A stretch of DNA of 64,000 nucleotides, taken from positions 1 through 64,000 of the forward strand of contig NZ_MDJZ01000015.1 of assembly GCF_002151125.1 (NCBI RefSeq), read 5' to 3'. This DNA comes from Clavibacter michiganensis. Its GTDB lineage: Bacteria > Actinomycetota > Actinomycetes > Actinomycetales > Microbacteriaceae. The notes beneath the pieces were generated by a model. It was not told the origin of the DNA. It ran no database searches and saw only the letters and a program-made list of their open reading frames with translations. Each line of letters begins with the position of its first letter. The stretch's first letter is position 1. Below, piece by piece: positions 1 to 64,000 of this stretch. Made by a program: the position numbers and the translations under genes.

Positions 1-710
1 CGAACGCGAAGGCCATGCCGAGCGGGAGGAAGAAGAACACGACGGCGAGGTAGGCGATGATGCGGGTCGAGAGCATCGAGATCTCGAGCCAGCGCTTGTC
101 GACCTTGCCGCGACCGAAGACCGTGCGGAAGCCGTGGACGTGCAAGTTCAGGCCCTCGAACATGAGGATCGGGAAGAACGCGTAGCCCTGGTGGCGCGTG
201 AACCAGCCGTAGAGGCCCTTCGCACGCGCCGCGTCCTCCTGGGTGAAGGAGATGACGTCGCGCTCGATGTCCGGGTCCTTGCCCATGACGTTCGGGTTCG
301 CGTGGTGGCGCGAGTGCTTGGTCATCCACCAGGAGTAGCTGATGCCGACGAAGAGGTTCGCGAGCGTGCGGCCGGCGATGTCGTTGGCCTTGCCCGACTC
401 AAACACCTGGCGGTGCGACGCCTCGTGGGCGAGGAAGGCGAACTGGGTGAAGATGATGCCAAGGCCCGCGGCGATGAGCAGCTGGAACCAGCTGTCGCCG
501 AGGAGCACGAAGCCGACGCCGAGGCCCACCAGGGCCGCCGTGATGCCGGCGAACATGAGGACGTAGAACCCGACGCGCCGCTCCAGGAGCCCTGCTTCGC
601 GGACGGTGTTGAGGAGTCCCGAGTAGGCGGTGGTGGGATTGGACCCGCCGCCGCGCTTGGGCTTGGTCAGCACGATGCGGGGAGGGGCGGAGGTGTCGGT
701 GTCTGTCATG
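1..710 (-). CDS. Fatty acid desaturase, C-terminus cut by window edge
   Basis: Integral membrane diiron desaturase that introduces a double bond into acyl chains. The reverse-strand protein starts MTDTDTSAPPRIVLTKPKRG and shows histidine boxes HEASH (about residue 96) and HSRHHAN (about 133), separated by hydrophobic helices; both supply iron ligands in this family. The third box must lie beyond the window edge, so about 236 residues are visible. The ATG at 708-710 is the first in frame after a short hydrophilic N-terminus; a weak AGCAGG-like sequence precedes it. Family assignment is firm, substrate and position specificity unknown. Confidence 0.9.
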
Positions 711-1049
711 TGCCTGCTCGCTCGATGGTCGTGGCCTCTCGGCCTGGGGAGCGGTCCGTCTCACGGGACCGAAGGGATGCAGCGCCGTGATCCTCGTGAC
801 GCTCCGGCTGCCGGGGATCAGGGGCGACCGAGTCCTTACCCTGCCATGTCGCGGGGCGTCATGGGCTGAGAAACCGTCGGTGCGTCGCCGCTCTCCGGTC
901 GCGTGTAATCTTCGCCGCCGACCGCCCCGCGGTTCGGTCCCGATGGTCAGGAGGGCGTCGACGCACGCATTCCCGCCGCGGCATGCACGTACAGCCCGCG
1001 GGCTCGGATCGCCTGGCCGTCCGGCGGCGAGGCGGCGGCGGCCGCGCCG
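711..1049. other. 339-bp intergenic region without a gene
   Basis: The gap lies between the desaturase start and the dehydrogenase stop, both on the minus strand, so it should carry the desaturase promoter. I see an imperfect inverted repeat around 750-769 (CGGTCC facing GGACCG) but no convincing promoter hexamers for the minus strand. A TAATCT on the plus strand at 906-911 leads to no gene. Confidence 0.5.
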
Positions 1050-2093
1050 TTAGGGCACGATGACCGCGCGGCCCCGCACGGTGCCCGCGGCGAGCGCGGC
1101 GTAGGCGTCGGGTCCGTCCTGGAGCGCGTAGCGCTGCGTCTCGACGGTCACCTGGCCGGAGCGTGCGAGGTCGAGCACCTCGATCAGCTCGGAGCGGCTG
1201 CCCCAGTAGGGGATCCTGACGGCGGCGTCGAACGCGATGCTGCCGAAGCCGACCTCCATCGTGCCGCCGCCGATGCCCACGATCGTCACGTCGCCGGCGG
1301 GCTCGACGACCTGTAGGGCGGTCGCCATGGTCGGGTTCGCGCCGACGAAGTCGAAGACGGCCTGCACGCCGCGGCCGCCGGTGATCGCGCGGATGCCCTC
1401 GGCGGCGTCCTGGTCGCTGATCACTGTGTGGTGCGCGCCGACGTGGCGGGCGAGCTCGAGCTTCTCGTCGGTCACGTCGAGGGCGATGACGGTGGCGCCG
1501 CTGAGGGCGCGGAGGATCTGGATCCCGACGTGCCCGAGGCCGCCCGTCCCGATGACGACCGCGAACGTGCCCGCGCCGAGCTTCGGCAGCGACGTCTTGA
1601 TGGCGTGGTACGGGGTGAGGCCGGCGTCCGTGAGCGAGACGTTGGCGACCGGGTCGAGGTCGCCGAGCGGCACGAGGTGGCGCGGGTCGTCGACGATCAT
1701 GTACTCGGCCATGGCGCCGGGCGCGCCGAGCCCGGGAGGCTGGATCCCCTCGGCCGCGGCGTTCTCGCAGTAGTTCTCGCGGCCCTCGGCGCACGGGTGG
1801 CAGCGGCCGCAGCCCCACGGGCCGTAGACCGCGACGGCGTCGCCGACGGCGAGGTGCTCGACGCCCGCGCCCAGCTCCTCGACGACGCCGGCGCCCTCGT
1901 GGCCGAGCGTCAGGGGGAGCGGGTAGCCGCCGGCGCGGTACTCCTCCTCGGAGAGGGACATGACGTACTCGTCCGAGTGGCAGACGCCGGCGGCGGTGAC
2001 GCGGAGGAGGACCTGACCGGGCCCGGGCACGGGCTTCTCGATCTCGACGACCTCGGGGTGGGAACCGATGCGGGTGTACTGGAGCGCCTTCAT
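1050..2093 (-). CDS. Zinc-dependent alcohol dehydrogenase (MDR family)
   Basis: Medium-chain NAD(P)-dependent alcohol dehydrogenase of 347 residues. Catalytic zinc ligands Cys38 and His65-Glu66 (GHE) are present, the structural zinc cysteines are Cys95, Cys98, Cys101 and Cys109, and the Rossmann motif GTGGLGHVG sits at about 182-190. Length and motif order fit the family. The start at MKALQYTRIG is chosen because upstream in-frame sequence is not protein-like; a TACGGT hexamer ends 7 bases before this ATG and GGAGG lies between them, so translation may be leaderless or led by that close site. Substrate is not determinable. Confidence 0.92.
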   Translation of the reverse strand: MKALQYTRIGSHPEVVEIEKPVPGPGQVLLRVTAAGVCHSDEYVMSLSEEEYRAGGYPLPLTLGHEGAGVVEELGAGVEHLAVGDAVAVYGPWGCGRCHPCAEGRENYCENAAAEGIQPPGLGAPGAMAEYMIVDDPRHLVPLGDLDPVANVSLTDAGLTPYHAIKTSLPKLGAGTFAVVIGTGGLGHVGIQILRALSGATVIALDVTDEKLELARHVGAHHTVISDQDAAEGIRAITGGRGVQAVFDFVGANPTMATALQVVEPAGDVTIVGIGGGTMEVGFGSIAFDAAVRIPYWGSRSELIEVLDLARSGQVTVETQRYALQDGPDAYAALAAGTVRGRAVIVP

Positions 2094-2100
2094 GCCCTCC

Positions 2101-2106
2101 ACCGTA
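2101..2106 (-). promoter_or_regulatory. -10 hexamer TACGGT, dehydrogenase
   Basis: On the minus strand TACGGT is followed by 7 bases and then the dehydrogenase ATG. No clear -35 was identified. Confidence 0.45.
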
Positions 2107-2143
2107 TTCCTCGTGCGGGGGAACCCGCTGCACGTGCGGCTCG

Positions 2144-2869
2144 TCAGGGGAGGCGGCTGCCGTGAGGCGGCTCGACGGGCGGGGCGACGCTGCGCTCGGA
2201 CTCGGGGAGGGCGAGCTCGGCGTCGGCGGCGTCGCGGAGGAGGGCCATGCGGCCGGCGGCGAGCGACTGGGACCAGAGGGTCGATGCGGACATGACGAGG
2301 TAGATCGGCATGAACCAGCCGAAGGTGCCTGCCTCTCCGGAGATCACGTACGTGGGGAGCGCGAGGAGCGCGACGAGCCCGAGCGCGACCGCGCCGGGGA
2401 CGCCGACGGCCGACGACGCGATGACGCGGCGCGACTCCGTGGCGACCCGCTCGGCGGTGCCGGGTGCGAGAGTCACGCGGCCGCGGGAGTCCACGGCGGC
2501 CTCGAGGAGTCCGGCGTCCCGCCAGCTCGGGTGCGTGCCGGTGACGGACGGGTGGCGGCGGATCGCTCGCGTGAGCCAGATCGACACCGGCACGACCCCG
2601 GCCGCCACCCCCACGAACAGGCCGAGCAGCGCAGCGGAGGCGATCGATCCGTCCTCGCCGTCGGCGCGCGCGAGCACGGGATGGATCAGCAGGGTCATGG
2701 CGGTGCCGGCGGCGAGGCCCACGCCGACGGTCACGAGCAGGCGCCGGCGAGTGATGACCTCGGTGATCCAGGACGCCATCGCGCGCAGGCCGACGGCCGC
2801 CAGCTCGCGGCGGCCGTGCCCGGGGTCCTCGGCTGCGGCGCGGTCGGCGGTCGTGTCGTCGGCGGTCAT
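2144..2869 (-). CDS. Membrane protein of unknown function
   Basis: A 241-residue protein with about four hydrophobic segments: about residues 43-62 and 75-100, then a soluble stretch of about 60 residues (VTGTHPSWRDAGLL...), then about 158-185 and 190-210. The soluble N-terminus is acidic. The ATG is preceded by GAGAGGA at good distance. I recognise no catalytic motif or named family. It ends 50 bases upstream of the dehydrogenase start, in the same direction, so cotranscription is possible but the dehydrogenase has its own likely promoter. Confidence 0.75.
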   Translation of the reverse strand: MTADDTTADRAAAEDPGHGRRELAAVGLRAMASWITEVITRRRLLVTVGVGLAAGTAMTLLIHPVLARADGEDGSIASAALLGLFVGVAAGVVPVSIWLTRAIRRHPSVTGTHPSWRDAGLLEAAVDSRGRVTLAPGTAERVATESRRVIASSAVGVPGAVALGLVALLALPTYVISGEAGTFGWFMPIYLVMSASTLWSQSLAAGRMALLRDAADAELALPESERSVAPPVEPPHGSRLP

Positions 2870-3031
2870 GCGGTCCTCTCGTCGTGGCCCTCTGCCCCCT
2901 CCATCCTCCCGGGCGCCGCGTCGGCGGCCGTCCGAGGGACGCCCCCAGTCCGGGTCCCGGCGCACCGGTGCCGCGTGCCGTGCGCGCCACAGGGCTGGAC
3001 GCGCGTCGGAGGTGCCTGGGAGGCTCGCGGC

Positions 3032-3667
3032 ATGACCGCAGCGCAGCCCTCGCACGACCCCGTGACCGGCGACGACGCCGTCCGGGACGACCTCGTCCGC
3101 CACCTCCGCCTCGCCCGGGAGGCGCTCGTCTGGAAGCTCGACGGCCTCGGCGAGCACGACGTCCGCCGACCGCTCGTGCCGACGGGATCCAACCTGCTCG
3201 GCCTCGTGAAGCACGCGGCGGGCGTCGAGGCGGGCTACCTCGGCCTCGTCTTCGGCCGGCCGTTCCTCGAGCAGCTGCCGTGGATGGAGGAGGACGCGCC
3301 GCCGAACGCCGACATGCGGGCGACCGCGGAGGAGTCGCGGGAGGACGTCGTCGGGCTGTCCCGCCGCGTCGGCGCGCACTCCGAGGCGACGCTGCGGGCG
3401 CTGCCGCTCGACGCCGTCGGCCGCGTGCCGTGGTGGCCGGGGGAGGCCGGGCGGGTGACCGTGCAGCGGATCGCCGTGCACCTGATCGCGGAGCTCAACC
3501 GGCACGCCGGGCACGCGGACATCCTGCGCGAGCTCGTCGACGGCGCCGCGGGGCTGCGCGTCGACAACGGCAACCTCCCGGAGGGCGACGCCGACTTCTG
3601 GCGGGCCGAGCACGCGGCGACCGCGCGGATCGCCCGCCAGGCGGCGGGGCTGCCGCCGGTCGACTGA
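3032..3667 (+). CDS. DinB family (DUF664-like) protein
   Basis: A 211-residue protein resembling the DinB/YfiT four-helix-bundle superfamily, many of whose members bind a divalent metal and act as thiol-dependent transferases. The N-terminal helix (RDDLVRHLRLAREALVWKLDGL) is followed by a conserved-looking LGLVKHAAGVEAGYLG with the first histidine, and the C-terminal part has VQRIAVHLIAELNRHAGHADILRE with several histidines. A GGAGG lies 8 bases before the ATG. The specific reaction is unknown; a mycothiol-dependent role is only a family-based guess. Confidence 0.8.
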   Translation: MTAAQPSHDPVTGDDAVRDDLVRHLRLAREALVWKLDGLGEHDVRRPLVPTGSNLLGLVKHAAGVEAGYLGLVFGRPFLEQLPWMEEDAPPNADMRATAEESREDVVGLSRRVGAHSEATLRALPLDAVGRVPWWPGEAGRVTVQRIAVHLIAELNRHAGHADILRELVDGAAGLRVDNGNLPEGDADFWRAEHAATARIARQAAGLPPVD

Positions 3668-3698
3668 CCGGCAGCAGCTCCGCCGCGCGCGCATCGCG

Positions 3699-6768
<3,070 letters not shown>

Positions 6769-6770
6769 GG

Positions 6771-6971
6771 TCATCTCCAGTCGGTGGGGTCCTCGCGCAC
6801 CAGCCCCTCATCGATGGGGCGGCGGGCGACAGTGGTGACGGTCTGCGCGCTGAGGCCCGTGCGCTCGGCGGTCTCGGAGCGGCTGCCGCACTCGGCCGCG
6901 CGGCGGACCGCGTCGAGCACCACGGTGCGGTCGTAGCCGCCGATGGCGGGCAGGTCGGTGCCGCGTCGCAT
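6771..6971 (-). CDS. HTH-only remnant of a ROK-family repressor
   Basis: A 66-residue protein matching only the N-terminal winged-helix part of ROK transcription factors: GYDRTVVLDAVRRAAECGSR followed by SETAERTGLSAQTVTTVARRPIDEGLVRE. Full ROK regulators are about 400 residues with a sugar-binding kinase-like domain, absent here. An excellent AGGAGG lies 5 bases before the ATG, and the stop overlaps or abuts the mannosidase start, so the short frame is probably translated and coupled to that gene. It is either a degraded repressor or a minimal sugar-independent DNA-binding protein. Confidence 0.7.
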   Translation of the reverse strand: MRRGTDLPAIGGYDRTVVLDAVRRAAECGSRSETAERTGLSAQTVTTVARRPIDEGLVREDPTDWR

Positions 6972-7142
6972 GGGCACCTCCTCGCGCCGGGCCACGCCGT
7001 CCGGAGCGGGCCTCCTCGCAGTATCCCCGATGCCCGGCCTCGGGATCGCACCGGACCGCCGGTCCGCCCATCCCTTACCGCTGCCCTGGGGAGACGACGA
7101 CACGCCCGGCCGGGCCGACCGGGGTCGGAGGAGGGTGGACGC

Positions 7143-8279
7143 ATGACCGATCTGCTCGCCGCCGCCCACGAAGCGGTCCGCATCCTCCCGTCGCCCCTGC
7201 CCGCCGCGCGCGGCCCTCTCAGCGCGGCCCTCCTCGCCGACCTGGCGGGGGGATCCGGCTCGCCGGCCGCGCCCGGATCCGTCGGCAGCTCCGCCGACGC
7301 CCTCGCCGTCGCCTCGGGCCCCGACCTCGCCGCGCTCGCCGAGGACGCGCTCGCCGCGACGGACGACGTGGTCCGCGACGACGACGTGCAGCTCGCCCTC
7401 TTCTGCCTCTACGAGCTGCACCACGCCGGCCTCGCCGGCGTGGACGACGACCGCGAGTGGGACCCGCGGCTGATCGCCGTGCGCGGGATCCTCGAGCGCG
7501 CGTTCGAGGCCGCCCTGCGCGACCGCGTCGCCGTGCCCGAGCGCCCCGAGCCGACCTCCGCGGGCGTCGCCGCCGCGCTCTTCGCGCTCACCTCGGCCGA
7601 CTCCGGCCCGTCCCTCTCGCGGTTCGTCGCGCGGAAGGCCACCGTCGAGCAGCTCCGCGAGTTCCTCGTGCAGCGGTCGATCTACACGCTGGGCGAGGCC
7701 GACCCGCACTCCTGGGCGATCCCGCGCCTCCGCGGACGCGCCAAGGCCGCGATGGTGGAGATCCAGGCCGACGAGTACGGCGGCGGCCGCCCCGAGCGCG
7801 TGCACGCGACGATCTTCGGCGCGACCCTGCGCGGCGTCGGCCTCGACGACCGCTACGGCTCCTACCTCGACGACGTGCCCGCCATCACGCTCGCGTCCTC
7901 GAACGCCATGTCGCTCTTCGGCCTGCACCGGCGGCTCCGCGGGGCGATCGTCGGCCACCTCGCCGCCTTCGAGATGACCTCGAGCGTCCCCAGCCGCCTC
8001 TACGCGAGCGGGATCCGGCGCCTCGGCTTCGGTGACGACGTCGCCTGGTACTACGACGAGCACGTGGAGGCCGACGCGGTGCACGAGCAGATCGCGGCGC
8101 ACGACCTCGCGGGCGGCCTCGTCGAGTCGGAGCCCGAGCTGCTCGACGACGTGCTGTTCGGCGCGGCCGCCTGCCTCGAGGTCGAGGGCTGGGTCGGCGC
8201 GCACGTGCTCTCCAGCTGGCAGGCCGGCCGCTCGTCGCTCCGGGACGGCTCCGTGGCCGCGGTCGTGGCCGCCGCGTGA
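7143..8279 (+). CDS. Iron-containing redox enzyme, haem-oxygenase-like diiron fold
   Basis: A 378-residue protein of the haem-oxygenase-like diiron oxidase type. Candidate metal ligands occur in family order: LYELHHAGL (Glu and His, about residues 90-94), ADEYGGGRPERVHATIF (Glu and His, about 210-226), AAFEMTSSVPSRLY, and YYDEHVEADAVHEQ (about 303-316) with Asp, His, Glu and His. Known relatives oxidise small carboxylates, amino acids or fatty acids; the substrate here is unknown. The N-terminal third is alanine-rich and poorly conserved-looking. Its TGA is shared with the GTG start of the CDGSH gene, implying translational coupling. Confidence 0.8.
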   Translation: MTDLLAAAHEAVRILPSPLPAARGPLSAALLADLAGGSGSPAAPGSVGSSADALAVASGPDLAALAEDALAATDDVVRDDDVQLALFCLYELHHAGLAGVDDDREWDPRLIAVRGILERAFEAALRDRVAVPERPEPTSAGVAAALFALTSADSGPSLSRFVARKATVEQLREFLVQRSIYTLGEADPHSWAIPRLRGRAKAAMVEIQADEYGGGRPERVHATIFGATLRGVGLDDRYGSYLDDVPAITLASSNAMSLFGLHRRLRGAIVGHLAAFEMTSSVPSRLYASGIRRLGFGDDVAWYYDEHVEADAVHEQIAAHDLAGGLVESEPELLDDVLFGAAACLEVEGWVGAHVLSSWQAGRSSLRDGSVAAVVAAA

Positions 8280-8548
8280 GCGCGCTGCCCGACGACGACG
8301 CGACGCCGCCTGCCGCGGCCGCCCGTCCCTCCGCGGCCGAGCCGGCGCGGATCATCGCCTACCCCGACGGGCCGCTGCTCGTCCGCGGCGACTTCGAGAT
8401 CGTCGACCCCGAGGGACGCCCGATCCCGCGCACCCGCAGCACCGTCGCGCTCTGCCGCTGCGGCGTCTCGTCGATCAAGCCCTACTGCGACGGCACGCAC
8501 CGGCTGGTCGGCTTCCGCACGGATCCGCCCGCGCCGACCGGCGCGTAG
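8276..8548 (+). CDS. CDGSH iron-sulfur domain protein
   Basis: A 90-residue protein whose C-terminal half carries a complete CDGSH-type [2Fe-2S] motif, CRCGVSSIKPYCDGTH, with three cysteines and one histidine as ligands. Such proteins shuttle electrons or clusters. The GTG start overlaps the upstream diiron gene by four bases (GTGA), so the two products are made together; an electron-transfer partnership is a reasonable inference. The first 25 residues are alanine/proline-rich and probably disordered. Confidence 0.9.
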   Translation: MSALPDDDATPPAAAARPSAAEPARIIAYPDGPLLVRGDFEIVDPEGRPIPRTRSTVALCRCGVSSIKPYCDGTHRLVGFRTDPPAPTGA

Positions 8549-8557
8549 CCCGCGGCG

Positions 8558-9466
8558 TCAGAGCTGGGCGCCGGGCACCGCGAACGTGTCGCACGCCGTC
8601 GGCCCGCCCGCGCGTCCCGCCTCGAACCAGCGCTGGCGCTGCTCGGCGGATCCGTGGGTCCAGGTGTGCGGGTCGACCTCGCCGCCGCTCGCCGCCTGGA
8701 TCCGGTCGTCGCCCACGGCCGCCGCCGCGTCGAGCGCGTCCCGCACCTCCGCGCCGCTGACCGGCTCGAGGAAGGCCGTGCCCGAGTCGTCGCGGATCTC
8801 CGACGCGGCCCCGACCCACGCGCCCGCGTAGCAGTCGGCCTGCACCTCGAGCCGGACGGAGTCGGAGTCCGGGCCGGTGCCGCTCCTGTCCGCCCGGTCG
8901 AACGCGCCGGAGAGCTGCTGGATGTGATGGCCCCACTCGTGGCCGACGACGTACATCTGCGCGAGCGGCCCGCCCGAGGCGCCGAAGCGGGTGCGGAGCT
9001 CGTCGAAGAAGGTCGTGTCGACGAAGAGGCGCTGGTCCGGCGGGCAGTAGAAGGGGCCGGTCGCGCTGGACGCCGCGCCGCAGCCGGTGCTCGTGGCGGC
9101 GTCGAAGAGCGAGAAGCCGGGGGAGACGTAGTCGGCGATGCCCACCTCGGCCGCCGCGGTCGTCCAGTAGGTGTCGAGCGAGTCGGCCGCCCCCGCCATC
9201 CGGCACTCGACGCTCGCGTTCGCCTCCGCGCCGGTCGTGCAGCCCTCGATCGCCTCGTCCTGCTCCTGCGAGGTCCCGCCGGCCGTGCCGCCCGACCCGT
9301 CGACCAGCTGCGAGAGGTCGACGCCCGTGAACTGCTGCACGAGGATCACCGCGACCACCACGAGGAGCCCGCCGCCGCCGGCCGCGATGCCGGTCGTGCG
9401 CCCCCGGCCGCCGCGCCGCCGGGTGACCTTGCTGCTGTCGATCCGGGCGTCGTCGTCGAAGGTCAT
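8558..9466 (-). CDS. Neutral zinc metallopeptidase (YpfJ-like)
   Basis: A 302-residue membrane-anchored protein. An arginine-rich cytoplasmic start (TRRRGGRGR) precedes one transmembrane helix (about residues 27-46), then a linker and the extracellular peptidase domain with the zinc motif HEWGHH (about 176) and a downstream EVQADCYAGAW that supplies the third-ligand region of this family. Four or more cysteines suggest disulfides outside the cell. The start is supported by TACGTT six bases upstream of the ATG. It is convergent with the CDGSH gene with a 9-bp gap. Confidence 0.9.
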   Translation of the reverse strand: MTFDDDARIDSSKVTRRRGGRGRTTGIAAGGGGLLVVVAVILVQQFTGVDLSQLVDGSGGTAGGTSQEQDEAIEGCTTGAEANASVECRMAGAADSLDTYWTTAAAEVGIADYVSPGFSLFDAATSTGCGAASSATGPFYCPPDQRLFVDTTFFDELRTRFGASGGPLAQMYVVGHEWGHHIQQLSGAFDRADRSGTGPDSDSVRLEVQADCYAGAWVGAASEIRDDSGTAFLEPVSGAEVRDALDAAAAVGDDRIQAASGGEVDPHTWTHGSAEQRQRWFEAGRAGGPTACDTFAVPGAQL

Positions 9467-9472
9467 GCCATG

Positions 9473-9478
9473 AACGTA
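9473..9478 (-). promoter_or_regulatory. -10 hexamer TACGTT, metallopeptidase
   Basis: TACGTT on the minus strand, 6-base spacer, then the metallopeptidase ATG; fits a leaderless transcript. Confidence 0.55.
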
Positions 9479-9497
9479 CCGGCGGGCGGGGCGGGCG

Positions 9498-10127
9498 TCA
9501 GGCGAGATCCGGCCGCGTCTCGCGGACGACGCCCCGCACCCGCTCGACCGCCTCGCGCACCACGTCGTGTCCGCCGCGGGCCGCCGCCTGCGCGGTGCGC
9601 GCGCGGCGGACGAATCCGTCCCAGTCGCCGCCGCCCGCGCGAAGCGGACGGGCCGGCGCGAGGAGCGCGGCCCGGCGCAGCCAGACGTCCTGCTCGCCGG
9701 CCCAGCGGTCGAGCGCCTGGTCGGCCCGGGTCCGCGCGACGCCGGACAGCCGCTCCACGAGCGGGCCGATGACGTCCAGGGCGAGCGGATCCACGAGCGG
9801 ACGCAGCCGCGCGTCCCGCACGAACCCCTCGAGGCGCGTCAGGTCGCCGTTGTCGAGCCGGTCGACGTGCTCCTGCAGCAGCACCACGGCCGCGAGGCGC
9901 CGCTCGAAGACGCGCGACCGCCAGAGCTCGGACGCGAGCGCGACCGCCTCGTCCCGGGTCATGCCGGGACGCCGCCGGCCGAGGTCGCGCACCGTCCCGC
10001 GGACGGCGCCGACGGACGCGCCCACGAACTCGAGGTCGGAGCGCAGCCGCTCGCGCTCCGCCTCGGCGCGGTACCACGCGCCCTCCCGCTCGAGGGCCGC
10101 CGCGACGAAGTCGGCGTCCTCGGTCAT
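9498..10127 (-). CDS. DNA alkylation repair protein (AlkD-like)
   Basis: A 209-residue, all-helical protein resembling the AlkD family of HEAT-like-repeat DNA glycosylases, which remove alkylated bases. Segments such as ALASELWRSRVFERRLAAVVLLQEH and AGEQDVWLRRAALLAP match the family pattern of tryptophan-arginine-rich helices lining the DNA groove. The length is slightly below the usual 220-240. Its ATG overlaps the stop of the upstream epimerase gene (ATGA), so the two are cotranslated. Whether the catalytic residues are all present needs an alignment. Confidence 0.75.
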   Translation of the reverse strand: MTEDADFVAAALEREGAWYRAEAERERLRSDLEFVGASVGAVRGTVRDLGRRRPGMTRDEAVALASELWRSRVFERRLAAVVLLQEHVDRLDNGDLTRLEGFVRDARLRPLVDPLALDVIGPLVERLSGVARTRADQALDRWAGEQDVWLRRAALLAPARPLRAGGGDWDGFVRRARTAQAAARGGHDVVREAVERVRGVVRETRPDLA

Positions 10128-11137
10128 CCGGCGAGTGGAGCCGAGCCCGCGCGTCCGTCGCGGTGCACGAAGGCGCGGCCGAACTCGGTCAGCACGTCCT
10201 CCGCGGAGTGCGTCGGGACCCAGCCCAGCACGTCGCGGGCCCGCGCGGTCGACATGACGGGCACGTTCGCGGCGATGTCGATCCATCCCGGATCCGTGCG
10301 CTGCACGCGGAGCCGCCAGCTGCCGGCGACGAGCGCCCGGAGCGCCGGCAGCGGCACGGTCACGACGCGCGCGTCGAGCAGGCGGCCGACGAGCGCGGGA
10401 TCCACCACCGGATCCGCGGCGACGTTGAACGCGCCGGGCGCCCGCCGCTCGACCGCGCGCCAGAACGCGTCGGCGACGTCCTCGTTGTGCACCACCTGCG
10501 ACACGAGCTCGCGGGGGAGCGGCAGCACCGGGGTGCGCGTGGCCAGGCCGAGCCAGCGCGTGGGGATCCACCGCCCGAGGAAGAGCCCGGCGATCTCGGC
10601 CGCGGCCTCGTCGTGCATCACGAGCCCCGGCCGCATGCGCGTCACCACGACCTCGGGGTGGGCGGCCTCGAAGGCGTCCATGGCGCGCTCGTTCTCGGCC
10701 TTGTGCCGGGAGTAGTGGGAGGTGTGGATCCCGCCCGTCGGCCAGCTCTCGTCGCGCGGCCGGTCCTTGGCCGCGGCGCTGTACGCGCCCACCGACGAGG
10801 CGACGACGGCCTGCGGCACGCCCGCCTGCGCGACGGCCTCCAGCACGTGGGCCGTGCCGATGACGTTGGTGCGGTGCATCACGCGCTCGCGGTGGTTCGG
10901 CTGCAGGGCCCAGCCGAGGTGGATCACGGCGTCGGCGCCGCGCATGGTCGCCGCGAGACCGGACACGGCGCCCTCCGCGCCGATGTCGGCGAGCCGCCAC
11001 GTGACGCCGGAGTACGGCTCGAGGGAGGCGTCGGGCATGCGCCGGGCGACGCCCACGATCTCGGCTCCCGCGGCGTGGAGGCGCCGCAGCACCCCGGTCC
11101 CGAGGTTCCCGGTCGCTCCGATGACGACGACGCGCAT
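10124..11137 (-). CDS. NAD-dependent epimerase/dehydratase family protein
   Basis: Extended short-chain dehydrogenase of 337 residues. The N-terminal Rossmann motif GATGNLGTGVL starts at residue 8. The active-site region reads ASSVGAYSAA followed by SHYSRHKAENE, giving a YxxxK-like SRHK variant in which the tyrosine is in HYSRHK. Substrate is unknown; related proteins act on nucleotide sugars or steroid-like alcohols. The start has AGGAGAGGAG immediately upstream. It overlaps the AlkD-like gene by four bases. Confidence 0.82.
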   Translation of the reverse strand: MRVVVIGATGNLGTGVLRRLHAAGAEIVGVARRMPDASLEPYSGVTWRLADIGAEGAVSGLAATMRGADAVIHLGWALQPNHRERVMHRTNVIGTAHVLEAVAQAGVPQAVVASSVGAYSAAAKDRPRDESWPTGGIHTSHYSRHKAENERAMDAFEAAHPEVVVTRMRPGLVMHDEAAAEIAGLFLGRWIPTRWLGLATRTPVLPLPRELVSQVVHNEDVADAFWRAVERRAPGAFNVAADPVVDPALVGRLLDARVVTVPLPALRALVAGSWRLRVQRTDPGWIDIAANVPVMSTARARDVLGWVPTHSAEDVLTEFGRAFVHRDGRAGSAPLAG

Positions 11138-11249
11138 GCTGCTCCTCTCCTGCGGACGGGACCCGTCGGGCCGGCTGATCCGCGGGTCCCCTCCATCATG
11201 CTCGCCGGAGCCCGGCGCGGAGCCGGTGCGCCCGGTGCCGGGCGGACGC

Positions 11250-11765
11250 TCAGCGGTCGACGGCCTCGATGAGCGAGCCCTGCGCGAAGGTCAGCCAGTC
11301 GTAGAGGCTCGCGCTCTCGCGGGGGGCGCGCTCGCGCCAGCCGTCGGCCTCGTCGATGCGCAGCGGCACCGAGATCGCCAGCCGGAGGTCGTTGAGCGTC
11401 CGGAGCCAGGCCTGCGCGCCCGTCGGGTCCAGCACGACGAGCAGCCCGCGTCGTCCCGCGCCGCGCGCGTCGGCCTCCGCCAGCGTCGCCTCGACCGTCG
11501 TCGCGTTCGCGGCCTTGGCCTCGCTGAGGTCGGACGCCGTGAACCGCCGGAACTCGGCGGAGGCCTCGGCGTCGTCCGGGTAGGCGTCGGGCAGCAGGCG
11601 GGCGGCGACGGGGGAGGGCGCGGCGCCGTCCGCGGCGCCGCCGGTCGTCGTGCCCTCGGCGAGGATCCCGCGGAGCTCGTCGAGGAGCCCGCGCAGCATG
11701 GCGACCTCGTGCGGCTCGAGGTGCGCGGCGACCGTGCCGTCCGGGCGCGCGCGGAAGGCCCTCAC
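11250..11765 (-). CDS. DUF2017 family protein
   Basis: A 171-residue protein of the actinobacterial DUF2017 family, which is regularly found directly downstream of clpS. The N-terminus (VRAFRARPDGTVAAHLEPHE) and the C-terminal ASLYDWLTFAQGSLIEAV are typical. The GTG start at 11763-11765 overlaps the clpS stop as GTGA. Its function is unknown; the fixed link to clpS suggests a role in ClpS-dependent degradation or its control, which is inference from context. Confidence 0.85.
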   Translation of the reverse strand: MRAFRARPDGTVAAHLEPHEVAMLRGLLDELRGILAEGTTTGGAADGAAPSPVAARLLPDAYPDDAEASAEFRRFTASDLSEAKAANATTVEATLAEADARGAGRRGLLVVLDPTGAQAWLRTLNDLRLAISVPLRIDEADGWRERAPRESASLYDWLTFAQGSLIEAVDR

Positions 11766-12148
11766 GCGTCCACCCGCTCGAGCGTGGCCCAGAGGCCGAA
11801 GCCGTGCATGGCGAGCACGTGCCGCTCGATCTCCTCGCGGATCCCCGTCGCGACGACCGCCCGCCCGTCCTCGTGCACGCGGAGCATCAGCTCGTCGGCG
11901 CGCTCCCGGGTGAAGCCGAAGTAGCTGCGGAAGACGTAGGAGACGTACGTCATCAGGTTGACGGGGTCGTTCCAGACCACGCAGCTCCACACGGGCGGCG
12001 TCGACGCGCGCTCGAGCAGGCTCGTGTCGGATCCCGTGCTCGTGCCGGCACCCGGGTCGCCCGCGGGCGGGTCGGCGGCCCGACGCGCGGCGGGCAGGAT
12101 GCGCGGGGCGTCGGCGTCGGCGTCGGCGTCCGCGGCGGTGGTGGTCAT
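11762..12148 (-). CDS. clpS: ATP-dependent Clp protease adaptor ClpS
   Basis: Adaptor that hands N-degron substrates to ClpAP/ClpCP. The core is VWSCVVWNDPVNLMTYVSYVFRSYFGF with the diagnostic NDxVN-type loop, followed by a helix with RVHEDGRAVVATG, where HEDGRA is the conserved ClpS signature. About 45 residues of low-complexity Ala/Asp/Pro sequence precede the fold, including a run of Ala-Asp from a GTCGGC repeat at about 12112-12129. The start at 12146-12148 has AGGAG four bases upstream and is preferred over an ATG farther out. Confidence 0.93.
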   Translation of the reverse strand: MTTTAADADADADAPRILPAARRAADPPAGDPGAGTSTGSDTSLLERASTPPVWSCVVWNDPVNLMTYVSYVFRSYFGFTRERADELMLRVHEDGRAVVATGIREEIERHVLAMHGFGLWATLERVDA

Positions 12149-12235
12149 CGCGCTCCTGGGGGTCGTCCCGGCGTGCGGCCGGGGCATCCATCCTCTCCTG
12201 CCGCGCAGGGCGCGGGCGACCCCGAGGGCCGGGCG

Positions 12236-12934
12236 TCAGGCACCGGGACGCACGAGCCCGCAGTCGTACGCGAGGATCACCGCCTGCACGCGGTCCCGCA
12301 CCTCGAGCTTCGCGAGCACCCGGCCGACGTGCGTCTTCACGGTCGACTCCGACAGGTACAGCCGGCCGGCGATCTCCTGGTTCGTGAGCCCCTCGGCCAG
12401 CGCCGTCAGCACCTCCAGCTCACGGGCGGTCAGGGGGCGCAGGCGCGGATCCGCGGCGCCCTCGCCGGTGCCGTCGGCGCCGCCCGTCGCCGGCATCGCG
12501 GGTCCGAGCAGCTCGATCATGCGCCGCGTCACCCGGGGCGAGATGGCGGCGTCGCCGTCGGCCACCGCGCGGATCGCCTCCATCAGGTGCTCGGGTCGCG
12601 TGTCCTTCACGAGGAAGCCGCTCCCGCCGGCGCGGAGCCCGGCGAACGCGTACTCGTCGAGGTCGAAGGTCGTGAGGACGATGACGCGCGTCGCCGGGTG
12701 GCGGGCCACGATCTCGGCGGTGGCCTCGATCCCGTCCATGCCGGGCATCCGCACGTCCATCAGCACGATGTCGGGGGCGAGCTCGCCCGTGCGCTCCACG
12801 GCCGCGCGGCCGTCGGCGGCCTCGCCGACCACCTCGATCCCGGGCTCGGCGTCGAGCACCATGCGGAAGCCCATGCGCACGAGCGCCTGGTCGTCCACGA
12901 TGAGCACGCGGACGGGGGAGCTGCTGTCGGTCAT
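12236..12934 (-). CDS. NarL/LuxR-family response regulator
   Basis: Response regulator of 232 residues. The receiver domain (1-125) has the acidic pocket VDDQ (about 14-16), phospho-acceptor Asp60 in [11 protein letters not shown] and the conserved Lys in FLVKD. A LuxR-type HTH lies at about 165-225 ([39 protein letters not shown]). The ATG overlaps the stop of the kinase gene, so kinase and regulator are cotranslated and form a pair. The upstream ABC exporter genes in the same operon are likely targets or partners. Confidence 0.93.
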
Positions 12935-14175
12935 CGGTCCTCCTGGACGCGGGGGCGGGGATCGGTGGGCTCGAGGGTCCGGGGCGCGTCGCCGGGACGG
13001 ACGTCGTGGAGCCCGCTGGGCATGGTCGCGAGCACGCGCCAGCCGCCGGTCTCCCGCCGTCCGGCCGTCGCGGCGCCGCCGTAGACGGCCATGCGCTCCG
13101 CGACGCCGAGCAGGCCGCGCCCGCTGCCGGGGACGGCTGGGACGACGGGCCCCGTGAGGTCGTCGTCCGTGACCTCGACGGTGATCTCGTCGGGTCGGTG
13201 GTCGACCCGCACCTCGACCCGGTCGGCGTTGGGCGCGTACCGGAGCACGTTGGTCAGCGACTCCTGCACGACGCGGAAGACCGTGAGCTGGCGTCCCGGG
13301 TCGTCGGGGGGCGTGCCCGTGCTCGTGAAGCGCACGGGGAGGCCGGTCGAGCGGAACGAGTCGACGAGGGCGGCGAGGTCGGCGTGCCCGGGCTGTGGCG
13401 CGCGGAGCGACGGCGCCGCGGCGTCGGCCGCGTCGGGCTCCTCCGCGAGGACGCCCAGCATGCGGCGCATCTCGGAGAGGGAGGTGCGGCCGGTCTCGGC
13501 GACCTCGCGCATCGCGTCGCGCGCCAGCTCCGGCCGGGCGACGGCGGTCGCGGCCGCGCCGTCGGCGAGCGTGACCATGACGGTGATCCCGTGGGCGACG
13601 ATGTCGTGGATCTCCCGCGCGATCCGGGTGCGCTCCGCCGCCGTGGCGAGCCGCGCCTGCTGGTCCCGCTCGCGGGCGAGCTGCACCGCGAGGTCGCGCA
13701 GCGCCTCGACGTAGCGCTTGCGGCCGCCCACGTTCGTGCCGATGAGCGTCGCGATGAGCATGGGGATGAGGTTGATGACCAGCACCGACGTGGCGGTGAG
13801 GTCGAGCGGGCCGCTGCCCACCGTCAGGGGCACGACGACCCCGGCGAGGAGCGATGCGCCGCCGAGCCCGATCCACGCGCGCCGCGACGATCCGTGGACG
13901 GCGACCGCGTACAGCGCCAGCGGCATGGCGCCGAAGTCGAAGGTGCCGGTGATGAGGGCGCTCGCCGCGGCACAGGCGCCGCTCACGGCCAGCACGGTGA
14001 CGGGCCGGACACGGCGCAGCATCAGGGCGGCGCCCGTGAGCACGGCCAGCACCACCAGCACGACGCCCGCCGCGGGCAGCCCCGACCTGCTCCCGCTGAC
14101 GGCGCCCGCGGCGATGGCCGCCCAGGTGTAGAGGAACGCGATGATGCCGTCGACCACCCGCGGGTGCCGCGCCAT
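12931..14175 (-). CDS. Sensor histidine kinase (NarL family)
   Basis: Membrane sensor kinase with about five N-terminal transmembrane helices, a HisKA_3 dimerisation domain with phospho-acceptor His in [13 protein letters not shown], and an HATPase domain with [14 protein letters not shown] (N box) and [11 protein letters not shown] (G box). No extracellular sensor domain is evident, as in intramembrane-sensing kinases linked to ABC exporters. The first ATG is at 14175, but family members usually have 20-30 residues before this point; a CTG codon at 14272-14274 in the same frame overlaps the permease TGA as CTGA and is a plausible non-standard start. Confidence 0.88.
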
Positions 14176-14270
14176 CCAGCCGCGGAACGCGCCGGGCGGG
14201 GTGGGCAGGCGGACGCCGTCGGGCGCGGCGGTGTCCGCCGCGCCCGACGGCGCCCGCCGCTCCGCGTCGA

Positions 14271-15104
14271 TCAGGCGTCCCGCTTGCGGGCGAGGATCGT
14301 CGCGGGCACGAGGATGACGGCGACCCAGCCGAGCATGACGAGCAGCGCCTGCCAGTACTCCAGCTCTCCGGGGGCGCCGGTGGCCATGCCGTAGAGGCGG
14401 TTGCCGGCGCTCAACGGGAAGTACGGTGCGAGGTCCGCGACCCAGTCGAGGACGCCGCCGAGCAGCTGGCCGACGATGGGCACGACGAGCACGAGGCCGA
14501 CGAGGGCGCCGATCCCCGCCGCGCCGTTGCGCAGCAGCAGGCCGAACCCGAAGCCCATCAGGCCGATGAGCACCACGAAGAGCACGCCGCCGAGCGCGGC
14601 GAGCAGGAAGTCGCCGTCCAGCACGTCCACCTCGGCGCCGGCGGACGCGAAGTACGCGCGGGCGATCAGGAGCGCGGCGGCCACCGCGATGGCGGTCACG
14701 ACGAAGGTCACGACCGTGTAGACGATCGCCTTGGCCGCGATCACGCCGAGACGGCGGGGAGCGGCGCTGAAGGACGAGCGGATCATGCCGGTCGAGTACT
14801 CGCCGCTGACGACCAGCACGCCGAGCACGCCGGCCACGAGCATCGACAGCGTCACGCCGCTGAGGCCCACCGAGACGAGCAGGTCCGAGGCGGGCACGCC
14901 GGGGAGCGACAGCTGGTCCCGGAGCTGGTCCACGACGAAGGGCGTGAACAGCGCGGAGAAGCCGGCGAGGAGGAGGAAGACGAGCGCGAAGCACCAGACG
15001 GTGGAGCGCAGCGTGCGGAGCTTGATCCACTCGGACCGCATGAGGCGGGCGAGCGTGGGCCGGCCGGTGGTGACCGGTGCGGGCGCGTAGGTCGTGGTGG
15101 TCAT
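14271..15104 (-). CDS. ABC-2-type exporter permease
   Basis: A 277-residue permease with six transmembrane helices. A cytoplasmic N-terminus [20 protein letters not shown] is characteristic of ABC-2 permeases, and a conserved [14 protein letters not shown] follows the second helix. The ATG overlaps the ATPase stop (ATGA). With the ATPase and the following two-component genes it forms one operon, a layout typical of bacitracin/lantibiotic-type stress exporters in Gram-positive bacteria, though the cargo cannot be read from sequence. Confidence 0.9.
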
Positions 15105-16036
15105 CGTGCGGTCTCCTGCTCGGTCGTGCCGACTGCGGCGCTGTGGTACTCGACGTCGCCCTGCGTGAGCGACAGGTAGGCGTCCTCGAGGGACGCGGTG
15201 ACGGGCGTGAGCTCGTGCAGCACGACCCCGGCGGACATCGCGGCGTCGCCGACCTGCGCGGCCGTGAGGCCGGTGATCTCGATGACGTCGCGCTCGACGC
15301 TCGTGACCACGACCTCCGGCCGGGCCACCGCCTGGCCGAGACGGTCGGCGTGCGGGGAGCGGACGCGGACGAGGGCGCTCGTGGCCCCGGCGACGACCGC
15401 CGCGACGGGCGCGTCGGCGAGCACGCGGCCGCGCCCGAGGACGATGAGGTGGTCGGCGGTCTGCGCCATCTCGCTCATGAGGTGCGAGGAGAGGAGCACC
15501 GTGCGGCCCTGGCCGGCCAGGTAGCGCGTGATGTTGCGCACCCACATGACGCCCTCGGGGTCGAGGCCGTTGACGGGCTCGTCGAGGATCAGCGTCCGCG
15601 GGTCTCCGAGGAGCGCGACGGCGATGCCGAGGCGCTGCCCCATGCCGAGGGAGAAGCCGCCCACGCGCTTCTTGGCGACGGGCTGCAGCCCGGTCATCTC
15701 GATGACCTCGTTGACGCGCGAGCGCGGGATCCCGTGCGTCGCCGCCATCGCGAGCAGGTGGTTGTAGGCGCTGCGGCCGGTGTGCACGGCCTTGGCGTCG
15801 AGCAGGGCGCCGACCTCGTGGAGCGGGGCCCTGAGGTCGCGGTAGCGGTGGCCGTTGACGGTCACCGAGCCGGAGGTGGGGCTGTCGAGCCCGACGATCA
15901 TGCGCATCGTGGTGGACTTGCCGGCGCCGTTCGGACCGAGGAATCCGGTCACCATGCCCGGCTGGACGGTGAAGCTCACGCCGTCCACGGCGGTCTTCGC
16001 GCCGTAGCGCTTGGTCAGGTTCTCAGCGACGATCAT
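15101..16036 (-). CDS. ABC transporter ATP-binding protein
   Basis: ATPase of 311 residues partnering the permease downstream. Walker A GPNGAGKST (about 37-45), signature FSLGMGQRLGIA (about 136-147; MG replaces the usual SGG), Walker B LILDEPVNGLDP (about 155-166) and an SSHLM switch region are visible. The C-terminal 90 residues form the extension common in ABC-2 exporter ATPases (NatA/BcrA-like). AGGAGG lies 8 bases before the ATG. It opens the exporter/two-component operon, with a promoter at 16087-16092. Confidence 0.92.
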   Translation of the reverse strand: MIVAENLTKRYGAKTAVDGVSFTVQPGMVTGFLGPNGAGKSTTMRMIVGLDSPTSGSVTVNGHRYRDLRAPLHEVGALLDAKAVHTGRSAYNHLLAMAATHGIPRSRVNEVIEMTGLQPVAKKRVGGFSLGMGQRLGIAVALLGDPRTLILDEPVNGLDPEGVMWVRNITRYLAGQGRTVLLSSHLMSEMAQTADHLIVLGRGRVLADAPVAAVVAGATSALVRVRSPHADRLGQAVARPEVVVTSVERDVIEITGLTAAQVGDAAMSAGVVLHELTPVTASLEDAYLSLTQGDVEYHSAAVGTTEQETAR

Positions 16037-16061
16037 GCGCGCTGCCTCCTCAGGGTGGTTG

Positions 16062-16080
16062 CGCGGGCCCAGCGCCCGCG
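16062..16080 (-). promoter_or_regulatory. 5' leader hairpin of the exporter operon
   Basis: CGCGGGC and GCCCGCG form a perfect 7-bp stem with a 5-base loop. On the minus strand it begins about 7 bases after the TAGCGT hexamer, so it would be the very 5' end of the exporter mRNA. It could stabilise the transcript or terminate reading from the aminotransferase gene. Confidence 0.4.
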
Positions 16081-16086
16081 GGATCA

Positions 16087-16092
16087 ACGCTA
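16087..16092 (-). promoter_or_regulatory. -10 hexamer TAGCGT, exporter operon
   Basis: A TANNNT hexamer on the minus strand about 50 bases upstream of the ATPase start, the only such candidate in the 129-bp gap. Confidence 0.35.
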
Positions 16093-16165
16093 GGGGCGGC
16101 GCCCGCGTCGCTGCGTCCCCCCTCCGGCCCCCGCCCGACGGTCGCGGTGGTACCAGGGTGCCGGC

Positions 16166-17371
16166 TCAGGCGGTCCCGCCCGCGAGGGCGCCGAGCCGCC
16201 TGACCGCCTCCTCGAGCACGTCGATCCGCTTGCAGAACGCGAACCGCACCAGCGACGCGTGCTCCGCGGCGAGCGGCGCGTGGCAGAAGGCGGACAGCGG
16301 CACGCCGACGACGCCGGCCAGCTCCGGGAGGCGCAGGCACAGCTCCCGGGCGTCGGGGAAGCCGAGCGGGGCCGCGTCCGCGACGACGAAGTACCCGGCC
16401 GCCGGGAGGTGGATCCGGAAGCCCGCGGCCGTGAGCCCTGCCGCGAGGACGTCGCGCTTGTGCCGGAGGTCGTCGGCGATGCCGTCGTACGCCGCGTCGG
16501 GCAGCGCGAGTCCCGTCGCGATGGCGGGCTGGAACGGGGCCCCGTTCACGAAGGTCAGGAACTGCTTCACCGCGAGGATCGCCGACACCAGCGGTGCCGG
16601 GGCGGTCAGCCAGCCGACCTTCCACCCCGTGGTGCGGAACGTCTTGCCGCCCGAGGAGATGGTCACCGTGCGCTCCCGCGCGCCCGCGAGCGTCGCGATG
16701 GGCACGTGGGGCGCGTCGAAGACGAGGTGCTCGTAGACCTCGTCGGTGACGATGACGGCGTCGTGCGCGACCGCGAGCTCCACGACGAGCTCCCGCACCT
16801 CGCGGCTGAGCACCGTGCCCGTCGGGTTGTGCGGGTCGTTGAGGAGGATCACGCGGGTGCGGTCCGTGATCACCCGGCGGAGGTCGTCGAGCCGCGGCTG
16901 GAAGTCGGGGGCACGCAGCGGCACGGTGCGGTGGATACCGCGGGCGAGCGAGATGAGCGCCCCGTACGCGTCGTAGAACGGCTCGAGGGTCACGACCTCG
17001 TCGCCCTCCTCGAGGAGCGCGAGCAGCGTCGCCGCGATCGCCTCGGTCGCGCCCGCGGTGACGAGCACCTCCGTGTCCGGATCCGCCGCGAGGCCGTAGA
17101 AGCGCGCCTGGTGGGCGGCGATCGCCTCCCGCAGCTCCGGCGTCCCGCGACCCGGCGGGTACTGGTTCATGCCGGCGGAGATCGCGGACCGCGCCGCCTC
17201 GAGCACCTCGGGCGGCCCGTCCTCGTCCGGGAACCCCTGCCCGAGGTTGATCGCCCCGGTCGCCGCGGCGAGCGCGCTCATCTCCGCGAACACGGTGGTG
17301 CCGGGCGTCCCGTCCGGCGTCAGCAGCATGGCCCCTCGGGCCGCGCGCACCCAGGCGCCGGGAATCGTCAT
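16166..17371 (-). CDS. PLP-dependent class I/II aminotransferase
   Basis: Fold-type I aminotransferase of 401 residues resembling kynurenine/methionine aminotransferases. Family signatures include INLGQGFPDEDGP, the NDPHNPTGTVL loop holding the pyridoxal-contact Asn, DEVYEHLVF, and the Schiff-base Lys in SSGGKTFRTTGWKVGW (about residue 250). An Arg near the C-terminus (LVRFAFCK) binds the substrate carboxylate. The ATG is weakly supported: CAGGAG lies 14 bases upstream. It is flanked by unrelated genes; substrate is uncertain. Confidence 0.88.
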   Translation of the reverse strand: MTIPGAWVRAARGAMLLTPDGTPGTTVFAEMSALAAATGAINLGQGFPDEDGPPEVLEAARSAISAGMNQYPPGRGTPELREAIAAHQARFYGLAADPDTEVLVTAGATEAIAATLLALLEEGDEVVTLEPFYDAYGALISLARGIHRTVPLRAPDFQPRLDDLRRVITDRTRVILLNDPHNPTGTVLSREVRELVVELAVAHDAVIVTDEVYEHLVFDAPHVPIATLAGARERTVTISSGGKTFRTTGWKVGWLTAPAPLVSAILAVKQFLTFVNGAPFQPAIATGLALPDAAYDGIADDLRHKRDVLAAGLTAAGFRIHLPAAGYFVVADAAPLGFPDARELCLRLPELAGVVGVPLSAFCHAPLAAEHASLVRFAFCKRIDVLEEAVRRLGALAGGTA

Positions 17372-17471
17372 GCGCCCATCATCCCGCTCCTGTACGGCTC
17401 GTCGACTCGCTTGCCGGACCAGACCCCGGCGAGGTGTGGAGATGCCCGTACCCCCCGTCTGCTCCTTGCTC

Positions 17472-17477
17472 TATGTT
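17472..17477 (+). promoter_or_regulatory. Possible -10 TATGTT of the island genes
   Basis: TATGTT lies 68 bases upstream of the lipoprotein start in an otherwise GC-rich gap; no clear -35 hexamer was found. Confidence 0.3.
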
Positions 17478-17544
17478 GCCGTCACTCGCTGCAGTCCGCC
17501 GAGAGCGGGCCATAAGCGTCGATTCGAACGACTATGAGGAACAT

Positions 17545-18093
17545 ATGCCATTCATCACGCGCGGGAAGCGTCGGGAAAAGGCGGGCGCCGCCACTGTGGT
17601 GGTCGGCTTGTCGGTGGCATTTGTCCTTTGCGGCTGCACCGATCAGCCGACCGTGCCCTCTGTCGCGCCGACGCAGTCGCAGTCCGATCAAGACGCCCGT
17701 ACATTCCAGGAGGAGTACGCGGCTTACGTATCCCTCGCTCTGGACTCGATCTCAGAGGACGAACTCAAGCCGCTGTTGACCGGTGATCTCCTCGCCGAGA
17801 GCGTCTCCGAGATTGACGATGCCAAACGGCAAGGAACCCATGTCATAGGCAAGTACACGTATTCAAATTTTGCGGTGACGGATCAAGGCACCGACACCGA
17901 GGGGAATTCGTACATGGTGGCCCAGGCCTGTCTGGATGTGACGGGATCGCGCGTCCGCGACAGCAATGGAAACGACATCACGCCTGCACGAGATCCCTTC
18001 ATATCCATGCAGCTCAAGGCGATCACGATTGATGAAGGCGCATGGCGAATCAGCGATGCGGTCCGCAATGACGAGGTGAAGGCGTGCGGATGA
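17545..18093 (+). CDS. Putative secreted lipoprotein, unknown function
   Basis: A 182-residue protein with a lipoprotein signal: basic RGKRREK, hydrophobic core, and lipobox LCGC with lipidated Cys31, followed by a Ser/Gln-rich linker. The mature part is about 140 residues of mixed alpha/beta character with no motif I recognise. GAGGA sits 4 bases before the ATG; an in-frame start farther upstream would lose the signal peptide. Codons are clearly less GC-biased than the neighbours (for example TCAAATTTT at 17865-17873). Its stop overlaps the start of the PKD-like gene (ATGA). Confidence 0.75.
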   Translation: MPFITRGKRREKAGAATVVVGLSVAFVLCGCTDQPTVPSVAPTQSQSDQDARTFQEEYAAYVSLALDSISEDELKPLLTGDLLAESVSEIDDAKRQGTHVIGKYTYSNFAVTDQGTDTEGNSYMVAQACLDVTGSRVRDSNGNDITPARDPFISMQLKAITIDEGAWRISDAVRNDEVKACG

Positions 18094-18983
18094 GGATTGC
18101 GGTTGCGGCGTCGCTGACGGTCGCCGCGGTAGCGCTTCCTGTCAGTTCAGCTCTCGCGGAGACAAGATCATGTGGGGCGCTCATGCCCAGCGGTGGCCAG
18201 TGCGCGTCGGGTCGCATACTCGGCAATGCCGTCGAGCTCAGCTCACGCAGCGATAAAGACCGAGGTGGAGATTCGGCTTCGCGTCCGATGGGGGCGGCTA
18301 AGGAAGCGCCCAGTGCGTCCGATGCGGTCCTGCCCCATAGGCCGCCGCCGCCGGTGGTGAGGGGTCGATGGGCGGCCGATGTGGATGTCCCGTGTCGACC
18401 GGGGGTGGGGGCGTGTCTGGATGGGGCGCACGCGTTCCTGCCGCCCGCGAAGGCTCCCACCAAGCCCGCGGATCCTGCCCCGGTGACGCCGGCCGCTCCG
18501 GGGGTGGGCTTGCAGGATGTGGCGCAGTTCGTGCCGCGGGATGCGTCAATCCGGTCGCAGCCGTCCGGGTGGGGGATCTTGGGCGCTCCGGTGAACCTGT
18601 TCACGGACGCGACCGAGCAGGTGGTGGACGGGACGTTGTTGGGTCGGCCGGCGCAGGTGCGGTTCGTGCCGGTGTCGTTCACGTGGGATCACGGTGACGG
18701 GACCAGCACGACGGTCCAGGGTCCGGGGGCGTCGTGGAAGGCGTTGGGGCAGCAGGACTTCACTGCGACGGACACGAGTCACGTGTATGGGACGGTGGGG
18801 GATCAGCAGGTGACGTTGACCATCGCGTACTCGCCCAGCTACCGGTTCGACGGCGGTGGGTGGCAGCAGATCGCAGGCACGCTCCCTGTCCAGGTCGGGC
18901 CGGTGACTATCCACGTCGTGCAGGGCTCCACGGTCCTGGTCGGCGGGGCGTGCGGGACACGGGACGCCGGGCCGGGGTGCTGA
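18090..18983 (+). CDS. Secreted PKD-like domain protein
   Basis: A 297-residue exported protein. A clear signal peptide ends at SALA-ET (about residue 24). A proline-rich, low-complexity middle (PHRPPPPVV; PAKAPTKPADPAP) leads to a C-terminal domain with SFTWDHGDGTSTTV and SHVYGTVGDQQVTLTI, the WDFGDG-like and HxYxxxG hallmarks of PKD beta-sandwich repeats. The last residues hold two cysteines. The ATG at 18090 overlaps the lipoprotein stop; an in-frame GTG six bases earlier is an alternative. It has no anchor, so it is probably released or bound to the lipoprotein partner. Confidence 0.72.
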   Translation: MRIAVAASLTVAAVALPVSSALAETRSCGALMPSGGQCASGRILGNAVELSSRSDKDRGGDSASRPMGAAKEAPSASDAVLPHRPPPPVVRGRWAADVDVPCRPGVGACLDGAHAFLPPAKAPTKPADPAPVTPAAPGVGLQDVAQFVPRDASIRSQPSGWGILGAPVNLFTDATEQVVDGTLLGRPAQVRFVPVSFTWDHGDGTSTTVQGPGASWKALGQQDFTATDTSHVYGTVGDQQVTLTIAYSPSYRFDGGGWQQIAGTLPVQVGPVTIHVVQGSTVLVGGACGTRDAGPGC

Positions 18984-19216
18984 CGCCAGCCGGGGCCGAG
19001 ATCGGCGGCGGGACGACGCGGTGTCACAGGCGGTGACGGGCCTCCGGCGCGTGTCCCGGCCGCGTACGCTCTAGCCAGCATGCGCGCCGTGCGGATGAGT
19101 GCCGAGCAGGCTGCTCGCGGACGCGGTCGGATCTCCGGCGGCGCGGTCTCAGGGCAGCCATAGAGAACGCTCAGACTCGCCCGGAATGCTGGCACCACCT
19201 GAGAGGAGCACCACCG
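18984..19216. other. 233-bp gap upstream of htrA
   Basis: No gene seen. It should hold the htrA promoter; TACGCT at 19063-19068 is a possible -10 but with a leader of about 145 bases. No strong inverted repeat noted. Confidence 0.3.
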
Positions 19217-20740
19217 ATGACGGACAGAAGCCACGGCGAAGACGAGCACGAGGGCGGCCGCGAGGTCGACGGCCGTTCGGACGGCTCCTCGGCGGGTGCG
19301 TCATCGTCCCCCGCCCCTCAGCCTTCTGACGGCGGATCCGCCTGGCCGGCCCCGGCGGGCCCCGCAGCCGCATCGCATCCCGCGCCGACGGGCGAGGACC
19401 AGCGCGACACCGTCGCCTACGGGACGGATCCGATGGCGGATCGCTCCTCGACCGCGCCCGTCGATGGCACCGACGGGACCCAGCCGCTCGGCAGCACGAC
19501 GACCGCTCCTCCCAAGAGGAAGCCGAACAAGGCCCTGCCCCTCGTCGCCATGCTGGCCGTCGGGGCCCTCATCGGCGGAGCGGCGGGCGGGCTCACCACG
19601 TGGGCCATCGCCCACGACGACGCGTCGACCGAGTCGGTCAGCCAGTCGCCCGCGAACATCACCGTCAACGACCCCGACGACGCGACCCCCATCACCGCGG
19701 TCGCCGCGAAGGTCTCCGGCTCCGTCGTGACCATCGACGTGGCCGGCGGCCAGGCCGGGGGCACCGGCTCCGGAGTCGTCCTCTCCAGCGACGGCTACAT
19801 CCTCACGAACACGCACGTGGTGACCCTCGACGGCCAGACCGGCGACGCCACCATCCAGGTCAAGACCGCGGACGGCGCGCTCTACACGGCGACGCTCGTC
19901 GGCACGGATCCCGTCGTCGACCTCGCGGTGATCAAGCTGGACGACGCCAGCGGGCTCACCCCCATCGAGTTCGCCGACTCGTCGAAGCTCAACGTCGGCG
20001 ACACGGCCATCGCCATCGGAGCCCCTCTCGGGCTCTCCGGCACCGTCACCGACGGGATCGTCAGCGCACTCGACCGGAGCATCCAGGTCGCCTCCTCGGC
20101 CGCGCCGCAGACCCCGGGCGACGGCAGCCAGAGCGACGAGACGCCGTTCAACTTCTGGCCGTTCGGCAACGAGGGCGAGGGCGGATCCGGCGGCCAGGGC
20201 GGATCCGGCGCCCAGGGCGGTCAGGGGGCCGCCACCATCAACCTCGCGGTCATCCAGACCGACGCCGCCATCAACCCCGGCAACTCGGGCGGTGCGCTCC
20301 TCGACGGCGACGGCAAGCTCATCGGCGTCAACGTCGCCATCGCGAACGCTGGCGGGACGAGCTCCACCGCGGGCAGCATCGGCGTCGGCTTTGCCATCCC
20401 GTCGAACCTGGCCGAGCGCGTGGGCCAGGAGATCATCCAGAACGGCAGCGCATCCCACGGTCTCCTCGGGGCGAGCGTCCGCGACGTCGCCGCCGGCGAC
20501 TCCTCGACCCCGGTCGGCGGCGCGTTCATCGCCGAGGTGCAGAGCGGCGGCGCGGCTGCCGAGGCCGGCCTGCGGCAGGGCGACATCGTGACGGCGTTCG
20601 GCAGCATCCCGATCAGCAAGGCGAGCGACCTCACGGCGCAGGTGCGTGCCCTGGCGGGCGGCAGCGACGTGGAGCTCACCGTGATCCGCAGCGGGCAGAA
20701 GCAGCAGGTCGACGTGAAGCTCGGCACGCTCCAGCAGTAG
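19217..20740 (+). CDS. HtrA/DegP-type serine protease with PDZ domain
   Basis: Membrane-anchored S1C protease of 507 residues for surface protein quality control. An acidic/proline-rich cytoplasmic N-terminus of about 95 residues precedes one transmembrane helix (about 108-130). The trypsin-like domain has the triad His in ILTNTHVV (about 200), Asp in VVDLAVIK (about 235) and Ser in NPGNSGGALL (about 357). A glycine-rich insertion (GGSGGQGGSGAQGGQGA) lies before the catalytic serine. A PDZ domain (about 410-505) ends the protein. GAGAGGAG precedes the ATG. An 18-bp terminator hairpin follows. Confidence 0.95.
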   Translation: MTDRSHGEDEHEGGREVDGRSDGSSAGASSSPAPQPSDGGSAWPAPAGPAAASHPAPTGEDQRDTVAYGTDPMADRSSTAPVDGTDGTQPLGSTTTAPPKRKPNKALPLVAMLAVGALIGGAAGGLTTWAIAHDDASTESVSQSPANITVNDPDDATPITAVAAKVSGSVVTIDVAGGQAGGTGSGVVLSSDGYILTNTHVVTLDGQTGDATIQVKTADGALYTATLVGTDPVVDLAVIKLDDASGLTPIEFADSSKLNVGDTAIAIGAPLGLSGTVTDGIVSALDRSIQVASSAAPQTPGDGSQSDETPFNFWPFGNEGEGGSGGQGGSGAQGGQGAATINLAVIQTDAAINPGNSGGALLDGDGKLIGVNVAIANAGGTSSTAGSIGVGFAIPSNLAERVGQEIIQNGSASHGLLGASVRDVAAGDSSTPVGGAFIAEVQSGGAAAEAGLRQGDIVTAFGSIPISKASDLTAQVRALAGGSDVELTVIRSGQKQQVDVKLGTLQQ

Positions 20741-20749
20741 CCGGCGACA

Positions 20750-20791
20750 CGGAGAGGGGCGGACCGGCGGATGCCGGTCCGCCCCTCTCCG
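20750..20791 (+). terminator. Perfect 18-bp stem terminator after htrA
   Basis: The arms at 20750-20767 and 20774-20791 are exact reverse complements, separated by a 6-base loop (CGGATG). There is no long T-tract, as is usual in high-GC actinobacteria. It isolates htrA from the glycopolymer genes. Confidence 0.85.
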
Positions 20792-20825
20792 TCTGCCCCC
20801 GGGCGGAGGCCGACGGGGAGGCTGG

Positions 20826-20831
20826 TAAACT
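20826..20831 (+). promoter_or_regulatory. -10 hexamer TAAACT, glycopolymer operon
   Basis: Located between the htrA terminator and the first glycosyltransferase gene, giving a leader of about 55 bases. The start codon has only a weak upstream ribosome-binding sequence. Confidence 0.4.
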
Positions 20832-20889
20832 CCTGCGAGGCTCGGCCCCGACAGGCCCCGGCCGCACCTCCCTCAAGAGATCGGCTCAG

Positions 20890-21963
20890 ATGGCGCACCA
20901 CCCGCGACGCGACTCGGCCGCAGGCAGCCCCGGCGATCTGCCCGCCGTCTCGTACGTCATGCCGATCCTCAACGAGGCTGCTCACGTCCGCGCGGCCGTC
21001 GAGAGCATGATGCGGCAGGACTACGCCGGCGACTTCGAGGTCGTCCTCGCGCTCGGTCCGAGCACCGACGGCACGACCGAGGTCGTCCGCGAGATGGCAC
21101 GGGCGGATCCGAGGATCACCAGCGTCGACAACCCCACGGGATCCACGCCGGGTGGCCTCAACGCCGCCATCCGCGCCACACGCCACCCCGTGGTGATCCG
21201 CGTCGACGCCCATTCGCTCCTCCCGCGCGACTACACGCGCATCGCCGTGGAGACGCTGCAGGCCACGGGTGCGGACAACGTCGGCGGGCTGATGTCCGCC
21301 GAGGGGCGCACGCCCTTCGAGAAAGCGGTCGCCCGCGCCTACGGCGCACGCGTCGGGCTCGGGGGCACCGCGCACCACGTCGGCGGCAAGGAGGGTCCCG
21401 CGGAGACCGCCTACCTCGGCGCGTTCCGTCGCGAGCGGCTCGTGGAGGTCGGGCTCTTCGACGAGGGCGTGCGTCGCGGCCAGGACTGGGAGCTGAACCG
21501 ACGGCTGCGGCAGAGCGGCGGACTGGTCTGGTTCACGCCGCGGATGAAGGTCACCTACCGTCCGCGCTCCACCCTGCGCTCGCTCGTCCGCCAGTTCTTC
21601 GCGACCGGCCTCTGGCGCGGGGAGCTCGCGCGCCGCTACACGCGGCAGAACTCCGTGCGGTACTTCGTGCCGCCGGTCGCGGTCGCCGGGGTGGCCGCGG
21701 GGCTCGTCCTCGGCACCGCGGGCCTCGTCGGCGCGGCCCTGGGCATGCCGGGACTGCGTCGCCTCGTCGGCGCGTTCGTGGTGCCGGGCGTCTACGCCGG
21801 CTTCGTGCTGGTGAGCACCGTGTCGGTCGCCTCCCGCGACGGGGCCGCGACGATGCTCCGCTTCGCGGCCGTCCTCCCGTCCATCCACTTCAGCTGGGGC
21901 ACCGGCTTCGTCCTCGGGTTCCTCGAGCTCACCGACGACCTCGACGGGCACACGGGCCGATGA
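20890..21963 (+). CDS. GT2 family glycosyltransferase (ExoA-like)
   Basis: Inverting GT-A glycosyltransferase of 357 residues. The nucleotide-sugar fold begins at VSYVMPILNEAAHV (about 20) and includes the metal-binding DAH (a DxD variant, about 107-109) in VIRVDAHSLLP, then GQDWELNRRLRQ (about 197) as the catalytic ED-type region. Two or three hydrophobic segments near the C-terminus (about 258-295 and 298-345) anchor it to the membrane. Its stop overlaps the next ATG. With the CDP-alcohol and TagF-like genes it points to a phosphate-containing cell-wall polymer; the sugar is unknown. Confidence 0.88.
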   Translation: MAHHPRRDSAAGSPGDLPAVSYVMPILNEAAHVRAAVESMMRQDYAGDFEVVLALGPSTDGTTEVVREMARADPRITSVDNPTGSTPGGLNAAIRATRHPVVIRVDAHSLLPRDYTRIAVETLQATGADNVGGLMSAEGRTPFEKAVARAYGARVGLGGTAHHVGGKEGPAETAYLGAFRRERLVEVGLFDEGVRRGQDWELNRRLRQSGGLVWFTPRMKVTYRPRSTLRSLVRQFFATGLWRGELARRYTRQNSVRYFVPPVAVAGVAAGLVLGTAGLVGAALGMPGLRRLVGAFVVPGVYAGFVLVSTVSVASRDGAATMLRFAAVLPSIHFSWGTGFVLGFLELTDDLDGHTGR

Positions 21964-22781
21964 GCGCGGCTCCCGGCACCGGCGACCGCGGCCTGCCCTC
22001 CTCCATCGCGGAGCTGCGGCGGGTCACGCAGCCGCCGGAGGTGCGCCTGCGGGCGAACGCCGAGCACTGGACGGCGCACCTGTACCTCCGCGACCTCTCG
22101 CCGTACCTCACCTGGCTGCTGCTGCGCACGAGGATCAGCGCGAACGGCGTCACGGTCGTCATGATCCTCACGGGCTGGGCCGCCGCCGCCGCGCTCCTCA
22201 TCCCCGGCATCGGCGGGGCGGCGCTCGCGCTGGTGCTCGGACAGCTGCAGATGCTGGTGGACTGCTGCGACGGCGAGGTCGCGCGCTGGCGCCGCACGTC
22301 GTCGCCGGTCGGCCACTTCCTCGACGCGGTGGGGCACTACTCGACCGAGACGCTGATCGCGCTCGCCCTCGGGATCCGCGCGGCCGCGTACCCGTTCGAG
22401 GCGCCGGGCGACCTCCCGTGGACGACCCTGGCGTTCGCCCTGGCGCTCGTCATCGTGCTCAACAAGGCGCTCAACGACATGGTGCGCGTGGCCCGCGCGT
22501 CGGCCGATCTGCCCAAGGCGCCGGTCGGCGCGAGCACGGTCGCATCGCAGCACTCCCTCATCGCGTTCGCGCGGCGGGCGGTGCGCTTCCTCCCGTTCCA
22601 CCGCATGTTCCACTCGGTCGAGCTCACGATCGTCGTGTTCGCGGTCGCGGTCGTCGGCCTCGTGGCCGGCCAGCCGGCGACCGACCGGGTGCTCCTGGTC
22701 GCGCTCGTGCCCCTCGCCCTCCTCGCGCTGGTCGGGCACTTCGTCATGATCGTCACCTCGCGTCGGCTGACCTCCGCGTGA
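21960..22781 (+). CDS. CDP-alcohol phosphatidyltransferase-family protein, last Asp replaced by His
   Basis: A 273-residue membrane enzyme of the family that transfers a phospho-alcohol from a CDP-linked donor. The signature runs D101-CC-D104-G105-EV-A108-R109, eight residues, G118, three residues, D122, three residues, then His126 where the consensus has the fourth Asp, generally proposed as catalytic base. Five or six transmembrane helices surround it. The gene is coupled by ATGA to the glycosyltransferase before it and by GTGA to the one after it. A transfer of glycerol- or inositol-phosphate during polymer synthesis is inferred from context. Confidence 0.85.
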   Translation: MSAAPGTGDRGLPSSIAELRRVTQPPEVRLRANAEHWTAHLYLRDLSPYLTWLLLRTRISANGVTVVMILTGWAAAAALLIPGIGGAALALVLGQLQMLVDCCDGEVARWRRTSSPVGHFLDAVGHYSTETLIALALGIRAAAYPFEAPGDLPWTTLAFALALVIVLNKALNDMVRVARASADLPKAPVGASTVASQHSLIAFARRAVRFLPFHRMFHSVELTIVVFAVAVVGLVAGQPATDRVLLVALVPLALLALVGHFVMIVTSRRLTSA

Positions 22782-23653
22782 CGGGGAGCGTGCCGCGCGT
22801 CGGCGTGGTCATCCTCAGCCAGGGCCGTCGGCCCGCCGGGCTCGCGGCCTCGATCGCCTCCGTGCTGCGCCAAGAGGACGTGACGACGGACGTGGTCGTG
22901 GTCGGCAACGGCTGGGATCCCGTGGGCCTGCCCGACGGGATCCGCGCGCTGCACCTCCCGGAGAACCTGGGCATCCCCGCGGGCCGCAACGCCGGCGTCC
23001 CGCTCGTGGCAGGCGACACGCTGTTCTTCCTCGACGACGACGAGACCGTGCCGAGCGCGACCTTCCTGGCGGACTGCCTCGAGCTGATGCGCCGCGCCGC
23101 CGACGTGGCGCTCGTCCAGCCGCGGATCGTCGACCCCACGGGCGCCGTCACGCCGCGGCGCTGGATCCCGCGCATCCGGAAGGGCGATCCCGCGCGTCCC
23201 AGCGCGGTGATGTCCGTGCTGGAGGGCGCCGTCGTCGTCCGCCGGGACGCGTTCGAACGGGCCGACGGGTGGGCGGGGGAGTTCTTCTACGCCCACGAGG
23301 GGATCGAGCTGGCCTGGCGGATCTGGGACCAGGGCATGCGCGCCTGGTACGCGGGCGACCTCGTCGCCCACCACCCCGCCGTCGCCCCCACTCGCCACGC
23401 GGAGTACCACCGCCTCAACGCGCGCAACCGCGTGTGGCTCGCCCGGCGCAACCTGCCCCTGCCGCTCGTGCCCGTGTACGTCGGGTCGTGGACCGCCGTG
23501 CAGCTGCTCCGCAGCGTCCGTAACAGGGACGGCATCGGCACCTGGCTGCGCGGCTGGCGGGAGGGCTGGACCACCTCGCCAGGACCGCGCCGTCCGATGT
23601 CGTGGAGCACCGTCGTCCGCATGGCGCGCGCGGGCAGGCCGCCCGTCATCTGA
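22778..23653 (+). CDS. GT2 family glycosyltransferase
   Basis: A 291-residue GT-A enzyme. VGVVILSQGRRPAGLAASI starts the fold, NLGIPAGRNAGV lies about residue 66-77, and the metal motif is LDDDE (about 88-92). FFYAHEGIELAWRIWDQG (about 169-186) corresponds to the acceptor/catalytic region. No transmembrane helix is evident, so it is probably cytoplasmic. The GTG start at 22778 overlaps the upstream stop. It resembles rhamnosyl- and galactosyl-type transferases of cell-wall polymers, without a firm substrate. Confidence 0.87.
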   Translation: MTGSVPRVGVVILSQGRRPAGLAASIASVLRQEDVTTDVVVVGNGWDPVGLPDGIRALHLPENLGIPAGRNAGVPLVAGDTLFFLDDDETVPSATFLADCLELMRRAADVALVQPRIVDPTGAVTPRRWIPRIRKGDPARPSAVMSVLEGAVVVRRDAFERADGWAGEFFYAHEGIELAWRIWDQGMRAWYAGDLVAHHPAVAPTRHAEYHRLNARNRVWLARRNLPLPLVPVYVGSWTAVQLLRSVRNRDGIGTWLRGWREGWTTSPGPRRPMSWSTVVRMARAGRPPVI

Positions 23654-23738
23654 TCGTGACCCCCACCCGCTCGGTCACGATCGCACACCGTTCCGCGCCC
23701 CCGACCGGGGCTCGTCGGGAGGGGCGTGGAACGCTGGC

Positions 23739-23744
23739 TACGGT
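23739..23744 (+). promoter_or_regulatory. -10 hexamer TACGGT, tagF-like gene
   Basis: TACGGT, 6-base spacer, then ATG of the TagF-like gene; leaderless arrangement. It implies a separate transcript for this gene despite the neighbouring operon. Confidence 0.55.
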
Positions 23745-23750
23745 GGACGC

Positions 23751-25037
23751 ATGGGTCTCCTGAACGACGCTCGCCTCGGCGTGCGCGCTGTCCGATCGCT
23801 GATCCAGCAGCGCCGAGCGCGCGGGAACCTGCAGCGCAAGCTCGCGCTCCGCGCCCCGTCGCCGCAGGGCGAGTACCGCATCGCCGTGTACTTCGCCGAC
23901 TCCGCCGTGAACATGTACCAGATCCGGCAGTGGTACCGCCCTCTCGTCGAGCTGGCACGCACGCACCCGGTCGTCATCCTCAGCCGCCACCCGAGCGGGG
24001 CGAACGCGCTCCTCGACGAGAGCCCCCTGCCGGTCGAGTACGTGCGCCGCGTGGCGGACCTCGAGCGGGTCATCGGCGAGCAGGACATCCGCATCGTGCT
24101 CTACGTCAACCAGAACACCCGCAACTTCCAGATGATGCGGTACGGGCGCCGCTGGCACGTCTTCGTCAACCACGGCGAGTCCGACAAGATGTACATGACC
24201 ACCAACCAGTTCAAGGCGTACGACTACAGCCTCATCGCCGGCGACGCCGCCCGGGCCCGGCTCGGCAAGGTGCTGTGGGACTACGACCTCGACCGTCGCG
24301 CGATCCCCATCGGCCGCCCGCAGGCGGACCACTACTCCGGGGAGCTGCCGTACGCACCCGACGACCGCACCGTCGTGCTCTACGCCCCCACCTGGGAGGG
24401 CGACCGCGCCGCGGCCGCGTACGGGTCCATCGCGTCGCACGGGGTGGCGCTCGTCCGCGACCTCATCGCGACCGGCCGGCACCGCATCGTCTACCGTCCG
24501 CACCCGCGATCCGGCGTCGTCGATCCCGAGTACGCGCGCGCGAACCGCGAGATCGCCGCCATGCTCGAGCGGGCGAACGCGCAGGACCCGGCGGCCCAGC
24601 ACGTCGTCGACCGCTCACGGGAGCTCGCCTGGCAGCTGTCCGCCGCGGACCTCGCCATCGTCGACATCTCCGCGATGGTCTACGACCGCCTCGCGGCCGG
24701 GCGTCCGCTCATGGTGACGCGCCCCGTGCGCCCCGAGGCGCAGATCGACACCGACGGCTACCTGTCCGACTGCGAGTGGCTGACCGCGGACGACGCGCAG
24801 GACATCGTCGCCCGGCTCGACGCGCTGCAGCACGACGCCGCGGCGGACCGCCGGCTCGCGGCGTGGGTCCGGCACTACTTCGGCGACACGTCCCCCGGTG
24901 CCGCGACCGCGCGCTTCCACGGGGCCGTCGAGCACCTGATGGGGGAGTGGGACCGCCACGCGGCGCTCCACGCCCGGGACGGCGAGGCCGCGACGCCGAC
25001 CGACGACCAGGTGGACGACGAGGACGAGGAGTCCTGA
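23751..25037 (+). CDS. CDP-glycerol:polyol glycerophosphotransferase-like protein (TagF-like)
   Basis: A 428-residue protein resembling TagB/TagF enzymes that add glycerol phosphate during wall teichoic acid synthesis. The C-terminal GT-B half contains VVLYAPTWEGD (about 204-214), RIVYRPHPRSG (about 244-254) with the conserved HP, and LAIVDISAMVYDRLAAGRP (about 302-320), where DISA corresponds to the family's DYSS. The N-terminus HVFVNHGESDK resembles the acceptor domain. It ends in an acidic tail (DDQVDDEDEES). It lies 97 bases after the second glycosyltransferase gene. Confidence 0.86.
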   Translation: MGLLNDARLGVRAVRSLIQQRRARGNLQRKLALRAPSPQGEYRIAVYFADSAVNMYQIRQWYRPLVELARTHPVVILSRHPSGANALLDESPLPVEYVRRVADLERVIGEQDIRIVLYVNQNTRNFQMMRYGRRWHVFVNHGESDKMYMTTNQFKAYDYSLIAGDAARARLGKVLWDYDLDRRAIPIGRPQADHYSGELPYAPDDRTVVLYAPTWEGDRAAAAYGSIASHGVALVRDLIATGRHRIVYRPHPRSGVVDPEYARANREIAAMLERANAQDPAAQHVVDRSRELAWQLSAADLAIVDISAMVYDRLAAGRPLMVTRPVRPEAQIDTDGYLSDCEWLTADDAQDIVARLDALQHDAAADRRLAAWVRHYFGDTSPGAATARFHGAVEHLMGEWDRHAALHARDGEAATPTDDQVDDEDEES

Positions 25038-25046
25038 GCCTCCCGA

Positions 25047-25070
25047 GGGCACCGCGTCGAGGCGGTGCCC
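25047..25070. terminator. Bidirectional terminator between convergent genes
   Basis: GGGCACCGC and GCGGTGCCC form a perfect 9-bp stem with a 6-base loop in the 43-bp gap between two converging genes. It can serve both strands. Confidence 0.75.
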
Positions 25071-25080
25071 GACGGAGGGG

Positions 25081-25830
25081 TCAGCCCTTCGCGGCCTTCT
25101 TCTCGGCGACGCGGATGACGCGGGGCTTGCGCTGCGGCACCGCCAGCTCGTCGGGGAACCCGGCGGGGGCGGGTCCGAAGGCCTGACGTGAGCTGGCCAC
25201 GATCTTGCCGCCGAGCATCCGGTTGCCCGCGCCGCCGATGACGGCGCCGATGCCGAACGGCACCGCGCGGCCGATGGCGCTCGCGCTCTGGTTCACCACG
25301 AAGCGCTTGATGAACGCGCGCTTGATGCGATCGGCGACGGGGCCGATGGCGAACGAGGGCAGGCCCGACGTGATGGCGCGCCCCCAGTTCGCGTTCCGGT
25401 CGACGGGCTGGCCGGAGAACTGGCCCGTGAACTGCTGGATCACCTGGGCTCCCGGGGCGCCGAGCATCATCGTCATGACCAGGGCGCGGGCGCGGGCCGG
25501 ATCCTCGACGGAGATGCCGTGGACCTCGGTGATCGACTGGGCGAACAGGGCGCTCGCCTCGAGGAAGCCTGCCGTCTCGACGCCCGTGAGCGCGAGGGAG
25601 ACGCCGGTGCCGACGCCCGGGATCACCGCGCTGGCGCCGACGGCGGCACCACCCGCGGTGACGGCGGCGAGGAAGCGCTTCTCGAGGATGGCGATGATCC
25701 GGTCGGGCGACGCCTCCGGGTGGCGCGCGCGGATCGAGCGGATGTGGGCGAGCACGACGGGGCGCTGCACGGACAGGAGACGATCTATGCCGGTGGCCAC
25801 GGTCGGGTCGAGCTCGGGAGCGTCCTTCAT
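25081..25830 (-). CDS. Uncharacterised glycine-rich amphipathic protein
   Basis: A 249-residue protein that I cannot assign with confidence; it loosely recalls EcsC-like proteins. It has glycine/alanine-rich weakly hydrophobic stretches (AAVTAGGAAVGASAVIPGVG, about 55-75; FGIGAVIGGAGNRMLGG, about 196-212) and a lysine-rich C-terminus (VAEKKAAKG). The start is supported by TAGGCT exactly 6 bases upstream of the ATG. It sits, on the opposite strand, between the two halves of the glycopolymer locus. Confidence 0.7.
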   Translation of the reverse strand: MKDAPELDPTVATGIDRLLSVQRPVVLAHIRSIRARHPEASPDRIIAILEKRFLAAVTAGGAAVGASAVIPGVGTGVSLALTGVETAGFLEASALFAQSITEVHGISVEDPARARALVMTMMLGAPGAQVIQQFTGQFSGQPVDRNANWGRAITSGLPSFAIGPVADRIKRAFIKRFVVNQSASAIGRAVPFGIGAVIGGAGNRMLGGKIVASSRQAFGPAPAGFPDELAVPQRKPRVIRVAEKKAAKG

Positions 25831-25836
25831 GCTCCG

Positions 25837-25842
25837 AGCCTA
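25837..25842 (-). promoter_or_regulatory. -10 hexamer TAGGCT
   Basis: TAGGCT on the minus strand, 6-base spacer, then ATG at 25830; leaderless arrangement. Confidence 0.6.
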
Positions 25843-25983
25843 CGCGGGGGACCTGCGTCGTTCGTCCCCTCGTCGTCCACCGGATGCCCGCCCGGCGTCG
25901 CGAGTGTCCGCACAAGAACGGGCACATGCGCATGGGGCGCCCGCGCTCTGGTCATTCCTCCATGTGGCGGATAGGCATGTGAC

Positions 25984-26307
25984 ATGGTATCCACCGTCTC
26001 CGACGCCGCCGCCGAGTTCGGCTCCCGGGTGCGCGAGCAGCGCCAGCGAATCGGCATCAGCCAGGAGACGCTCGCGGAGCTCTCCGGCATCCACTGGACC
26101 GCCCTCGGGAAGATCGAGCGCGGGCAGCGGAACCCGAGCCTGCGCAACATCATCAAGATCGCGAGCGGCCTCGACGTGGACGCCGGGCTGCTCGTGACGG
26201 GCCTGACCGCCGACATGCTGCCGAAGGACGACGGGGACTCGCCCGCCGACCTGATCCGGCTCGAGCGGGAGCGCGACCGGCGCGGCACGACTCCCGTCAG
26301 AAGCTGA
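25984..26307 (+). CDS. XRE-family helix-turn-helix regulator
   Basis: A 107-residue DNA-binding protein. The HTH domain occupies about residues 10-70 (FGSRVREQRQRIGISQETLA then ELSGIHWTALGKIERGQRNPSLRNIIKIASGL). A short acidic/basic tail (SPADLIRLERERDRRG) follows, with no effector domain. TAGGCA, one base from the TAGGCT found at other genes here, ends 6 bases before the ATG. It may regulate neighbouring glycopolymer genes, but no operator is apparent. Its 3' end overlaps the converging gene by 11 bases. Confidence 0.85.
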   Translation: MVSTVSDAAAEFGSRVREQRQRIGISQETLAELSGIHWTALGKIERGQRNPSLRNIIKIASGLDVDAGLLVTGLTADMLPKDDGDSPADLIRLERERDRRGTTPVRS

Positions 26308-26608
26308 CCCGCCACAGGTACTCGCCCCCGTCCGGCCGGAACCAGCGCACCACGAGGATCGTGTCGAGCGCGAGGTCGTCGCCGCGGATGGTGGTGGACA
26401 GCCGTTCGCCCGGGCGGACGGTGACGGGCGCCCGCGACAGCATGGTGCCGGATCCGAGCAGGTGCAGCGAGATGGCGTGCAGGACCTCGTCGCCCACGTT
26501 GACCAGCGCGAAGCGCGGCCTCTCCAGCGTGCGGTCGAAGTGCCAGGGGACGCGGTAGGCGGGCTCGGGGTCGGGACGGGCGGGCAGGGGCGGGACGGGT
26601 CGCAGCAT
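26297..26608 (-). CDS. Small hypothetical protein, beta-rich
   Basis: A 103-residue protein with no recognised family. The first 20 residues are proline-rich; the rest alternates hydrophobic and polar residues as in a beta-sandwich (FALVNVGDEVLHAISLHLLG; TILVVRWFRPDGGEYLWRV). No signal peptide or transmembrane helix. The start is backed by TACCGT 6 bases before the ATG. It converges on and overlaps the XRE gene by 11 bases. Confidence 0.65.
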   Translation of the reverse strand: MLRPVPPLPARPDPEPAYRVPWHFDRTLERPRFALVNVGDEVLHAISLHLLGSGTMLSRAPVTVRPGERLSTTIRGDDLALDTILVVRWFRPDGGEYLWRVSF

Positions 26609-26614
26609 GCGTGC

Positions 26615-26620
26615 ACGGTA
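26615..26620 (-). promoter_or_regulatory. -10 hexamer TACCGT
   Basis: TACCGT on the minus strand, 6-base spacer, then ATG at 26608; supports translation of the small hypothetical gene. Confidence 0.5.
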
Positions 26621-26693
26621 GGTGCGGCGTGCGACGTGCGGGGTCGCGGGCCTGTGGAAGGGCCGTGGTGGGGAGGAGGGGAGCCCCGCCGCC

Positions 26694-27473
26694 CTACGGG
26701 ACGGTCGGAGCCGGCGGGTTGTGGTCTGCGTCGTACGCGTCCAGCACCTGGCCGATCGGGCCGTCGAGCACGAGGGCGCCCTTGTCGAGGTACAGGCCGC
26801 GCGTGCAGAACCGTCGGAGGTCGCGCTCGTTGTGCGAGACGAAGAAGAGCGTGCGCCCTTCCGCGAGCATCTCCTCGATCCGGTCGTAGCACTTCTGCCG
26901 GAACGCGCGGTCGCCCACGGCGAGCACCTCGTCGACGAGGAGGACCGGCTCGTCGAGCCGTGAGATCACCGCGAACGCGATGCGCACCTTCATCCCGCTC
27001 GAGAGGTGCTTGTACGGGGTGTCGACGAAGTCGGGGATCTCCGCGAAGTCGATGATCTCGTCGAACCGCGCGTCGATCTCGGCCTTGGACATGCCGTGGA
27101 GGCCCGCCGTGAGGTAGATGTTGTCGCGCACCGTGAGGTCGTTCACGAACCCGCCCGTGATCTCGATGAGCGGCGCGACCCCCGCGTGGACCCCGATGGT
27201 CCCCTCGTCCGCGATGAGCACCTCGGCGACGAGCTTGAGGAGCGTCGACTTCCCCTGGCCGTTGCGGCCGACCACGCCGATCGCCTCGCCCTCGCGCACC
27301 TCGAACGAGACGTGGCGCAGCGCCCAGAACTCGCCCGGCCGCGCGCGGCGCGCGGATCCGGCGAAGAGGTCCTTGAAGCTCCGGCGGGACTTGCGGTTGC
27401 GGCGGAAGCGGATGCCGGCGTCCTCTACCGAGAGGACCGTCCGTGCGCCTGGCTGCGGATGCGCGGCTCCCAT
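26694..27473 (-). CDS. Polysaccharide/teichoic acid ABC exporter, ATPase (TagH/Wzt-like)
   Basis: ATPase of 259 residues. Walker A GRNGQGKST (about 75-83), Q-loop region ITGGFVNDLTV, signature HLSSGMKVRIAF (about 158-169) and Walker B VLLVDEVLAVGD (about 178-189) match the KpsT/Wzt/TagH subfamily. It ends at about 259 residues without the cargo-binding C-terminal domain of long Wzt proteins. The ATG overlaps the permease stop, so both parts of the exporter are coupled. It presumably exports the polymer made by the genes at 20.9-25.0 kb. Confidence 0.92.
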   Translation of the reverse strand: MGAAHPQPGARTVLSVEDAGIRFRRNRKSRRSFKDLFAGSARRARPGEFWALRHVSFEVREGEAIGVVGRNGQGKSTLLKLVAEVLIADEGTIGVHAGVAPLIEITGGFVNDLTVRDNIYLTAGLHGMSKAEIDARFDEIIDFAEIPDFVDTPYKHLSSGMKVRIAFAVISRLDEPVLLVDEVLAVGDRAFRQKCYDRIEEMLAEGRTLFFVSHNERDLRRFCTRGLYLDKGALVLDGPIGQVLDAYDADHNPPAPTVP

Positions 27474-28297
27474 CAGATCTCCTTCAGGACGGCGGGCAGC
27501 GAGCGGCGGAAGACGAGCGAGCCGATGAGGACCAGGGCCGCGGAGATGGCCGCGCTCACGCCGACGGCGTACCAGTCGAGCTCCGCGGGGAAGAACGCCG
27601 ACCGGTACAGGCCGAAGACGCCGGTGAGGGGGTTGAGCGCCGCCCACGGGTGCAGCTCCTCGGGCAGGTCCCGCGAGGAGTACACGATGGGGGAGGCGTA
27701 GAAGAGGAACCGCAGCACGAGCTTCACCGCGCGCTCGAGGTCGCGGAAGAAGACCACGAGCGGCGAGATGATCAACCCGATCCCGAGGAGGAGCGCCGAC
27801 TGGATGAGCACGGCCAGCGGGAACAGCAGCACGTGCACGTCGAGGCGCGCGCCCGCGACGATCGCGAAGACGGCGAGCACGGGCAGGCTGGCGACGAACT
27901 CGAAGCCCTTCGCGAGCACGAGCCGCAGCACCCAGATCGTGCGGGGGATCCGGGTCGAGCGCACGAGCTTCGCCTGGGAGCTGAAGGCCTTCGTGAAGTC
28001 GCTCGTCGCCCCCGTGAACCACATCCACGGCAGGAGCGCCGCCAGCAGGAAGACGATATACGGCTCCGCGCCGACGTCGCGCTGGAAGACGACGGTGAAG
28101 ACGAACCAGTAGATGCCCGACATGACGAGCGGGTCGAGGATCGACCAGAACCAGCCGAGCGCGCTCGTCGAGTAGCGGACCTTGAGGTCGCGCGTGGTGA
28201 GGAGCCACAGCGAGCGGCGGTAGCGGGCCGCGGGGGTGCGGGACGCGCGACCGGGGCGGGCGGCATCGGGCACGGCGGGGATCCTCTGCATCAGCAT
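27473..28297 (-). CDS. Polysaccharide/teichoic acid ABC exporter, permease (TagG/Wzm-like)
   Basis: A 274-residue ABC-2 permease with six transmembrane helices. RRSLWLLTTRDLKVRYSTSALGWFWSILDPL at the N-terminus is the amphipathic gate-helix region typical of TagG/Wzm/KpsM permeases. The last helix ends with VFRRSLPAVLKEI. ATG at 28297 has CGGGG before it; a second ATG two codons later is possible. It is followed by its ATPase and preceded by the nucleotidyltransferase gene with a 12-bp gap, so the three form an operon. Confidence 0.92.
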   Translation of the reverse strand: MLMQRIPAVPDAARPGRASRTPAARYRRSLWLLTTRDLKVRYSTSALGWFWSILDPLVMSGIYWFVFTVVFQRDVGAEPYIVFLLAALLPWMWFTGATSDFTKAFSSQAKLVRSTRIPRTIWVLRLVLAKGFEFVASLPVLAVFAIVAGARLDVHVLLFPLAVLIQSALLLGIGLIISPLVVFFRDLERAVKLVLRFLFYASPIVYSSRDLPEELHPWAALNPLTGVFGLYRSAFFPAELDWYAVGVSAAISAALVLIGSLVFRRSLPAVLKEI

Positions 28298-28309
28298 CCC
28301 CGAGGCGGT

Positions 28310-29002
28310 CTAGACGAAGAGGTTGGCCCTCTCGAGGTCCTCCGCGAAGTCGACCTCGACCGCGTACAGGTCGGAGATGTCTACCGGTTCGACGAGCAGG
28401 GAGTCCTGCTCGATCGCCAACTCTATTCCACGCTCGAAGTAGTCCTGGTCGCCGACGCGGGCGAGCTGGCGGATGAGCACGCTCTTGTCGGCGCGCGACA
28501 CGTAGTTGATGCCGACCGCCTCGCCGAGGCCGCCCTTCACCGTCTTCGACAGCTCGCGGATGTAGCCCTCGGGGCTCGTCGTGTACTTGACCTCCTCGTC
28601 GGAGACGCGGGAGGTGTTGACCGTGACGAATGACTGGTCGCGCGCGATCATGGCGGCGGCGCGGCGCAGGATCATCGGGTCGAAGACGACGTCGCCGTTC
28701 ATCCAGAGGACGCCGCCGGGGCCGGAGGCGCGGAGGGCGCGGAGCAGGCTCTTCGACGTGTTCGTCTGGTCGTACTGCTCGTTGTAGATGTAGTCGGCGT
28801 CCGGGAAGGCGTCGATGATGTGGTCGAGCTTGTAGCCGACGACGATGCTGACCTTGGCGTCGTCGCCGAGGCCGAAGCGGATGTTGTCGAACTGCTGGCC
28901 CATGATGGTGCGGCCGTCGCTGAGCTCGGTGAGGGGCTTGGGGAGGCTGCGTCCGAGACGGCTGCCCATGCCTGCCGCCAGGATGACTACCTGCGTGGTC
29001 AT
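28310..29002 (-). CDS. Nucleotidyltransferase (CTP-type, LicC-like)
   Basis: A 230-residue NTP transferase. The N-terminal VILAAGMGSRLGRSLPKPL is the nucleotide-binding signature of the sugar/alcohol-phosphate nucleotidyltransferases; WMNGDVVFDP carries the metal-binding Asp and VEVDFAEDLERA the second metal site near the C-terminus. The size fits small cytidylyltransferases such as LicC or TarI-like enzymes. Because two neighbouring enzymes use CDP-alcohols, it probably makes the CDP donor, an inference from context. GGAGA lies 4 bases before the ATG, which overlaps the stop of a possible 35-codon upstream frame. Confidence 0.87.
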   Translation of the reverse strand: MTTQVVILAAGMGSRLGRSLPKPLTELSDGRTIMGQQFDNIRFGLGDDAKVSIVVGYKLDHIIDAFPDADYIYNEQYDQTNTSKSLLRALRASGPGGVLWMNGDVVFDPMILRRAAAMIARDQSFVTVNTSRVSDEEVKYTTSPEGYIRELSKTVKGGLGEAVGINYVSRADKSVLIRQLARVGDQDYFERGIELAIEQDSLLVEPVDISDLYAVEVDFAEDLERANLFV

Positions 29003-29106
29003 GTGTTCTCCGTTCGATGCGGGGTGTCGAGTGCGACCGGGATCCCTCGGACGTCGAGGGTTCGCCGGGACTTCACCCGCGGGTTTCCTGTTCGACACGC
29101 CGTCAT
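28999..29106 (-). CDS. Possible 35-residue leader ORF before the nucleotidyltransferase
   Basis: The frame starts at ATG 29106 directly behind GGAGGAGGC and ends in a TGA that overlaps the nucleotidyltransferase ATG, an arrangement typical of translational coupling. A TACGAT hexamer (29116-29121) lies 9 bases before the ATG. Against coding, the peptide (MTACRTGNPRVKSRR...) uses CGA repeatedly, a rare codon in this genome. It could be a regulatory leader peptide or chance. Confidence 0.3.
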   Translation of the reverse strand: MTACRTGNPRVKSRRTLDVRGIPVALDTPHRTENT

Positions 29107-29282
29107 GCCTCCTCCATCGTAGGCCGCAGGCGGGGAAATAGGCGGGATGGCGGGCGCGGTCGTGTCCCTTTCGTGATGTGGACATGCCTCGGCGGAGTGC
29201 CCTCGGTCCCGCCGACGTCGCCCGAGGGGGAGCGTACCCGGACCTCCGAGGACGGCGCACCGGGCACGGAGGACTGCCTTGC

Positions 29283-29288
29283 TAACGT
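29283..29288 (+). promoter_or_regulatory. -10 hexamer TAACGT, ABC ATPase
   Basis: TAACGT, 6-base spacer, then GTG at 29295; leaderless arrangement that also fixes the start of an otherwise odd N-terminal extension. Confidence 0.55.
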
Positions 29289-29294
29289 GGGGCC

Positions 29295-31220
29295 GTGACC
29301 GACGCCCCCGACGAGACGACCTCCCCCGACGCCACGTCCGACACCGGTGCGGAGCCCCGGGATCACGCCGATCGCGCTCCGGCCGTCCCCGCGGAGGAGC
29401 CGGCCGGGAACAGGGAGCGCGCGGAGACCGACGCCCCATCCGGAACGGCTGCCGTGCCCCGTCCGCCGCGACCGGGCCAGCGCGTCCCACGTCGCGCCAC
29501 CGCGCCGTCGCCGCGCACCGCGCCCGCCGTGGTCGTCGGTCCGACGCCGCCCCGCATGAAGACGACCCCCGTCGCCGCACCCGCCGCGCAGGCGCCGGTC
29601 ACCCGGGCCGACGGCGACGGGGAGGGCGCGGCCACGGCGTCGCGGCCGCCGCGCGTCCGCCGACGCACCCGCGTGCAGCGCGCGGCCGGGAGCGCGGAGC
29701 GCCTCCCTGACGACGCCGTCGACGCGGGCGTGGCCATGGGCACGGCCGCGGATGCGGACACGGCTGCGGATGCGGCGACGTCGAGCCCGGACGCAGCCGT
29801 CGAGGACCAGGGCGCGACGGGGGAGACGGACCAGGACGGCCTTGCGGAGCTCCGCGGCATGTTCTCGGAGGCGGACGAGCGGTCGGCGGGGCCGACCGTG
29901 GAGGCCGTCGCCGAGGATCACGGCACTCCCGCGACGGATGACGCGGCCGCGGATGCCGAGCCCGATGCCTCGGCCCCTGCTGAGGATGCCGCGGCCGACA
30001 TCGATGTCGAGGCCGACGCGTCCGTCGTGGACGACGCGGACGACGACAGCACCGGCGCGCCCGCCGCGGACGCCGAGGCTGACACCGAGCCCTCGACGGA
30101 GGAGGGCGCGACGATCGAGCCCGGGTCCGCGCCGGTGGACCTCCCGTCCGGAGGCACCCAGGCCGGAGCCGACGACGACCTCGTAGCGGATGAGCCGTTC
30201 AGGGAGGTGGGATCCGAGCCCGAGCCGACGCCCACGGTCGAGCCCGCCGCCGCCTCTGACCCCGCCTCCGAGCCTGCCGCCACGGCCTTCCCGGACGATG
30301 AGGACGTCCCGGGCTCGCGCCCGGATCCCGCACCCACACGCTCCGTCACCGTCCGCACGGACAGCCTCACCGCGCCGCGTTCGCCTCGCCTCGCTGGAGT
30401 CGCGGAGACGGCCCTCACGCCGTCCGTCCGCGGCGACCGCGCCGCCGCGCCGGAGCTGGGCGACGACGTGCTCGTCATCGACGGCCTCACCAAGCGCTTC
30501 GACGAGAAGGTCGCCGTCGACGACATCGCGCTCACGGTCCGCGCCGGGTCCTTCTACGGCATCGTCGGCCCGAACGGCGCCGGCAAGACCACGACCATGT
30601 CGATGGTCACGGGGCTCCTCCGGCCCGACGCGGGCACCGTGACGGTCAATGGGATCGACGTCTGGCGCGACCCGCTCACGGCGAAGCGGAGCATCGGCGT
30701 GCTGCCGGACCGGCTGCGTCTGTTCGACCGCCTCACCGGCGCGCAGCTCCTGCACTACTCGGGCGCCCTGCGGGGGCTCGACGACGCGGAGATCCGCAGC
30801 CGGTCCGCCGACCTGATCCAGGCGTTCGGCCTCGAGGACGCCGTCGGGCGGCTCGTCACCGACTACTCGGCGGGCATGACCAAGAAGGTCGCGCTCGCGT
30901 GCGCCATGATCCACTCGCCGCGCATGCTCGTGCTCGACGAGCCGTTCGAGTCGGTCGACCCGGTGTCGGCTGCCAACGTGGTCGAGATCCTGCAGGACTA
31001 CGTGGCGCACGGCGGCACGGTCGTGCTGTCGAGCCACGGGATGGACTTCATCCAGCGCATCTGCGACCACGTCGCGATCATCGTCAACGGCCGCGTGCTC
31101 GCGTCGGGCACCATGGACGAGGTCCGCGCGGGCCGCTCGCTCGAGGAGCGCTTCGTCGCCCTCGCCGGCGGTCGACGCACGGCGGAGGGGTTCTCGTGGT
31201 TGCACTCGTTCTCCGACTGA
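29295..31220 (+). CDS. ABC transporter ATPase with about 385-residue disordered N-terminal extension
   Basis: A 641-residue protein. Residues 1-385 are low-complexity, rich in Ala, Asp, Glu, Pro and Thr with Asp-Ala repeats, and have no recognisable fold. A standard ABC ATPase follows (about 389-625): Walker A VGPNGAGKTTT (about 424), degenerate signature YSAGMTKKVALA (SAG in place of SGG) and Walker B MLVLDEPFESVDP. The ATPase resembles ABC-2-type exporters. The following permease-like gene overlaps it. The GTG start is supported by TAACGT six bases upstream, so the extension seems to be real. Confidence 0.85.
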   Translation: MTDAPDETTSPDATSDTGAEPRDHADRAPAVPAEEPAGNRERAETDAPSGTAAVPRPPRPGQRVPRRATAPSPRTAPAVVVGPTPPRMKTTPVAAPAAQAPVTRADGDGEGAATASRPPRVRRRTRVQRAAGSAERLPDDAVDAGVAMGTAADADTAADAATSSPDAAVEDQGATGETDQDGLAELRGMFSEADERSAGPTVEAVAEDHGTPATDDAAADAEPDASAPAEDAAADIDVEADASVVDDADDDSTGAPAADAEADTEPSTEEGATIEPGSAPVDLPSGGTQAGADDDLVADEPFREVGSEPEPTPTVEPAAASDPASEPAATAFPDDEDVPGSRPDPAPTRSVTVRTDSLTAPRSPRLAGVAETALTPSVRGDRAAAPELGDDVLVIDGLTKRFDEKVAVDDIALTVRAGSFYGIVGPNGAGKTTTMSMVTGLLRPDAGTVTVNGIDVWRDPLTAKRSIGVLPDRLRLFDRLTGAQLLHYSGALRGLDDAEIRSRSADLIQAFGLEDAVGRLVTDYSAGMTKKVALACAMIHSPRMLVLDEPFESVDPVSAANVVEILQDYVAHGGTVVLSSHGMDFIQRICDHVAIIVNGRVLASGTMDEVRAGRSLEERFVALAGGRRTAEGFSWLHSFSD

Positions 31221-32767
31221 GGCTCGCCCTCCTCGCCAACGCGTTCCGCCGGAGCCCGTGGCAGGTCCTCGGACTCGTCGCCGCCGGCGTCTACGGGATC
31301 CTCGTCACGGTGCTGGCCGTCGGCGCGCTCGCCGGTCTCCGCGACGCCGACGTCGCGTCCGCGCGGGACGTCGTGATGGCCGGGGGCGCCCTCGTGGTCC
31401 TCGGGTCGCTCGTCGTCCCGCTCGTGCTCGGATCCGAGGACGCGATGGACCCGCGCCGCTTCGCCCCGTACGGCATCGAGCCCCGGCGCCTCGCCCTGGC
31501 GCTCGGCGCGGCGGCCGTCGTCAGCGTCCCGGGGGCGGTCCTCGTCGTCGTGGCCCTGACCACCGTCGTCACCTGGGCCCGCGATCCGCTCACCGCCCTG
31601 GTCGCCGTGCTCGCGGCCGTCGCCGCCGTCGTCACGTGCGTGCTCGTCGCTCGGATCAGCACCGTCCTCGCCTCCGTCCTGCTCAGCACGCGTCGGGCCC
31701 GCGAGGCGACGGGTCTCGCCGCCGGTCTCGTGGCCGTGCTGCTCGTCCCCGCGGTCGTCGCCCTGGCCCAGGCCGACCTCCTCGACGACGGGCTCCGTCC
31801 CGCCCGCGATGCGCTCGGGGTCCTCGCCTGGACCCCCTTCGGCGCGGCCTGGGCGGCTCCGGCCGCCGCCGTGTCGGGCGACGGGGGCGGCGCCGCCGGC
31901 ATGCTCCTCGTGGCCGTCGCCTCGGCCGCGCTGCTCGCGCTCGCCTGGATCCGCCTGGTGCCCTGGGCGCTCACCGCTCCCGACCGCACGGGTGGCGGCC
32001 GCGCCCAGACCGGCCTCGGCTGGTTCGGCCGCTTCGGGGCCTCGCCCGCCGGCGGCGTGGCGGCTCGCAGCGTCACCTACTGGATCCGCGACCCGCGCTA
32101 CCGCGCCACGCTCGTGCTCATCCCGGTGCTCCCGCTCGTGCTGCTCATCCCGCTCGTGATCGTCGATGTCGACGCGCACGTGCTCGCGCTGGTGCCGCTC
32201 CCGGTGATGGCGCTCTTCCTCGGCTGGAGCGTGCACAACGACACCGCGCACGACCACACCGCGGTCTGGCTGCACGTCGTGTCGGGCATCCGCGGCGTGG
32301 CGGACCGCGTCGGCCGCATCGTCCCCGTGCTCGGGATCGGCATCCCGCTGGTCGCGATCGGCGCGCCGCTCAGCGCGCTGGGCTTCGGCGACGGATCCGT
32401 CCTGCCCTCCGTCATCGGTGTCAGCGGCGGCGTGCTGCTGATCGGCGTGGGGCTCTCCTCCCTCTTCTCCGCGCGGTTCCCCTATCCGGCGTCGCGCCCG
32501 GGGGACAGCCCCTTCCATGCGCCGCAGACCGTGGGCGCCGGCGGATCCACCGTCCCCACGCTCACGTTCCTGGCCACGGTCGTGCTCGCGCTGCCGTCGG
32601 TCTGGCTCGGCTGGCTGGGGCTCGTGCACGGAGGCGCGTACCCGGTCTGGTCGCTCCTCGTGGGCCTCGGCATCGGCGTCGCCATGCTCGTCGCGGGCGT
32701 CGTCGGCGGGGGGCGCGTGTTCGAGCGGCGCGGACCCGAGCTCCTAGCCTTCGCCCAGCGCCACTGA
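31196..32767 (+). CDS. Multi-pass membrane partner of the ABC ATPase
   Basis: A 523-residue protein with about twelve hydrophobic segments, no soluble domain and no catalytic motif, as in large ABC-2-like permeases. The GTG at 31196 has GGAGG seven bases upstream and lies inside the end of the ATPase gene (25-bp overlap), so the pair is translationally coupled. A motif RSVTYWIRDPRYR (about 285) on a cytoplasmic loop resembles a coupling helix. The transported substance is unknown. Confidence 0.78.
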   Translation: MVALVLRLRLALLANAFRRSPWQVLGLVAAGVYGILVTVLAVGALAGLRDADVASARDVVMAGGALVVLGSLVVPLVLGSEDAMDPRRFAPYGIEPRRLALALGAAAVVSVPGAVLVVVALTTVVTWARDPLTALVAVLAAVAAVVTCVLVARISTVLASVLLSTRRAREATGLAAGLVAVLLVPAVVALAQADLLDDGLRPARDALGVLAWTPFGAAWAAPAAAVSGDGGGAAGMLLVAVASAALLALAWIRLVPWALTAPDRTGGGRAQTGLGWFGRFGASPAGGVAARSVTYWIRDPRYRATLVLIPVLPLVLLIPLVIVDVDAHVLALVPLPVMALFLGWSVHNDTAHDHTAVWLHVVSGIRGVADRVGRIVPVLGIGIPLVAIGAPLSALGFGDGSVLPSVIGVSGGVLLIGVGLSSLFSARFPYPASRPGDSPFHAPQTVGAGGSTVPTLTFLATVVLALPSVWLGWLGLVHGGAYPVWSLLVGLGIGVAMLVAGVVGGGRVFERRGPELLAFAQRH

Positions 32768-32771
32768 CCCG

Positions 32772-32794
32772 GGCACCGGCCCGGCCGCGGTGCC
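32772..32794 (+). terminator. Possible terminator of the ABC pair
   Basis: GGCACCG and CGGTGCC form a 7-bp stem with a 9-base loop just after the permease stop and before the next promoter. Confidence 0.45.
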
Positions 32795-32809
32795 GGCGCG
32801 GGGGAAAAG

Positions 32810-32815
32810 TAGACT
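32810..32815 (+). promoter_or_regulatory. -10 hexamer TAGACT, DUF3039 gene
   Basis: TAGACT, 6-base spacer, then ATG at 32822; leaderless arrangement. Confidence 0.6.
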
Positions 32816-32821
32816 GGTGCC

Positions 32822-33109
32822 ATGGTCATCCTCAGCATCGAACAGGACCCCGGTCGTCCCGCGCAGGGCGGCGGCACCGACACCCTCGACCGCGAGCTCG
32901 AGGAGCTCCTCGAGCAGGAGACGATCGAGCCCGGTGATCACGAGCGCTTCTCGCACTACGTGAAGAAGGACAAGATCCTCGAGTCCGCGATCAGCGGGAA
33001 GCCCGTGAAGGCCCTCTGCGGCAAGAAGTGGCTGCCCGGCCGCGACCCGGAGAAGTTCCCGGTCTGCCCCGACTGCAAGCGCATCTACGAGAACATGAAG
33101 CCCGAGTAG
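32822..33109 (+). CDS. DUF3039 domain protein
   Basis: A 95-residue actinobacterial protein of the DUF3039 family. The middle FSHYVKKDKILESAISGKPVKALCGKKW and the end FPVCPDCKRIYENM form the conserved part; Cys at about 70 and the CPDC pair (about 85-88) could bind a metal, as three cysteines lie in a zinc-ribbon-like spacing. The first 35 residues are acidic. No function is known. It converges on pncB with a 24-bp gap. Confidence 0.88.
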   Translation: MVILSIEQDPGRPAQGGGTDTLDRELEELLEQETIEPGDHERFSHYVKKDKILESAISGKPVKALCGKKWLPGRDPEKFPVCPDCKRIYENMKPE

Positions 33110-33133
33110 GACCCGTCGGCGGCGCGCTCCGCG

Positions 33134-34450
33134 TCAGACGGCCTGGCCCTCCGCGGTCGGGATCGCCGGGTCGCCGGCCCGGAGGCGGAACGCCTGCGCC
33201 GGGAGGTCGCGGACGACGCGGGCGTGGTGCTCCCGGGCCGCGGCGGTGCCCTCGCGGGCGAGCCAGCGCGGATCCGGCTCGCCGTCCTCCGCCAGCGTGA
33301 CCACGAGGTCGCGGTCGCCGGGGAGGGGCTGCGGGTGCGGCCCGACGGTGACGAGCTCCGAGCTGGCGACGCCCCGGGCGTCGTGCCGGCGCAGCGCGCC
33401 CTTCAGACCGCCGCGGCTCTGCTTGCCCGTGGAGCGCTTGGCCACGGCCACCCACTCGCCCTGGCCGACCGCGTCGCGATGCGCGACGAGCTTGAACACC
33501 ATGCCGGCGGCCGGGGCACCGGATCCGGTGACGAGGGAGGTCCCGACGCCGTAGGAGTCGACCGGCGACGCGGCGAGCCCGGCGATGCCGTGCTCGTCGA
33601 GGTCGTTCGTGACGGTGATCCGGGTCCCCGTGGCGCCCAGCGCGTCGAGCTGCGCGCGCACCTCGCCGACGAGCACCGGGAGGTCGCCCGAGTCGAGCCG
33701 GACGGCGCCGAGCCCGGGACCGGCGACGCGGACCGCGGTCTCCACGCCCTGCTTCACGTCGTACGTGTCGACGAGGAGGGTCGTCCCGGCGCCGAGCGCC
33801 TCGACCTGCGCCCGGAACGCCTGCTCCTCCGTGTCGTGGAGGAGCGTGAAGGAGTGGGCGGCGGTGCCCATGGTCGGGACGCCCCAGGTGCGGCCCGCCT
33901 CGAGGTTCGAGGTGGCGCTGAAGCCCGCGATGAAGGCGGCGCGCGCGGCGGCGACGGCCGAGCGCTCGCCGGTGCGGCGGGATCCCATCTCGGCGAGCGG
34001 GCGGCCGCCGGCGACCTGCACCATGCGGGCCGCGGCGCTGGCCACCGCGGAGTCGTAGTTGAGGACGCTGAGGATGAGCGTCTCGAGGATCACGCCGTCG
34101 GCGAAGGGGGCCTCGACCGTCAGCAGGGGCGACCCGGGGAAGTACACCTCGCCCTCGCGGTAGCCCGTGATGCGGCCGCGGAACCGGTAGTCGGCGAGCC
34201 AGGCGAGCGCCTCCTCGCCGACGACGCGCTCGGAGCGGAGGTACTCGAGCTCGGCGTCGCCGAAGCGGAAGTCGCGGATGAGCTCCAGCAGGCGTCCCGT
34301 GCCGGCGACGACGCCGAAGCGGCGACCGCTCGGCAGGCGACGGGCGAAGCACTCGAAGACGCACTGGCGGTCGTGGGTGCCCGCCTTCAGCGCTGCGTCG
34401 AGCATCGTGAGCTCGTACCGGTCGGTGAGGAGGGAGGTCGCCTGGGTCAC
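33134..34450 (-). CDS. pncB: Nicotinate phosphoribosyltransferase
   Basis: First enzyme of the Preiss-Handler NAD salvage pathway, joining nicotinate and phosphoribosyl pyrophosphate. The 438-residue protein shows LLTDRYELTMLDAAL at the N-terminus, EMGSRRTGE and FSATSNLEAG in the core, the VDTYDVKQGVETAV stretch and the LDSGDLPVL phosphate-binding loop, with GVGTSLVTG near the end, all family signatures. The GTG start at 34448-34450 follows TAGGCT by 7 bases. Divergent from the photolyase gene across 92 bases that hold both promoters. Confidence 0.94.
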   Translation of the reverse strand: MTQATSLLTDRYELTMLDAALKAGTHDRQCVFECFARRLPSGRRFGVVAGTGRLLELIRDFRFGDAELEYLRSERVVGEEALAWLADYRFRGRITGYREGEVYFPGSPLLTVEAPFADGVILETLILSVLNYDSAVASAAARMVQVAGGRPLAEMGSRRTGERSAVAAARAAFIAGFSATSNLEAGRTWGVPTMGTAAHSFTLLHDTEEQAFRAQVEALGAGTTLLVDTYDVKQGVETAVRVAGPGLGAVRLDSGDLPVLVGEVRAQLDALGATGTRITVTNDLDEHGIAGLAASPVDSYGVGTSLVTGSGAPAAGMVFKLVAHRDAVGQGEWVAVAKRSTGKQSRGGLKGALRRHDARGVASSELVTVGPHPQPLPGDRDLVVTLAEDGEPDPRWLAREGTAAAREHHARVVRDLPAQAFRLRAGDPAIPTAEGQAV

Positions 34451-34457
34451 GCAGCCC

Positions 34458-34463
34458 AGCCTA
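34458..34463 (-). promoter_or_regulatory. -10 hexamer TAGGCT, pncB
   Basis: TAGGCT on the minus strand, 7-base spacer, then the pncB GTG. Confidence 0.6.
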
Positions 34464-34530
34464 GGGCGGCGCCCCTCCGGCGGACCGATCCGCGTGGCGC
34501 ACGGACCGGGACGATGACGGGGGCGGGGCC

Positions 34531-34536
34531 TAGGTT
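34531..34536 (+). promoter_or_regulatory. -10 hexamer TAGGTT, photolyase
   Basis: TAGGTT, 6-base spacer, then the photolyase ATG; leaderless arrangement. Confidence 0.6.
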
Positions 34537-34542
34537 CGTGCC

Positions 34543-36006
34543 ATGGAGCGCACGCGATGGATCCTCGCCGACCAGCTGGGCGACCACTTCGACGACGGCG
34601 GGCCGATGCTGCTCATCGAGTCGCGGGGGCTGCTCGCGCGGAGGCCGTACCACCGGGCGAAGGCGCACCTCATCCTGTCGGGCATCCGTCACCGCGCGCG
34701 GGCGCTCGGTGACCGGGTCGAGTTCCACCAGGTGGACCACTACCGCGAGATCGTGGAGGGCCGGGACGACCTCGAGGTCATCGACCCCACGTCCCGCGGG
34801 CTCCGGCGCCTCGTCGCGGAGATCGGGGCGCAGGTGCTGCCGAGCCGCGGCTTCGTCACGAGCGAGCAGGAGTTCGCCGAGTGGATGGCGGGCCGCACGT
34901 CGAACCGCCTCGTCATGGAGGACTTCTACCGGTGGTCGCGCGCCCGCACGGGGATCCTCATGGACGGCGACGACCCGGTCGGCGGCCGCTGGAACTACGA
35001 CCACGACAACAGGGAGCGCCCCCCGAAGGGCGCCGCGAGCCTCGGCCTGCCCGAGCCGTGGTGGCCGGAGGAGGACGAGATCGACGCCGAGGTCCGCGCC
35101 GATCTCGACGAGTGGGAGCGGAAGGGGCTCATGCGCTTCGTCGGCGAGGACGGGTCCCGGCGCTTCGCGGTCACGCCGGAGGAGGGGCGCCTCGCGCTCG
35201 AGGACTTCGTGGCGAGCCGCCTCAACGACTTCGGCCCGTTCGAGGACGCGTCGCTCGCGGGCGACTGGACCATGGCGCACTCGCTGCTGAGCGCGACCAT
35301 GAACATGGGCGTGCTGGATCCGGCGGACGTCATCGAGCGCATCACGGCCGAGCACGCGGTGGGCCGGGCGCCCATCCAGAGCGTCGAGGGCATCGTGCGG
35401 CAGGTCATGGGCTGGCGCGACTACGTCTGGCACCTCTACTGGGCCTTCGAGGACGACTACACGTCGCAGAACCGGCTCGACGCGCACCGCGATGTGCCGA
35501 CCGCGCTGCAGGAGCTCGACGCGTCGGGCATCGAGGCGGCCTGCCTGTCGCACGTCGTCGACAAGGTGCGCACGCACGGGTGGGCGCACCACATCGAGCG
35601 GCTCATGATCCTCGGCAACCTCGCCCTCCAGCGCGGCTACGACCCGGCGGCCATGAACGACTGGTTCATCGACTCGTTCGTCGACGGCACGCCGTGGGTC
35701 ATGCCGGCGAACGTCGTGGGGATGGCGCTGCACGCGGACGGCGGCCGCATGGCGACCAAGCCCTACGCGGGAGGGGGCGCCTACATCGACCGCATGTCGG
35801 ACCACTGCGGGGGCTGCCCGTTCGATCCGAAGGTGCGCGTCGGCCCCACGGCGTGCCCGTACACGGCCGGGTACTGGTGGTTCCTCGACCGGAACCGGGA
35901 GCGGCTCCGCGGCAACGCGCGCATGGCGCAGCCGCTCGCGGGGCTTGGGCGGCTGAAGGACCTGCCGGAGCTGGTCGCGCAGGAGGACGCGCGGCGGTCG
36001 CTGTGA
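34543..36006 (+). CDS. Iron-sulfur bacterial photolyase/cryptochrome (PhrB-like)
   Basis: A 487-residue member of the FeS-BCP group of photolyases, whose studied members repair (6-4) photoproducts with light. The N-terminal antenna domain starts [12 protein letters not shown]; the FAD domain contains [22 protein letters not shown] (about 274-294) and [11 protein letters not shown]. Four cysteines at 334, 422, 425 and 438 ([28 protein letters not shown]) match the [4Fe-4S] ligands of the group. Fits the DNA damage exposure of surface-living bacteria. Preceded by a likely leaderless promoter. Confidence 0.93.
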
Positions 36007-36050
36007 CCGCGCCGTCGGGCTCCGACCCCGGTCGCATGCGGGCCCGCCGG

Positions 36051-36056
36051 TAGGCT
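36051..36056 (+). promoter_or_regulatory. -10 hexamer TAGGCT, murI
   Basis: TAGGCT, 6-base spacer, then murI ATG; leaderless arrangement at the head of murI-rph-rdgB. Confidence 0.65.
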
Positions 36057-36062
36057 GGCGGG

Positions 36063-36947
36063 ATGAGCGACGCGCCGATCGGGATCTTCGACTCCGGCGT
36101 CGGCGGCCTCACCGTGGCACGCGCGGTCGCCGCGCTCCTGCCGCGCGAGTCCATCATCTACATCGGCGACACGGCGCACACGCCCTACGGCGACAAGCCC
36201 ATCGCGGACGTGCGCCGCTACGCGCTCGCGGTGCTCGACGACCTGGTCGAGCGCGGCGTCAAGATGCTGGTCATCGCCTGCAACACGGCGTCCGCGGCGA
36301 TGCTGCGCGATGCCCGCGAGCGCTACGACATCCCCGTGGTGGAGGTGATCCAGCCGGCCGTCCGCACGGCCGTGAGCGTCACGCGGAACCACCGCGTCGG
36401 GGTCATCGCGACGCACGCCACCGTCACGAGCCGCGCCTACGACGACGCGTTCGCCGCCGCGCCCCACCTCGCGCTCACCTCCGCCGAGGCGCCCGACTTC
36501 GTCGGCTTCGTCGAGCGCGGCATCACGTCGGGTCCCGAGCTGATGACGGCGGCCGAGCGGTACCTCGCGCCGCTGAAGGACGCCGGCGTCGACACGCTCG
36601 TGCTCGGCTGCACGCACTACCCGTTCCTCGAGGGCGCGATCTCGCTCCTCATGGGCCCCGACGTGACCCTCGTCTCGAGCGACACCGAGACCGCCAAGGA
36701 CGTGTACCGGGAGCTCGTGTCCGCGGGCCTCGAGCGCCGCTCCGACGCGCCCCCGGTGATCCGCTACGAGGCCACGGGCGGCAGCGCGTCCGACTTCGAG
36801 GCGCTCGCGCACCGCATGCTCGGCTCCGGCGTCACGCACGTCGAGCTGGTCGAGACCGGTGCCATCCCCCTTCCCCGCCGGACGCGACCGGAGGCGGCGA
36901 CGCCCCCGGACGCGTCCAGCACCCCGTCCATCCCCGACCCGAGCTGA
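36063..36947 (+). CDS. murI: Glutamate racemase
   Basis: Makes D-glutamate for peptidoglycan. The 294-residue protein has [14 protein letters not shown] with Asp10, the two catalytic cysteines Cys73 (VIACNTAS) and Cys183 (LGCTHYP), and GDTAHTPYG (substrate loop). The C-terminal 25 residues are proline-rich and dispensable-looking. It heads a compact group with rph (8-bp gap) and rdgB (11-bp gap), an order conserved in actinobacteria. Confidence 0.96.
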
Positions 36948-36955
36948 GGCCGCAC

Positions 36956-37693
36956 ATGACCGACGACACCCCCCGCCACGACGGCCGCGCCGCCGACGAG
37001 CTGCGCCAGATCACCATCGAGCGCAACTGGAGCGAGCAGGCCGAGGGATCCGCCCTCATCTCCTTCGGGCGGACCCGCGTGCTCTGCACGGCCTCGTTCA
37101 CGAACCGCGTCCCGCGCTGGAAGGCCGGCAGCGGCCAGGGCTGGGTCACCGCCGAGTACGCGATGCTCCCGCGCGCCACGAACGAGCGCATGGACCGCGA
37201 GGCCGTGAAGGGCAAGGTCGGCGGACGCACCCACGAGATCTCGCGCCTCATCGGCCGCAGCCTCCGCGCCGTCGTCGACATGAAGGCGCTCGGCGAGAAC
37301 ACGATCGTCATCGACTGCGACGTGCTGCAGGCCGACGGCGGCACGCGCACCGCCGCGATCACGGGCGCCTACGTCGCCCTCGCGGACGCGCTCGAGTGGG
37401 GTCGCGAGAGGAAGTTCATCGCGCAGCGCGCCACGCCCCTGAAGGACAGCGTCGCCGCGGTGTCGGTCGGCATCGTCGACGGGAAGCCCCTGCTCGACCT
37501 CGCGTACGTCGAGGACGTGCGCGCGGAGACCGACATGAACGTCGTCATGACGGGCAGCGGATCCTTCGTCGAGGTCCAGGGCACGGCCGAGGGCGCGCCC
37601 TTCGACCGCGCCGAGCTCGACGCCCTCCTCGACCTCGCGCTCGGCGGCGGCACCACGCTGACCGCGCTCCAGGCGCAGGCGCTCGGGCGCTGA
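36956..37693 (+). CDS. rph: Ribonuclease PH
   Basis: Phosphorolytic 3' exoribonuclease that trims tRNA 3' ends. The 245-residue protein has the family hallmarks [38 protein letters not shown] with the phosphate-binding Arg residues, [24 protein letters not shown], and [20 protein letters not shown] with acidic metal ligands. The ATG lies 8 bases after murI. Its full length and motifs indicate an active enzyme, unlike the truncated rph of some E. coli strains. Confidence 0.96.
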
Positions 37694-37704
37694 GGATCCA
37701 GCAC

Positions 37705-38313
37705 GTGATCCCGCTCGTCCTCGCCACCCACAACGCCCACAAGGTCGAGGAGCTGCGCCGCATCCTCGGCGCGCGCCTCGACGGGATCGACCTCGTCGCG
37801 TACGACGGACCGGAGCCCGTGGAGGACGGCACGACCTTCGAGGAGAACGCGCTCATCAAGGCACGTGCCGCGGCGCTCCACACGGGCCGCGCCGCGCTGG
37901 CGGACGACTCGGGCATCGGAGTCGACATCCTCGGCGGCGCCCCCGGGATCTTCTCGGCGCGCTGGTCCGGCCCGTCGCGCGACAGCCGCGAGAACCTCGA
38001 GCTCCTGCTGTGGCAGCTGTCCGACGTGCCGGACGCCCACCGCGCTGCGCGCTTCACGTGCGCAGCGGCCCTCGTCGTCCCCACGGCCGACGGCCTCGTC
38101 GAGCGCACCGCGGTCGGCGTCTGGGAGGGAACCGTGCTCCGCGAGGTCGCGGGCGGCGGCGGCTTCGGCTACGACCCGATCTTCCGCCCGACCACCGGCG
38201 GGGCGAGCGCCGCGGCCCTCACCGCGGACGAGAAGAACCGCGTCAGCCACCGCGCGCTCGCGTTCGACGCGATCATGCCCGTCGTCCGGCGGGAGCTCCT
38301 CGGCGAGGGCTGA
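37705..38313 (+). CDS. rdgB: Non-canonical purine NTP pyrophosphatase (RdgB/HAM1)
   Basis: Removes ITP/XTP and dITP from the nucleotide pool. The 202-residue protein has VLATHNAHKVEEL (nucleotide P-loop-like start), EDGTTFEENALIKA, ADDSGIGVDILGGAPGIFSARW with the metal-binding Asp pair, FTCAAAL, GGGGFGYDPIF and KNRVSHRALAF. The GTG at 37705 is chosen because it has GAGGA eight bases upstream and begins the family fold precisely; no other start lies near. Confidence 0.95.
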   Translation: MIPLVLATHNAHKVEELRRILGARLDGIDLVAYDGPEPVEDGTTFEENALIKARAAALHTGRAALADDSGIGVDILGGAPGIFSARWSGPSRDSRENLELLLWQLSDVPDAHRAARFTCAAALVVPTADGLVERTAVGVWEGTVLREVAGGGGFGYDPIFRPTTGGASAAALTADEKNRVSHRALAFDAIMPVVRRELLGEG

Positions 38314-38389
38314 GGCCCCGGGTGCCCTGCTGAGACCGGGACTCGTTCCCGACTGCGGCGCCGGCTGGATCCGCGGCCCCGCGCGCCCG

Positions 38390-38395
38390 TACGGT
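38390..38395 (+). promoter_or_regulatory. -10 hexamer TACGGT, CDF exporter
   Basis: TACGGT, 6-base spacer, then ATG at 38402; leaderless arrangement. Confidence 0.55.
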
Positions 38396-38401
38396 GGTCG
38401 C

Positions 38402-39319
38402 ATGGGCCACGGATCGCACGACCACGGCGCGGCCGTGACCGACCGTCGTCGCCTCGTCGTCGCCATCGCGATCACCGCGGCCGTCCTCGTGGTCGAGGTC
38501 GTCGGCGCGCTCGTCTCCGGGTCCCTCGCGCTCCTCGCCGACGCCGGCCACATGACCAGCGACCTGCTCGGCCTCGGCATCGCCCTGGTCGCCACCATCG
38601 TCGCCGCGCGCCCCGCGACCGACCGGCACACCTTCGGCTTCCAGCGCGGCGAGGTGCTCGGCGCCCTCGTCAACGGCCTCATCCTCGCGGGGGTCGCCTG
38701 CTACGTCGCGGTGCAGGGCGTGCAGCGGCTGCTCGCCCCGGAGGGCCCGGAGGTCGACCCCGGCGTCATGCTGCTCGCCGCCGGCGTCGGCCTGGTCGCG
38801 AACGTCGGGGCGCTCCTCGTGCTCCGCGGGGGAGCGGGGCGGTCGATCAACATGCGCGGCGCGTACCTCGAGGTGCTCGGCGACGCGTTCGGATCCGTCG
38901 CGACCATCGCCGCGGGCGTCGTCATCGCGGTCACCGGCTTCGCCCGCGCGGACGCCATCGCGTCGCTCGTCATCGCGGCGCTGATCGTGCCCCGCGCGGC
39001 CGTCCTGCTGCGCGACGTGGTGCGCGTCCTCACCGAGTCCTCGCCCGTCGGCACGGAGACCGACCTGATCCGCGCGCACCTGCTCGAGACCGCCGGCGTG
39101 ACCGCGGTGCACGACGTGCACGTCTGGGCCATCACCTCGGGATCGCCCGTGTTCACCGCCCACGTCGTCGTGGAGCAGGAGGTGTTCCGCGAGGGCCGCA
39201 CGGGCGAGCTGCTCGACCGGCTGTCCTCGTGCCTCGACGACCACTTCGACGTCGAGCACAGCACCTTCCAGCTGGAGCCCGAGGAGCACGCCGGGCACGA
39301 GCACCGCCACCACGTCTGA
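38402..39319 (+). CDS. Cation diffusion facilitator (CzcD/ZitB-like)
   Basis: Proton-coupled exporter for zinc and similar divalent metals. The 305-residue protein has six transmembrane helices; helix 2 carries LLADAGHMTSDLLG and helix 5 YLEVLGDAFGSVATI, giving the H/D metal site (HxxxD and HxxxD-like, here GD in helix 5). N-terminal (MGHGSHDHG) and C-terminal ([12 protein letters not shown]) histidine-rich tails likely bind metal. A cytoplasmic domain begins around 205 (VHDVHVWAITSGSPVFTAHV). Confidence 0.93.
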   Translation: MGHGSHDHGAAVTDRRRLVVAIAITAAVLVVEVVGALVSGSLALLADAGHMTSDLLGLGIALVATIVAARPATDRHTFGFQRGEVLGALVNGLILAGVACYVAVQGVQRLLAPEGPEVDPGVMLLAAGVGLVANVGALLVLRGGAGRSINMRGAYLEVLGDAFGSVATIAAGVVIAVTGFARADAIASLVIAALIVPRAAVLLRDVVRVLTESSPVGTETDLIRAHLLETAGVTAVHDVHVWAITSGSPVFTAHVVVEQEVFREGRTGELLDRLSSCLDDHFDVEHSTFQLEPEEHAGHEHRHHV

Positions 39320-39358
39320 CCGGGCGGCCCCCGACATGCGGCCGCGGATCACGCCGTC

Positions 39359-40087
39359 TCAGCGGCGCGGGTCGTTCGACGGATCCTGGTCGAAGTTCTC
39401 GGGGGCGAGCGCGAGGTCCGCGCCGTCGTGGCGGATGCCGGCCGCCTCCTCGTCGCGCGCGTGCTTGCGGGCGCGGAGGAAGTGGATCGCCGTGGGCACG
39501 AGCGTGACGACGACCGCGCCGAGGAGCACGTAGTCGATGTAGTGCGTGACGAAGTCGCGGATGGGCGGGAACCCGTTGAGCAGGTGGCCCAGGAAGGTGA
39601 GGCCCGCGCCCCAGATGAGCGCGCCGACCGCGTTGTAGAACGAGTACTTGCGGTAGTCCATGTGACCGACGCCCGCCGCGATGGGCGCGAAGGTCCGGAC
39701 GATGGGGACGAACCGCGCCGCGATGACCGCGAGCCCGCCGAAGCGCGCGAAGAAGGCGTTGGTGCGCACGACGTTCTGCCGGCTGAAGATGCCCGAGTCC
39801 TTGCGCTCGAAGACCTTCGGCCCCGCCTTGTGGCCGATGAGGTAGCCGACCTCGCCGCCCGCGAACGCGGAGAAGGCGATCGCGAGGCAGACCCACCAGA
39901 TGTCGATGCCGGTGATCCCGGGGAGCGTCAGCCCCGCGATGACGAGGAGCGTGTCGCCCGGGAAGAGGAACCCGAAGAGCAGCCCGGTCTCGGCGAAGAT
40001 GATGAGGCAGATCCCGACGAGGGCGAATCCCCCGAACGACTCGATGAGGGTCGTCGAGTCGAGGAAGTCGAAGAGCTGGGGGTGCAC
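39359..40087 (-). CDS. DedA family membrane protein
   Basis: A 242-residue DedA/VTT-family protein; relatives translocate undecaprenyl phosphate or other lipids across the membrane. FAETGLLFGFLFPGDTLLVIAG (about 31-52) is the first re-entrant signature, and FARFGGLAVIAARFVPIVRTFAPIAAGVG (about 112-140) the second, with the conserved arginines. Four or more transmembrane helices; acidic C-terminal tail. A TACTCT hexamer on the minus strand (40147-40152) could be its -10, leaving a leader of about 55 bases. Confidence 0.9.
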   Translation of the reverse strand: MHPQLFDFLDSTTLIESFGGFALVGICLIIFAETGLLFGFLFPGDTLLVIAGLTLPGITGIDIWWVCLAIAFSAFAGGEVGYLIGHKAGPKVFERKDSGIFSRQNVVRTNAFFARFGGLAVIAARFVPIVRTFAPIAAGVGHMDYRKYSFYNAVGALIWGAGLTFLGHLLNGFPPIRDFVTHYIDYVLLGAVVVTLVPTAIHFLRARKHARDEEAAGIRHDGADLALAPENFDQDPSNDPRR

Positions 40088-40146
40088 GTGGGGCTCCAGT
40101 CGTGGTGGGTCGCGACGGATGAGCGTGGCGACCTGCGGCAGAGCAC

Positions 40147-40152
40147 AGAGTA
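40147..40152 (-). promoter_or_regulatory. Possible -10 TACTCT, dedA-like gene
   Basis: TANNNT hexamer on the minus strand about 60 bases upstream of the DedA-like start; spacing is compatible with a led transcript. Confidence 0.3.
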
Positions 40153-40213
40153 TCGGGAGCCGCCGTCAGCGCGCCGAGTCCCGGACACCCCCGGTCGGGG
40201 GCCGTGCCGCGGG

Positions 40214-41137
40214 TCAGGCGCCGAGCTCGGCGTGGCCGAACAGCCCCGGGACGCCGCCCGAGTGCCAGAGGACGACCCGGTCGTCCGGCCCGATGGATCC
40301 ATCGGCCGCCGCGGCCGCCAGCCCCGCCGCCGCGCGGGCCGTGTAGGTGGGGTCGAGGAGGATCCCCGTCGTCCGCGCCACGAGCACGAGCGCGTCCCTG
40401 GCCTCGTCGGTGAGGTGGGCGTAGCCGGGGCCCACCCGGTCCGCGTCGATGCGCAGGGCGTCCGCCCGGATCCCCGTCCCGCGCTCCGCGAGGAACCCCG
40501 CCACCACGGCGCGCGGCTCGGCGACCGCGCCGCAGTGCACGCCGAGGACGCGCTCGGGACCGAGCGCCTCGACGAGTCCGGCCATCGTGCCGCCGGAGCC
40601 GAGGGCGACGACCACGTGGTCGACCGCGCCGACCTGCGCCGTGAGCTCGTGCCCCGCGTCGACGAAGCCCTGCACGGAGTGCGCGTCGGATCCGCCGAAC
40701 GCCACGCGGTGCACGCGCGCGCCCGCGCCCTCCAGCTCCGTGACGACGGACGCGGCGCGCGACTCCGCACCCTCGTCGCCCGACCACTCGATGCGCGCGC
40801 CGAACAGTCCGTCGAGCAGCACGTTGCCGCGCGCGGCGACCTCGTGTCCCTCCAGCACCAGCACGACGTCGAGGCCGAGGGACGCGCCCGCCGCCGCCGT
40901 CATGCGCGCGTGGTTGCTCTGCGCAGCCCCTGTCGTGACCACGGTGGTCGCCCCGCGCGCGACGGCCCGGCCGAGCGAGTGCTCGAGCTTCCTGGCCTTG
41001 TTCCCTCCGCCGCCCCAGCCGATGAGGTCGTCGCGCTTCATCAGCAGCCGCTCGCGGTGCAGGCCGAGCGCCTCCGCGAGGCGGGGGACCGGGTGCACGG
41101 GGGTCGGCTCGGTCCAGAGGCGGATGCGTTCGTCCAC
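40214..41137 (-). CDS. D-cysteine desulfhydrase / ACC deaminase-family PLP enzyme
   Basis: Fold-type II PLP enzyme of 307 residues. [15 protein letters not shown] (about 41-55) carries the Schiff-base Lys, and [16 protein letters not shown] (about 68-83) the carboxylate-binding SNH loop shared by D-cysteine desulfhydrases and 1-aminocyclopropane-1-carboxylate deaminases. GSGGTMAG (about 176-183) is the phosphate-binding loop. Which of the two activities applies depends on a few active-site residues that need alignment. It lies directly downstream of a tRNA gene on the same strand. Confidence 0.85.
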
Positions 41138-41198
41138 GGGCGCTCCTCGATGCGGGTCGGAGCGTCGCGGCGAGGAGGCCCGTGGCGGGCTCCGTCGC

Positions 41199-41283
41199 TG
41201 GTGCGGGAGAAGGGACTTGAACCCTCACGCTCGAAAGCACAGGAACCTAAATCCTGCGTGTCTACCGATTCCACCACTCCCGC
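41199..41283 (-). tRNA. tRNA-Leu (anticodon UAG)
   Basis: On the minus strand the acceptor arms GCGGGAG and CTCCCGC pair fully. The anticodon stem CAGGA/TCCTG encloses the loop TTTAGGT, giving anticodon TAG. A long variable arm (GTGCTTTCGAGCGTG region) marks a class II tRNA, and the T arm GAGGGTTCAAGTCCCTT is canonical. The discriminator is A and CCA is encoded at 41199-41201. Confidence 0.95.
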
Positions 41284-41311
41284 GGGTGCCCGACCAGCTT
41301 AGGACGCCCCC

Positions 41312-41317
41312 TAATAT
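41312..41317 (+). promoter_or_regulatory. -10 hexamer TAATAT, xylB
   Basis: A near-consensus -10 whose last base pair overlaps the only ATG in the region. Seven bases later comes GTG at 41325. A partial -35 (CCGACC, 41290-41295) sits about 16 bases upstream. Confidence 0.6.
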
Positions 41318-41324
41318 GTTGATC

Positions 41325-42749
41325 GTGACAACGAAGACACTCGTAGCAGGCATCGACTCCTCCACGCAGAGCTGCAAGGTGGTCGTCCGCGACCTCGACA
41401 CGGGCGCCCTGGTGCGCTCCGGCCGCGCGTCCCACCCCGACGGCACGGAGGTGGATCCGGCCCGCTGGTGGGACGCCCTCCTCGCGGCCGTCGCCGACGC
41501 GGGCGGCCTCGACGACGTCGCCGCCATCTCCGTCGGCGGCCAGCAGCACGGCATGGTCTGCCTCGACGAGTCCGGCGCCGTCGTCCGCGACGCGCTCCTC
41601 TGGAACGACACGCGTTCTGCGCAGGCCGCCGCCGATCTCCGCGACGAGCTCGGCGCCGACGCCTGGGCGAGCGCCCTGGGCGTCGTCCCCGTCGCGTCCT
41701 TCACCGCCACCAAGCTCCGCTGGCTCCGCGACGCCGAGCCCGAGAACGCCGCCCGCGTCGCCGCCGTCGCCCTCCCGCACGACTGGCTGACCTGGCGCCT
41801 CCTCGGCCACGGCGTCGGATCCCCGGACCTCGCCGCCCTCGCCACCGACCGCTCCGACGCGAGCGGCACCGCGTACTGGTCGAGCGTCTCGGGGGAGTAC
41901 CGCCTCGACCTCCTGGAGCGCGCGCTCGGCCGCGTCGTCGGCCTGCCGCGCGTGCTCGGGCCCGGCGAGTCCGCCGGCGTGACGGGCGACGGGATCCCCG
42001 GCGTCCCGGCCGGCATCCCCGTCGGCCCTGGCGCGGGCGACAACGCCGCGGCCGCGCTCGGCCTCGGCGCGGTGCCGGGCGACGTGGTGGTCTCCATCGG
42101 CACGTCGGGCACGGTGTTCGCCGTCACCGCGGACCCCATCACCGACGCCTCCGGCACGGTCGCCGGCTTCGCGGACGCCACGGGCAACTACCTCCCGCTC
42201 ATCGCGACCCTCAACGCCGCCCGCGTGCTCGACGGCGGCGCGCGCCTCCTCGGCGTCGACCACGCGCGGCTCTCCGACCTCGCGCTCGAGGCCCCCGCGG
42301 GATCCGACGGCCTCGTGCTCCTCCCGTACTTCGAGGGCGAGCGCACGCCGAACCTGCCCGACGCGGCCGCGTCCCTCCACGGCATGACCCTCCGCAACAG
42401 CACGCCGGCGACCATGGCGCGCGCGCACGTCGAGGGCATGCTGTGCGGCCTGGCCGACGGCCTCGACGCGATCACGCGCCAGGGGGTCGAGGTCGAGCGC
42501 GTGCTCCTCATCGGCGGCGGGGCGAAGAGCCGCGCCGTCTGCGAGATCGCGCCCACCATCTTCGGCGTCCCCATCCACGTGCCGGACGCGGGCGAGTTCG
42601 TCGCCGACGGCGCCGCGAAGCAGGCCGCGTGGATCCTCACGGGCAGCGTCCCCGAGTGGCCCCTCGCGGGCGACGAGGTCTTCGACGCGCCGGGGGTGCC
42701 CGCGGTGCGCGAGGCGTACGCGGCGGCGAAGGCGGAGCTCGGGTACTGA
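41325..42749 (+). CDS. xylB: Xylulokinase
   Basis: FGGY-family kinase of 474 residues phosphorylating D-xylulose. [16 protein letters not shown] is the N-terminal phosphate loop, QQHGMVCLD the xylulokinase-typical substrate motif, LWNDTRS and [10 protein letters not shown] follow, [11 protein letters not shown] holds the catalytic Asp (about 235), and [12 protein letters not shown] the second FGGY signature. I choose GTG 41325 because the ATG at 41316 lies inside a TAATAT -10 element and could not be in the transcript. No other xylose genes are adjacent. Confidence 0.93.
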
Positions 42750-42820
42750 GGCCGCCGTGCCGGCGCTGACGCGTCGACCTGTGGACGACCCCGACGGGAT
42801 CGGCCCCTGATCAGCATCCT

Positions 42821-44056
42821 GTGCGGGTGCAGACGCGGACCCCCCTCGACACCATCGCCGGACGCGTGCGCGAGCGGTTGCGGGACGACGGGGCGGCCGC
42901 GGACCCCGCGGGCACGGCGGCCGTGGTGCGCGAGGAGGTCCGGCGGTTCGCCGAGCAGGCCCTCGGGTCCGACACCCGGCTCCTCGACGACGAAGCGGCG
43001 ACCGAGCGGCAGGTCCTCGCGCGGATCACCGGCTTCGGCGCCCTGCAGCCGCTCCTCGACGACGAGACGATCGAGGAGATCTGGATCAACGCCCCCACCC
43101 GCGTGTTCGTGGCGCGGGCGGGCGTCGCCGAGCTGACGCCGCTCGTCCTCTCGGACGCGGAGGTACGCGACCTCGTCGAGCGCATGCTCCAGTCCTCCGG
43201 GCGTCGCGTGGACCTGTCGACGCCCTTCGTGGACGCGTCGCTGCCCGACGGGTCGCGGCTGCACGTGGTCATCCCCGACGTCACCCGGCGGCACTGGGCC
43301 GTCAACATCCGCAAGTTCTCCCGCCGGATCCGCGACCTCGACCACCTGGTCGCCCTCGGGAGCCTGCCGCTGCAGGCCGCCGAGTTCCTCCGCATGAGCG
43401 TGCGCGCGGGGCTGTCCATCGTCGTCAGCGGCGCCACCCACACGGGCAAGACGACGATGATCGACGCGCTCCTCTCCTCGGCGCGCACCTCCGACCGCAT
43501 CGTGACGGTCGAGGAGACCTTCGAGCTGGATCCCGCGGGCCGCGACGTCGTGGCGATGCAGTGCCGCCAGCCGAGCCTCGAGGGCTCGGGCGAGATCACG
43601 CTGCGGCGCCTCATCAAGGAGGCGCTCCGGATGCGGCCCGACCGGCTCGTGGTCGGCGAGGTGCGCGAGGCGGAGTGCCTCGACCTCCTCATCGCGCTCA
43701 ACTCCGGCGTCCCGGGCATGTGCTCCATCCACGCGAACAGCGCGCGCGAGGCGCTCGTGAAGCTGTGCACCCTGCCGCTGCTCGCCGGCCGCAACATCGA
43801 CTCCGCCTTCGTCGTGCCGACCGTCGCGACGTCCGTCGACCTCGTCGTGCACCTCGAGGTCCTGCCGTCCGGCGCCCGTCGGGTGGTCGAGATCCTCGCG
43901 CCCGGCGGTCGGCACTCGGGCATGGTCATCGAGGCGAGCTCGGTCTTCGCCCTCGAGGACGGCGTCCTGACCGCCACGGGAGGACAGCCCGCGCACCTCG
44001 GCAAGTACCGCGCGGCCGGGCTCGACCCGCTGCGGATCCTGGTGGGAGCGCCGTGA
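42821..44056 (+). CDS. tadA: Tad pilus assembly ATPase TadA/CpaF
   Basis: Hexameric secretion ATPase of 411 residues that drives Flp/Tad pilus assembly. ITGFGALQPLLDDETIEEIWIN is the TadA N-terminal signature. Walker A reads SGATHTGKTTM (about 204-214), with ATHT in place of the usual TGSG; the Asp box VEETFEL, Walker B-like RMRPDRLVVGEVREAE and the His box SIHANSAREAL follow. A GTG at 42827 is an alternative start. It opens a seven-gene operon and overlaps tadB by four bases. Confidence 0.93.
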   Translation: MRVQTRTPLDTIAGRVRERLRDDGAAADPAGTAAVVREEVRRFAEQALGSDTRLLDDEAATERQVLARITGFGALQPLLDDETIEEIWINAPTRVFVARAGVAELTPLVLSDAEVRDLVERMLQSSGRRVDLSTPFVDASLPDGSRLHVVIPDVTRRHWAVNIRKFSRRIRDLDHLVALGSLPLQAAEFLRMSVRAGLSIVVSGATHTGKTTMIDALLSSARTSDRIVTVEETFELDPAGRDVVAMQCRQPSLEGSGEITLRRLIKEALRMRPDRLVVGEVREAECLDLLIALNSGVPGMCSIHANSAREALVKLCTLPLLAGRNIDSAFVVPTVATSVDLVVHLEVLPSGARRVVEILAPGGRHSGMVIEASSVFALEDGVLTATGGQPAHLGKYRAAGLDPLRILVGAP

Positions 44057-44916
44057 GCGTCGCCCTCGGCCTCGCGCTCGGCGCCGGCCTCCTGCTCCTG
44101 ATCTCCCCGCGCCTGTGGCCGAGCGCTCCCGACGGGTCGTCGAGCGGGCGCGGGCTCACGGCGTCCGTGCACGACCGGCTCACCCACGCGGGACTGGCCC
44201 GGGTGTCGGTCAGCTCCTTCCTCGCCGTGTCCGGGCTCGTCGGTCTGGGGGCAGGGGTGCTGACGGAGGCGCTGCTGCACGTCGACGGCGCAGCGCTCGC
44301 CGCCGCGGCCACCGGCCTCGTGCTCCCGTGGGCGGTGGTGGGCGCCCGGTCCGCCTCCCGCCGTCGGGCCCATCGGGAGGTCTGGCCCGACGTCGTCGAC
44401 CACCTCGTGAGCGCGGTCCGCGCGGGCATGGGCCTGCCGGACGCGGTGGCGTCGCTCGCCGTCGCGGGGCCCGCCGTGCTGCGGCCGGCCTTCCGGGACT
44501 TCGCGTCCGTACATCGCACGACCGGCAGCTTCGCCGTGGCGCTGGACGAGCTCAAGGAGCAGCTGGCGGATCCGACGGCCGACCGCATCCTCGAGACGCT
44601 GCGCATGGCGCGCGAGGTGGGCGGCACCCAGCTCCCGGACGTGCTCCGCGGTCTCGCCCGGTTCCTCCGCGAGGAGGCCGCGATCCGGAGCGAGGCCGAG
44701 GCGCGGCAGTCGTGGGTGGTGAACGCGGCCAAGCTCGGCGTCGCGGCGCCGTGGATCATCCTCGCCCTGCTGTCCACGCGATCGGAGGCGGTGGCCGCCT
44801 ACGACACCCCGGCGGGGACCGTCGTCATCGTCGTCGGGCTCGTCGTGTCCGCGATCGCCTACCGGCTCATGCTCGCCCTCGGGCGGTTGCCCGAGGACCA
44901 CAGGTGGTTCGCGTGA
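44053..44916 (+). CDS. tadB: Tad pilus inner-membrane protein TadB
   Basis: A 287-residue GspF-like platform protein with N-terminal helices (about 1-18 and 56-95), a cytoplasmic domain holding WPDVVDHLVSAVRAGMGLPDAV and TTGSFAVALDELKEQLADPTADRI, and C-terminal helices (about 225-285). GTG start overlaps the tadA stop (GTGA). It and TadC form the platform to which TadA binds. Confidence 0.9.
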   Translation: MSVALGLALGAGLLLLISPRLWPSAPDGSSSGRGLTASVHDRLTHAGLARVSVSSFLAVSGLVGLGAGVLTEALLHVDGAALAAAATGLVLPWAVVGARSASRRRAHREVWPDVVDHLVSAVRAGMGLPDAVASLAVAGPAVLRPAFRDFASVHRTTGSFAVALDELKEQLADPTADRILETLRMAREVGGTQLPDVLRGLARFLREEAAIRSEAEARQSWVVNAAKLGVAAPWIILALLSTRSEAVAAYDTPAGTVVIVVGLVVSAIAYRLMLALGRLPEDHRWFA

Positions 44917-45863
44917 CGGGGGTCGAGTCGTGGGGCGCCGTCCTCGGCCTCGTCGCGGGCGTGGGCCTCTGGACGATGATGGGCGCCGTGCCGCGCTTCC
45001 GACGCGCGCGCCTCCTGGATCGCGTCGCCCCGCACGTGCTCGACGTGTCGGAGGGCGCGCGTCGGCACCTGTCGCTCACCACGGTGCATCCGCTGCCGGT
45101 CCTCGGCACCCTCGGTGCGCCGGCGGTGGTCCCGCTGCGGCGCGGCCTGGCGCGCGTGCTCGGCGGCACCGAGCGCATCGAGCGGCTGCTCGGGCAGTCG
45201 GGCTCGACCGAGGACGTGGAGCGGCACCGGTCGCGTCAGCTGGTGGGGCTCGTGCTCGGGACCGCCGCCGGCATCGTGATCGCGGCCCTGGTGGGCGGCG
45301 CCGCCGTCGCGGCGGGAGGGCTGCCGCAGACCCAGCTGGTCGCCGTGCCCGTCGTCGCGGCCGTCGCGGGGCTGGTCGCCTGCGACTCCGCGCTCGAACG
45401 GCGCGCGAAGCGGCGGGTCGCGCGCATCCAGGCGGAGCTGCCCACGGTGCTGGAGTTCCTCGCGCTCAGCCTCGCCGCGGGGGAGGGGCTGCTCGACGCC
45501 CTCCGTCGCGTGGCCCGCGTCGGCTCGGGCGAGCTCGCGGGGGAGCTGGGGCGCGTGGTCGCCGACGTCGGCACGGGGATCCCCGTCACCCGCGCGTTCG
45601 ACGACCTCGCCACGCGCCTGGCCCTCCCCGCCGTGTCCCGCCTCGTCGACCAGCTCGCCGGATCCCTCGAGCGCGGCACCCCGCTCGCCGAGGTCCTCCG
45701 CGCGCAGGCCCAGGACGCGCGCGAGGTCGCCAAGCGCGAGCTCCTCGAGAGCGCCGGCCGCAAGGAGGTGGGGATGCTCGTGCCCCTGGTGTTCCTGATC
45801 CTCCCGCTCACCATCGTCTTCGCCCTGTTCCCCGGCGTCTTCGTCCTGCAGCTCGGGCTGTAG
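44913..45863 (+). CDS. tadC: Tad pilus inner-membrane protein TadC
   Basis: A 316-residue GspF-like partner of TadB. RIQAELPTVLEFLALSLAAGEGLLDALRRVA (about 169-199) is the T2SSF signature, and KRELLESAGRKEVGMLVPLVFLILPLTIVFALFPGVFVLQ ends the protein in membrane helices. The GTG start overlaps the tadB stop. Confidence 0.9.
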   Translation: MTGVESWGAVLGLVAGVGLWTMMGAVPRFRRARLLDRVAPHVLDVSEGARRHLSLTTVHPLPVLGTLGAPAVVPLRRGLARVLGGTERIERLLGQSGSTEDVERHRSRQLVGLVLGTAAGIVIAALVGGAAVAAGGLPQTQLVAVPVVAAVAGLVACDSALERRAKRRVARIQAELPTVLEFLALSLAAGEGLLDALRRVARVGSGELAGELGRVVADVGTGIPVTRAFDDLATRLALPAVSRLVDQLAGSLERGTPLAEVLRAQAQDAREVAKRELLESAGRKEVGMLVPLVFLILPLTIVFALFPGVFVLQLGL

Positions 45864-45910
45864 CGCAGACGCCGACCCATCCACCGCCCGACACCGACCG
45901 AGAGGCACCC

Positions 45911-46102
45911 ATGACCGACGAACGAGGCACCCACGACCACCAGGCGACACCCGGCCCCTGGGACGACGACCGCGGCGACGTGCCCGGCTGGGTGCTCATC
46001 ACGCTGATGACGGCCGGGCTCGTCATCATCCTGTGGGGCGTCGCGGGACCCCTGCTGCAGAACGTGTTCACCCAGGCCATCAACAGGGTCACGTCGTTCT
46101 GA
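45911..46102 (+). CDS. Small Tad-locus membrane protein, pilin-like
   Basis: A 63-residue protein with an acidic N-terminus ([10 protein letters not shown]) and one transmembrane helix (about 30-50). It lies where Flp pilin genes occur, right after tadC. However, it lacks the Glu that Flp pilins carry at position +5 of the mature N-terminus, so I call it pilin-like rather than pilin. ATG follows a weak GAGGCA. Its stop overlaps the next start (TGATG). Confidence 0.72.
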
Positions 46103-46479
46103 TGCGCGACGACCGCGGCTCGGCGCCCGCCGAGTTCGTCATGGTCGGTGCGCTGCTCGTCGTCCTCGCCCTGTCCGTGGTCCAGCTGGCGCTCGCGCTC
46201 CACGTGCGGACGACCGTCCTCGACGCGGCGGCCGAGGGGGCGCGCACCGCGGCGCTCGCCGGAGCCACCCGGGCCGAGGGCGTCGAGCGCACGCGCGAGC
46301 TCATCACCGCGGCCGTGGGCGAGCGCTACGCGCAGGACGTGACGGCGGGCACCGGCACCGTCCTCGGCCACGCCGTGGTGAGCGTGACCGTCCGCACGAC
46401 GCTGCCGCTCATCGGACTCCTGGGCGTCGACCGCGGGCTGGAGGTGACGGGCCATGCGGCCGTGGAGCGCCTGGGCTGA
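46102..46479 (+). CDS. TadE-family pseudopilin
   Basis: A 125-residue protein beginning [31 protein letters not shown], the TadE signature: a charged start, a prepilin-like site with Glu at +5 (AEF), and one N-terminal helix. The rest is the periplasmic or surface domain. TadE proteins are minor pilins needed for Tad assembly. It overlaps the next gene by 26 bases. Confidence 0.85.
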
Positions 46480-46909
46480 CGATCGTGGCTCCGCTGCGCT
46501 CGAGTTCATCACCGCGGGAGTCCTCCTCCTCGTCCCGCTCGTCTACCTCGTCCTCGCCCTGTCCGCGATCCAGGGCGCGGTGCTCGGCACGGAGGGGGCC
46601 GCGCGGCAGGCGGCCCGCGTGTACGTCCGCGCGGACGACGACGAGACCGGGCGCCGGGAGGCGCGGTCGGCGGTCGAGGTCGCGCTCGCCGACCAGGGGA
46701 TCGCCCCCGACGGCATCGCCCTCGACATCACGTGCGCGCCGGACCCGCAGAGCTGCCATGCGCCGCGCTCGCTCGTGCACGTGTCCGTCCGCGTCGCCGC
46801 CGAGCTGCCGCTGGCCCCTCCGGTCGCCGGGCCGGACGCGCCGGGATCCGTCGCGGTCCACGGCGACGCCGACGAGCGCGTCTCCGTCTTCGCCCGAGGA
46901 GGACGATGA
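46454..46909 (+). CDS. Second TadE-family pseudopilin (TadF-like)
   Basis: A 151-residue protein with the same layout: [28 protein letters not shown] with Glu in LEF, then an outer domain containing a cysteine pair (CAPDPQSC, about 96-103) that may form a disulfide. ATG at 46454 lies inside the previous gene; its frame and signature leave little doubt. Its stop overlaps the TadG-like start. Confidence 0.85.
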
Positions 46910-47445
46910 GGGGCGCGCGGCGCCGACGCCTCCCACGTGTCGCGCGGGGCGTCGGGCCGGCCGCGGCGGACGACGAGGGCTCGATCCTGCCGCTCGTGAT
47001 CGCCTCGTGCGCGCTCGGCCTCGCCGTGATCCTCATGGTCTCGGCCGCGTCCTCGCTCTACCTCGAGCGCGTCCGCCTCTTCTCCCTGGCCGACGCGGCG
47101 GCGCTGGCAGGCGCGGAGTCGTTCGACGTGGACGGCGACGCACCGGCGCCGATCGCGGCCGACGACGACGGGATCGCACTCCCGCCCCTCACGGACGCGG
47201 GCGTCGCCTCCACCGTCGAGGGGTTCCTGGCCGACGAGCCGACCGCGGGTCTCCACGACCTCCACGTCGACGCGGCGACTACGCCGGATGGCCGGAGCGC
47301 CAGGGTCACCCTGTCGGCGACGTGGATCCCGCCGGTGGCCTCCCTGTTCGCGCCCGACGGCGTGCGCATCGACGTCACCAGCACCGCGCGCAGCGTGCTC
47401 GTCGGCCCGGGTGCCGCCACGCCGGGACCGGCAGGAGGCGGGTGA
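46906..47445 (+). CDS. TadG-like / Rv3660c-type membrane-anchored protein
   Basis: A 179-residue protein with an arginine-rich start, then [50 protein letters not shown], the pattern of the 'helicase/secretion neighbourhood TadE-like' proteins that end actinobacterial Tad operons. The outer domain is about 110 residues. ATGA overlap with the preceding gene. It is the last gene of the operon. Confidence 0.82.
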
Positions 47446-47474
47446 CGGAGGCGGCCCGCCGAACGCTGCGCGAC

Positions 47475-48782
47475 TCAGGCCGTCGGCCGCGGTTTCCGCG
47501 GCACGTACCGGGGGACGTAGCGCACGAGGATCCCCGCGCCGATGAGCCCGAGCACGCCCATCACGCCGCTGGCGACGGCGAGCGACGCGGCGGAGGTGAG
47601 GGCGGCGATGAGGAGCGGGGAGGCGGCGCTGCCGGCGTCGCCCGTGAAGCGCCAGGCGCCGAGGAAGGGGGCCGGATCCTCGCGGGGGGCGAGGTCGGCG
47701 CCGAGGGTCATGAGGATCCCCGAGCCCACTCCGTTCGCGACCGACATGAACATGGCCACGCCGATGAACCACTGCACGCTCGTCGGCAGGTCCGGCGTGA
47801 ACGCGAGCACGAGGTAGCCGAGGCCGAGCCCGACCATCGACGGCACGGCGCTCCAGAGGCGGCCGAAGCGGTCCATGATCTGGCCGCTCGCGTAGAAGAG
47901 GGCGAAGTCCACGCCGCCCGCGATGCCGATGATGAGCGCCGTGTTCGCGTCCGAGATGCCGATGCTCACCGCCCACAGGGGCAGGAGCACGCCCCGGCCC
48001 GCGCGCATCGCGCCGATGAGCGCGGCGCCGGATCCGAGCTTCACGAGCACGCCCTTGAATCGCCACAGCGTCTGCGCGAGGCCCGCCGACTCGCGCGCCG
48101 GGGGAGCGGTGCCCGCGGTCGCGCCGACCGACTCGTCGTCCTGCGGCTCGCCGGCGGTCGCGGGCGCGGCGCTCTGCAGGTCGGCCGCGCGGTTGCGGCG
48201 CACGACGTCCATGGGGTCGGGCAGTACGAGCAGCGTCACGGCTGCCGCGAGGCACGCGACGATGTGGATCACGAACGCCGACTGCGACGCCCCCGTCAGG
48301 TGGATCACCGCGGCCGCGAGGAACGGACCCACGAAGTACCCGGCGCGGAACGTGCCGCCGAGCGTGGACAGCGCGCGGGCGCGGTACGCCTGCGGCACGA
48401 AGCTCGTCATGAACGCGTGCCGGGCGAGCGCGAACACGGCCGTCGAGACGCCGATGAGGAAGACGCCCACGCCGAGCACGAGCGGGTTCGGCGCGAGGAG
48501 GCACAGCACCAGGCCGCCGATGGAGACGAAGGCCGCGCCGATCATGGCGGTCCGCTCGCCGATGCGGCTCACCACGGATCCGCTCGGGATGTCGCCGACG
48601 AGCTCGCCGAGCATGATCATGCCGCCGATGAACGCGGCGATCGCGAGCGAGGCGCCGAGGCTGCCCGCGACGATCGGGATGATGGGGATGATCGCCCCCT
48701 CGCCGATGGAGAAGAGGAGCGCGGGGAGCAGCGCCGGGAGCGCGACCGCGCGGAGGGAGAAGGGGGCATCGGGGGTCGACAT
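47475..48782 (-). CDS. MFS transporter (12 TM)
   Basis: A 435-residue major facilitator superfamily exporter. Twelve hydrophobic helices surround a central hydrophilic loop of about 50 residues ([21 protein letters not shown]...). [28 protein letters not shown] matches the loop 2-3 signature region. Substrate unknown. The ATG at 48782 is preceded by TAGGCT with an 8-base spacer. It is divergent from prfB across 75 bases. Confidence 0.88.
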
Positions 48783-48790
48783 CGCCCCCG

Positions 48791-48796
48791 AGCCTA
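48791..48796 (-). promoter_or_regulatory. -10 hexamer TAGGCT, MFS gene
   Basis: TAGGCT on the minus strand, 8-base spacer, then ATG at 48782. Confidence 0.5.
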
Positions 48797-48841
48797 CGCG
48801 CGGGCGGACCCGTCCCCGGACGTCGCCCGCGGGCCGGACGG

Positions 48842-48847
48842 TAGGCT
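48842..48847 (+). promoter_or_regulatory. -10 hexamer TAGGCT, prfB
   Basis: TAGGCT, 10-base spacer, then prfB ATG; either a very short leader or a leaderless transcript with a late start. Confidence 0.45.
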
Positions 48848-48857
48848 GGGCGGCACC

Positions 48858-49961
48858 ATGATCGACCAGGACTTCTCTTCGCGGATCACAGAATTGCGCG
48901 ACACCTACTCCAACATCCGCTCGGTGATCGGCGTGGAGCGCCTGCAGCAGGAGGTCGAGGAGCTGAGCGCCCAGGCGGGCGAGCCGGACCTCTGGGACGA
49001 CACCGAGAAGGCGCAGAAGGTCACGAGCGACCTGAGCCACCGCCAGGCCGACCTCAAGCGCATCGACGAGCTGCAGCGCCGCCTCGACGACCTCGACGTG
49101 CTCGTCGAGATGGCCAAGGACGACGAGGAGTCAGCCGAGGAGGCGGTCGTCGAGCTCGAGGGCATCACGAAGATCATGGACGAGCTCGAGGTGCAGACGC
49201 TCCTCAACGGCGAGTTCGACCCGCGGCCCGCGGTCGTCACGATCCGCGCGGGCGCCGGTGGCGTCGACGCGGCCGACTTCGCCGAGATGCTGATGCGCAT
49301 GTACCTGCGCTGGGCCGAGCAGCACGACTACTCCGCCACCGTGCTCGACACCTCGTACGCGGAGGAGGCGGGCATCAAGTCGGCGACCTTCGAGATCGAC
49401 GCGCCCTACGCCTTCGGCACGCTCTCCGTCGAGGCCGGCACGCACCGCCTCGTGCGCATGAGCCCGTTCAACTCCGCCGGCAAGCGCCAGACCTCGTTCG
49501 CCGCCGTCGAGGTCGTTCCGCTCATCGAGCAGACCGAGTCGATCGACATCCCCGAGAACGACATGCGGGTCGACGTCTTCCGCTCGTCCGGCCCTGGCGG
49601 CCAGTCCGTCAACACGACGGACTCGGCGGTGCGCATCACCCACCTGCCGACCGGCATCGTCGTCACCTGCCAGAACGAGAAGAGCCAGATCCAGAACCGC
49701 GCCGCCGCCCTCCGGGTGCTGCAGTCGCGCCTGCTCCTCGTGCAGCGCGAGCAGGAGGCGGCCACCAAGAAGGAGCTCGCCGGCAACATCACGGCGAGCT
49801 GGGGCGACCAGATGCGCAGCTACGTGCTCGCGCCGTACCAGATGGTGAAGGACCTCCGCACGGAGCACGAGGTCAACAACCCGTCCAACGTGTTCGACGG
49901 CGACCTCGACGGCTTCATCTCCGCGGGCATCCGCTGGCGGAAGTCCCCCGACCGCGCCTGA
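48858..49961 (+). CDS. prfB: Peptide chain release factor 2
   Basis: Recognises UGA and UAA stop codons. The 367-residue protein has the helical N-terminal domain, the SPF anticodon-like tripeptide in [12 protein letters not shown] (about 202-204) and the GGQ hydrolysis motif in [14 protein letters not shown] (about 247-249). The gene reads through in one frame, so the programmed +1 frameshift found in many bacteria is absent here, as is usual for actinobacteria. It begins the conserved prfB-ftsE-ftsX-smpB group. Confidence 0.96.
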
Positions 49962-50021
49962 GAGAGTCCGGGGGACCGCCCGCCGCGGTGAGTCGATGCG
50001 GCGAATGACCCCTCCGGTGCC

Positions 50022-50027
50022 TAGGGT
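50022..50027 (+). promoter_or_regulatory. -10 hexamer TAGGGT, ftsE
   Basis: TAGGGT lies 9 bases before the ftsE ATG in the 75-bp gap after prfB; no ribosome-binding site is apparent. Confidence 0.4.
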
Positions 50028-50036
50028 CGTACCGAC

Positions 50037-51664
<1,628 letters not shown>

Positions 51665-51668
<4 letters not shown>

Positions 51669-52582
51669 GAATCGGACTCGTCCTCTCCGAGGTCGGCCAC
51701 GGCCTGCGTCGGAACGTCAGCATGGTCGTCTCGGTCGTGCTCGTCACCTTCATCTCGCTCACGTTCGTGGGCGCCGCCGTGCTGCTGCAGATGCAGATCG
51801 GGCAGATGAAGAACTACTGGTACGACCGCGCGCAGGTCGCCATCGACTTCTGCACCGACACGTCGGTGCCGAGCGAGACGTGCGTCAACGGCAAGGCCAC
51901 CCAGGAGCAGATCGACGCGGTCAAGGAGCGGCTCGACAGCGAGACGCTCGCGCCCTTCATCGACAGGTACTACTTCGAGGACCAGGACACCGCGTACGCG
52001 AACTTCCAGGAGCAGTTCAAGGGCGATCCCGTCACCGAGCTCGTGCAGCCGGAGTTCCTCAACGAGGCCTTCTGGGTGAACCTCAAGGACCCGTCGAAGT
52101 CCGACATCCTGAGCGACAGCCTGTCCGGCCTCGCCGGCGTCGAGAACGTGACGGACCAGCGGCAGTACCTCGACCAGATCTTCTCGATCCTCAACGCCGC
52201 CAGCCTCACCGCCGTGGGCATCGCGGGGCTGATGCTGGTCGCCGCGGCCCTCCTGATCGCCACCACCATCCGCCTGTCCGCGTTCTCGCGGAGACGGGAG
52301 CTGGGCATCATGAGGCTGGTCGGGGCGTCGAACCGCTTCATCCAGACCCCGTTCATCCTCGAGGGCGTGTTCGCCGCGCTCATCGGGTCGGTGCTCGCGA
52401 GCGCCGCGACGGTGGCGCTCGTGCGGTTCTTCGTCCAGGGCTTCCTGAGCAGTCGGCTCACGTCGATATCGCTCGTGAACATGGACGACGCGCTGCTCGT
52501 GGTGCCGATACTGCTGGGCGTCGGCGTGGTGCTCGCGGCCGTATCGGCCAACTTCGCCATCAGCCGCTACCTGAGGATCTGA
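51665..52582 (+). CDS. ftsX: Cell division protein FtsX
   Basis: Membrane half of FtsEX, 305 residues. One N-terminal helix (about 20-42), an extracellular domain (about 45-175) that contacts the hydrolase and contains a cysteine pair Cys63/Cys73, then three more helices with the FtsX signature [33 protein letters not shown] between the second and third. ATGA overlap with ftsE. Confidence 0.95.
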
Positions 52583-52590
52583 TCCTCCGG

Positions 52591-52596
52591 TAGACT
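52591..52596 (+). promoter_or_regulatory. -10 hexamer TAGACT, smpB
   Basis: TAGACT just after the ftsX stop; a leader of about 47 bases would follow, containing a small GCCCG/CGGGC hairpin (about 52604-52617) and the GAGGAG site for smpB. Confidence 0.45.
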
Positions 52597-52649
52597 GATG
52601 GGCTGCCCGGTTCCGGGCGGATCCACCCCGCATCATCGAGGAGACCACC

Positions 52650-53126
52650 GTGCCCAGGGAACGTGGCGAGAAGGTGGTGGCGACCAACCGCAAGGCGCGC
52701 CACGACTACACCATCGAGTCGACCTACGAGGCCGGCCTCGTGCTCACGGGCACCGAGGTCAAGTCGCTCCGGCAGGGTCGCGCGTCGCTGGTCGACGGGT
52801 ACGCCTTCGTCGACGCGGGCGAGGCGTGGCTGGATGCGGTGCACATCCCCGAGTACAACCAGGGGACTTGGAACAACCACCCCGTCAGGCGCAAGCGCAA
52901 GCTCCTCCTGCACAAGGAGCAGATCCTCAAGATCCACTCCAAGGTGAAGGAGGGCGGCTACACGGTCGTCCCGCTGCAGCTCTACTTCGTGGACGGCCGG
53001 GCCAAGGTCGAGCTCGCCATCGCGAAGGGCAAGAAGGAGTACGACAAGCGCCAGACGCTCCGCGAGCGCCAGGACAAGCGCGAGGCGGACCGGGCGATGT
53101 CGTCCCACCGCCGCCTCGGCGAGTAG
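52650..53126 (+). CDS. smpB: SsrA-binding protein SmpB
   Basis: Binds tmRNA and brings it to stalled ribosomes. The 158-residue protein shows [58 protein letters not shown] and [24 protein letters not shown], all SmpB signatures; the C-terminal basic tail enters the mRNA channel. GTG start with GAGGAG six bases upstream. Its RNA partner ssrA follows 140 bases downstream. Confidence 0.96.
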
Positions 53127-53164
53127 GCCCGCCCCTCCCGGTGGTGCGCCCGGCATCGGTGGGG

Positions 53165-53170
53165 TAACAT
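53165..53170 (+). promoter_or_regulatory. Possible -10 TAACAT for ssrA
   Basis: TAACAT lies about 100 bases before the mature tmRNA 5' end. A perfect TTGACA at 53200-53205 also lies upstream but has only a poor -10 (around 53223). Either could start the tmRNA precursor. Confidence 0.35.
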
Positions 53171-53266
53171 GGAGGGCTCGTCGCGGAACCGACCGGCGAT
53201 TGACAACTCGACAGCGTGGAACATGCGACCCGGCTCGGGCGCCTCTCGAGGCGCTGGGCCGTTCAT

Positions 53267-53642
53267 GGGGATGATCGGTTTCGACATTGCCTGAATGACT
53301 GCGAGAAGCGGGTCGAGGATGCAGGGCTATCTCGTAAACGCTCTCTGCAAAATACAACTGCCAATAACAAGCAGTCGTCCTTCGCTCTCGCTGCCTAAGC
53401 GAGCGAACTAACAGGACCGTCGACCCGGGGATGCTCTCTAACCGGTAAGTCGGCGTCAGAAAAGGGAGCTCGCTGCGCGGTCGTGCCTCAGGGCCGCGCG
53501 GGACTCGAACTGAGGCTGGGCCCGTCGGATCAGATGCCAGGAGCAAGTTCCGGGGCCGAGCAGGACGCCTTTCCTGGATACACCCGTAGAAGGCGCAGGA
53601 TTACAGCAGTGGACCGGGGTTCGATTCCCCGCATCTCCACCA
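53267..53642 (+). ncRNA. ssrA: tmRNA (ssrA)
   Basis: The 5' GGGGATGATCGGTTTCGAC and 3' GTTCGATTCCCCGCATCTCCACCA ends form the tRNA-like domain; GGGGATG pairs with CATCTCC with one G-U, as in E. coli. The tag frame (53360-53398) reads ANNKQSSFALAA and stops with TAA; tagged proteins end in ALAA for ClpXP-type degradation. CCA is encoded. Length is about 376 bases. smpB lies just upstream. Confidence 0.96.
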
Positions 53643-53690
53643 TCGCGTCGCATGTCCCACGCTCGTCGAGACGCCGGATCCGTCCGGCAG

Positions 53691-53726
53691 ACGAGAGGCC
53701 CCGTCCACCCGGACGGGGCCTCTCGT
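53691..53726. terminator. Perfect 16-bp stem between ssrA and the iron transporter
   Basis: Arms 53691-53706 and 53711-53726 are exact reverse complements with the tetraloop ACCC. The hairpin lies between convergent transcription units and can end both. Confidence 0.85.
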
Positions 53727-53741
53727 GCGTCCGGGCCCGGC

Positions 53742-55553
53742 TCAGCCGACCGGCGCGCGGGGAGCCGCCGGTGCGGGAGCCCCCGGGTCGCTCGTGGCGA
53801 GGGCCGGGGCGGTCGTCTCCACCGCGGGCGACGCCGTGCGGCCGCGGCGGCGCTTCCGGCCGCCCGAGCGCCCGTAGACGAGGTACATCGTGAGCCCCAT
53901 GATGATCATGAGCAGCACCGTGTAGACGAACGTGATGCTCATCGAGTCGAGGTTGGCCTCGCCCTCGGTGCTCGCCTTGATGGCGATGCCGAGCGGCTCG
54001 TACAGCGGCTGGTAGAGGAACACCGCCGCGTCGTAGTCGTCGAGCAGGCTGTTGAAGTTGAGCGCCGTGATGGCGGCGACCGTGGGGATCACGAGCGGCA
54101 CCAGCACGCGCCGGAACGTGGTGAGGGAGCGCGCGCCGAGGATGCGCGCCGCGTCCTCGAGCGACTGCGGCACGCTCGCGAACGCCGCCTTCAGGAGGCG
54201 CAGCGTGAACGGCACCTTGACGATGATGTACGCCACGAGGAGCAGCCAGGTCGTGCCCGTGAGCACCTGCCCGCCGATGAGCGGCTGCGGCCGGTCGAAG
54301 GTCTGCAGGAGCGCCAGCGCGATGAGGATCGTGGGGAGGATCCACGGGATGTGCAGCAGGTACTCCAGCGTCGAGGTGACCCAGTTGCGGTTCCGCTGGA
54401 TCATGCGCGAGACGAACAGGAGGCCCGCCACGACGATCACGGCGGCCAGCGCGCTGTAGACGAGGCTCACGATGAAGGGCCGGAGCACGTCGGGGGATCC
54501 GAGCACCGTCGCGTAGTTCCGCAGCGTGAAGGAGTCGAGCGTGATGGTGCCCGTCTGCACGCTCTTCGAGTCGAGGAACGAGAACAGCACGATGAGGATC
54601 ACGGGGAGCGCGTAGACCACGAACAGCGCGTACGCGACCACGTGCACCACGCCGTTGACGATCGGGTTCCGGATGCGCTGCTTCTGCAACGGCGTCGCGA
54701 CCTTCGCGACCGAGAAGTAGACGCCCGACTTCTCGACGCGGTTCATGATCGCCAGCAGGACGATGGTCGCGACGCCCAGCACGATCGCGAGCAGGGCCGC
54801 GAGGTCGCGGGAGCTCGTGCTCTTGGAGAACGTGACGATCATCGGCGCGACCGTCTGGAAGCCCGTGCCGCCGAGCACGAGGGGAGCGGTGAGCGCCCCC
54901 AGGCCGGTGAGGAACGTGAGGACGGTGACCGCGAAGATCATCGGCCGCAGGGCCGGGAGGACGATGCGGAAGAGGATGCGGCCGGTGCCGGCGCCCATGC
55001 TGCGCGCGGCCTCGATGGTCTGGTGGTCGATCGCCGCGAGCGACGAGCGGAGGAACAGCATGTGGTTCGTGGTGGTGGCGAAGGTCATCACGATGACGAC
55101 CGCGAAGTAGCCGGAGAACCAGTCGGGGTCGAGGTCGGGGAACGCGCGCTGCGCGATGGCCGTGACGAACCCGTAGCGGCCGTAGATGAAGTTGTAGCCG
55201 GCCGCCAGGACGATGCCGCCGTAGATGAGCGTCGTCGCGTAGCCGAGCCAGAGGACGCGGGATCCGCGGACGACGAAGTACTCGGTCACCAGCACGATGA
55301 AGATGCCGACCACGTTCACGGTGACGGCGAGGGTCACCGCGAGCAGGAGGCTGTTGCCGACGCTGCGCATCGCCCGGTCGGAGCTGACGAGCTTCTCGAG
55401 CGCCCGGCCGCTGAACGAGCCGTCGGGGAAGAAGGTCGTGACGAGCAGGTTCGCGTTCGGGAACACCAGGAACGTGACGACGAACCACAGCGCGGCGATG
55501 AGCACCACGACGCCGAGCGGGGAGCGCAGCAGGGCGCGGACCGGGGTGCGCAC
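53742..55553 (-). CDS. Ferric iron ABC transporter permease (FbpB-like, fused)
   Basis: A 603-residue permease made of two fused BPD domains, about twelve transmembrane helices. Both EAA loops are present: EAARSMGAGTGRILFRIVLPALRP (about 183) and EDAARILGARSLTTFRRVLVPLVIP (about 460). This fused layout is typical of Fbp/Sfu iron permeases. The C-terminal 40 residues are a basic then Ala/Pro-rich tail. GTG start two bases after the ATPase stop. It ends the three-gene operon. Confidence 0.9.
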   Translation of the reverse strand: MRTPVRALLRSPLGVVVLIAALWFVVTFLVFPNANLLVTTFFPDGSFSGRALEKLVSSDRAMRSVGNSLLLAVTLAVTVNVVGIFIVLVTEYFVVRGSRVLWLGYATTLIYGGIVLAAGYNFIYGRYGFVTAIAQRAFPDLDPDWFSGYFAVVIVMTFATTTNHMLFLRSSLAAIDHQTIEAARSMGAGTGRILFRIVLPALRPMIFAVTVLTFLTGLGALTAPLVLGGTGFQTVAPMIVTFSKSTSSRDLAALLAIVLGVATIVLLAIMNRVEKSGVYFSVAKVATPLQKQRIRNPIVNGVVHVVAYALFVVYALPVILIVLFSFLDSKSVQTGTITLDSFTLRNYATVLGSPDVLRPFIVSLVYSALAAVIVVAGLLFVSRMIQRNRNWVTSTLEYLLHIPWILPTILIALALLQTFDRPQPLIGGQVLTGTTWLLLVAYIIVKVPFTLRLLKAAFASVPQSLEDAARILGARSLTTFRRVLVPLVIPTVAAITALNFNSLLDDYDAAVFLYQPLYEPLGIAIKASTEGEANLDSMSITFVYTVLLMIIMGLTMYLVYGRSGGRKRRRGRTASPAVETTAPALATSDPGAPAPAAPRAPVG

Positions 55554-55555
55554 GG

Positions 55556-56584
55556 CTACGACCGGTACTGCAGGATCGCGGCCGGGTCGATGCCCACGAC
55601 CACCTCGGCGCCGGGCGCCAGCGGCGCCGCGCCCGTCTCGGCGACGAGCGCCTCGATGGCGTCGTCCCCGAGGTCGATCCGGTAGGTGCTGTGGGAGCCG
55701 TGGTAGGTGCGCTCGGCGACCACGCCGTCGATGCGCACGCGGCCCGGATCCGCGGAGGCCGCGTCGCGGGCGGCCACCGACACGCGCTCGCGGCGCACGT
55801 ACGCGCGGCCCGAGGCGTCGAGGTCCGTCGCGCCGGCGTCGCGGAGGCGGGCGACCGTCGAGGGCCCGAGCGCGTTGATCGCGCCGACGAAGGTCGCGAC
55901 GAACTCGGTCGCCGAGCGGTCGTAGATGTCCTCCGGGGTGCCGACCTGCTCGATCCGCCCCGCGTCGAAGACGGCGATGCGGTCGCTCATGGTGAGCGCC
56001 TCCTCCTGGTCGTGCGTGACGTAGACCGTCGTGATCCCGAGCCGGGACTGCAGGCCCTTCAGCTGGTCGCGCAGCTGCACGCGCAGCTTCGCGTCGAGGT
56101 TCGACAGCGGCTCGTCGAGCAGCAGTATCCGCGGCTCCAGCACGAGCGCGCGCGCGATGGCGACGCGCTGCTGCTGCCCGCCGGAGAGCTCGGCCACGTT
56201 CTTGTCGAGCTGGGCGGCGCTCAGCTCGACCTGGTCGGCCATCGCGCTCACCAGCCGCTCGGTCTCCGCCTTGCCGGCCTTCCGCACGGTGAGGCCGAAG
56301 GCCATGTTCTGCCGCACCGACATGCTGGGGAAGAGCGCGTAGTTCTGGAAGACCATGCCGACGCGGCGCTTCTCGCTCGGCAGCCGCGTCGCGACCTGAC
56401 CGTCGATGACGACGTCGCCGCGGCTCGGGTCGACGAAGCCCGCGAGGGTCCGGAGCGCCGTGGTCTTCCCGCAGCCGGAGGGCCCGAGGAGGGTGAAGAA
56501 CTCGCCCTCGTGGATCTCCAGGTCGAGCCCCGGGATCGCCACCTGCTCGCCGAACCTCACCTCGACGTCGTCGAAGCGGATCAT
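55556..56584 (-). CDS. Ferric iron ABC transporter ATPase (FbpC-like)
   Basis: ATPase of 342 residues. Walker A GPSGCGKTT (about 34-42), signature [15 protein letters not shown] (about 132-146), Walker B ILLLDEPLSNLDA and the H-loop VYVTHDQEEAL are present, followed by a TOBE-type C-terminal domain (about 240-342). ATGA overlap with the binding-protein gene. The TOBE region often binds iron or a regulator in such proteins. Confidence 0.92.
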   Translation of the reverse strand: MIRFDDVEVRFGEQVAIPGLDLEIHEGEFFTLLGPSGCGKTTALRTLAGFVDPSRGDVVIDGQVATRLPSEKRRVGMVFQNYALFPSMSVRQNMAFGLTVRKAGKAETERLVSAMADQVELSAAQLDKNVAELSGGQQQRVAIARALVLEPRILLLDEPLSNLDAKLRVQLRDQLKGLQSRLGITTVYVTHDQEEALTMSDRIAVFDAGRIEQVGTPEDIYDRSATEFVATFVGAINALGPSTVARLRDAGATDLDASGRAYVRRERVSVAARDAASADPGRVRIDGVVAERTYHGSHSTYRIDLGDDAIEALVAETGAAPLAPGAEVVVGIDPAAILQYRS

Positions 56585-57668
56585 CAGGGCAGGTACTCCA
56601 GCTCGGTCTTCTCGACCCAGTCGGCGATGTGCTCCCGCACGAAGCCGTAGTCGACGTCCTGCTTGTCGAGCGACTCGATGAGCTCCGTCACGGCGGGCAG
56701 CGCCTTCTCGCGCGCGATCCTGTTGACGGGGTAGCTGGAGAACTCCTCGGCGAACGCGCCCTGCACGTCGGCGCTGCCGAACCAGTCGATGAACGCGCGG
56801 GCGCGCTCCTCCTTCTTCGTGCCGGCGATCTCGGCGATCTGCTCGGTCACGAACGGGACGCCGGCCTTCGCGGGGACGACCTCGGTGGTGGTGCCGTACT
56901 GCGCGTCGCGCGCCGCGATGCCGCTCGAGGCGAGCGTGCCGAAGGAGACCTCGCCGCGGGAGAGGCGGGCGTACAGGTCGGTGCCCTCGACCGCGGGGGA
57001 TCCGTCGGCGAAGTAGTCCTCGACGACCTTCCAGCCCGCGTCGCTGATGCCGAGGTCGCCGTCCTCGTCCTCGTACGGCGCGAGCAGGCCCGCGAGGATG
57101 AGCTGCGGCGTCGCCTCGCCCAGGCGCGTGTTGACCTCGTACTTCCCCTCGTACTCCGAGGAGTAGAGGTCGGTGACGTCCTCCGGCACGTCGCCGCCCG
57201 ACGTCTGCTTCGCGTCGTGCACCGTGACGATGGCCTGTTCCACGAGCGGCCAGTAGGCGCCGTCCTCGGGGTCTCCGGAGGCCTGGTCCACCTCGCCCGA
57301 CCACGCCGGCGTGTACGCGGTGATCGCGTCCTCGGCCTTGAGGTTCTCGAAGTACATGTTGTTGAGGCCGAACACCACGTCCCCGACGGGGTTGTTCTTC
57401 TCCGCGACGATGCGGTTCGCGAGGTCGGCGCCGCCGAGGCCCACGATCTGGATGTCGAAGCCCGCCTTCGCCGCCTCCGCCGTGACCCAGTCGCCGCGCC
57501 CGTCGCCGTTGGAGTTCGTGTAGACGATGAGGGTGTCGCCGGTGGCGGGGGAGACCGCGGGATCCGCCGAGCCGCCGTCGGCCGCCGACCCGCATCCGCT
57601 GAGGGCGAGCCCGGCCGCGACCACGGCGGCGAGCGAGGAGGTGAGACGGCGGGCGCGGTTCTTCATGG
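56584..57668 (-). CDS. Iron-type substrate-binding lipoprotein (FbpA-like)
   Basis: A 360-residue extracellular binding protein; the start codon is the ATG at 57664-57666. Lipoprotein signal with lipobox LSGC and lipidated Cys25. The fold starts DTLIVYTNSNGDG; NNMYFENLKAEDAITAYTP and PAVTELIESLDKQDVDYGFVREHIADW resemble ferric iron and thiamine-type binding proteins of the same cluster, so substrate is probable rather than certain. Iron ligands (typically Tyr pair) may be Tyr residues in YTN, VVEDYF and SSYPVN. GAGAGGA precedes the ATG. Confidence 0.88.
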
Positions 57669-57682
57669 TGTCCTCTCGGAGT

Positions 57683-57700
57683 GAGCACGTCGGTGTGCTC
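57683..57700 (-). promoter_or_regulatory. Inverted repeat in the fbpA leader
   Basis: GAGCAC and GTGCTC flank a 6-base spacer, about 17 bases upstream of the fbpA-like start. It could be an operator or leader hairpin. A TAGTGT hexamer (57735-57740, minus strand) is a possible -10 farther upstream. It does not match the DtxR/IdeR consensus as I know it. Confidence 0.4.
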
Positions 57701-57874
57701 GCGGGCGGTCGCGCCGGACCGGCACGGAGTCCCCACACTAGGAGCGGGATCCCCGGCGGCCCGTTGCGGCGGTCGCTGTTGGCTCGCTGTTCAGCATAGG
57801 GACACGCCGGACGACCCCCTCGCATGAGGAGCAAGCTGGTCCGGGGCAGGCCGCCCGCGCTCACGGGAGCGGGA

Positions 57875-57891
57875 ATACATAGCCCGTGTAT
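57875..57891 (+). promoter_or_regulatory. Palindrome ATACA-N7-TGTAT upstream of the MFS gene
   Basis: A short AT-rich dyad, unusual in this GC-rich sequence, 15 bases before the MFS start codon. It resembles half-sites of TetR/GntR-type operators; no regulator gene is adjacent. Confidence 0.4.
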
Positions 57892-57906
57892 GGGATTCGA
57901 TACCTC

Positions 57907-59397
57907 ATGACCGGACGCACCACCGCGGGCACGACCCCGACCGACGACCAGGAACGCACCCGCTGGCAGGCCTTCTGGGTCTGCGTCGGCGTCGCCGCCC
58001 TCACCATCCTCGACCTCTCGAAGGTCAACGTCGGCCTCCCGTCGATCGAGGAGTCGCTCGGCGCCGGATCCACCGACCTGCAGCTCATCGTCGCCGGCTA
58101 CGCCCTCGCCTTCGGCCTGGCCCTCGTGCCCGCCGGCCGCCTCGGCGACATCCGCAGCCGCCGGCTCATGTTCGTGGTCGGCCTCAGCTCCTTCACCGTC
58201 GCGAGCCTCCTCTGCGCCATCGCGCCGGACGTGAAGACCCTCGTGGTGGCGCGGATCCTGCAGGGCGTCGCCGCCGGCATCCAGATGCCGCAGGTGCTCG
58301 GCCTCATCCAGCAGCTCTTCCAGGGGGAGGAGCGGGCGCGCGCCTTCGGCCTGTTCGGCGCCGTCGTCGGCATCTCCACGGCGTTCGGGCCGACGCTCGG
58401 CGGCCTGCTGATCCAGCTCGGCGGCCCCGAGGACGGCTGGCGGCTGCTGTTCTGGATGAACATCCCGCTCGGCATCGTCGCCATCGCGTTCGCGCTCAAG
58501 CTGCTGCCGCGGAGGCAGGCGCGGCCCCAGACGAAGGCGGGCCTCGACCCCGTCGGCGTGGTGCTCCTGGCGATCGCCACGTTCTCGCTCATGCTGCCCT
58601 TCGTCCTCACGACGGGCGGTCCCGACGACGACCCGCTGCGGTGGATCTGGCTCGCGGCGGCGGTGGTCGCCGGGGCTCTCTTCGTCGCCTGGGAGCGGCG
58701 CTACGAGCGCTCGGGCAAGTCGCCCGTGGTCCACTTCGCGCTCTTCCGGCTGTCGTCGTACCGCAACGGGATCCTCATCGCGACCGCCTACTTCGCGGCG
58801 ATCCCGGCCGTGTTCCTGCTCACCACGCTGTACCTCCAGCAGGGGCTCGGCCTCGCGCCCGTGTTCGCGGGCATGGTCAGCATCCCGTTCGCCCTCTCGT
58901 CGGCGGTCACCGCGTGGATCGGCGGGCGCCTCGTCTCCCGGCTCGGCCGGCAGCTCGTCGTGATCGGCCTCGCGATCGTCGCGGTCGGGATCACGCTGCT
59001 GCTCCTGGCCGCCGTGCTCACGCCGCAGGAGGCGACGCCGTGGGCGATGGCCGCGGCCATGCTCGTCGCGGGCGTCGGCGCGGGCTTCGTGATCTCGCCG
59101 AACCAGACGCTCACGCTCGCCGAGATCCCCGTCACGGAGGGCGGCGTCGCCGGATCCATGGCGCAGGTCGGCCAGCGCGTCGGCACCGCCGTGGGCGTCG
59201 CCGCCGCGTCGGCCGTGTTCTTCAGCACCCTCTACGCGGAGGCCTCCGGGGGCGCGGAGGCGAGCCTCGCCGTGTACCACGACGGGTTCCGCAACGGCTT
59301 CCTCGTGACGATCGCGCTGGTCGCCGTGGCCCTCGCGCTCGGGCTGGTCGACCTCGGCCAGCGCCGGCGCCGCCGGGAGCGCGCCGCCACCGCCTGA
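57907..59397 (+). CDS. MFS multidrug transporter (DHA2, 14 TM)
   Basis: A 496-residue drug:proton antiporter of the 14-helix family. Motif A appears as GRLGDIRSRRLMFVVG (about 79-94) and motif C as GAVVGISTAFGPTLGGLL (about 157-174). The start MTGRTTAGTTP is preferred over the GTG 21 bases upstream because that GTG lies within the ATACA/TGTAT dyad; no good ribosome-binding site is visible for either. Divergent from the iron transporter operon; 36 bases separate its stop from the convergent hisN-like gene. Confidence 0.9.
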   Translation: MTGRTTAGTTPTDDQERTRWQAFWVCVGVAALTILDLSKVNVGLPSIEESLGAGSTDLQLIVAGYALAFGLALVPAGRLGDIRSRRLMFVVGLSSFTVASLLCAIAPDVKTLVVARILQGVAAGIQMPQVLGLIQQLFQGEERARAFGLFGAVVGISTAFGPTLGGLLIQLGGPEDGWRLLFWMNIPLGIVAIAFALKLLPRRQARPQTKAGLDPVGVVLLAIATFSLMLPFVLTTGGPDDDPLRWIWLAAAVVAGALFVAWERRYERSGKSPVVHFALFRLSSYRNGILIATAYFAAIPAVFLLTTLYLQQGLGLAPVFAGMVSIPFALSSAVTAWIGGRLVSRLGRQLVVIGLAIVAVGITLLLLAAVLTPQEATPWAMAAAMLVAGVGAGFVISPNQTLTLAEIPVTEGGVAGSMAQVGQRVGTAVGVAAASAVFFSTLYAEASGGAEASLAVYHDGFRNGFLVTIALVAVALALGLVDLGQRRRRRERAATA

Positions 59398-59409
59398 GCG
59401 GGCTCCGCA

Positions 59410-59439
59410 CGGCCGGGTTCAGCGCGGCCGGGCTCAGCG
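59410..59439. repeat. 15-bp tandem duplication at a gene junction
   Basis: CGGCCGGGTTCAGCG is followed directly by the same sequence with one T-to-C change. The second copy reaches the stop codon of the hisN-like gene. Probably a replication-slippage product. Confidence 0.7.
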
Positions 59440-60246
59440 CGCGACGACCGCCAGCACGGCGTCGTGCAGGCGCCCGTTGGTGGCGAGCGCGGATCCGTGC
59501 CAGGGCCCGGCCCCGCCGTCGATCGACGTGAAGCGACCGCCCGCCTCCTCGATCACGGGGATGAGCGCGGCCATGTCGTACGGCTTGAGGTCGTGCTCGC
59601 CCGCGATGTCGACGAGTCCCTCGGCGAGCAGCATGTACGCCCACATGTCGCCGAAGTCGCGCGACCGCTTCACGCGGGCGGAGAGGTCGAGCAGCTCGTC
59701 GAGGCGGTCCGCGTCGCGCCAGCGCTGCACGCCCGCGACGCTCATGGACGCGTCCTCGAGCCGGTCGACGTCGGAGACGCGGATCCGCCGCTCCTGAGAG
59801 GTGGTGGCCTGGCCGAGCGTGTCGTCGACGTAGGCGCCGAGGCCGGTCGCGCCCCACCAGCGGCGGCCGAGCGCGGGTGCGCTGACGACTCCCACCACGG
59901 GGACGCCGTCGACCGCGAGCGCGATGAGGGTGCCCCAGACGGGCACGCCGCGCGCGAAGTTCGAGGTGCCGTCGATCGGGTCGACGATCCACTGCCTCGA
60001 CGACGAGCCGGACGTGCCGTACTCCTCGCCGAGCACGCTGTCGTGCGGGCGGCTGTCGGCGATCCCGGCGCGGATCGCCCGCTCGACGGACATGTCGGCG
60101 TCGGTGACCCAGCTGTCGTCGGCCTTCGTCTCGACGGCGAGGTCGGCGGAACGGAACCGGTCGAGCGAGATGGCGTCGGCCATGTCGGCCAGCTCCCTCG
60201 CGAGCCGCAGGTCGGTCGACAGGGAGTGCAGGGGTTCGGAGGCCAC
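59434..60246 (-). CDS. hisN: Inositol monophosphatase-family phosphatase, HisN-like
   Basis: A 270-residue Mg-dependent phosphatase. LGEEYG (about 72-77), WIVDPIDGTSNFARG (about 86-100) and LKPYDMAALIPVIEEAGG (about 220-237) are the three metal-site signatures; in the last the usual Trp-Asp is Tyr-Asp. The closest actinobacterial type is histidinol-phosphatase HisN, which dephosphorylates histidinol phosphate. GTG start at 60244-60246 follows TAGGCT by 7 bases. It lies beside rsgA-aroA. Confidence 0.85.
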   Translation of the reverse strand: MASEPLHSLSTDLRLARELADMADAISLDRFRSADLAVETKADDSWVTDADMSVERAIRAGIADSRPHDSVLGEEYGTSGSSSRQWIVDPIDGTSNFARGVPVWGTLIALAVDGVPVVGVVSAPALGRRWWGATGLGAYVDDTLGQATTSQERRIRVSDVDRLEDASMSVAGVQRWRDADRLDELLDLSARVKRSRDFGDMWAYMLLAEGLVDIAGEHDLKPYDMAALIPVIEEAGGRFTSIDGGAGPWHGSALATNGRLHDAVLAVVAR

Positions 60247-60253
60247 GGGGGAG

Positions 60254-60259
60254 AGCCTA
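60254..60259 (-). promoter_or_regulatory. -10 hexamer TAGGCT, hisN-like gene
   Basis: TAGGCT on the minus strand, 7-base spacer, then the GTG start. Confidence 0.55.
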
Positions 60260-60282
60260 GCGATCGGTCCCGCCCCGCCCGG

Positions 60283-61347
60283 TCACTCCGCCTTGCCCGC
60301 GTCGGAGCGGTTCGCGACGAGGTGCTGCAGGGAGTGGAGGCGCTCGCGCCCGGCGTCGCCGAGCTCGCCCGCCTCGACCCGGTCGACGATCTCCCAGTCG
60401 TGCGCCTCGGTCAGCGGGATCCCGCCCGGCGGCTCGCCCTCGGGCAGGTGCGCGTAGCTGGCGAACGAGCGGAGGATGTTGGCGGGATCCACGTGCCCGA
60501 GGCCGAACGAGCGGACGCCGGGGGTGTCGATGATCCATCCGTGCCCGCCGTCGCCCGTCTCGACGCGCATGGACACGGTCGAGCTGGAGGTGTGGCGGCC
60601 GCGCCCCGTGACCTGGTTGACGACGCCCGTGGCGCGCCTCGCGTCCGGCACGAGCGCGTTGACGAGCGTGGACTTGCCGACGCCCGAGTGCCCGACGGCG
60701 ACGGTCGTCCGGTCGGCCAGCAGGGCGCGCAGCTCGTCCAGCGGCACGTCGTCCGAGCGGCTGAGGACCACGGGCACGTCGAGCACGCGGAAGTGGGCGG
60801 CGAAGGGAGCGGGATCCGCGACGTCGGACTTGGTGATGCAGAGGATCGGCTGGATCCCCGCGTCGAAAGCGGCCACGAGGTAGCGGTCGACCAGGCGCGC
60901 GCGCGGCTCGGGCTCGGCGGCGGCGACGACGATCAGCATCTGGTCGGCGTTGGCCACGATCACGCGCTCCACGGCGTCGGAGTCGTCGGCGCTGCGGCGC
61001 AGCAGCGTGCGCCGCGGCGCGATGCGGACGATGCGGGACAGGCTGCCCTCGTCGCCCGAGGTGTCGCCCACGATGTCGACCCGGTCGTTGGTGACGACGG
61101 CCTTCTTGCCGAGCTCCCGGGCGCGCGTCGCGGTCAGCGTGTGCTCGTCGGGGGTGTCCTCGCCCACGAGCACGCCGAAGCGCCCGCGGTCGACGGTCAG
61201 CACGCGGCCCTCGACCGCATCGGTGTGCCCGGGACGCTGCTTGCTGCGCGGCTTGTTGCCCTTGGGGTTGGGGCGCACGCGCACCGAGGACTCGTCGTAG
61301 GCGTCCCAGACGCCGTCGTCCTGCTCGGGATCCGCGAGCCAGCTCAC
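60283..61347 (-). CDS. rsgA: Ribosome small subunit GTPase RsgA
   Basis: Circularly permuted GTPase for late 30S maturation, 354 residues. The G-motif order is permuted: TKSD (G4), then [10 protein letters not shown] (G1), then DTPG (G3). An OB-fold precedes (about 50-115) and a C-terminal region follows. The usual RsgA zinc cluster (CxxxCxH) is not evident in the C-terminal [12 protein letters not shown] region, as in some actinobacterial versions. The GTG start overlaps the aroA stop (GTGA), giving an aroA-rsgA operon seen in other actinobacteria. Confidence 0.9.
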
Positions 61348-62807
61348 AGGATCCCGCCGAGGCCGCCCACGGCGCCCGGCCCGGTGATGCCGCCGAGGGC
61401 GAGCGGGTCGTCGGCGGCACGCGGCGCGCGGCCGAGGAGCGGCCCGAGCCACAGCTCCGGGAACTCGGGCAGCGTCTTCGCGGTCGTGCCGATGTCGTCG
61501 ATCTCCACGCCGGGCACGGCGAGGCCGACGATCGCGCCCGCGGTCGCCATGCGGTGGTCCTCGTAGGCGCGCCACGGGCCGCCGTGGAGCGGGGCCGGGG
61601 AGATGGCGAGGCCGTCCTCCAGCTCGGTGACGGATCCGCCGAGACCGGTGATCTCCGCGGCCAGCGCCGCGAGGCGATCGGTCTCGTGCCCGCGCAGGTG
61701 CCCGATGCCGGTGATGCGGCTGGGTCCGTCGGCGAGGGCCGCGAGCGCGACCAGCGCGGGCGCGAGCTCGCCGCCGGTGCTGAGGTCGAGGTCGACGCCG
61801 GGGATGCGCCCGCCCGCGGCGAGCCCCGGGCCGCCGTCGACGACGAGCGCGCCGCCCTCGCGCGTGACGGTCGCGCCGAACCGCGGGAGCAGGTGCGCGA
61901 GGTCGGCGCCGACCTGCGTCGTCTCCGCGGGCCAGCCGGGGACGGCGACCCGCCCGCCCGCGACGATCGCCGCGGCGAGGAACGGCGCGGCGTTCGAGAG
62001 GTCGGGCTCGATCCGCACGTCGCGGCCGGCGATCGGGGAGGGCGGCACGATCCACAGCCCGGGCTCCGGGCTCTCGACCACCACGCCGCGCTCCGCGAGC
62101 GTGCGGATGGTCATCTCGATGTGCGGCATGCTCGGCAGCGTCGCTCCCGTGTGCCGGAGCCGAAGTCCCTGGGCGAACCGGGGCGCGGCGAGCAGGAGGC
62201 CGGAGACGAACTGGCTGGAGGCGGACGCGTCGATGGCGATCTCGCCGCCCGGCACCTCGCCCGTCCCGTAGAGGCTGAACGGCAGCGCGCGTCGCCCGTC
62301 GTCGTTGACGTCCACCCCGAGGGCCCGGAGTGCCTCGATGGTGCCGGACATCGGGCGGCGCCGGGCGCTCGGATCGCCGTCGAAGGAGACGGGCCCCAAG
62401 GCCAGCGCGGCTACCGGCGGGAGGAAGCGCATCACGGTGCCGGCGAGGCCGCACTCGATGGTGACGCCGCCCGCGAGCTCGGCCGGGGTGATCCGCAGGT
62501 CCGGCCCGAACGCGCCGTCCCCGTCGACCTCCTCGATGACCGTGCCGAGCGACCGCAGCGCCTCGACCATGAGGCGCGTGTCCCGCGAGCGGAGAGGCGC
62601 GCGCAGCGTCGAGGGGGAGTCCGCGAGGGCGGACAGCACCAGCTCGCGGTTCGTCAGGCTCTTGGATCCCGGCAGCGGCACGGTCGCGTCGAGCGGCCCG
62701 TCGGCCACCGGCGCGGCCCAGGGACCGTCGTCCGTCGGCACGGGCGCGTGGGTCCGGTCGTCGTCGTACGGGCTGAAGGTCGGACCGGAATACCTGAAGA
62801 TCTCCAT
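61344..62807 (-). CDS. aroA: 5-enolpyruvylshikimate-3-phosphate synthase
   Basis: Sixth step of the shikimate pathway, condensing shikimate 3-phosphate with phosphoenolpyruvate. The 487-residue protein has [14 protein letters not shown] (about 45-58), [13 protein letters not shown] (the family's GNAGT loop, here GLAGT), [14 protein letters not shown] and [13 protein letters not shown]. About 40 extra N-terminal residues precede the fold. The ATG at 62805-62807 lies inside a sigma-R type promoter that reads the other way. It overlaps rsgA by four bases. Confidence 0.94.
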
Positions 62808-62812
62808 GGGTT
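62787..62812 (+). promoter_or_regulatory. Sigma-R/H type promoter GGAAT-N18-GTT
   Basis: GGAAT at 62787-62791 and GTT at 62810-62812 are exactly 18 bases apart, matching the thiol-stress sigma factor consensus. It points towards sigR, 125 bases downstream, and lies within the 5' end of aroA on the other strand. Autoregulation of sigR is known in Streptomyces and Mycobacterium. Confidence 0.8.
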
Positions 62813-62922
62813 CACCAGAGTACCGGGCAGACGTCCGGCAGGCCCGGATCCCGGGCCGGGAAGGATCACCGTGATCACGAGGACAGCACCGGCGGCCCCG
62901 TCCGTCGAGCTCGTGCGCGCCG

Positions 62923-62928
62923 TAGAAT
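62923..62928 (+). promoter_or_regulatory. -10 hexamer TAGAAT, sigR
   Basis: TAGAAT, 8-base spacer, then the sigR ATG; a probable housekeeping promoter giving a leaderless transcript. Confidence 0.5.
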
Positions 62929-62936
62929 CTGCCTTG

Positions 62937-63695
62937 ATGGCCACTTCAGGGAACACCAGTCACGACGCGCCGGCCGACACCACCGGGGGCGACGCACCCA
63001 CCGCGGCAGCCGCGCCCGCGGAGCTCGTGGAGGCCGTCGTGCACTCCACCGAGGAGGCCGCGGACCAGCGGGAGGCCGCGCAGGCCGAGGTCGAGGAGCC
63101 GCGCAAGGCCCAGCCCGGCGACAACCGCGAGCTCTTCGAGGAGCAGGCGCTCCCCTTCATCGACCAGCTGTACGCCGCCGGCCTCCGCATGACGCGCAAC
63201 CCCGCCGACGCGCAGGACCTGGTGCAGGAGACGTTCGTCAAGGCCTACACCGCCTTCCACCAGTTCAAGCAGGGCACGAACCTCAAGGCCTGGCTGTACC
63301 GGATCCTCACGAACACCTTCATCAACAACTACCGCAAGAAGCAGCGGGACCCCTACAACGGCACCATCGACGAGCTCGAGGACTGGCAGCTGGGCGGCGC
63401 GACGAGCGCCACGGCCACCACCACGCGCTCGGCCGAGGCGGAGGCCATCGACCACCTCCCGGACAGCACCGTCAAGGACGCGCTGCAGTCCATCCCGGAG
63501 GACTTCCGGATGGCCGTCTACTTCGCTGACGTCGAGGGCTTCTCCTACCAGGAGATCGCCGACATCATGAAGACTCCCGTGGGCACCGTCATGAGCCGCC
63601 TGCACCGCGGCCGCCGGATGCTGCGGAGCCTGCTTTCCGACTACGCGCGCGAGCGGGGCATCTCGACCGCGCACCTCACTGGAGCGACCAAATGA
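62937..63695 (+). CDS. sigR: ECF sigma factor of the SigR/SigH type
   Basis: Thiol-oxidative stress sigma factor, 252 residues. The first 60 residues are an Ala/Glu-rich extension. Region 2 runs [39 protein letters not shown] (about 72-110) and region 4 [40 protein letters not shown] (about 185-224). The downstream zinc anti-sigma gene overlaps it (ATGA), and a GGAAT-N18-GTT promoter lies upstream, both hallmarks of SigR/SigH. The aroA-rsgA-sigR-rsrA neighbourhood matches that of mycobacterial sigH. Confidence 0.93.
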
Positions 63696-63934
63696 GCGAC
63701 TGCGGCTGCGACAAGGCCAAGAAGGATCTCGAGGAGTACCTGCACCACGAGCTCGACAAGGCGGACGCCGCCGACATCCGCGAGCACATGGCGAACTGCC
63801 CGGACTGCGCGCGGGAGCACCGCGTCGGCGTCGTGCTGCGCGACACCGTGCGGCGCGCCTGCACGGAGGCGGCCCCGGAGGACCTCCGCACGCAGGTGAT
63901 GGAGAGGCTGCGGGCCATCCAGGCCACCCACTGA
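63692..63934 (+). CDS. rsrA: Zinc anti-sigma factor RsrA/RshA
   Basis: Redox-sensitive anti-sigma factor that holds SigR until disulfide stress. The 80-residue protein has the ZAS motif His32-xxx-Cys36-xx-Cys39 (HMANCPDC) and N-terminal cysteines Cys4 and Cys6, one of which probably completes the zinc site. A further Cys at about 57 may take part in the disulfide switch. ATGA overlap ensures balanced synthesis with SigR. Confidence 0.93.
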
Positions 63935-63957
63935 CCGAGGCGGCGCCGAGCGCCCGG

Positions 63958-63963
63958 TAATCT
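63958..63963 (+). promoter_or_regulatory. -10 hexamer TAATCT at window end
   Basis: TAATCT, 6-base spacer, then GTG at 63970; same leaderless arrangement as elsewhere. Confidence 0.5.
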
Positions 63964-63969
63964 CGGGAC

Positions 63970-64000
63970 GTGACCAACGCCATCCAGTCCCTCGGGACGC
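63970..64000 (+). CDS. Start of a gene cut by the window edge
   Basis: Ten codons are visible (VTNAIQSLGT), beginning at GTG six bases after a TAATCT hexamer. The frame stays open to the edge. No family can be assigned from so short a piece. Confidence 0.4.
   Translation, partial: MTNAIQSLGT

Follow-up and report, generated by a model that had tools for sequence, protein, structure and literature searches.

Linkage of a haem-oxygenase-like diiron protein gene to a type 4-like CDGSH protein gene in Clavibacter and other Actinomycetota

A gene for a haem-oxygenase-like diiron protein (HDO) and a gene for a small CDGSH iron-sulfur protein overlap in Clavibacter michiganensis and stand together in many other actinobacteria. 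Observed here are both genes, their ligand residues, the predicted fold of the HDO, and the kept linkage and co-occurrence of the pair; the linkage is strong and well supported. The best reading of this evidence, to which we give about an even chance, is a diiron enzyme of the N-oxygenase type, served by a dedicated [2Fe-2S] protein that donates one electron at a time. The partnership of HDO and CDGSH protein joins two known domains and is widely kept; the mechanism by which the two would act together is one that we infer.

Diiron oxygenases need re-reduction. How HDOs are re-reduced in cells is mostly open, and a second, chemically different partner would make electron supply testable with two small proteins. 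If the wider proposal made below is true, the CDGSH protein would represent a new class of HDO redox partner, and type 4 CDGSH proteins of bacteria would have in the HDO their first known enzyme to serve, across much of the phylum. The HDO family is described as having more than 10,000 proteins and about a dozen tested members (PMC13108848). No description of an HDO-CDGSH pair was found in the open-access literature, a scope that makes this absence weak evidence. Judged by titles, and for PMC11854999 by a figure legend, none of the papers listed on CDGSH and diiron proteins concerns HDOs, and the available excerpts of the CDGSH phylogeny literature, PMC3174974 included, mention neither an operon nor an oxygenase.

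The gene pair in Clavibacter and its two proteins

In the window, by which we mean the whole 64,000-nucleotide stretch analysed, the HDO gene occupies positions 7143 to 8279 of the plus strand, starts with ATG and encodes 378 amino acids; by reading, GGAGGAGGG at 7127 to 7135 (+), 7 nt 5' of the ATG, is its likely ribosome-binding site. The CDGSH gene (8276 to 8548, +) starts with GTG and encodes 90 amino acids, and the GTGA at 8276 to 8279 (+) holds both the HDO stop and the CDGSH start. The neighbours on both sides lie on the minus strand, namely a GH38 alpha-mannosidase gene (3742 to 6774) and, on the same side, a 66-amino-acid HTH-like open reading frame (6771 to 6971) before the HDO gene, and a gene for a YpfJ-type zinc metallopeptidase (8558 to 9466) beyond the CDGSH gene, so the unit consists of the HDO and CDGSH genes only. 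Open reading frames, Pfam matches and opposite-strand neighbours thus agree with an earlier note on this DNA, which had described an HDO and a CDGSH protein that share a GTGA overlap, with nothing else in the unit. Consensus scans gave neither a sigma-70-like promoter nor an intrinsic terminator for the unit. The 66-amino-acid frame has a weak winged-HTH/MarR-like match, below Pfam cut-offs, and precedes the GH38 gene head-on, overlapping its start; our guess is that it is an N-terminal fragment of a larger sugar-type repressor.

Profile searches of the whole genome (E ≤ 0.001) returned one match each for PF14518 and PF09360, the HDO and the CDGSH protein of the window. A four-base NTGA overlap is found in 18 of 18 Clavibacter loci, this one included (17 GTGA, 1 ATGA). 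Synonymous difference exceeded non-synonymous difference for both genes in six of six Clavibacter comparisons, across which pN/pS of the HDO was 0.12 to 0.24; the window HDO is 95% identical to that of Clavibacter lycopersici.

The HDO matches Pfam Haem_oxygenas_2 (PF14518; E = 1.2e-60, residues 172 to 348), its sole Pfam match at E ≤ 0.001, and at the same threshold neither it nor the CDGSH protein matches an NCBIfam profile. Its AlphaFold model, made from a 50-row alignment (mean pLDDT 91.3, pTM 0.89), has a haem-oxygenase-like helical fold whose best solved match is HrmI (9nh9; Z 34.1, 2.6 Å, 318 residues, 19% identity). SznF (Z 29.2), RohS (28.7) and FlcD (25.8) come next, CADD, BesC, PolF and UndA score about 15 to 19 and haem oxygenases about 14, and the Foldseek ranking agrees with this order. 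The low rank of haem oxygenases, and PF14518 as the sole Pfam match, speak against a true haem oxygenase. The N-oxygenases HrmI, SznF and RohS are the top solved matches by sequence as well as by fold. The earlier note's expectation of C-H or C-N chemistry can therefore be narrowed to the N-oxygenase type, the type of the nearest solved relatives, although a shared fold does not show the reaction.

Residues E185, E211, H221, E277, H307, D311 and H314 of the HDO align with E189, E215, H225, E281, H311, D315 and H318 of SznF, which we take to be the metal ligands of that enzyme. All seven putative ligand positions are invariant across the 50 alignment rows, and the model that carries them is confident and has the expected fold. 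Missing metal-ligand residues, which the earlier note had named as a refutation, were thus not what the alignment showed. By sequence alignment alone, the HDO fits a set of three His and three (or four) carboxylates; with E211 as an additional ligand the site would be 3H/4C, like that of SznF. HrmI has the same DE motif as the window HDO yet is described as 3H/3C (PMC13108848), so E211 counts as a candidate ligand.

In the CDGSH protein, Pfam zf-CDGSH (PF09360; E = 4.4e-19) matches one stretch only, residues 31 to 76. The CDGSH motif itself, CRCGVSSIKPYCDGTH, fits C-X-C-X2-[ST]-X3-P-X-C-D-G-[SAT]-H, is encoded at 8453 to 8500 (+) and forms residues 60 to 75 of 90, with C60, C62, C71 and H75 as putative [2Fe-2S] ligands and Arg76 directly after the ligand His. 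Judged from its residues, the protein would be of type 4, a class that calls for a single motif, for Lys or Arg next to the ligand His and for strand-forming sequence ahead of the motif; type 4 CDGSH proteins are described as carrying a single motif near the C-terminus and an Arg after the ligand His (PMC3174974). Among solved structures the protein comes closest to RsCISD, a type 4 CISD from Ralstonia (3tbm; E = 9.7e-12). The pattern C-X-C-X2-[ST]-X3-P-X-C-X2-[SAT]-H is kept in 118 of 118 linked CDGSH homologues examined, and the linked homologues of Streptomycetaceae have CDTSH in place of CDGSH.

Linkage and arrangement across the Actinomycetota

Among 60 relatives, which range from the same genus to the same order and include the genome itself, 29 have both genes, 1 has a CDGSH gene only (G057, a weaker match), none has an HDO gene only and 30 have neither; counted by genus, HDO occurs in 11 and CDGSH in 12 of 41 genera. 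The CDGSH gene lies within 3 kb of the HDO gene in 29 of 29 HDO-bearing relatives, 18 of which belong to one genus. A scan of named genomes gave at least 581 HDO relatives, of which the best 80, mostly Micrococcales, were kept, and the CDGSH gene is within 3 kb in 77 of these 80 closest loci. As for the three unlinked loci, the CDGSH gene is about 8.7 kb downstream on the same strand in L063, and the sequence ends near the HDO gene in L050 and L074; the L074 genome has a partial CDGSH match on another stretch, and a search of the L050 genome gave no CDGSH match.

Across a sample of 246 Actinomycetota genomes (cut-offs of E ≤ 1e-10 for HDO and E ≤ 0.001 for CDGSH), HDO was found in 41 and the CDGSH domain in 83, and the two are linked in 27 of the 41 HDO-bearing genomes. 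The earlier note had asked whether the pair is conserved outside close relatives, and the counts at all three depths answer that it is. Within the class of Clavibacter, every HDO-bearing genome of the sample has a linked CDGSH gene (15/15) and no HDO-lacking genome has any (0/6). Linkage is seen in 12 of 26 HDO-bearing genomes of other classes; the 14 unlinked ones, among which we count G071, in whose genome no CDGSH was found, comprise 9 with no CDGSH match, 4 with a match elsewhere in the genome and 1 with a weak match about 7 kb away. Those 9 genomes mean that a CDGSH partner is not universal and that an HDO can manage without one there. The earlier note's oxidase with a dedicated electron carrier therefore stands in part: linkage, co-occurrence and family knowledge speak for such a role, whereas the deeper lineages with an HDO and no CDGSH speak against it as a general rule.

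No HDO-CDGSH fusion was found among 193 HDO-matching open reading frames. On a FastTree phylogeny of 142 rows, the CDGSH label has to change at least 9 times, where shuffled labels give a mean of 19.9. Of the 21 rows with the label 'none', 3 are remote outgroup rows, 2 are contig-end loci and 1 has a CDGSH gene about 9 kb away, so the result speaks of clustering only.

The placement of the CDGSH gene varies, for it may lie directly after the HDO gene, after a glycosyltransferase gene, before the HDO gene, facing it or divergent from it; of the 54 named loci with a directly following CDGSH gene, 38 show a four-base NTGA overlap. Plasmids carry the pair as well. On Curtobacterium plasmid pW21 the two genes have a four-base overlap; on a Streptomyces plasmid the CDGSH gene comes first, again with a four-base overlap, with a methyltransferase gene upstream; on Kitasatospora and Streptomyces plasmids HDO and CDGSH genes converge with overlapping 3' ends, next to a HemK2/MTQ2 methyltransferase gene; and a Nonomuraea replicon has its CDGSH gene some 1.1 kb past the HDO gene. 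A Gordonia plasmid has a fragmentary HDO gene without CDGSH, and the remote HDOs of Sphingobium, Komagataeibacter and Nostoc plasmids (3 of 38 matched plasmid records) have no CDGSH gene nearby. On the Sphingobium plasmid, pKN1 (L151, 3884 to 5118), the remote HDO gene overlaps a second gene, between two Crp/Fnr regulators. The second gene encodes a small protein whose match to response-regulator receivers is weak (E = 1.1e-5) and does not reach the Pfam cut-off; this receiver-like protein is possibly another kind of HDO partner.

These arrangements bear on whether the two genes are adjacent by descent only, without joint function. Such a reading could draw on the single genus that supplies most HDO-bearing relatives and on the named loci being the closest relatives only. 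It is largely contradicted already, and we hold it to be highly improbable: the pair occurs in at least four orders or orientations, its surroundings change, it is found on plasmids, and within one genus (g24) one genome has both genes (G058) and another neither (G040). That the two genes stay together in differing arrangements is the strongest evidence here for a joint function.

Neighbouring genes, substrate and stress

Neighbours were counted at 120 loci, the 80 named and 40 from the phylum sample; clusters of neighbours were also made, and these rest on a crude GC-position gene filter. A glycosyltransferase gene, with weak matches to Pfam GT2/GT21 and NCBIfam HpnI, is present at 40 of the 120 (30/80 named, 10/40 phylum). 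Four of these phylum loci (L156, L182, L185 and L191) lack a linked CDGSH gene, so the tie of HDO to glycosyltransferase may be as old as its tie to CDGSH. A methyltransferase that passes the NCBIfam HemK2/MTQ2 cut-off is found at 10 of the 120, all of them among the 40 phylum loci and none among the 80 named, and also at L030 and on three Streptomycetaceae plasmids. Neither gene adjoins the pair in Clavibacter; a search of the Clavibacter genome itself, run without a positive control, gave no glycosyltransferase match, and the methyltransferase matches there are weaker and unlinked (best E = 1.7e-15). A third gene as the key to the substrate was set aside, since neither candidate has a linked copy in this genome.

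On the Kitasatospora plasmid (L034, 3743 to 5777), genes for a YbdK-type carboxylate-amine ligase and a dimethylargininase stand directly before the HDO gene. The ligase occurs at 7 of the 120 loci. Dimethylargininase was considered as a substrate clue, SznF acting on methylarginine, and was rejected at 0 of 120; the flavin reductase of the Kitasatospora locus likewise occurs at 0 of 120, and no reductase gene accompanies the pair. In the window the neighbours allow no guess at a substrate, as the earlier note had said, and the glycosyltransferase, methyltransferase and stress-type genes of relatives do not fix one either. At one locus of another kind (L156, in G292), two divergent HDO genes lie about 1.1 kb apart, one of them followed by a glycosyltransferase gene, with a methyltransferase-like gene between them and no CDGSH gene at the locus.

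The boldest functional rival casts the pair as a stress system for the reduction of H2O2 or O2, like rubrerythrin with rubredoxin: the CDGSH protein would supply electrons and the diiron HDO would reduce the oxidant, without an organic substrate. It was prompted by DtpC, an HDO of Acinetobacter baumannii whose part in keeping peroxide low in dried cells is described as redundant with that of catalase (PMC13232832), and by stress-type neighbours at a minority of the 120 loci: SigB/F/G at 8, DUF4383 at 11, DUF4235 at 8, SRPBCC at 7, holin-X at 6, BrkB at 6, and Ku with LigD polymerase at 3, raw counts that come partly from one genus. SigF-type promoter patterns point the same way, a strict one at 4 of 117 loci against 0.3% of control windows and a loose one at 22 of 117 against 9.6%, and are suggestive only because the control windows were taken at random, coding DNA included. 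We think a peroxide-reducing role quite unlikely, as the recurrent glycosyltransferase and methyltransferase genes better suit a biosynthetic role and the nearest solved relatives of the HDO are substrate oxygenases.

Two recurring contexts may be recorded separately. In seven Arthrobacter and Pseudarthrobacter loci (L084, L092, L097, L099, L107, L110 and L117), the pair sits in a same-strand block made up of a 'heme-degrading domain' protein, DUF4383, HDO and DUF4235, in most cases with the glycosyltransferase. In other Actinomycetota classes (L158, L160 and L161), an HDO gene without CDGSH adjoins the Ku and LigD genes of non-homologous end joining.

Proposed electron supply and comparison with known systems

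The persistence of the pair in many actinobacteria points to the small protein as a helper of the enzyme, and we propose that the two form a two-component oxygenase. The HDO would bind two irons through three His and three or four carboxylates, activate O2 and oxidise a small substrate, most likely at nitrogen, as HrmI, SznF and RohS do. The CDGSH protein is probably dimeric, with a [2Fe-2S] cluster in each subunit; it would take up single electrons, with reduced flavin or a flavin reductase as their probable source, and hand them to the ferric diiron site for repeated turnover of the HDO. Through the gene overlap the two proteins would be made in a steady ratio, and in many relatives the GT2/GT21-like glycosyltransferase or the HemK2-type methyltransferase may modify the same product or a precursor. 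For the pair itself, we infer the metal content, electron transfer, N-oxygenation, substrate and product. A wider proposal, put forward tentatively, is that type 4 CDGSH proteins are the dedicated one-electron HDO partners of an Actinomycetota family of two-component diiron oxygenases, which would make an N-oxygenated metabolite for use under stress or in dormancy, in many cases with a sugar or methyl group added.

Linkage, co-occurrence and family knowledge point to the CDGSH protein as the electron donor of the HDO, and we favour this role because of the MboAB precedent, the need of HDOs for re-reduction and the electron transfer of mitoNEET. MitoNEET can pass electrons from FMNH2 to O2 or quinone (PMC9490426), and MboAB, described in 2026, is perhaps the first characterised dedicated pair of HDO and redox partner, in which the partner enables multiple turnovers (PMC13185094). 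Against a protein partner stands the statement of a 2026 review that the HDOs studied so far need no protein effector (PMC13108848). On the same side are the 14 of 41 HDO-bearing genomes of the phylum sample that lack a linked CDGSH gene, the want of fusions among the HDO-matching frames and the result of the flavin reductase search at the 120 loci.

The main rival gives the CDGSH protein another task, as a donor of iron or clusters, or a repair factor, that loads or restores a labile diiron site in the HDO. The linkage evidence fits this equally well, and no result obtained here tells it from the electron-donor reading; the diiron site is described as labile in many HDOs (PMC13108848), and NEET proteins are tied to iron and Fe-S handling and to cluster lability (PMC6006223). 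No gene for assembly or iron handling recurs among the largest neighbour clusters, as far as the crude gene filter defines them, and we regard a loading or repair role as unlikely.

HrmI, the N-oxygenase of the hormaomycin pathway that takes a Lys side chain to a nitro group, is the nearest solved fold over nearly the whole HDO chain and has the DE-x-G-x-G...H and H-x3-D-x2-H segments in common with it. It differs in the low identity given above, and the available excerpts of the review (PMC13108848) mention no CDGSH partner for it. SznF, the streptozotocin N-oxygenase, is alike in that all seven putative HDO ligands align, and differs at about 20% identity to the window HDO. DtpC can be likened by description only, as an HDO linked to oxidative stress; its gene is in an operon with the catalase gene katE, and the excerpts of PMC13232832 available to us make no mention of CDGSH. 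On the side of the small protein, RsCISD and other type 4 CDGSH proteins likewise have one motif close to the C-terminus, with Arg next to the ligand His. The available parts of PMC3174974 name no enzyme as their partner, whereas the CDGSH protein of the window is tied to an HDO. A parallel in gene arrangement is found in MboA and MboB of mangotoxin biosynthesis, where an HDO likewise has an adjoining gene for a dedicated [2Fe-2S] partner (PMC13185094). MboB, however, is an NAD(P)H-using flavin/[2Fe-2S] reductase (PMC13185094), whereas the partner here has 90 amino acids and no reductase domain; MboA, for its part, is described as 3H/3C. With PF09360 as the only domain in those 90 residues, the pair belongs to another kind than MboAB, although it may act in a similar way.
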